Of a DNA stretch of 23,504 nucleotides, positions 1 to 23,504 are shown piece after piece. Where the stretch lies: positions 1-23,504 of IMG/VR virus record IMGVR_UViG_3300022725_000050; one strand, 5' to 3'. The DNA comes from a virus. The position numbers were made by a program, and so were the translations under genes. Position 1 is the stretch's first letter, and each line of letters opens with the position of its first letter. The notes under the pieces were generated by a model that was given only the letters and a program-made list of their open reading frames with translations, was not told the DNA's origin and ran no database searches.

Positions 1-190
1 GGGCGACCATGTAGCGGTCCGTGCCCATCTTCTCCGCGAGCTCGGCCGTGGTCCGGCCCGGCCAGCGGGTCAGGGCGTCGGCGACCTTCTCCCGTTGCGT
101 GTGCCGTCGGCCGGACCGGGTGACCGCCTCGTCGGCCTCGTGGCTGGTGTCGGGATCGGTGCGCCTTGCGGCTGGTGTCTGTACATCCAT
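1..190 (-). CDS. Helix-turn-helix phage protein, 5' part only
   Basis: The first 63 codons of a gene that continues past the left window edge. It begins with ATG at 190, overlapping the TGA of the upstream replication gene (TGATG), so the two are translationally coupled. The start reads MDVQTPAARRTDPDTSHEA; the TDP-TSHEA motif is, from memory, the usual opening of small phage proteins with a winged-helix domain. Around residues 33-60 the segment QREKVADAL...TTAELAEKMG looks like the first helices of a helix-turn-helix. It sits last in the visible early operon, after the replication initiator, so a DNA-binding role in replication or regulation is likely. The exact function is unknown and the C-terminus is not visible. 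Confidence 0.7.
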   Translation of the reverse strand, partial: MDVQTPAARRTDPDTSHEADEAVTRSGRRHTQREKVADALTRWPGRTTAELAEKMGTDRYMVA

Positions 191-1179
191 CACGACCTCC
201 CCGCCGCGGCCTTCGAAGCCGTGGCCTGTTGATACAGCGACTGGAACTTGCGGCGCTGGAACTCCATCTCGCGCTCGGTGAGATTGCGCAGGTGGGACAT
301 GCCCCCGAGATCCCGGGCGGCCTGCTCGAGGTCCGGGCTTTCCTGCCGGACCTCGGCGATGGTGTGGCCCCGCCTGCAGTGCTGGACCAAGCGGCCCCAC
401 GCCTCGTCAATGCCGGCCGTGGCTTCCTCCGGCTTCCTGGCCCCGGTGTCCGAGTACCGGTCCAGCCAGTCGGCCGAGAAGTTCTGCCAGCCCATCGCGA
501 ACGTCAGCGCCTGGTCCGCCTCCCAACCCTTCTCGTCCACCGCCCGGGCCAGTTCCCGCATCCACAGCGTCACCGTCGACTGGTTGCACGGCCGGCGCTC
601 TGCGCGGCGCTCGTCGAGCCACTCGATCACCAGCGATTCGCTCAGGCCGGCGGGGCCGGCGCTGATGTCGATCTGGTACTTGCGCCAGATAATGGTCCGG
701 CGAAAGTTATCCACAGCCTCGCGCGCGCGCGCGCCCTCTCCCGGTTCTATTGACGGTTCTTCTCCCGGTTCTGGACCCGACACAGTGTCGGGTGGCTGGT
801 GTCGTGAATGTCGGGTGGCTGGTGTCGTATTTGTCCACTGGTCAATTTGTCCACTGGACAGATTGTCGGGTGGGTATTCGGTGGGTTCCCCGAGCGCAAG
901 CTGGGCTTGCTCGATCGGCAGCTTGTAGCTATACCCACCGTACTTGCCGTCCTGTCTGCGGCGTCGAACCCGGTCCAGCAGCTTGAGCGCGGCCAGTTGC
1001 TGGATGGCGCGCTCGACGGTGCGCTCGCTGCACTCGCAGACGTAGGCGATGTACTTGTGAGAGGGGTAGCAGTTGGCACCGGTGTGGTCGGCGCACTCGG
1101 CCAGCGTGATCAGCACGGCCTTGTTCGTCGTGCTGCCCGTACGCTGGCTCTTGGCCCAGGCCACCGCGGTGAAGCTCAT
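190..1179 (-). CDS. Phage replication initiator, O-like helix-turn-helix protein
   Basis: Encodes 329 residues. The ATG at 1179 overlaps the TGA of the upstream gene (ATGA), which favours this start over a longer open frame. Residues 1-75 form a winged helix-turn-helix of the type seen in phage replication proteins: a Trp near residue 8, then CYPSHKYIAYVCECSERTV at 37-55 as the recognition region and a basic RVRRRR wing. Residues about 85-155 are a Pro/Glu/Ser-rich linker, and the rest is helical. By position (cro, cII-position gene, then this) and architecture it corresponds to lambda gpO, which binds origin iterons and recruits the host helicase. In agreement, the linker-coding DNA carries five short repeats and a DnaA box. 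No helicase loader or helicase is visible; it may lie left of the window. Confidence 0.8.
   Translation of the reverse strand: MSFTAVAWAKSQRTGSTTNKAVLITLAECADHTGANCYPSHKYIAYVCECSERTVERAIQQLAALKLLDRVRRRRQDGKYGGYSYKLPIEQAQLALGEPTEYPPDNLSSGQIDQWTNTTPATRHSRHQPPDTVSGPEPGEEPSIEPGEGARAREAVDNFRRTIIWRKYQIDISAGPAGLSESLVIEWLDERRAERRPCNQSTVTLWMRELARAVDEKGWEADQALTFAMGWQNFSADWLDRYSDTGARKPEEATAGIDEAWGRLVQHCRRGHTIAEVRQESPDLEQAARDLGGMSHLRNLTEREMEFQRRKFQSLYQQATASKAAAGRS
707..715 (+). other. DnaA box inside the replication gene
   Basis: TTATCCACA is an exact match to the consensus DnaA box TTATNCACA. It lies about 70 bp from the iteron cluster at 786-873, within the same replication gene. A run of alternating G and C follows at 721-734. 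Together with the iterons it suggests a replication origin. A single 9-bp match could be chance, so the proximity to the repeats is the main support. Confidence 0.5.
786..873 (+). repeat. Iteron-like direct repeats, putative phage replication origin
   Basis: Five copies of a 10-bp unit, TGTCGGGTGG or TGTCCACTGG, begin at 786, 809, 832, 848 and 864, with spacing 23, 23, 16 and 16 bp. The first two belong to identical 20-mers (TGTCGGGTGGCTGGTGTCGT). The third and fourth share the 13-mer ATTTGTCCACTGG. They fall in the part of the O-like gene that encodes the linker between DNA-binding and C-terminal regions, exactly the arrangement of the lambda origin inside gene O. The repeats are read directly; the origin function is inferred. 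Constraint from a repetitive protein linker is possible, but the two sub-families sit in different codon contexts. Confidence 0.65.
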
Positions 1180-1526
1180 ACGCCCCCCGATTCGCGCACG
1201 TGCGCGCACACAGCCCCGCTGGGGTTGCTGGCCGGGGGATAGGCCAGCTCGATCAACGGGTTGCTCCCGGCGCCGCAGAAGCGCCGGAGAAAGCCGCGGT
1301 TCTCCAGCCGCGCCAGCACATGCTCGGCCCGCGCGGAACTGATGTGCGCCAGGCCCGACAACAGCGCCGAGGTACACGACACCTGCTTGCGTCCGTCCGC
1401 GAGCGCCACGATCTCGTAGAGCACCAGCCGGTCCATCGGGTCACGAAGGTGCTGCGAGCGGGCCCAGAAGAGCTGCGAGCGCAAGTCCGGCCGGTAACCC
1501 ATCCGCTCCATGTCGACCGGGTCCAC
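1176..1526 (-). CDS. Small winged-helix phage protein of the early operon
   Basis: Encodes 116 residues from a GTG start at 1526. The start is supported by a GGAG ribosome site eight bases upstream that follows the stop of the previous gene closely; an in-frame ATG at 1511 is the alternative. The middle, DPMDRLVLYEIVALADGRK followed by CTSALLSGLAHISSARAEHVLARLENRGFLRR, has the shape of a winged helix-turn-helix: a helix, a basic recognition segment and a wing. The C-terminus overlaps the start of the O-like replication gene by four bases, so the two are coupled. A DNA-binding role in replication or early control is inferred from fold and position. The family was not recognised. Confidence 0.7.
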   Translation of the reverse strand: MDPVDMERMGYRPDLRSQLFWARSQHLRDPMDRLVLYEIVALADGRKQVSCTSALLSGLAHISSARAEHVLARLENRGFLRRFCGAGSNPLIELAYPPASNPSGAVCAHVRESGGV

Positions 1527-1531
1527 GGCGC

Positions 1532-1909
1532 CTACTCCACCGCGCGCAGCGGCGAACCGCCGCCCGTATCGTCCGAGTGCTCCCGGCGGAACCGGCGCAA
1601 CCGGCTCGCCATCGACAGCGACTTGGCCGCGCTCTGCTCGTGGGCCGTGATCGCCGCATCGACGTGCGGCAGGTCCGCCCGGGTCAGCTTCCCGTCAGCG
1701 AAGATCGGCCCGGCCGCGATCGACTCGCGCCCCGCCGCCTCGAGCACCTCGCCAATGTGCTCGGCCGTGGTGTCCCCGTCCGGCGTCTCGATCGGCAGCA
1801 CCCCGAACACCGCGCAGAACTCGTGGCGGCAGCGCTCCGAGTACGGGCTCGGCAGCGCCGAAATCCACGCCGGCGCCAGCTCCAGCGGAAACCGCACCGA
1901 CCCATCCAC
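1532..1909 (-). CDS. Distal half of an amber-split phage regulator
   Basis: Encodes 125 residues if translated from the GTG at 1909. The same frame is open upstream as far as the TAG at 1916-1918, which ends the preceding gene; only two codons separate that TAG from this GTG. The sequence starts DGSVRFPLELAPAWISALP and ends in a basic helical region rich in Arg. From memory, single phage proteins exist in Pseudomonas and Burkholderia phages that resemble both halves joined, with the pattern ADFAED then DG-VR-P then ALP-PYR-C. That makes this likely the C-terminal part of one ancestral gene. A weak AGGTG lies upstream of the GTG, so separate translation is possible. The function is unknown; the location in the cII region suggests an early regulator. 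Confidence 0.6.
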   Translation of the reverse strand: MDGSVRFPLELAPAWISALPSPYSERCRHEFCAVFGVLPIETPDGDTTAEHIGEVLEAAGRESIAAGPIFADGKLTRADLPHVDAAITAHEQSAAKSLSMASRLRRFRREHSDDTGGGSPLRAVE

Positions 1910-1915
1910 CAGCCG

Positions 1916-2179
1916 CTACACCTGTTTCGTCAGCGACTGCTTCCAGCGGAAGTACGCCTCGGCGTCCTCCGGCTCCGCGTCCGTCGCCAGCGGCACCGAC
2001 CGGTGCGCATCGGCCACCGCCTCGGCGTAGGCGTCGGCCAAGTCCTCCGCGAAGTCCGCCAGGCTCAAGCCCGTGCGGTTCATCGCCTGTTGCAGGTGGT
2101 CGATCAGCACGGCCTGCGCGGTCGGGTGTCTCCCGCTGGACGATGCACCCTTGCCGGCCGTGTGCTGTGATCGGGACAT
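1916..2179 (-). CDS. cII-position early protein, proximal half of a split gene
   Basis: Encodes 87 residues. The ATG at 2179 is preceded by a strong GGAGG with five-base spacing, just downstream of the terminator that follows cro. Residues 20-50 (HPTAQAVLIDHLQQAMNRTG then LADFAEDLADAY) look like an all-helical DNA-binding or dimerisation region. It occupies the position of cII in lambda but shows no resemblance to CII. It ends at a TAG, and the same frame stays open for 125 more codons after two intervening codons. The two pieces are therefore probably one gene broken by a nonsense codon, or joined by readthrough. The exact role is unknown. Confidence 0.65.
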   Translation of the reverse strand: MSRSQHTAGKGASSSGRHPTAQAVLIDHLQQAMNRTGLSLADFAEDLADAYAEAVADAHRSVPLATDAEPEDAEAYFRWKQSLTKQV

Positions 2180-2196
2180 GGAAACCTCCATCAGCG

Positions 2197-2225
2197 AAAA
2201 AAAGGGCCGGCCCGTGCGCCGGCCC
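2197..2225 (-). terminator. Rho-independent terminator after cro (tR1-like)
   Basis: On the minus strand an 8-bp GC stem (GGGCCGGC pairing with GCCGGCCC) with a six-base loop is followed by seven T residues. It lies ten bases after the cro stop and directly before the ribosome site of the next gene. This is the position of tR1 between cro and cII in lambda, where antitermination controls expression of the replication genes. No nut-like site or N-like protein was identified. Confidence 0.85.
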
Positions 2226-2234
2226 CAACAGCGG

Positions 2235-2441
2235 TCACGAAGCTTCTGTCTCGGTTTCGGGACCGTGCTGCGCCACAACCTTGTCTGCCCGAAGCGCGCC
2301 CCCGGTCATGATTTCCAGTTCGCACTGCCTCCCGCGCGGCGGCACCGCGCCCCACTTCCACACGGAGCGACGATCAATGTTCAGCGCCTTCGCCAACTGC
2401 GAGACACCGCCGAAATGCCGGACTGCTTCCTCGGTGGTCAT
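2235..2441 (-). CDS. cro: Cro-type transcriptional repressor (P22 Cro-like)
   Basis: Encodes 68 residues. EEAVRHFGGVSQLAKALNI at 4-22 followed by DRRSVWKWG at 23-31 is the helix-turn-helix of P22 Cro-type proteins: a short helix, the GG-S-LAKAL turn, and a recognition helix ending in W-WG. The following segment with LEIMTGGALRADK is also typical of that family. It should bind the operators just upstream as a small early repressor that favours lytic growth. The ATG at 2441 has no clear Shine-Dalgarno sequence and lies about where transcription from the predicted PR would begin, so its mRNA may be leaderless. It is the first gene of the minus-strand early operon and is followed by a terminator. 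Confidence 0.9.
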   Translation of the reverse strand: MTTEEAVRHFGGVSQLAKALNIDRRSVWKWGAVPPRGRQCELEIMTGGALRADKVVAQHGPETETEAS

Positions 2442-2447
2442 GCGTAC

Positions 2448-2466
2448 TGTCTACCATGGGTAGACA
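2448..2466. promoter_or_regulatory. Operator O1
   Basis: TGTCTACCATGGGTAGACA is an inverted repeat with perfect 8-bp arms (TGTCTACC and GGTAGACA) around a three-base centre. It lies seven bases upstream of cro and shares its half-site with three further sites. It is the best of the four and the likely strongest binding site for Cro and a cognate repressor. Confidence 0.8.
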
Positions 2467-2477
2467 CGCACCGTCAA
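2448..2477 (-). promoter_or_regulatory. Predicted PR-like promoter of cro
   Basis: On the minus strand TTGACG (2477-2472) fits a -35 element with five of six consensus bases. TAGACA (2453-2448), 18 bases further on, is a weak -10. The elements are covered by operators O2 and O1 respectively, as expected for a repressed phage early promoter. Transcription would begin at about 2441, the first base of cro. The weak -10 keeps confidence moderate. Confidence 0.45.
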
Positions 2478-2489
2478 CCATCGGTGACA
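2472..2489. promoter_or_regulatory. Operator O2
   Basis: CGTCAACCATCGGTGACA is a degenerate copy of the O1 palindrome. Its right half GGTGACA is identical to that of O4. The shared ACCAT core lies exactly 24 bp from that in O1. It covers the predicted -35 of PR. Confidence 0.65.
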
Positions 2490-2495
2490 GGCGCG

Positions 2496-2513
2496 CCACT
2501 ACCATGGCGAACA
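2496..2513. promoter_or_regulatory. Operator O3 (weak)
   Basis: The left half matches the O1 series (CTACCATGG at 2499-2507) and the ACCAT core lies exactly 24 bp from that in O2; the right half is poor. It abuts the ATG at 2513 that opens the CI-like stub. This mirrors lambda OR3 beside cI. Confidence 0.45.
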
Positions 2514-2563
2514 TGACCATCGGCAACCGCCTCAAACAGCTTCTGGCAGAAACAGGGAAAACC
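2513..2563 (+). pseudogene. Remnant of a CI-type repressor gene (first ~17 codons)
   Basis: The ATG at 2513 begins MTIGNRLKQLLAETGKT, which resembles the first helix of many CI/Xre-type repressors. It starts where cI would start: directly after the operator row, divergent from cro. The rest of a helix-turn-helix and a dimerisation or peptidase domain are missing, and none of the three forward frames after 2563 resembles one. The frame instead stays open through operator O4 into the small membrane protein, so a 103-residue in-frame fusion ending at 2824 could be made. An internal deletion of cI is the simplest reading. A short genuine peptide cannot be excluded. Confidence 0.5.
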
Positions 2564-2570
2564 CACATGG

Positions 2571-2598
2571 TTGACATTCCGCCCCAACTGTCTACCAT
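2571..2598 (+). promoter_or_regulatory. Predicted PL-like promoter of the plus-strand operon
   Basis: A perfect -35 TTGACA (2571-2576) is followed after 16 bases by TACCAT (2593-2598), which matches four of six -10 positions. Operator O4 (2589-2606) covers the -10. Transcription would start at about 2605, just before the ATG at 2606 of the first gene, so that mRNA may be nearly leaderless. It would drive the whole run of coupled genes up to the integrase. Confidence 0.6.
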
Positions 2599-2606
2599 GG
2601 GTGACA
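2589..2606. promoter_or_regulatory. Operator O4 on the PL-like promoter
   Basis: TGTCTACCATGGGTGACA has a left half identical to that of O1 and a right half identical to that of O2. Sixteen consecutive bases (2587-2602) match those around O1 (2446-2461). It overlaps the -10 of the plus-strand promoter, so the same regulator should control both early operons. Confidence 0.7.
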
Positions 2607-2824
2607 TGCAACAGCACAGCCGCAAACGACTCGACCCGGAAACCATCGCCGCCGCCTGCCTCGCCGGCTTGCTGTGGATGATCGTGCTGGGCTTTGCGCA
2701 GACGGCGGATCGAGCCATTGAGTGGGTCACCGTCGCCGTGCTCGCGGTCATCGCCGCAGTGGGCACCGCCAGCGTCGCGTTTCTGGTGATCGACCACCTG
2801 CGCGCACCGGTTGACCGCCGATGA
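2606..2824 (+). CDS. Small two-helix membrane protein, first gene of the PL-like operon
   Basis: Encodes 72 residues. A charged N-terminus (MQQHSRKRLDPE) precedes a hydrophobic segment at about 14-31. A second lies at about 41-63, and the tail is short and basic. It is predicted to lie in the inner membrane with two spans. It is the first gene after the operator-covered promoter and overlaps the next gene by ATGA. Small membrane proteins made early from PL-type operons or during lysogeny often exclude superinfecting phage, which is a reasonable but unproven role. The start is uncertain: in-frame ATG codons lie upstream at 2570, 2597 and 2603, and the frame is open back to the CI-like stub at 2513. 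Confidence 0.6.
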   Translation: MQQHSRKRLDPETIAAACLAGLLWMIVLGFAQTADRAIEWVTVAVLAVIAAVGTASVAFLVIDHLRAPVDRR

Positions 2825-3153
2825 ACCCCCGGGATCTCATCAGCGAACTGCGCCGACCGGGCCTGTACCTCGCCCTGCGCACCCGCGCCGCCGCTGAACT
2901 CGAGCGCCTGGTCGGCGAATGCCGAACCCCGTGGATCACCGAACGCGCCCCCACCCCGGCCGATGCCGACGCCGACGGCCGCGTGTTCTACCTGCAACAC
3001 AACGGCCGCCAAGTCCTAGTGCACCGCGGCCCGGTCAACACCTGGCGCAAGCGCGACCGCGACATTGGCGGCCTGCGCACCGTCGCGTGGCTGCCCAGCC
3101 ATGAACTGATACCGGCCGACATTCGCAACGCAATGACATCGGGAGAGCAGTGA
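2821..3153 (+). CDS. Hypothetical early phage protein
   Basis: Encodes 110 residues. The ATG overlaps the preceding TGA (ATGA), and the gene's own stop overlaps the next start (TGATG). Residues 1-35 are helical with many Arg and Leu, and residues 50-80 (GRVFYLQHNGRQVLVHRGPV) look like beta strands. No membrane segment, signal peptide or known catalytic motif is visible, and the family was not recognised. Its place between the membrane protein and the DUF3102/GHKL pair makes it an accessory gene of the PL-like operon. GC content and codon use resemble the rest of the phage, unlike the two genes that follow. Confidence 0.7.
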   Translation: MNPRDLISELRRPGLYLALRTRAAAELERLVGECRTPWITERAPTPADADADGRVFYLQHNGRQVLVHRGPVNTWRKRDRDIGGLRTVAWLPSHELIPADIRNAMTSGEQ

Positions 3154-3788
3154 TGGGTCGCAAGGGCGGCAAGTTGGAAGTCCACGTGAATCCGAATCCA
3201 GTGGAGCGGTCCGACGAGCAGCGCATAGAGGAAACGGCGCAGCTCTGTCAGCAGTCCTTCCGCCAAGCGGTGAACGCCATCATGGCGTGCGGCGAGCACT
3301 TGGCTGCGCTCAAGGCGGCGCTGCCAGAGGGGAAAGGATGGCGGGCTGCATTCGGCGAGGATCGCGATGGGCCGGTCTCCGAGAACCCTTTTCCGTTCAG
3401 TCGTTCAACCGCGGATCAACTTATTCAGATTTTTCAGCGTTTTAATGTGGCTAGCATTGCTAGCCACATAGACCAAAAGCGCCTGCCGCCTTCTTGGACA
3501 ACTCTTTACGAGCTGTCTCGCCTAGACGACGAAACGCTTCAGCAGCACGCCGACGAAATCCATCCCGGCATCACGCGCAGGGAGGTGACGGCCATGCGCC
3601 CCAAATCCGCATCGCAGAAGAACCCCGCAGCGCAGAAGGTTTCGGAAAGCAACCTCGACAAAGCACACGATATCTACCTGCGGCTGCCGCCCGATCGATT
3701 GCTTCAGGAGATCGCCAACCTGCTGTCCGATTCCGGTTACAGCATCGAGGACCTGCGCCGCATCACGGAGGAATCGGACGATGAGTAA
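3153..3788 (+). CDS. DUF3102-like protein, partner of the GHKL ATPase
   Basis: Encodes 211 residues from ATG at 3153, with GGGAGAG six bases upstream; an in-frame GTG at 3150 is the alternative. Residues 35-60 (VNAIMACGEHLAALKAALPE) and FSRSTADQLIQIFQRF near 85-100, followed by LPPSWTTLYELSRLDDETL, match the pattern recalled for DUF3102 proteins of phages and plasmids. In those proteins a helical region is followed by a helix-turn-helix-like stretch; DNA binding is assumed, not shown. The last 60 residues are helical. The stop overlaps the start of the ATPase gene by eight bases, so the pair is made together. The gene is visibly AT-richer than its neighbours and contains a perfect inverted repeat, which suggests separate acquisition. 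Confidence 0.6.
   Translation: MGRKGGKLEVHVNPNPVERSDEQRIEETAQLCQQSFRQAVNAIMACGEHLAALKAALPEGKGWRAAFGEDRDGPVSENPFPFSRSTADQLIQIFQRFNVASIASHIDQKRLPPSWTTLYELSRLDDETLQQHADEIHPGITRREVTAMRPKSASQKNPAAQKVSESNLDKAHDIYLRLPPDRLLQEIANLLSDSGYSIEDLRRITEESDDE
3446..3468. repeat. Perfect inverted repeat inside the DUF3102-like gene
   Basis: Ten-base arms TGTGGCTAGC and GCTAGCCACA flank the three-base loop ATT with no mismatch. It is coding (the VASIASHI region). It could form a strong RNA hairpin in mid-gene, act as a protein-binding palindrome, or be chance. No run of T follows, so it is not a typical terminator. Confidence 0.6.
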
Positions 3789-5253
3789 GCTGACCCCGAA
3801 GATCGACATCATCCTTTCGATCATCCAGAACCAGCTTAGCTGGCCAGCGGCGCTGTCGGAGTTCGTGGACAACAGCCTTGGGCCGGATGCCGGCAATGCA
3901 ACCACGGTTGACATCACCATCGAGCGAGATTCGATCACGGTCGAAGATGACGGCGCCGGGTTCGAAGACATCAACGAATTGAACCAGCTCGGAGCGGGGC
4001 ACTCGCGACTGTCGAAGCGCGACATTGGGCTCTATGGCGTTGGATCAAAACAAGCGCAGCTCTGGATCGGGGCAAGAACGAAAGTCGACACGATCCACAA
4101 GGGTCTACGACACCGCCATGTCTTTGCCTGGCCACTGCGCCGCACACGGGATGGCGGGGTTTCGCTGACGAAGAACGCCGACTGGCTGGAACCCTACAAC
4201 GGCGTCGGATCAAAGTCACCGAAGGGAGCGGCGGGAACGCTGATCGTCGTCAACAGACTGCACCCCGGCCGCCCTCGACTGAACACGAGCGCGGTTGCGG
4301 AGCAGCTCGGACAAACCTATGCACCCGCCTTGATTCAGGGGCGGCGGATCCGATTGCACGATCAGCGCAGAAAATACGCGGCCCACATCGAAGTGGTCCC
4401 AGACCAGCCAAAGAAGCTTACGGACACGGGCACGTTCGAAGGCCAGCTTCGTGGTATGCCATACCGTTTGTTTGTGGGTCACATGGAGGATCGGGAGGCG
4501 CGACACAATCGAATGTTCATCTGCTTTGGCCATCGCGTCATCGTGGCCGAAACCAACCCGTGGAAGGATCAAGCGCTGCCTTCTCACTTCTACGGGGTGA
4601 TTCACCTGGACGACAAGTGGAAAAAATGCCTTTCGGCCAACAAGCTCGACATTGCATCGTACAAGGAAGAACTGTTGGAGCATGCACTAGAGAAGTGCAA
4701 ACACCTTGTCGAGCGTTACGACGAGTACGAAAAAGAGCTGAATATCGAGATATTTCTGGCAGACATGTCGGAACACATGGGACGCCACATGCGTCTGTTA
4801 CCAAAAACCGAAGGCGAATATGGAGCCGGTGAGCGAGTCCACACCGAACAGGAAGGTGGTAACGGACAGGGGGCGCGAGAAGCAAAGAGCCAGGACGGTG
4901 GAAACGATGCCGAAGAGCAGGAGTCACCAACTACACCGATCCGCCTGTTCCAGGAGAGCCTCGGCAACGAGAGTCACCGTGTTGTGGAGATTGAAGGAGA
5001 GTTTCGAGTTTCCCTGAACAGCGATCTTCCCTACGTTCGGGCGGCGTTCACACACCCATTCGAAGCATCTGCGATATGGGGTCTTGCCAGTGCGGCACTG
5101 AGCGACTACATGATCGCCAACCGCCACAAAATGGCCGAGGCATTTCTGGATCGAGTCTCTCCGTTTTCACAAATGCTCGCATTCTGGATCGGGAAGATGC
5201 CGGAAGAGTACGCCCCAAAATCCAAGCGCAGCTTCTTCGGAGGCGAGACATGA
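3781..5253 (+). CDS. GHKL-family ATPase (HSP90/MutL/MORC-like)
   Basis: Encodes 490 residues from ATG at 3781 with GGAGG eight bases upstream. The N-terminal ATP-binding fold is clear: N-box ALSEFVDNSLG at 24-34 with E27 as candidate catalytic base and N31 for Mg2+; G1 box DDGAGF at 56-61; G2 box GLYGVGSKQA at 83-92. A transducer-like region follows, with SANKLD near 283-288 where a conserved lysine would sit. An acidic, Gly/Gln-rich linker spans about 340-382, then a C-terminal domain of unknown type. There is no histidine-kinase phospho-acceptor region. GHKL ATPases of this MutL/MORC kind occur in prokaryotic restriction-linked and defence operons. Its tight pairing with the DUF3102-like gene suggests a two-protein module, but the function is unproven. 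Confidence 0.8.
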   Translation: MSKLTPKIDIILSIIQNQLSWPAALSEFVDNSLGPDAGNATTVDITIERDSITVEDDGAGFEDINELNQLGAGHSRLSKRDIGLYGVGSKQAQLWIGARTKVDTIHKGLRHRHVFAWPLRRTRDGGVSLTKNADWLEPYNGVGSKSPKGAAGTLIVVNRLHPGRPRLNTSAVAEQLGQTYAPALIQGRRIRLHDQRRKYAAHIEVVPDQPKKLTDTGTFEGQLRGMPYRLFVGHMEDREARHNRMFICFGHRVIVAETNPWKDQALPSHFYGVIHLDDKWKKCLSANKLDIASYKEELLEHALEKCKHLVERYDEYEKELNIEIFLADMSEHMGRHMRLLPKTEGEYGAGERVHTEQEGGNGQGAREAKSQDGGNDAEEQESPTTPIRLFQESLGNESHRVVEIEGEFRVSLNSDLPYVRAAFTHPFEASAIWGLASAALSDYMIANRHKMAEAFLDRVSPFSQMLAFWIGKMPEEYAPKSKRSFFGGET

Positions 5254-5783
5254 AACTCCCCCGCCCCATCACCCGCATCCTCGTCCGCTGGGCCGACTGG
5301 TACAGCCAGCGCCGCCCGCCCGACAACCCCATCGGCGGCGACTACCTGCTGCGCTGGTACGTCACTCCGTGGCGCGGCTGGTCCGAGGGCCTGAGCAAGC
5401 GCGCGGACGGCGGCACCTGGTTCCAGCGCATGGTCAGCCGGTGGCCCAACATCTACCTGCACCGTTTCGGCCGCAGCGACTACGACCGCGCCCTACACGA
5501 TCACCCCTGGGCATCCATCAGCCTCGTCATCGCCGGCGGCTACTGGGAAGTGATCCCCGAGGACCCGGACATCGAGCACTCGCCCGACCGCTGGATCTGG
5601 CGAGAGCCCGGCACCATCACCTGGCGCCGCGCGACCGACCGCCACCGCATCGTCATGGCCGAGGACGTGCGCGAGGCCGTGACCATCTTCATCACCGGCT
5701 GGCGTATTCGGCAATGGGGATTTGCCTGCAAGGAAGGATGGCGCTCCTACCCCGAATGGGAAGAGCGCGGAGGCTGCGACTGA
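5250..5783 (+). CDS. Cupin-like phage protein
   Basis: Encodes 177 residues. The ATG overlaps the ATPase stop (ATGA) and has GGAGG upstream, so it is chosen over a longer open frame. Residues about 67-90 (NIYLHRFGRSDYDRALHDHPW, then ISLVIAGGYWEV) have the His-x-His strand pattern of a small beta-barrel cupin, with a later histidine in TDRHRIVM as a possible third metal ligand. Enzyme or binding activity cannot be assigned. Similar short proteins are recalled from other temperate phages but without a known role. The C-terminal 30 residues are rich in Trp and charged residues. It is coupled to the next gene by TGATG. Confidence 0.65.
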   Translation: MKLPRPITRILVRWADWYSQRRPPDNPIGGDYLLRWYVTPWRGWSEGLSKRADGGTWFQRMVSRWPNIYLHRFGRSDYDRALHDHPWASISLVIAGGYWEVIPEDPDIEHSPDRWIWREPGTITWRRATDRHRIVMAEDVREAVTIFITGWRIRQWGFACKEGWRSYPEWEERGGCD

Positions 5784-6073
5784 TGTACGCCACCAACTGC
5801 GCCATCGCCGCCAGGCTCGCGGCCGACGCATCCGCCCACGGCTACCGCGCCCGGCTGGAGTGCCGCGAACACAGCCAGACAGCCCGCGTCATCATCGGCC
5901 AGCACGCCCCGGAACCGCTTGACGATGGCGCCAACCAGAGCCCGTTTCGCGCGCACGGCCGCATCACCATCACCACCGACGGCCCCGAGTTCGCAAGCGA
6001 GATCCCGCAACCCATCATCACCGCCGCGTGGCAACGCTGGCGTGAGCAGCACGCGGGGAAGCGGTCGGCATGA
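5783..6073 (+). CDS. Hypothetical small phage protein
   Basis: Encodes 96 residues. The ATG overlaps the preceding stop (TGATG) and the stop overlaps the next ATG. The N-terminal half (NCAIAARLAADASAHGYRAR) is helical and the middle (ARVIIGQH, then HGRITITTDG) looks like beta strands. No catalytic motif, membrane helix or signal peptide is seen, and the family is not recognised. It is one of several short accessory genes in the plus-strand operon, with high-GC codon use like its neighbours. Confidence 0.7.
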   Translation: MYATNCAIAARLAADASAHGYRARLECREHSQTARVIIGQHAPEPLDDGANQSPFRAHGRITITTDGPEFASEIPQPIITAAWQRWREQHAGKRSA

Positions 6074-6369
6074 GCGTTTCGCTGAACATCGGCACCCGCG
6101 TGTGGCTGTGCTGGACGCCCAGCGAAAACGTGATCGGCTGCACGTGGCTCGGCGATCCCCGGTTGAAAACCGGAACAGTCATTGACGGGCCACTCGGCCC
6201 CGGCCGGCATGTCGGCACGCACTCCGGGACACTCTATGTCATTAACGGATACGTCTGGGTGGTGCAGATCGACAACGGCCACCAGGTGACGGTTTCCGAG
6301 AACCTGCTCCACCCCATCGACGACGGCGAACCGGCCACACACGAAAACGAGAAGGAGGCCACCCCATGA
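6070..6369 (+). CDS. Hypothetical small phage protein, beta-rich
   Basis: Encodes 99 residues and overlaps both neighbours by ATGA. The pattern of short strands and glycines (IGTRVWLCW, KTGTVIDGPLGPGRHVGTH, YVWVVQIDNGHQVTVSENLL) suggests a small beta-barrel, possibly SH3- or KOW-like, ending in an acidic tail. It could bind nucleic acid or protein, but this is a fold guess only. Early accessory gene of unknown role. Confidence 0.7.
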   Translation: MSVSLNIGTRVWLCWTPSENVIGCTWLGDPRLKTGTVIDGPLGPGRHVGTHSGTLYVINGYVWVVQIDNGHQVTVSENLLHPIDDGEPATHENEKEATP

Positions 6370-6650
6370 GCCGCACAGACCTCGACCAGCAGGTCGAATA
6401 CCCCAACGGCACCCGCGCCTGGTACGCCGACGTGTTCGACACCAACCGCATCGACCGCAGCACCGGCCTGCCCAAGCGCGTCGCCTGCCTGCCCTGCGCA
6501 GCCAGCGACGAGGCTACCGCGTACGAAGTCGCCGAACAGAAATGCGACCTCCGAGGCATCCGCCCCCTGCGCCGCACCATCCACATCCGCCCGGCCAGCT
6601 ACGGCGCATGGACCGCAACGACTGGGTCTGGGTGCTCACATTCGACGTGA
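6366..6650 (+). CDS. Hypothetical small phage protein
   Basis: Encodes 94 residues. The ATG overlaps the previous stop, with AGGAGG nine bases upstream. The first 40 residues (VEYPNGTRAWYADVFDTNRID) look beta-rich and the middle is helical; a Cys pair (CLPC) lies near 38-41. The final 12 residues, rich in Ser/Thr/Gly, overlap another short frame at 6608 and look unlike a folded end, so the C-terminus may be non-conserved. No family is recognised. Confidence 0.6.
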   Translation: MSRTDLDQQVEYPNGTRAWYADVFDTNRIDRSTGLPKRVACLPCAASDEATAYEVAEQKCDLRGIRPLRRTIHIRPASYGAWTATTGSGCSHST

Positions 6651-6715
6651 TTCACGCCAACGTCGACGACGCGCTGGCAGATCCGAAACGCTACGGCATC
6701 GGGGAAGTCGCATGA
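6608..6715 (+). CDS. Possible 35-residue micro-protein
   Basis: The frame begins MDRNDWVWVLTFDVIHANVD and ends at a TGA that overlaps the next gene's ATG (ATGA), the same coupling used along this operon. It overlaps the end of the preceding gene by 43 bases. The ATG has no strong ribosome site, so translation would depend on coupling. The sequence is acidic with a short hydrophobic strand. It may be a real small gene, or the displaced C-terminus of its predecessor if a frameshift exists near 6608-6650. Confidence 0.4.
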   Translation: MDRNDWVWVLTFDVIHANVDDALADPKRYGIGEVA

Positions 6716-7281
6716 TCCGCCCCAGCCGCGAAGCGTACCCAACAGGCGCCCCCGCCGGCACCAACAAGCCGGCCGTGCAAGCCGCCCTTGCGCAACTGCT
6801 CGAATGGGCCGAGGCCAACGTGTCGGTGCTGCAGTTTTCCCACACTGGACGCAACGGCTTCATCGACCAGCCCGAGGTCGCGCAGGAAATCGACCAGGTC
6901 CGGCACTGGATCGAAACCCTCAAGACCGCCCGCTGCCTCACGGAGCGCCAGTACGCCGCCATCACCAGCGACTGCCTGCAGAGCTGCGAATTTCAGGACA
7001 AGCTCCTGCGCGCCGGGATCCGCAACGCGCAACTGGAAGAACGAGTGCGCGAACTCGAGCACGAGATCACCGGCCTGCGCGAGGACAGCCTGGCCATCGA
7101 GGCCCGCGAACAACGCTACCTCGCCGCGATCCGGTGGGCGCTGGGGGAGGCCGAGGAGTTCACACCGCCCCCTCGGCCCGCGAAGTACTGGTGGCGATCC
7201 CATTTGCGCGCCCACGCGGGCCTGACCTACAGCGCCGACCACGGCCACTCCATCGACCCGGCCGCCCCGGAGGACGCATGA
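6712..7281 (+). CDS. Hypothetical coiled-coil phage protein
   Basis: Encodes 189 residues. The ATG at 6712 is preceded by GGGGAAG and overlaps the short frame before it. Residues about 60-145 are strongly helical with heptad-like Leu/Ile spacing (RNAQLEERVRELEHEITGLR), predicting a coiled coil. The C-terminal 40 residues are Pro- and Trp-containing and less ordered. No catalytic motif is evident. The stop overlaps the methyltransferase start (ATGA). It could be an oligomerising accessory protein, but there is no evidence that it acts with the methyltransferase. Confidence 0.7.
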   Translation: MIRPSREAYPTGAPAGTNKPAVQAALAQLLEWAEANVSVLQFSHTGRNGFIDQPEVAQEIDQVRHWIETLKTARCLTERQYAAITSDCLQSCEFQDKLLRAGIRNAQLEERVRELEHEITGLREDSLAIEAREQRYLAAIRWALGEAEEFTPPPRPAKYWWRSHLRAHAGLTYSADHGHSIDPAAPEDA

Positions 7282-8831
7282 CCGGCACCCCGCAGATCAG
7301 CCTCGACCTCGGGCACGAGATCGTTGTCGACCTGTTCGCCGGCGGGGGCGGCGCCAGCGAGGGCATCACCTGGGCGCTCGGCCGCGGTCCCGACGTGGCG
7401 GTGAACCATGACCCCGAGGCCATCGCCCTGCACCGCGCCAACCACCCCGAGACCGAGCACTACTGCGAGTCCGTGTTCAAGGTCGACCCGGTGCGCGCCA
7501 CCGGCAACCGGCCGGTCGGGCTACTGTGGGCCTCGCCGGACTGCACCCACCACAGCAAGGCCAAGGGCGGCAAGCCGGTGAGCAAGAAGATTCGCGGGCT
7601 GGCGTGGGTCGTGGTGAAGTGGACCCGCCGCGTCCGGCCACGGGCGATCGCGCTGGAGAACGTCGAGGAGTTCGCGGACTGGGGGCCGCTGACCGCCGAG
7701 GACAAGCCCTGCAAGGTCCGCCGCGGCCAGACATTCAAGCAGTGGGTCGGCGAGCTCGAGCGGCTCGGGTACAAGGTCGAGCACCGGATCCTGCGCGCCT
7801 GCGACTACGGCGCCCCGACCATCCGCCGCCGCCTGTTCGTGCTTGCGCGCCGCGACGGCCGCCCGATCACCTGGCCGCAACCAACCCACGCCCCCGCCGA
7901 CGACCCGCGCGTGAAGCGCGGCCGGCTGCAGGCATGGCGTTCCGCCGCCGAGTGCATCGACTGGACCATCCCCTGCCCGTCCATCTTCACCCGCCGCAAA
8001 CCGCTGGCCGAGGCCACGCAGCGCCGCATCGCCCGGGGCGTGCACCGGTTCGTGATCGACTGCCCGCAGCCGTTCCTCGTGGGGCTGGACCACCAGAGCT
8101 CGCCATCCGCCGAGTATTCGATCGACGAACCCCTGACCACCACGACCTCGAAGGCCCGGCACCTGCTGTGCGCGCCGTACTTCATCCCGCGCCACGGCGA
8201 ACGCGACGGCCAGGAACCGCGCACCCGCTCCGTCGAAGACCCCGCGCCCACCGTCACCGCCACGGCCAACGGCGCCAGCCTGGTCGCCGCCTTCGTGGCC
8301 AAGCACTACGACGGCAACTACAAGAGCGCCGGCAGCGACCTGCGCGCGCCGCTGGGGACGGTGACCGCGCGGGACCACAACGCCGTGATCGCCGGACACC
8401 TGCTCAACCAGCACGGCGCCGACCAGCGCAGCGCCGCACTCGACCAACCGGCACCGACCATCTGCGCCGGCGGCAATCACGCCGCGCTGGTCTCCGCGTT
8501 CCTCGCCACCTACTACGGCAACAGCTCCGTGTGCGACGTGCGCGGCCCGGCCCACACCGTCACCAGCAAGGACCGACTGCAACTGGTTGTCATCCAGATC
8601 GACGGGCAGGCCTACGTGCTGGTCGACATCGGCATGCGCATGCTGCAGCCGCGCGAACTGTTCCGCGCCAACGGCTTCCCCGACACCTACCGCATCGACA
8701 TCGAGGTCAACGGCAAGCCACTGACCAAGACCGCGCAGGTGCGCCTGGTCGGCAACAGCGTGCCGCCGCAGTGGGCCAAGGCCCTCGTCGCCGTCAACTT
8801 CCAGCACGAAGCGGAGGTCCGCGTCGCATGA
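7278..8831 (+). CDS. C5-cytosine DNA methyltransferase, phage type
   Basis: Encodes 517 residues from ATG at 7278, coupled to the preceding gene by ATGA; longer upstream frames are not needed. It transfers a methyl group from S-adenosylmethionine to cytosine C5. Motif I is DLFAGGGG at 18-25. The catalytic loop is SPDCTHHSKAKGG at 86-98 with C89 as nucleophile, a PDC form of the usual PC motif. Motif VI is LENVE at 126-130, motif VIII IRRRLF at 182-187, and the late motif GNSVPP at 492-497. Between about 265 and 440 lies an unusually long target-recognition region of five repeated units with a P-(x)-T(V/I)T core. No restriction endonuclease gene is nearby, so it probably works alone to protect phage DNA from host restriction or to mark DNA. 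Confidence 0.9.
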   Translation: MTGTPQISLDLGHEIVVDLFAGGGGASEGITWALGRGPDVAVNHDPEAIALHRANHPETEHYCESVFKVDPVRATGNRPVGLLWASPDCTHHSKAKGGKPVSKKIRGLAWVVVKWTRRVRPRAIALENVEEFADWGPLTAEDKPCKVRRGQTFKQWVGELERLGYKVEHRILRACDYGAPTIRRRLFVLARRDGRPITWPQPTHAPADDPRVKRGRLQAWRSAAECIDWTIPCPSIFTRRKPLAEATQRRIARGVHRFVIDCPQPFLVGLDHQSSPSAEYSIDEPLTTTTSKARHLLCAPYFIPRHGERDGQEPRTRSVEDPAPTVTATANGASLVAAFVAKHYDGNYKSAGSDLRAPLGTVTARDHNAVIAGHLLNQHGADQRSAALDQPAPTICAGGNHAALVSAFLATYYGNSSVCDVRGPAHTVTSKDRLQLVVIQIDGQAYVLVDIGMRMLQPRELFRANGFPDTYRIDIEVNGKPLTKTAQVRLVGNSVPPQWAKALVAVNFQHEAEVRVA

Positions 8832-9118
8832 TCCAGCCTGTTGTCGATCTGACCGACCCACCCTGCCAGTGCGGATGCGGACAACGCGCCCGCCCACGCA
8901 GCCGCTACGCCACCGACGCCTGCCGCGCCCGCGCCTCCAGGCAGCGCCGCCAGTTCGGCATCGAACCCGGCCGCATCACCCGCTGCCAACTCAACCGGCA
9001 CGGAGAAGTGAGCATCACCATCCACCTGCCGGCGACATGGGTCGAGCGCATGGAACAACTGCAACCGGGACGCTGGCTGGACGTACAGCCACGTCGTGGG
9101 AGGGATGATCATGGGTGA
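8828..9118 (+). CDS. Small Cys-rich putative zinc-binding protein
   Basis: Encodes 96 residues. The ATG overlaps the methyltransferase stop. The N-terminus has CQCGCG at 13-18 and a further Cys near 33 in an Arg-rich helix (DACRARASRQRRQ), the arrangement of a small zinc knuckle with a basic DNA- or RNA-binding tail. The second half, beginning near GEVSITIHLPATWVERMEQL, has a strand-helix pattern. It may be a nucleic-acid-binding accessory protein; no family name is assigned. The stop lies just inside the following gene. Confidence 0.65.
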   Translation: MIQPVVDLTDPPCQCGCGQRARPRSRYATDACRARASRQRRQFGIEPGRITRCQLNRHGEVSITIHLPATWVERMEQLQPGRWLDVQPRRGRDDHG

Positions 9119-9299
9119 CCCCAGAACACTGTATCTGCTGCCGCCTTGCAGCGATGCCGGGGAGGGGCGCCTGTGGTGCGAGGACCCGATGACATGCGAG
9201 GACTTCGAGGGCCCGCACGACGAATGCGAGTGCGGCGGGAAAGGCCGGAAGCCTACACGGTATGTGCGGGCAGAACTGCCGCCGCTTGGAGAACACTGA
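9111..9299 (+). CDS. Small Cys-rich hypothetical protein
   Basis: Encodes 62 residues. The ATG at 9111 is preferred over the ATG at 9105 and GTG at 9096 because GGGAGGG lies six bases upstream. Five or more Cys residues (PPC, LWC, MTC, DECEC) suggest a small metal-binding fold. It overlaps its neighbours by eight bases on the left and one on the right. The function is unknown. Confidence 0.6.
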   Translation: MGDPRTLYLLPPCSDAGEGRLWCEDPMTCEDFEGPHDECECGGKGRKPTRYVRAELPPLGEH

Positions 9300-9397
9300 T
9301 GCCCATCGACTGGCGCAACTACGAGGGCAATGGCAGGCAGAAGCCACAGCCGAAGCGGCGCAAGAAAGCCGCGCCCCTGCCGCTGGGCAGGAGGTAG
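9299..9397 (+). CDS. 32-residue basic micro-protein
   Basis: The frame MPIDWRNYEGNGRQKPQPKR continues to a basic end and stops at TAG 9395-9397. Its ATG shares the last base of the preceding TGA (TGATG), and GGAGA lies seven bases upstream, so translation is plausible. It is strongly basic in the second half and could be a DNA-associated peptide. The AGGAGG near its end also serves as the ribosome site of the excisionase gene. Conservation is needed to confirm it. Confidence 0.5.
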   Translation: MPIDWRNYEGNGRQKPQPKRRKKAAPLPLGRR

Positions 9398-9401
9398 CGC
9401 G

Positions 9402-9689
9402 GTGATCTATCCTTGCCGCTGGGTCAGGGTGAAGCGCGCGGCCGAGCTGCGCGGGGAGAGCGAGGACGCGATCCGGGCCCGGATCCGCGATGGCGTGTGG
9501 GTGGATGGCAGGGAGTGGCGGCACAACCCGCAGGGGCGGGTCGAGATCAACATGGAGGCGGTGGACGGATGGGTAGAGACGGATCAGGCGTCAGGCCAGC
9601 CAGCACCAGCACGATCGAAACCGCGTTCACGTCCCAGGGCGTCCGGTCCCGCCCGCGAATCCGGCTCAAGCCCAGCCCCGCTAACCTGA
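9402..9689 (+). CDS. xis: Excisionase (Xis-like)
   Basis: Encodes 95 residues from a GTG at 9402 preceded by AGGAGG. The domain VRVKRAAELRGESEDAIRAR then DGVWVDGREWRHNPQGRVEI and DGWVE is the small winged helix of phage excisionases (pattern AAEL-G-sEdAIR-kI--GVWl-G--W...PdGri-In---ve-WVe). The last 35 residues are a Ser/Pro/Arg-rich tail. It directs the integrase toward prophage excision at attL and attR. It overlaps the integrase gene by 121 bases in a different frame, which links their expression. Confidence 0.85.
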   Translation: MIYPCRWVRVKRAAELRGESEDAIRARIRDGVWVDGREWRHNPQGRVEINMEAVDGWVETDQASGQPAPARSKPRSRPRASGPARESGSSPAPLT

Positions 9690-10750
9690 AACGCGCCGAG
9701 CGGCACCTGGCCGCGATCCACGACGCGATCGAGCGCGGCACCTTCGACCCGCTGGTCACCTTCCCGGACTACCCGAAATCCGCCCTGTTCGCCGAGCGCA
9801 AGGGCGACATCGAGACCGTCGGCGAATACCTCGAGCGCTGGGTCGAGGACCGCCGGCCGGAACTGGCGGCCTCCACCTGGAAGGACTACCGCAAGATCGT
9901 GCACCGCGTGCTGATCCCGGCCTTCGGCGATCACCGCCTGTCGGATCTGCGCAAGAGCCACACCCGGGAATGGGCAAACCAGCAGGACGTGTCCGTCAAA
10001 CGCCTGCGCAACGTCCTTTCTATCCTCCGGGCCGCACTACAGGACGCCGTCGACGACGAAGTGATCGACAGCAACCCGCTCTACGGCTGGACCCCGCAAC
10101 GCCGCGGCCCCGGCAAGCGCCGGCCCGACCACATCGACCCGTTCGACACCGACGAACTCCAGGCCATCATCGCCGCCGCCGGCGAGCCAGCCGGCAACGC
10201 CATCGAGTTCTCCGTCTGGACCGGACTGCGCCCCTCGGAACTGATCGCGCTGATGTGGGACGACATCGACTGGCGGCGCAACAAAGCCCACATCTGCCGC
10301 GGCCAGACCTACGCCGCCGAAGCCCCGGAAGACACCAAGACCCGCGCGGCCGAGCGCGAGATCGACCTCCTGCCCCCGGCCGTCGCCGCCCTCAAGCGCC
10401 AGCGCGCCTGGTCACAGATGCACCCGAGCGGCTTCGTGTTCCTGTACCCGTTCAACGGCGAACCCTTCACCGGCGATCAGCAACTGCGCACCGGCGTATT
10501 CCGCCCCGCCTGCCGGCGCGCCAAGGTCCGCTACCGCTACCCGTACCAGCTCCGCCACACCTTCGCCAGCATGATGCTCTCCGCCGGCGAGCCGATCCCC
10601 TGGGTCGCGGCCATGATGGGCCACACCGACCCGACCGTGACGATGCGCGTCTACTACCGATTCCTGCCCGAAGGCACCCCGGATGCGGGGGCAAAGGCGA
10701 TGGAGAAGTTCGGCGGGAAAGGCGAGAAAAAGGGAACCGGGTCGCTGTAA
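9569..10750 (+). CDS. int: Tyrosine site-specific integrase
   Basis: Encodes 393 residues. The ATG at 9569 follows GGAGG and gives the expected N-terminus of integrases with a DUF3596 arm-binding domain (residues 5-70, including LKPSPANLKRAERHL and ERGTFDPLVTFPDYP). A core-binding SAM-like domain spans about 80-175. The catalytic domain holds R221 (WTGLRPSEL), K257 (EDTKTR), R329 in YQLRHTF, H352 in MMGHTD and the nucleophile Y362 or Y363 in RVYYRF. The usual first His of the HxxR box is Tyr (Y326), seen in some members of this family. It catalyses recombination between attP and the tRNA attB. The gene ends 23 bases before the attP core, the standard position. Confidence 0.95.
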   Translation: MGRDGSGVRPASTSTIETAFTSQGVRSRPRIRLKPSPANLKRAERHLAAIHDAIERGTFDPLVTFPDYPKSALFAERKGDIETVGEYLERWVEDRRPELAASTWKDYRKIVHRVLIPAFGDHRLSDLRKSHTREWANQQDVSVKRLRNVLSILRAALQDAVDDEVIDSNPLYGWTPQRRGPGKRRPDHIDPFDTDELQAIIAAAGEPAGNAIEFSVWTGLRPSELIALMWDDIDWRRNKAHICRGQTYAAEAPEDTKTRAAEREIDLLPPAVAALKRQRAWSQMHPSGFVFLYPFNGEPFTGDQQLRTGVFRPACRRAKVRYRYPYQLRHTFASMMLSAGEPIPWVAAMMGHTDPTVTMRVYYRFLPEGTPDAGAKAMEKFGGKGEKKGTGSL

Positions 10751-10773
10751 CCCGCACTGCGCCGCGATCAATC

Positions 10774-10801
10774 GAGGGTTCGAATCCCTCCCTCTCCGCC
10801 A
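10774..10801 (+). other. attP core: 3' end of a tRNA, probably tRNA-Ser
   Basis: GAGGG-TTCGAAT-CCCTC forms a perfect T-arm (10774-10790). It is followed by a seven-base 3' acceptor strand CCTCTCC (10791-10797), a discriminator G (10798) and CCA (10799-10801). Nothing else of a tRNA precedes it, because the integrase gene ends at 10750. Discriminator G and the CCTCTCC strand fit tRNA-Ser. Integration here would rebuild the 3' end of the host tRNA gene. Phage genes on both sides make it attP rather than attL or attR. Confidence 0.85.
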
Positions 10802-10901
10802 TATACCCGTTGTGTAATCAGGCACTTACCGTGTGGAGGTTGCGCCGGAGTGGCGCTGGAATGGCTGGATTTGGCTGGGGAAAGGCAAGGTAATGACAGC
10901 C
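10802..10901. other. Non-coding attP arm region
   Basis: No gene is seen between the attP core and the Rz1 stop. The stretch carries three loose copies of TGG-CTGG (10851-10859, 10862-10868, 10872-10878), which could be arm-type sites for integrase or Xis. Transcription converges here from integrase (plus) and lysis genes (minus), yet no stem-loop with a T run was found. Confidence 0.35.
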
Positions 10902-11198
10902 TCAGTCGGGGCGTTGGCGCTGTTCCTCGAGGGTGTCGTGGATCCAGTCTCGCAGGGTCTCGTGGCGGGCGTGGCACAGGGTGAGGATACGGGCGATCTC
11001 GGAGCCGGCCCGGAGCATTTCGCCCCTGGTGCCGGTCTCCAGATCGGGCAGGACGCCCTGGTGGGGGTAGTCGTCGGGCAGGCAGGGTTGCATAGCGTCG
11101 GCCGGCGGGGGGACGAGCGGGGGTTTGGTGTCGGGGACGGTGACGTGGGTGGGCCCGCAGGCGGTGAGCAGCAGGGCCAGCAGGAGGCTACAGCGCAT
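10902..11198 (-). CDS. Outer-membrane spanin lipoprotein (Rz1-like)
   Basis: Encodes 98 residues. A short lipoprotein signal ends in a lipobox, LLLTAC, with Cys14 as the lipid-modified residue. A Pro-rich stretch (TKPPLVPPP) follows, typical of Rz1. Residues 45-98 are helical with several Cys/His residues and are longer than in many Rz1 proteins. It would pair with the inner-membrane spanin across the periplasm and fuse the membranes in the last step of lysis. Its start overlaps the end of the Rz-like gene by 11 bases. It is the last gene of the late operon before attP. Confidence 0.8.
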   Translation of the reverse strand: MRCSLLLALLLTACGPTHVTVPDTKPPLVPPPADAMQPCLPDDYPHQGVLPDLETGTRGEMLRAGSEIARILTLCHARHETLRDWIHDTLEEQRQRPD

Positions 11199-11520
11199 TC
11201 CATGCCTCCATGCCCTCGGGATCCAGGCAGATTTCGGACCCGGATTCGCTCGCGGCGTACCGCTCGACGATCCGTTCTCGCTCTCGCAGGTCGGCGCGCA
11301 GCTTCTCTACCGTGTCCAGATGCGCACGTGCGCGCACAGAGGCGCGTTCTAGGGCGTCCTGCATCCTCGCCTCGGCTTGGGCTGTGGCTTCCAGTACGGC
11401 TTCTGTGCGGGCTTCTGCGGCGCTGGCGGCGTAGTGGTATCGGCCTGTGAAGAAAGCGATCACGGCCACCAGCAGGATCATCACCAGCCGGATCGCGTAG
11501 GGGAGGAGTTTGGCCCACAT
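11188..11520 (-). CDS. Inner-membrane spanin (Rz-like)
   Basis: Encodes 110 residues. The ATG at 11520 shares TGATG with the preceding stop; an in-frame GTG at 11523 is the alternative. An N-terminal membrane anchor spans about residues 8-25 (YAIRLVMILLVAVIAFF). A long periplasmic coiled coil, rich in Ala, Glu and Arg, follows to about residue 90. This is the usual layout of an i-spanin. Together with the adjacent Rz1-like lipoprotein it completes a two-component spanin after holin and endolysin. Its coding DNA includes the palindromic 17-mer also found at 1194. Confidence 0.8.
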   Translation of the reverse strand: MWAKLLPYAIRLVMILLVAVIAFFTGRYHYAASAAEARTEAVLEATAQAEARMQDALERASVRARAHLDTVEKLRADLRERERIVERYAASESGSEICLDPEGMEAWNAL

Positions 11521-11936
11521 CACTCAATCCCCATCAGCCGGCGGTCGGTCTGGGTGGTAAGCGCGTGGCGGAGGTAGGGTATCGGTATTGCCACGACGAC
11601 GCGCCAGACGATGCCGTTCAGCAGGGCCACCAGGCCCGCCCCAGCGAGTCCGATCCACGGGGCGCAGGCCAGACCGGCGAGGGCGCCGCTGACCACGCTG
11701 GCCGCATAGACGCAGAAGCGATAGCGGGCGGGGTGGGCGGCAATCTTCGGACGGAACGCCTCCAGCCACAGCTTGACGCCGTGGGTGATGGCCCATGCAA
11801 CAAGCACGGCGGCGATGGTGGCGGGGCTCAGGGCCGCGTCGATGGTGTCGACGACCACGGGAGTCACGGCCTGCCAGATCTGCGCCATGATGCCGCTGGC
11901 GTCGCCGGTGACCTGTACCTGCACATCGGTGTTCAT
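11520..11936 (-). CDS. Second holin-like membrane protein
   Basis: Encodes 138 residues, starting at ATG 11936 and overlapping the endolysin stop (ATGA). Hydrophobic segments lie at about 39-58, 72-92 and 95-118, separated by short charged loops, with a basic cytoplasmic-type tail. The size and three-segment layout resemble holins or holin-associated proteins, and it lies between endolysin and spanins. It may be a second holin, an antiholin or a lysis-timing membrane protein. The family was not recognised with certainty. Confidence 0.6.
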   Translation of the reverse strand: MNTDVQVQVTGDASGIMAQIWQAVTPVVVDTIDAALSPATIAAVLVAWAITHGVKLWLEAFRPKIAAHPARYRFCVYAASVVSGALAGLACAPWIGLAGAGLVALLNGIVWRVVVAIPIPYLRHALTTQTDRRLMGIE

Positions 11937-12466
11937 CGCGGCTCCCACAGCCCCGCCACCGCGTTTCGGTAGCGGTTCCAGTCGAAATTCGGGCCGGGGT
12001 CTTTCTTGCGTCCCGGTGCGACGTGCTCGTGGCCGGCGAGGTTTTCGGGGCGGATGGTGCGAAAGCGGGTGACCATGCGCCCGGTCCATTCCGCCAGGGT
12101 GTCGTACTGGCCGTCGGTGAAGGTGTCGTCGTGCATGCCCATCAGGGCGACGCCGAGCATGAAGTCGTTGCAGTCGGGCCGGCCGTGCCATTCAGACTTG
12201 CCGGCATGGAAGGCGCGGTACGCCTTGGGATACACCGGCACCAGCTCGTACAGCGTCCGGTCGTGGTCGATCAGGGCGTGGTAGGACAGGCCGTATTCAC
12301 GGAGAATGGACAGCACCGATTCCACGTCATACGGGTCGTCGCCGTAGTGGCCCCAGCGGTCGGAGATGTAGTGGACGCAGATGCCGGCGGGGGTGATGAA
12401 CGGGCTGGTGTCCTTTCTGCGCTGCCCGTAGCAACTCTCGGGCAGGTGCCGTTCAATCACCTGCAT
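11933..12466 (-). CDS. Endolysin: N-acetylmuramoyl-L-alanine amidase (Amidase_2)
   Basis: Encodes 177 residues when started at the ATG at 12466. GGGAGG lies six bases from this ATG but directly abuts the alternative ATG at 12472, so the shorter form is preferred. It cuts the amide bond between N-acetylmuramic acid and the stem peptide. Zinc ligands fit the AmpD/T7-lysozyme pattern: H32 (CVHYISD), H146 (AGHEHVAPG) and D156, with K154 two residues before the Asp as in AmpD. Spacing between the last two ligands (10 residues) is as in AmpD. There is no signal peptide, so release must depend on the holin encoded just upstream. There is no separate wall-binding domain. Confidence 0.9.
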   Translation of the reverse strand: MQVIERHLPESCYGQRRKDTSPFITPAGICVHYISDRWGHYGDDPYDVESVLSILREYGLSYHALIDHDRTLYELVPVYPKAYRAFHAGKSEWHGRPDCNDFMLGVALMGMHDDTFTDGQYDTLAEWTGRMVTRFRTIRPENLAGHEHVAPGRKKDPGPNFDWNRYRNAVAGLWEPR

Positions 12467-12818
12467 CGTCATCCTCCCGGTCCCGCTCGATGCGCACGCT
12501 CATGCCGAGGCACTTGAAGGTGATGATCGAGCCGAGGTTCGCGCCGGCCGTGACCACTGTGCCCAGTGCCCCGAACGTGAGTCCTGCCAGAATCGCCTGA
12601 CGCCCCGTGTTCACGTCCAGCACGTTGACGAACTCACCCAGCGCGACGCTCAGCGCACCGAAGGCCGCGCCGATTACGGCGTAGCCGATGGCAATCGCCC
12701 ACCGTGCCTCGGGGGTTTTCATGATGTGGCGCACGGCCACACAGGTGCCGGCCATCAGCCCGCTGACAGCGGCGATGCCCACCAGCACGAGCTGCATGGC
12801 GCTGACGGTCTTGGACAT
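12453..12818 (-). CDS. Holin (three-helix, LydA-like)
   Basis: Encodes 121 residues from ATG 12818 with GGAAG seven bases upstream. Three hydrophobic segments at about 8-30, 40-60 and 75-100 are followed by a charged C-terminus (RIERDREDDDAGD), the pattern of class I holins and reminiscent of the LydA/holin superfamily. It would form lesions in the inner membrane that release the cytoplasmic amidase. It overlaps the endolysin start by 14 bases. The family name is a recollection, not a search result. Confidence 0.75.
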   Translation of the reverse strand: MSKTVSAMQLVLVGIAAVSGLMAGTCVAVRHIMKTPEARWAIAIGYAVIGAAFGALSVALGEFVNVLDVNTGRQAILAGLTFGALGTVVTAGANLGSIITFKCLGMSVRIERDREDDDAGD

Positions 12819-12822
12819 ACAA

Positions 12823-13179
12823 CTACTTCCGGCCGGGCTCGCCGTGCTTGCCGGTCGGATCGAAGTCCGCCAGCAGGTCTTCCTGAATCCACCGGGCCGC
12901 CCGTTCGTGCCGGGTGTTCGACCAGGGCAGGTGGTAGCGGTAGCGGTACAGGCGCTGGCTGATGGTCTCGTCCCACTGCACCGGCAGGTCAAGAAACACC
13001 AGCGAGCCGGGCAGCCAGTTCAGCGCGATGTCGAGCAGGTAGAACACGGCCAGTGGTGCGGCCATCACCTTCTGCGTGGCGGTCAATCCGTGCGCCTCGT
13101 GCACCCGGCGAATATGCATCGTCGCCACGTACGCAACCCACAACGCCCACAGGGCAACGAGCAGGTAAACCGCGATCAC
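12823..13179 (-). CDS. Phage membrane protein of the lysis cassette
   Basis: Encodes 118 residues from a GTG at 13179 that overlaps the preceding TGA. A hydrophobic N-terminal segment spans about 3-21, and a second lies near 38-60 (VMAAPLAVFYLLDIALNWLP). The C-terminal half is hydrophilic with QWDETISQRLYRYRYHLPW and ends DFDPTGKHGEPGRK. From memory, similar small membrane proteins with a DPFDP-G-H-type ending occur beside phage lysis genes. A role in lysis or cell-envelope change is inferred from position. Confidence 0.6.
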   Translation of the reverse strand: MIAVYLLVALWALWVAYVATMHIRRVHEAHGLTATQKVMAAPLAVFYLLDIALNWLPGSLVFLDLPVQWDETISQRLYRYRYHLPWSNTRHERAARWIQEDLLADFDPTGKHGEPGRK

Positions 13180-13601
13180 GACGGCCAGCCCTTGTCCAGT
13201 TCGTCCTCGGTAATGGTTCCGTCAGCTACCATGCGCTCCAGTTCGCCCGCCCTGCGCCAAACCGCCGTGGCGTAGTCGTCCAGTGCGTCAGCAATCTTGT
13301 TCAGGTCTTTCGCCGACAGTTCCTTCATGCCGTCTGCGGTGGGGAAAGGGCGGGTGTTCCGGCTCTTCTCGGCCCTGCGCGCGGCTTCCGGGGCCAGTGA
13401 CATGGAGCGATCTAAGACCGGCACGGTTGTTTCGCCATCGGATAGGGATACCGTGATAGTGGTGTTGAGGGCGCGTTCGCGGCGGTTGGCGATTTGGGAT
13501 AGCCAATCAACCGGCTCAACCCACGATTCACGCTCAGCGATTTCCTCTCTTGTGAGAGGGCGGACTGTCTGCTTGCCGTTTTCAACGATCAGCTTATTCA
13601 T
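13176..13601 (-). CDS. Small protein after the tail fibre, possible fibre chaperone
   Basis: Encodes 141 residues. The ATG at 13601 shares TGATG with the tail-fibre stop. It begins MNKLIVENGKQTVRPLTREE, and the whole chain is hydrophilic and mostly helical with an acidic end (ITEDELDKGWPS). Small proteins made directly after a tail-fibre gene often help the fibre fold or trimerise, which is a possible role here. The family is not recognised with certainty. It overlaps the following membrane-protein start. Confidence 0.6.
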   Translation of the reverse strand: MNKLIVENGKQTVRPLTREEIAERESWVEPVDWLSQIANRRERALNTTITVSLSDGETTVPVLDRSMSLAPEAARRAEKSRNTRPFPTADGMKELSAKDLNKIADALDDYATAVWRRAGELERMVADGTITEDELDKGWPS

Positions 13602-14893
13602 CAGGTTTCCACCAGCACGTTGACGTTGCCGTTGTCGAAGGTATTGGAACCGGTCGTGGTGATGCGAATTTGTGTCAGTTCGGCGGACAAGGATTTCTTC
13701 CCGCCGCCTAAAATCACAAGACTGTCAGATCGCTCCCCTGCATGTTTTTGGACCCATGTATTTGTACTTGAATCACTCAAAAACAGGTCCACTAGGCCAT
13801 TAAATGACGACGACGCGGAACTTACCCTTATGACAAATCCAGATGTGCCAGTGGAATCAAAATTCCCCGGACTATCAGTGAACAGAAAAGAAGTTCCTTC
13901 ATAGGAAGACGTCTCAAAACCCCCGCTGTCTCCAATTTGTACCAGTATGTCATCTGATCCTGACATGGATACTGAGTCCATAGAGATCGTGATCCGCTTC
14001 GCCCCCGCACCGATGCCGGTGAAGTCGATAGCGGTGAGATCGTTGGCGCCGCCGTTGGTGGCATCGACAACGCCTTCCGTTGCGGGCAAACCATCGGGGT
14101 CTAGAACAACAATATTCGCCCCATCCCACTGGAACCGATGCACGCGATTCCGCAGCATACCGATCCACGCATTACCATGAACATCGAAAACGCTCCGCGC
14201 CCCTGCAGGAGTCCCTCCCGTATTCTCCAGCGTCGGGGTTGCCGTGGTATTGGCCGAATCCACCAGCCCGAGGAACGTATCGCCAGAAGCGAGGTCGGTT
14301 CCGAGGTCGATGGTGTAGGCGTCCGTGCCGCCATCGTTCATCGCCTTGACGGCGTAGGTGTCCACCTCCGACTGGGAGTAGACGCTACCCAAGTTCAGCA
14401 GCAGGATGTCGGTCCCGTCGTAGTGGCACAGGTGAACGCCGTTGATGTCGATCGCGGTGAGGGCGGAGCCGTCCATGCGCTTGATGGTCTTGCCGCCGGA
14501 CGGGTTGCCGCCGGTGTTCTCCAGCGTGGGGGTGGTGGTGGTGTTGGCGGACTGGAAGTGGACCAGGAAGGTCTCGTCGCTGCCGATGTTGCGGCGCAGG
14601 TCGGCGGTGAAGGTGTCGGTGCCGCCATCGGTGGCGTCCGGGGGATCGTAGGCGTCCGCGTGCAGCTTGAGGTCGGTGCCGTCGAACTCGAACACCGAGA
14701 TCCAGGCGCTGTTGGCGTCGTTGCGGATCTTGATGACTTTGTTGCCGGTGTCCCACCACAACTGCCCCGAGTACGTGGTGCCCGGTGCGGATGCGCCCTT
14801 GGAAATGCTGGCCAGTGCCTGCAGCGCCGCATTCAGGTCGGCCAGTACGGTCGCGCCATCGGCATCGGCAATGACAAAGTCGTTCTGTGACAT
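13601..14893 (-). CDS. Tail fibre or tail-fibre-like protein
   Basis: Encodes 430 residues from ATG 14893 with GGAGAG six bases upstream; an in-frame start at 14908 lacks support. Residues 1-65 include APGTTYSGQLWWDTGNKVIK, a motif recalled from the N-termini of phage fibres. Two ungapped repeats follow, D89-N167 and D187-D265, sharing SANTT-TPTLENTGG and about 37 of 79 positions. Residues 284-330 (IDFTGIGAGAKRITISMDSV, SDDILVQIGDSGG) match a domain seen in other phage fibres. It should form a trimeric receptor-binding fibre. It has a terminator before it and is AT-richer near its C-terminal end, as expected of fast-evolving host-range genes. Confidence 0.8.
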   Translation of the reverse strand: MSQNDFVIADADGATVLADLNAALQALASISKGASAPGTTYSGQLWWDTGNKVIKIRNDANSAWISVFEFDGTDLKLHADAYDPPDATDGGTDTFTADLRRNIGSDETFLVHFQSANTTTTPTLENTGGNPSGGKTIKRMDGSALTAIDINGVHLCHYDGTDILLLNLGSVYSQSEVDTYAVKAMNDGGTDAYTIDLGTDLASGDTFLGLVDSANTTATPTLENTGGTPAGARSVFDVHGNAWIGMLRNRVHRFQWDGANIVVLDPDGLPATEGVVDATNGGANDLTAIDFTGIGAGAKRITISMDSVSMSGSDDILVQIGDSGGFETSSYEGTSFLFTDSPGNFDSTGTSGFVIRVSSASSSFNGLVDLFLSDSSTNTWVQKHAGERSDSLVILGGGKKSLSAELTQIRITTTGSNTFDNGNVNVLVET

Positions 14894-14906
14894 CGATTCT
14901 CTCCAC

Positions 14907-14929
14907 AAAAAAACCCGCCGGGGCGGGTT
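14907..14929 (-). terminator. Stem-loop with T run between J-like gene and tail fibre
   Basis: On the minus strand AACCCGCC pairs with GGCGGGTT across a two-base loop and is followed by a run of T. It lies 26 bases after the J-like stop, and the fibre's ribosome site follows immediately. No obvious strong promoter was found after it, so it may let only part of the transcripts through to the fibre and lysis genes, or need late antitermination. Confidence 0.8.
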
Positions 14930-14954
14930 CTTCGTGATCCGTTTCAGTGGTCGA

Positions 14955-17900
14955 TCAGGCCGCTTCCTTCACCTCGGCCTGCAATTCCTCGACGAATATC
15001 TGGTAGGTCGGGTTTGTCACCGACAGGCGGGACTGGAACTGGAACCCGCGCGCTTCGTACTCGCCCACCTCGATGCGCTGCCAGTCGGACCACGTTGGTG
15101 ATGCGTTCGGGTCGTCGTCGGTCGTTCGCACCCAGATTTCGGCATTGCCTTCCGCGCCCTCGCTGCCGCTGAAGCTTTCCCACTGGCTGATGTTCTCGGT
15201 GCGATCGCTGATCTTGTCGTTGATGCTGGCGATGACGACATCGAGCAGCGTTTCAATCTGCACGGCCGTGACCGAGCCGAGATCGAAGCCGGTGTCGAAG
15301 GTGTAGGTGCCGCTCAGTTCCACGCCACCGTAGGCCGCGATCGAAGAGACATCGGACAGCAGCGGGATGTTGCTGAACAGGCCCTGCCCCGTCAGCTTGA
15401 GAGCACCCGGCGAGCGCGCTTCGTCGATGATCGTGTTGCTGTTGGTGCCCGGGAATGTCGGGTGTTCCTGTACCGTGTCGATGGTCGTGAACGCCACGGC
15501 CCGGGCGCCGTTCGTGCTCACGCTGGCCGCCGACCCCCTGCGCCCGCCATCGTCCACCGCGCGCGCCAGGTACGTGCCGGACTTCAGGGGCAGCACGGCC
15601 TCGGTGGCGTTGCCGTTGACCGAATCCCCGATGCTGACGGAGTTCTCCCACGTGGCGCCGCTGGTGCGCTTGCTGTGGCGAAACTCGATGCGCCCGCCGA
15701 CGCGCACGTCCAGGTCCTCGTGGCGGTCCCAGCGCAGCACGGCAAGGCTGGAGACCGCCTGCACCGTGAGGTTGTCGATGTCCGCCGGCGTGCTCGAGGT
15801 GCCGATCACCCGGTAGGCAGTTTCGACCGATCGCCAGCGCGAGGCAATGCCGCGCTCGTCGTTGAGCGAGCGGATGTCGATCTCGTAGTTGGCGTCTGTC
15901 TCGACCTGGTCGAGGGCGATCTGTGCCTCCGCGGCCGGGGCGCGGCGGTAGCGATAGCCGGTGTCCTCGCCGGCCTCCCGGTAACGCACCTCCACGCTGG
16001 TGGCCTGCACCTCGGAGGACGAGGCCACGGAGTACGTGAGCACGATCTGCGGCTGTACCGCGCTGTTCGCGCCCACCACCAGCACGTCCTCGTCCGACTG
16101 GATCTCGTCCACCACTGGCTGGGGAGGGCGGTTGCCGTCGAACGGTTCCGGCTCGGTGATGCGGGGGTCGAACGACGGGATGTTCTCGTCGGCGTCGTGT
16201 ACGGCCGGCGCTTCGTCGACCAGCGTCAGGGTCACGTTGCCATCCGGGTCCGAGCGGCTGATGCCCTTGATCAGCAGCTTGACAGACTCCTGGTCCTTGA
16301 TGCCGAAGATGAACTGATCGCCGGCCGCCGGGCCGCTGGCCGTTGCAATCGGCGTGACGAAGGTGACCGTGCTGGTCTCCGTGTCGGTTGCCACGGTCTC
16401 GATGTCGCGCAGTAGTTCGCCGGAGCCGTCGTTGAACCAGAAGCGCATGACGTAGTCGGTGCCGGCGGTGAGCGCCAGCGTCTCGTCGACCGTGACGCCG
16501 GTGATGTTACCCCCGCTGGTCTGCACCGACTTCACGCGGCCCGCGCCCGAACCCCACAGCGGCACGTCGTGGCGCACGCGGACCAGGTCGCCGCGCGTGG
16601 CCACCAGGTGAGCGATGTCCACGTCGAGCTCGTAGGTCTCCGGCCGCAGACGGTTGACCGCCATCTGGTAGCGGCCCATCTTCCACGCCTGGTCCTCGTC
16701 CGTGATGCCCTCGGTGGGCATGCCCTCGAATTGCGTGGCGTTGGCGCTGGTGTAGCCGTCGTCGTAGACGGTTACCTCGTCGTCCTGGTATCCCTTGTTG
16801 GCGTTGCGGAACTTCACGCGCAGCGCATGCGGCTGGTATCCGAAGCGCTTGCTGCCCCGGAAGCCGCGGCTGGAGCGCTCTGTGAAGGTCTGCACGACGC
16901 TCTTGCCGGCCTGGTCGATGACCACGGACCACTTGCCGTCGATCAGCGTCGGCGAGGCCCGTGCGACCGACAGGGCCTTCTGCAGCGCACGCTGAACGGT
17001 CGAGCCGCGATCGAAGGTGTAATCGAACGTGAAGCCGTTGTCCTCGCAGTGCGTGGACAAAGCCTCGAGCTGCGCCAGGTCGATGCGGGCATCGGCCACG
17101 GCGCCTGCATTGGCCGCCCCCTGCAGAATCTCGCGCACGGCCGCGGCCGGGTTGTTCGTGGGGCGTTCGATCCATGTGGACGAGGACTGGTCGTAGTCCT
17201 CGAGGATCGAGGTCACCTCGCCATTGAGGCGGTCGATGACGCCGTTGAGCTGGTCCGTCGCGCGGATCACCACGTGGGTCTGGGCGATGCCGGTCATGCT
17301 CACGGGATCGCTGTGCTTGATCGAGCGCATCGCGGTCCAGACCGAACTGTCCCGCACCTGGTCGCTGCTGCTGTCGGCCGTGACGCGCTTGAGGCGCACG
17401 TCGTACTGGCCGGTCGGAACCTTGAACGACAGCGACTTGCGCACGGTCGAGGTACGGCGCGCGGTCGCCAGTATCGAAGGCCCGATGATCGTGCCACTGG
17501 TCACGTCCAGCGTCAGGCCGCTGTTGACGCTGACCTGAAAGTCACTGCTGGAACCGAACACGACGTCCGGTCGGGCCAGGTTCGCGATGGCGTTGATCGA
17601 CTGGTTCTGCACCTCCACCTCGGCCACCGCAGCCCCGCCACGCGGGGTGCTCGGCGCGCGCAAATTTGCGCCCAAGGCGGTCAGGTTGCCTTGCTCCACC
17701 TTGACCTCGGCGGACAGGCGATCGACGTAGATCAGGTCCTTGCGCCGGACTCTCGGGAATTGCTGTGTCGACGAAAGCGTGACCTGCGTGGCCGACACGG
17801 CCTCGCCGCTTTTCGAGGCGGACCAGTTGCTGGTGCCCGCCGGCGCGTACTGGACCTCGATCTTGACGGTTCGCGGCAGCTTCTTCGCATCGTCGCTGAA

Positions 17901-18749
17901 CTCCACGAGACCCTGCGGCCAGGTCACGTCGACGCTGATCTCGTCCACGTCCTCGTCGGTGGTCCGCGAGACCCAGCCGCCGGAGTTGGTCAGGGCCGCC
18001 TGCAGCGCCTGTTCGTCCACGTCCTTCGAGAAGCGGTTGCCGTTGGTCCAGCCGTTGCCGTCGCCGAAATTGTGGCTGACCTCGACATCGTCGAAGTCCT
18101 CGATGGGCGTGTCGCCGATCTTGACGTTCGCGATCTCCAGAGGGCCGTAGCCCCACACCACCGCCAGCCGCAGGTACTGGTCACGGCCCTGCACTTCGGT
18201 GAAGGGCTTGGCGGCCAGCGGGGGGACGATTCGGTCCGTGCCGAACGTGCGCCACACGGGCTGGTAGGGCCGAGCCTGGTTGCGCGCGTTCTGGATGCTG
18301 GGGCGCTGGGCATCTGCCTCGATGCCGCCGCCGAGATCCGGCACCGGGGGCGGGGCGATGGAATCGACCAGCAGGCGTCCGACCATCGTGGTGGCGGCGC
18401 CGGCGACCAGGGCCCCCGTGGAACTCAGTCCGAGACTGATCGCGCCACTTGCGATCCCGCCCGACACCACCGTGACCGCGATCGTCAGGATCGTGCGCAG
18501 CGGGCTCTTGTCGTCACCGCCATGCGGGATTACCCGGATCGCGACCGCCGCGCCCTCCTTCGGGCGGACCTGCGGCCAGAGATCTGCAGGAACCGCCCGG
18601 TCGCCGACCATGATCAGCGCGTGACGGCGCAGGACCGGATCCGGCTGGGCCGACTCAAGGATCTCGGCCAACGTCAGGCCGGGCTCGACCGTATGGTGAG
18701 TGCGCGCGGCCCGGAACGGGTGCGGGCAGGCATAGACATCAATCGCCAT
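14955..18749 (-). CDS. J-like tail tip / host-specificity protein
   Basis: Encodes 1264 residues, about the size of lambda gpJ (1132). The first 75 residues look like a small mixed fold ending PKEGAAVAIRVIPHGGDDK. A long hydrophobic segment at about 86-130 follows, as seen in gpI-type proteins, so I and J functions may be fused. From about 140 onward the J core is recognisable, with QNARNQARPYQPVWRTFGTD, the repeated YLRLAVVWGYGPLEI region and WPQGLVEF. Two fibronectin-III-like stretches lie at roughly 880-1090. It forms the tail tip that binds the receptor. The start is 11 bases inside the end of the NlpC/P60 gene. A terminator follows the stop. Confidence 0.9.
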   Translation of the reverse strand: MAIDVYACPHPFRAARTHHTVEPGLTLAEILESAQPDPVLRRHALIMVGDRAVPADLWPQVRPKEGAAVAIRVIPHGGDDKSPLRTILTIAVTVVSGGIASGAISLGLSSTGALVAGAATTMVGRLLVDSIAPPPVPDLGGGIEADAQRPSIQNARNQARPYQPVWRTFGTDRIVPPLAAKPFTEVQGRDQYLRLAVVWGYGPLEIANVKIGDTPIEDFDDVEVSHNFGDGNGWTNGNRFSKDVDEQALQAALTNSGGWVSRTTDEDVDEISVDVTWPQGLVEFSDDAKKLPRTVKIEVQYAPAGTSNWSASKSGEAVSATQVTLSSTQQFPRVRRKDLIYVDRLSAEVKVEQGNLTALGANLRAPSTPRGGAAVAEVEVQNQSINAIANLARPDVVFGSSSDFQVSVNSGLTLDVTSGTIIGPSILATARRTSTVRKSLSFKVPTGQYDVRLKRVTADSSSDQVRDSSVWTAMRSIKHSDPVSMTGIAQTHVVIRATDQLNGVIDRLNGEVTSILEDYDQSSSTWIERPTNNPAAAVREILQGAANAGAVADARIDLAQLEALSTHCEDNGFTFDYTFDRGSTVQRALQKALSVARASPTLIDGKWSVVIDQAGKSVVQTFTERSSRGFRGSKRFGYQPHALRVKFRNANKGYQDDEVTVYDDGYTSANATQFEGMPTEGITDEDQAWKMGRYQMAVNRLRPETYELDVDIAHLVATRGDLVRVRHDVPLWGSGAGRVKSVQTSGGNITGVTVDETLALTAGTDYVMRFWFNDGSGELLRDIETVATDTETSTVTFVTPIATASGPAAGDQFIFGIKDQESVKLLIKGISRSDPDGNVTLTLVDEAPAVHDADENIPSFDPRITEPEPFDGNRPPQPVVDEIQSDEDVLVVGANSAVQPQIVLTYSVASSSEVQATSVEVRYREAGEDTGYRYRRAPAAEAQIALDQVETDANYEIDIRSLNDERGIASRWRSVETAYRVIGTSSTPADIDNLTVQAVSSLAVLRWDRHEDLDVRVGGRIEFRHSKRTSGATWENSVSIGDSVNGNATEAVLPLKSGTYLARAVDDGGRRGSAASVSTNGARAVAFTTIDTVQEHPTFPGTNSNTIIDEARSPGALKLTGQGLFSNIPLLSDVSSIAAYGGVELSGTYTFDTGFDLGSVTAVQIETLLDVVIASINDKISDRTENISQWESFSGSEGAEGNAEIWVRTTDDDPNASPTWSDWQRIEVGEYEARGFQFQSRLSVTNPTYQIFVEELQAEVKEAA

Positions 18750-19140
18750 ACCGATGCACCCCCAGGATCCGCCGTGCCCACATCAGGCCGGTATACCGCT
18801 CCACCACGGTGCCCACCGAGCGCTCGCAATGCAGGATGCGGCCCTCTCCGATCACCAGGCCGACATGGATCGGCAGGCCCCGCGTGCGCAACACCATCAC
18901 GTCGCCGGGCTGCTCCGACCCCAGCGGGATGTCGCGCCAGCTCGTGGTGCGCTCGCTATCGACCAGGCGGCGCAACTCCCGGTAATCGAGCGGCGTCGTG
19001 TACCGGCCCGAGTACGTCGGCAGCGCCCGGCCGAACGCCTCGGCCGCGACATACCAGCACAGGCCGTAGCAGTCCCAGCCGTCGAGATCGCGACCGCCCT
19101 CGAGGAACGGGACCTCGATGTATCGGTCCACGTCGACCAC
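18739..19140 (-). CDS. NlpC/P60-type tail peptidase (gpK-like)
   Basis: Encodes 133 residues from a GTG at 19140, one base after the preceding stop. The catalytic Cys24 is in GWDCYGLCW, His92 in LPIHVGLVIG and a third polar residue His104 in ILHCE, the Cys-His-His order of NlpC/P60 peptidases. This matches the second domain of lambda gpK; the N-terminal Mov34/JAB domain of gpK is absent. It likely cuts peptidoglycan during DNA entry or acts in tail-tip assembly. Its neighbours, a DUF1833 protein and the J-like gene, match the lambda L-K-I-J order. Confidence 0.9.
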   Translation of the reverse strand: MVDVDRYIEVPFLEGGRDLDGWDCYGLCWYVAAEAFGRALPTYSGRYTTPLDYRELRRLVDSERTTSWRDIPLGSEQPGDVMVLRTRGLPIHVGLVIGEGRILHCERSVGTVVERYTGLMWARRILGVHRYGD

Positions 19141-19141
19141 C

Positions 19142-19615
19142 TCAGAACTGACCGGGGAAACGGGCCGGATCGAACTTGTCGGCCGGGTACGGCTCCTGGG
19201 TCCAGCTCTCGACGCTGATCTTGCCGCTGACCTTCAGCATGTCGTACTCGGCATTGATCAGATCGAAATCCGGCCACTCGACCTCGACCATGTCCGGGTC
19301 CGCCGCCCGCACCACTTGCACGGTCACGCTCGCCGGCGTCGAAATACTGCGAACCGCCGACACGATCTCCCGGTCCACGTTGTCCACGCGCAGGGTCGCG
19401 ACCATCTCGGTCTCGTCCTCCTCCGCCGCCGCCTGGAACTCGAACGGACAGGCCGTGAACGTGTTGCCGTTGCTGGTCGTGTCCACCCCGTCGCTGGTCA
19501 CCCGGATCGGCGACGCCAGGTTCGCGTGATCGATCTTGACCAGAAACAGGATCGCGTCGCCGGTCTCCTCCGCGTTGATCGCCTGCAGCAGCGCACTGGA
19601 AAGGGTGCGGCTCAC
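19142..19615 (-). CDS. Distal tail protein, DUF1833-like (gpL position)
   Basis: Encodes 157 residues. The ATG overlaps the preceding stop (ATGA). The sequence is beta-rich: LASPIRVTSDGVDTTSNGNT, FEFQAAAEEDETEMVATLRV and DREIVSAVRSI fit the DUF1833 family of phage tail proteins, which show repeated short strands and the T-x-G-x-x-Y/F turn. It ends just before the NlpC/P60 gene. By synteny it replaces lambda gpL and contributes to the distal tail hub. The family call rests on motif memory. Confidence 0.8.
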   Translation of the reverse strand: MSRTLSSALLQAINAEETGDAILFLVKIDHANLASPIRVTSDGVDTTSNGNTFTACPFEFQAAAEEDETEMVATLRVDNVDREIVSAVRSISTPASVTVQVVRAADPDMVEVEWPDFDLINAEYDMLKVSGKISVESWTQEPYPADKFDPARFPGQF

Positions 19616-19968
19616 GGCAGGATTTCCAGCGGCAGCGTGATCTCGAACAGGTCATCCGACAGCGCCGCGTACTCCGGCCGCCCGGTAAAGCGCAACTCCT
19701 TGGAAGTACCGGTGCGCGGGTTTTTCCAGTCGAAACGGAGCGCCCCGCCCTTCAGGGTGCTGTCGAAGAAGGTGTCGAACGTGGCCACCTCCGACTTCGT
19801 CACCCGGATGCGGCCGGAAACGGGGCGCACGCCCGCAGTGGCACGGCGGCGCACCTTGGCCGGCCCGGCGGACATTTCCGTGCGCACCACCACGTCCGGC
19901 GGCTGCTCGGTGTAGGTTCCCTGCAAAATGTCCTGCGGCAGACCGCCCGGCCACGTCTGTGAAGCCAT
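19612..19968 (-). CDS. Minor tail protein, gpM-like
   Basis: Encodes 118 residues. The ATG at 19968 shares TGATG with the tape-measure stop. Residues 60-80 (EVATFDTFFDSTLKGGALRF) and the following DWKNP segment fit phage distal tail proteins that bind beneath the tape measure, in the lambda gpM position. The chain is beta-rich and has no membrane helix. With the next three genes it builds the tail tip. Confidence 0.75.
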   Translation of the reverse strand: MASQTWPGGLPQDILQGTYTEQPPDVVVRTEMSAGPAKVRRRATAGVRPVSGRIRVTKSEVATFDTFFDSTLKGGALRFDWKNPRTGTSKELRFTGRPEYAALSDDLFEITLPLEILP

Positions 19969-21665
19969 CAGCGGCTCCGCGCGCTCGGAGTGAGGCCGAA
20001 TCGCTTGCGCATGGTCCCGTCGACACCGCCGGACTGGATCGCACGGTTGATTGCGGGGATTACAACGTCCACCACGTCACCTCCGGGGCCGCTGCGGCGC
20101 GAGACTTCCGGCTCGGGGCCACCCTCGTTGATGATGTTGACGGTCGTGCCTCCGCCTCCCTTGCGGTGGTCCACAACGGTCTCGTTCGGGTGCAGGATCG
20201 CCGGAAATCCGCCCTTTCCATCCATGCCCCCGGATCGGGGGCCGGAACCGGTAAACCCACCACCGGCAAAAGCCGCGACCGGGCCCGCGCTGCCGCCCGT
20301 TCCCGCCAGGCCCGAGGGCGTCGAACCACTGAACATGCTGGAAACAAAGCCCGAAACCGCGTTGCCCAGCGGCTGCGTGATCGTCTGGCGAAGGATGATG
20401 CGCTGGATGTCGTCCGCCAGGCCCTTGAACACATCGCCGAGCTTGCGGCCCTTGATGATCGCGTCCTCGAACGCCGACTGGAACGTGAAGCCGAAGTCCA
20501 GACCGGACTTCTCGGTGCGCCGCACCTGGTCGTCTATGCGGTCCAGCAGCCGCAAGCTCTGACTCATCTCCCGATTCGCTCGACGGGCACCATCCCCGAA
20601 CGCCTCGAGCGGGTTGCCGCCCCGAGTCAATCCGGCCTGCGAGGTCATCTTGGCGCGCTGGGCGTCGATCTTCTTTAGAATCGCCGGCGGACCTGAACGC
20701 GCCGTGCCTTCGGCGGTGCCTCCGCCGCTCGTGAGCAATTCCAGCTGTGCCCGCTTCAGGCGTTCCAACTCGGCGCGCAGGAACTTGATTCGCTTGACCG
20801 TCTCGTCGCCCTTGAACGTGATTTTCTCGAGCTGCGCCAGACGCTTCCTCGTCGCCTCGATCTGCTCATCGAACGGAGTCATGCTTTCGTCGCTGAAGGC
20901 ATGAGCCATCGCCGTGCCGAGCTTCTCAATCAGCCCGATCGACCCGAGAACCGCCCGGCGGAACTTCGTCTGAAGCGTGTCGGTCAGTTCGTTGTAGCGA
21001 TCATTGAGCTTGCGGGCGTCCGAGGCCGTCTCCTCCGACATGATCCGGCCCTGCTCGCGCAGCTTCCGGATCGTCTTGTCGAGCGCATCCTTACCCTGTG
21101 CGAGCGCGGCCGCCATTTTCGGCCCCGCATCCTCGCCGAACAACTGAGATGCGGCCGCCGCCTGGTCCGTGGCGCTGTCCATCGCCGCGATCTTGCGGAC
21201 GGCTTCATCAAGCGCGCTCGTGGTGTCCTGCCGGAGCGAGATGTTCAGGCGTTCGAGGGTTTTTACCGCCGCCCCGGTGCCTTGTCGTGCGAGGCCAAGC
21301 CGACGGTTGAATCGGCGCAAACCACCAGCGGTGATGCTCTCCGTCACCCCCGCCATGTCGGAAAACGCCTTGGTCAGTTCCTGGAACTTCTCGACGTTTA
21401 CGTTCGCGGCATCCGCTTGTTCGTCGAGCGCCGCGGTGGCCGCAATCGACTGCTGCATCATCCGCGCGAAGCCGACCGCGCCGACAACGCCGACGAGCCC
21501 CTTGAATCCACCGATCGCCCGGTCGACACTCTTGCGGAGCGACCCGAGGTGGCGGTTCATGCGGTTCGTGCCGCGTTGCAGCTCCCGGGTTGCCTTGCCG
21601 ATGTCCGAGCGCAGACCGGCTACGTTAAGCCCAACATCAGCTACCAGCCCTCCAATATCAGCCAT
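19968..21665 (-). CDS. Tail tape measure protein
   Basis: Encodes 565 residues. Long helical, coiled-coil regions cover about 15-45 and 75-340. A hydrophobic stretch lies near 50-70 (AIGGFKGLVGVVGAVGFARM), and a Gly-rich segment carries GGFPAILHPNETVVDHR near 510-525, a C-terminal motif of many tape-measure proteins. At roughly 1.5 angstrom per residue the tail would be near 85 nm. It sets tail length, fills the tail tube and helps DNA entry. It has the expected place after the chaperone pair and before the distal tail genes. It starts with ATG at 21665, five bases from the previous stop. Confidence 0.9.
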   Translation of the reverse strand: MADIGGLVADVGLNVAGLRSDIGKATRELQRGTNRMNRHLGSLRKSVDRAIGGFKGLVGVVGAVGFARMMQQSIAATAALDEQADAANVNVEKFQELTKAFSDMAGVTESITAGGLRRFNRRLGLARQGTGAAVKTLERLNISLRQDTTSALDEAVRKIAAMDSATDQAAAASQLFGEDAGPKMAAALAQGKDALDKTIRKLREQGRIMSEETASDARKLNDRYNELTDTLQTKFRRAVLGSIGLIEKLGTAMAHAFSDESMTPFDEQIEATRKRLAQLEKITFKGDETVKRIKFLRAELERLKRAQLELLTSGGGTAEGTARSGPPAILKKIDAQRAKMTSQAGLTRGGNPLEAFGDGARRANREMSQSLRLLDRIDDQVRRTEKSGLDFGFTFQSAFEDAIIKGRKLGDVFKGLADDIQRIILRQTITQPLGNAVSGFVSSMFSGSTPSGLAGTGGSAGPVAAFAGGGFTGSGPRSGGMDGKGGFPAILHPNETVVDHRKGGGGTTVNIINEGGPEPEVSRRSGPGGDVVDVVIPAINRAIQSGGVDGTMRKRFGLTPSARSR

Positions 21666-21669
21666 CGTC

Positions 21670-22149
21670 CTACCTCGTCAGTCGCTTGATCTGTTTCGCG
21701 GACTTCCAGCCGGTCAGCCGCCGCGCCTGCTTGTCGATTTCCTTCGCCAGCTTTTCGGCAATGGCCCGCAGGGCTTCGGGGGCCTTCTGGTCCAATGCTG
21801 GCCGGAGAAACGGGCGGGCCGATAGCTTCGATGTGCCGAACTCGACCAGATGCGCGTAGGACCGCGCCGCGCCGCGAATGCCTACAAACACCGCACCACG
21901 GATTCGGCGCTTGCGCCCCTTCTGCTTGATGGTCCGAGCGACCACGATGTTCTTGCGGAGCTGCCCGGTCTCCACAGGAACGCGCTGCTTCGCCTCGTTC
22001 CTGATAACCCGGGCACCCGCAGCAGAGGCGTTCTTGAGCGCGGTCTCACGCAGGCGATTCGGGAGTTGATCCAGGGAGCGCTGCAACCGGGACAGCCCCT
22101 GCATCCGAAACTGCTTTCCAGCGGCTGCGCGCCCACCTCCTACCGCCAT
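21670..22149 (-). CDS. HK97 gp10-like tail/neck component
   Basis: Encodes 159 residues from ATG 22149, which overlaps the preceding TGA; an in-frame GTG at 22152 is possible. The N-terminal domain (MQGLSRLQRSLDQLP, then AGARVIRNEAKQRVPVETGQ and LRKNIVV) and the later YAHLVEFGTS with FLRPALD are the signature of HK97 gp10-family proteins, which act in the neck or tail completion. The position between the chaperone pair and the tape measure is uncommon; the gene usually precedes the tail tube gene. Confidence 0.85.
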   Translation of the reverse strand: MAVGGGRAAAGKQFRMQGLSRLQRSLDQLPNRLRETALKNASAAGARVIRNEAKQRVPVETGQLRKNIVVARTIKQKGRKRRIRGAVFVGIRGAARSYAHLVEFGTSKLSARPFLRPALDQKAPEALRAIAEKLAKEIDKQARRLTGWKSAKQIKRLTR

Positions 22150-22624
22150 CACCGACTCCGATTCTGCTCTGCGTTGTATGCGACGCGCTGCGTGCGTTCG
22201 CGTTCCTCTCGCTCGTCACGCTCCAGCCGGGACACCGCTACCCACTCGGCCAGTTCCCGCATGGTGATCCGGGCCTCGAGTTCGGCGACGGTCATGCCAC
22301 CGAGTTCACGGCACAGGTCGAACAGGAACCGTCGCGGTGTCCCGCTGGCTAGTTTTTTTCGGCGCCCTCGTCGTCGACGCGACAGGCACGGATCACCGCC
22401 CTGTACACACGCATGTAGTCCGGCAGCGGCAGTTCCATCGCGCTCTCTGGCGTGAATACCTGATTGCCCTTTTCGTCCAGCGCGCAAGCGCAGATCAGGC
22501 TGGCGTCCTGGTCCTCTGCCCGTTCGGAGACGTTCTGCGCCCCGAAGTATTCCCGCGCAGTCGGCGGGCGTACCTCGACCACCTGACCATCGGACAACGT
22601 GACGCGCTCGTTCTCGCCCGCCAT
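22149..22624 (-). CDS. Tail assembly chaperone, frameshifted long form (G-T-like)
   Basis: A -1 ribosomal frameshift at A-AAA-AAC would extend the 91-residue product to 158 residues. The added 67 residues (GTPRRFLFDLCRELGGMTVA, then ELAEWVAVSRLE) resemble gpT-type C-terminal domains of the DUF4035 kind, with the recurring FL--L---LG-tv-EL-a-i---El-eW pattern. In lambda the long G-T form bridges tape measure and tail tube proteins. The extension has no start of its own with a good ribosome site, so frameshifting is the natural way to make it. Confidence 0.8.
22349..22624 (-). CDS. Tail assembly chaperone, short form (G-like)
   Basis: Encodes 91 residues from ATG 22624, which overlaps the tail tube stop (TGATG); an in-frame GTG at 22627 is the alternative. 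DGQVVEVRPPTAREYFGAQN and the central helical region with DASLICACAL resemble small chaperones between tail tube and tape measure genes. It ends at TAG 22349-22351, immediately after a slippery sequence. The short form is made by most ribosomes and helps keep tape measure and tube subunits soluble during tail assembly. Confidence 0.8.
   Translation of the reverse strand: MAGENERVTLSDGQVVEVRPPTAREYFGAQNVSERAEDQDASLICACALDEKGNQVFTPESAMELPLPDYMRVYRAVIRACRVDDEGAEKN
22352..22358 (-). other. Programmed -1 frameshift slippery heptamer
   Basis: On the minus strand A AAA AAC is in the correct X XXY YYZ phase: codons GAA AAA AAC directly before TAG. A shift of -1 avoids the TAG and continues to 22149. 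The base before the heptamer is also A, giving a run of seven. Confidence 0.85.
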
Positions 22625-23031
22625 CACGAGGTAGACCGGCTGAGCGTGCCCGCGGAGGTGAACGACAGCGAGGTCGTCGCAAGATCACCCACCGCATTGC
22701 CGAAGGGCGGGTACGAGGTCAGCAGCGCGGTGCCGCTGTACTCGGGGTTGCTGGTGCTTACGGCCCCGCTGTCCTCGCGGATCTTGAGCGTGCCGGTCGT
22801 GCCGACCAGCGAGAACACGATCGAGTCCAGTGCGGACGAGCCGAAGTCCTGATTGAGTTCCACCTCGGCCGACCAGTTTTTCAGCCCCCCGATGGCGATG
22901 CGGGTGTCGTCGCCCATCGCGGTTTCGTCCTGAGACTCGGCCTCGTAGGTGAGCGTGACGGATCGAACGTAGGACGACAGATCGTTGCTGTCGAACTCCA
23001 CGAACGCATTGTCGAGAATTGCCGTGGCCAT
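22624..23031 (-). CDS. Major tail tube protein
   Basis: Encodes 135 residues from ATG 23031 with GGAG six bases upstream. It is beta-rich; the segment YEAESQDETAMGDDTRIAIG followed by WSAEVELNQDFGSSALDSIV matches the tail tube fold, where G-x-x-W-S-x-x-x-x-L and ALD-x-x-F-x-L recur. It forms the stacked rings around the tape measure. It lies directly before the frameshifting chaperone gene, the expected order. There is no extra C-terminal Ig-like domain. Confidence 0.8.
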   Translation of the reverse strand: MATAILDNAFVEFDSNDLSSYVRSVTLTYEAESQDETAMGDDTRIAIGGLKNWSAEVELNQDFGSSALDSIVFSLVGTTGTLKIREDSGAVSTSNPEYSGTALLTSYPPFGNAVGDLATTSLSFTSAGTLSRSTS

Positions 23032-23034
23032 GAT

Positions 23035-23504
23035 TTACTCCAGTACCAGAATGACGGCGAAGCCGAAGTCGGGGCTTGTTCCCCCGATGGTGTAGTTGAC
23101 GCGCCACCAGGTGTCGGAAGTCGAGCTCGCCGTCTTGCGCTCGGAAGTCCGGCCAGTGGCCTGTGTGAAACTGATCACGGTGGTCTCGCTGCCTGTGAAG
23201 TCGTCCGCGCTGTCCGATTCCACGTCCACGTCCAGCGTCGGGGTGGCCCCGTCTGCCGAAAACACGTGCAGGTAGGCGGTCACCTGACTGCTGGCGGAGC
23301 CCGCGTTCAGGTTCGAACTCGAGCCGCTGCTGGTGACCGACGACGTGTGGAGCAGGATCTGGCCGCGCTGCAAACTGTTGGTTGCCGAGAGGTTCAGCGA
23401 AAAGCCAATCAGGTCGCCGGCGGCGCCCTCCATCGGCACGTATTCGCCCGCCATCGCCTGCATGGCGTAGGCCACCGTTCCCTGCGCGGTGGCGTTGGCC
23501 ACCG
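23035..23504 (-). CDS. Virion structural protein, 5' end at window edge
   Basis: At least 155 residues are visible; the frame is open to the right edge, so the true start may lie outside. A GTG at 23502 is an internal possibility. The chain is almost wholly beta: QILLHTSSVTSSGSSS, AYLHVFSADGATPTLDVDVE, then ISFTQATG and TWWRVNYTIGGTSP near the end. Ser/Thr-rich proteins with this ending are recalled from other siphophages without a settled role. Its place just before the tail tube gene suggests a head-tail joining, decoration or tail protein. It ends four bases before the tail tube ATG. Confidence 0.65.
   Translation of the reverse strand, partial: VANATAQGTVAYAMQAMAGEYVPMEGAAGDLIGFSLNLSATNSLQRGQILLHTSSVTSSGSSSNLNAGSASSQVTAYLHVFSADGATPTLDVDVESDSADDFTGSETTVISFTQATGRTSERKTASSTSDTWWRVNYTIGGTSPDFGFAVILVLE

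Follow-up and report, generated by a model that had tools for sequence, protein, structure and literature searches.

The question raised by this locus is how a phage with the operators, Cro and genes for integration expected in a lambda-like temperate phage comes to be without a recognizable repressor gene. The window analysed, 23,504 bp in length, is the whole of the virus record (G+C 65.7%), the ends of which are classed as linear, and all of the results are based on this one metagenomic assembly of a fragment. From left to right the minus strand encodes an O-like replication initiation protein (190–1179; phrog_1032, E 2.2e-20), a CII-like protein (1532–2179) and Cro (2235–2441), after which there are early genes in the rightward orientation, the gene for a DNA cytosine methylase, xis, an integrase gene ending at 10750, and attP. 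The genes to the right of attP are leftward and include those for the tail fibre, central tail protein J, the tape measure and the neck. No terminase, portal or head genes were seen in the 23.5 kb record and the genome is therefore taken to be incomplete.

Some other sequences in the window merit mention. The repeat TGTCGGGTGGCTGGTGTCGT, at 786–805 and 809–828, 23 bp apart, is inside the replication protein gene, and the two copies are possible lambda-type origin iterons. The sequence GCGCACGTGCGCGCACA is also present twice, 10 kb apart, at 1194–1210 upstream of the replication gene and at 11322–11338 to the right of attP. At 3150–5253 in the early operon, the gene for a 212-aa protein of unassigned function overlaps the start of that for a 490-aa HATPase_c_3 (MORC/Hsp90-like) protein. 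There is a faint resemblance to ATPases of restriction or anti-phage systems (BbrUII/HgiDII, MzaB), and the two could be a defence cargo pair; PADLOC gave no match for the pair.

Lambda operators are 17 bp in length with a spacing of about 24 bp. When each 17-mer of the window was scored over both arms of GTC(N)ACC-3 bp-GGT(N)GAC, which has 12 key bases, only O1, O2 and O4 matched at 12 out of 12 in the 23.5 kb, the next best site having 10, and all three fall in a 158 bp span that brackets the site of the missing gene. O1 (GTCTACCATGGGTAGAC, 2449–2465) is a perfect 7-3-7 palindrome overlapping the -10 region of the cro promoter. O2 (GTCAACCATCGGTGACA, 2473–2489), 24 bp from O1, overlaps TTGACG, the minus-strand -35 of the same promoter. 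O4 (GTCTACCATGGGTGACA, 2590–2606), in the OL position, shares the exact 16-mer ACTGTCTACCATGGGT with O1, covers the -10 of a PL-like promoter and touches the ATG at 2606. The remaining site, O3 (CACTACCATGGCGAACA, 2497–2513), is 24 bp from O2 and weak, matching at 7 of the 12 bases. It overlaps a TACCAT -10 sequence and the ATG of the cI remnant described below, which is the PRM position, and, apart from an ACCATGG core in the exact 24 bp register, resembles the consensus poorly. There are 1,383 places in the window that reach a score of 7 and, by PSSM, a shuffled window would be expected to contain about 59 sites that score as well or better. Because such scores are common, it is only the exact 24 bp register (about 0.3% per position) that favours O3.

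The initial annotation had described a complete array of palindromic sites here. Its ACCAT cores at 2453, 2477 and 2501 are indeed exactly 24 bp apart, and its fourth site does lie over a promoter, although at 2590–2606 (ACCAT core at 2594) and not at 2589. With regard to symmetry, the description holds for O1, while one half of both O2 and O4 is a base short (GTC-ACC for GTC-N-ACC) and O3 is weak. Two strong OR sites and one strong OL site are thus present, but to call the array complete overstates the third OR site. As in lambda, there is an operator set between cro and the divergent cI start and a second set, here one full site only, at PL beyond cI. The distance from O3 to O4 is 76 bp, where a gene of about 0.5–0.7 kb would stand. 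A right half-site, CATGGTTGACAT, at 2566–2577 is 30 bp before O4 and may be nothing other than the -35 box; as an operator cut by a deletion it would fit poorly, its spacing to O4 being 30–31 bp against 24–25 bp elsewhere. Cro (and CI) would be expected to bind O1 to O4.

The cro gene is intact and encodes a 68-aa lytic repressor of the P22_Cro family (Pfam P22_Cro, 2.1e-18, model positions 1–59 of 60). Its score of 66.3 bits against a curated cut-off of 30.2 places it within the family, and it is 40–50% identical to phage Cro proteins. As had been proposed, it faces the operators, on the minus strand from 2441 to 2235. The cro promoter, as read from the sequence, is TTGACG-18-TAGACA on the minus strand, ending 6 nt before the cro ATG at 2441. 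On the plus strand, TTGACA (2571–2576)-16-TACCAT (2593–2598), under O4, is the only promoter-like site in 2150–2850 (0.1 in shuffles), with an ATG following at 2606. The 17 bp module CTACCATGGCGAACATG (2499–2515), which precedes and includes the ATG at 2513, is 82% identical to CTACCATGGGTGACATG at 2592–2608, and is without a good -35, as expected for PRM. The starts at 2441, 2513 and 2606 are all inside operator/promoter modules, with a -10-like hexamer 6–7 nt before the ATG. None of the three has a Shine-Dalgarno sequence, which is present at cII, the ATPase gene and int, and it is therefore likely that these starts give leaderless mRNAs. Leaderless cI and cro mRNAs have been shown for the related PY54 switch (PMC4488713). 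The ORF at 2606–2824 (plus strand), the first early gene behind PL, probably also has a leaderless start; it encodes a 72-aa membrane-type protein with no significant family match and is in frame with the cI remnant.

The ATG at 2513 appears to begin the remnant of cI, with the first 17 codons (MTIGNRLKQLLAETGKT, 2513–2563, plus strand) of a CI-type repressor remaining and the rest missing. Using a PSSM built from 13 CI N-termini, this ATG (with an in-frame upstream start at 2504) ranks second among the 1,926 start codons on both strands. In six frames, the phage regulator profile phrog_8 has a single match in the window, at 2480–2563, ending at codon 17, and it is the sole match to the remnant peptide among 38,880 PHROGs, at profile positions 68–91. 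True CI starts fall in the same register, with residue 1 of yong1 at position 72 and residue 6 of P22 c2 at position 77. The E-values for phrog_8 are modest, at 0.001 in a one-record search, 0.012 in the library scan and 0.24 for the stretch from 2504 to 2593, and so the identification rests on position together with similarity; Pfam gave no match to the short peptide. The ATG is 71 bp from the cro start, while cI in relatives is mostly 74–111 bp from it. The similarity to repressors ends at 2563 and the half-operator/-35 element begins at 2566, from which the junction left by the deletion, with the cI remnant on one side and the PL region on the other, would be at 2561–2569.

The reading frame from 2513 runs on into the membrane-type protein and has no helix-turn-helix (HTH), in agreement with the earlier view that only an ATG without such a motif exists between the third and fourth sites. 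That no other repressor-like gene is visible also proved correct, since six-frame searches across the window with the HTH_3, Peptidase_S24, Phage_CI_repr, HTH_19, phrog_3 and phrog_4 profiles gave no match; the location of a repressor elsewhere within the window was rejected by these searches. What this fragment has in place of the functional CI repressor gene of a lambda-like phage is therefore the 17 codons.

In other phages a repressor is usual at this location. A divergent HTH repressor adjoins a related Cro in 16 of 19 records, with start-to-start distances of 80 bp in P22, 81 bp in both N15 and yong1, and 108 bp in BUCT566; in H4907 it is 111 bp, with a different protein in the Cro position. 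A full cI is present between two operator sets in N15, the annotated operators of which are to either side of the repressor gene, in BUCT566, where the operator repeats at 3038, 3060, 3083 and 3956 are on both sides of cI, in PotUPM1, where cI is between OL repeats at 1932/1957 and OR repeats at 2894/2943, and in H4907, with far-side repeats at 6117 and 6142. The comparison with related phages suggested by the initial annotation thus shows a full cI between the operator sets of four phages of such a layout, although none of these is a close relative.

P22 and lambda have cro facing cI, the PR/PRM/PL layout and, in lambda, the same operator length and spacing, but they have both a repressor gene (cI, c2) and an activator gene (cII, c1). 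The immB regions of N15, phiKO2 and PY54 share the P22_Cro-type Cro and three OR sites between the repressor gene and cro, with OL sites beyond the repressor gene in N15 and phiKO2 (PMC4488713, PMC4997575). These have a full repressor gene and are linear-plasmid prophages, whereas the window has int and attP. Pseudomonas phage PotUPM1 has the order cI, OR, cro position and CII-like gene, this last being a homologue of the broken gene of the window, and has OL repeats beyond cI; its cI and CII-like genes are intact, and neither its operator sequence nor its cro-position protein is alike. Halomonas phage vB_HmeY_H4907 has the order cro, OR, cI, OL, early genes, methylase and integrase, with an integrase 48% identical to that of the window, but it carries a full S24-type cI and a different operator sequence.

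There are three records, CGphi29, ct3Oc712 and L002, in which related Cro genes are without a divergent repressor alongside, which would mean that the lack of a cI next to cro can be a settled condition. In Salicola phage CGphi29 (4827–4954 of the locus) and in ct3Oc712 (4877–4962), the P22_Cro-type gene faces a Sak4/AAA gene. Unlike the window, these two have a different gene opposite cro and no cI start is left.

In lambda, CII-type proteins switch on cI. In the window, the CII-like profile phrog_4834 matches 2134–1571 on the minus strand (profile positions 5–189 of 198, E 4.7e-36) across one in-frame TAG at 1918–1916, so that in place of an intact CII-type activator there is an apparent pseudogene (1532–2179). 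At this position, which is in a V-x-R motif, no stop interrupts the homologues of PotUPM1, Vibrio phage MAR and phiHAP-1. Recoding of TAG was rejected as a reason for the interruption, since the cII-like gene and the neck gene themselves end in TAG, which is therefore a stop here. It could be that the TAG is a single-base sequencing error. The broken cII-like gene is otherwise separate support for the decay of lysogeny control, and its stop together with the loss of cI would be what relaxed selection on lysogeny gives.

The int, xis and attP named previously look intact, as does Cro. The tyrosine integrase gene (9569–10750, plus strand; phrog_1, 8.8e-71) is open, with the recombinase motifs GLRPSE, RHTFAS, MGH and VYY, and its product is 48% identical to the integrases of both JBD68 and H4907. 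It is preceded by a putative excisionase gene (9330–9689, plus strand; DUF1233, 0.0025, below the curated cut-off), homologues of which adjoin an integrase in 81 loci. The attP core (10773–10802, plus strand) resembles the 3' end of a tRNA and matches, at 30 of 30 positions, the tRNA-like 3' end that adjoins a related integrase gene in a contig from a betaproteobacterium; 26–28 bp of this core recur at the same place in other loci. Because the record reads from the integrase through attP into phage genes, this DNA is not integrated at the attP site, which fits lytic growth and fits an induced prophage too.

Separate searches of viral_contigs with Cro, the 2504–2824 frame, the integrase, the ATPase and tail protein J revealed no close relative with cI, nor did exact patterns taken from O4, from the start of the remnant and from the PL region match anything. 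There is likewise no close relative in the phage collection, where nucleotide matches are from the methyltransferase only, and distant blastn against phages and plasmids gave chance matches only. Cro had no match in genome_contigs, nor in 369 genomes of one class at 1e-6, a search that had no positive control and says little.

Taken together, the window probably represents a clear-type derivative, of natural origin, of a temperate phage resembling lambda and P22, in which cI was lost between two retained operator sets. The internal deletion proposed in the initial annotation is the best reading of the 16 out of 19 neighbouring repressors, the four-phage layout, the score of the remnant CI N-terminus and the broken cII-like gene. 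The ancestral order would have been replication, cII and cro, leftward from OR, with cI, OL/PL, early genes, xis, int and attP to the right. The deletion would have begun near codon 18 of cI and ended immediately ahead of the PL promoter, with the cII-like gene gaining its stop before or after this. In lytic growth, Cro bound to OR and OL would damp PR and PL. Without CI, PR and PL would not be shut in a lysogen, so that integration, if any, would be followed by lytic expression and infection would become lytic despite int, xis and attP. Since the operators are unchanged, the immunity of the parent should still work against this phage, as a clear-type and not an operator-virulent mutant, and a lysogen of the parent would block it. 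It is thus probably unable to hold lysogeny while still sensitive to the immunity of its parent, and looks like a wild temperate phage that recently lost dormancy.

Against loss of the repressor are the modest statistics of the remnant (PHROG E 0.012–0.24 depending on the stretch given, and no Pfam match), the single assembly, for which no relative is close enough to show an intact parent, and the three records in which Cro is without a neighbouring divergent repressor. It is unlikely that the population has cI and that its absence comes from assembly, by the joining of the two sides of a variable cI or by the choice of a minor variant with a deletion. Immunity genes tend to be among the regions in which related phages vary most, and this is one metagenomic record with ends classed as linear, but the two flanks have the order, strand and spacing that would be expected, and the stop in cII would be left unexplained. 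The only exact repeat of at least 16 bases in the region is the O1/O4 16-mer, which is not at the junction, and so repeat collapse does not explain the absence of cI. It is quite unlikely, too, that lysogeny is kept, with the short form as the normal state of the lineage and a repressor that is encoded in the unsequenced part, is not of the HTH type or comes from the host. The incomplete genome, in the missing part of which a repressor could sit, the intact integrase and attP, and the phages having a P22_Cro gene without an adjacent repressor would all allow this. The failure of all six repressor profiles in the window, the retained CI-like start, which has a promoter where PRM would be, and the broken cII-like gene argue against it.

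The possibility that the 17 codons are just the start of a membrane-protein frame, cI having been lost long ago or never present, draws on the frame that is open from 2513 to 2824 and on the shortness of the similarity to CI. It is very improbable given the PSSM rank, the match of phrog_8 alone and at the remnant only, the distance from the cro start, close to that typical of cI, and the promoter that the ATG at 2606 has of its own. Integration regulated without a CI of its own, with Cro alone or the repressor of a co-resident relative acting on OR and OL, would make this phage a dependent passenger of another prophage, which is considered highly unlikely.

Loss of the repressor remains the preferred explanation, and natural loss of this kind in derivatives of temperate phages is already known from a few cultured phages. 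D29 and MissWhite are repressor-deleted members of the L5 group, and the deletion has made D29 obligately lytic, yet it is excluded by StarStuff lysogens (PMC5712189, PMC6550527). Like these, the window would have lost its repressor gene from an otherwise temperate-type genome, D29 being from an integrating group and excluded by homotypic lysogens. Their immunity system differs, however, having no Cro and no palindromic operators, while in the window the 5' 17 codons remain and cII is also broken. The repressor gene of the window is broken while the operators and integration genes persist, and no close relative of any kind, such as a temperate one with an intact repressor, is known from the viral_contigs, phages, plasmids or genome_contigs.

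The window is therefore a candidate case of repressor loss in an uncultured lambda-like phage, in which cI would be deleted and cII interrupted by a stop, with no damage to the operators, Cro, int and xis. If true, it would capture a phage in the course of changing from temperate to lytic life, and this phage would be predicted to form clear plaques and to be blocked still by the immunity of its parent. It would also mean that, in metagenomes, the possession of an integrase does not by itself mark a phage reliably as temperate.
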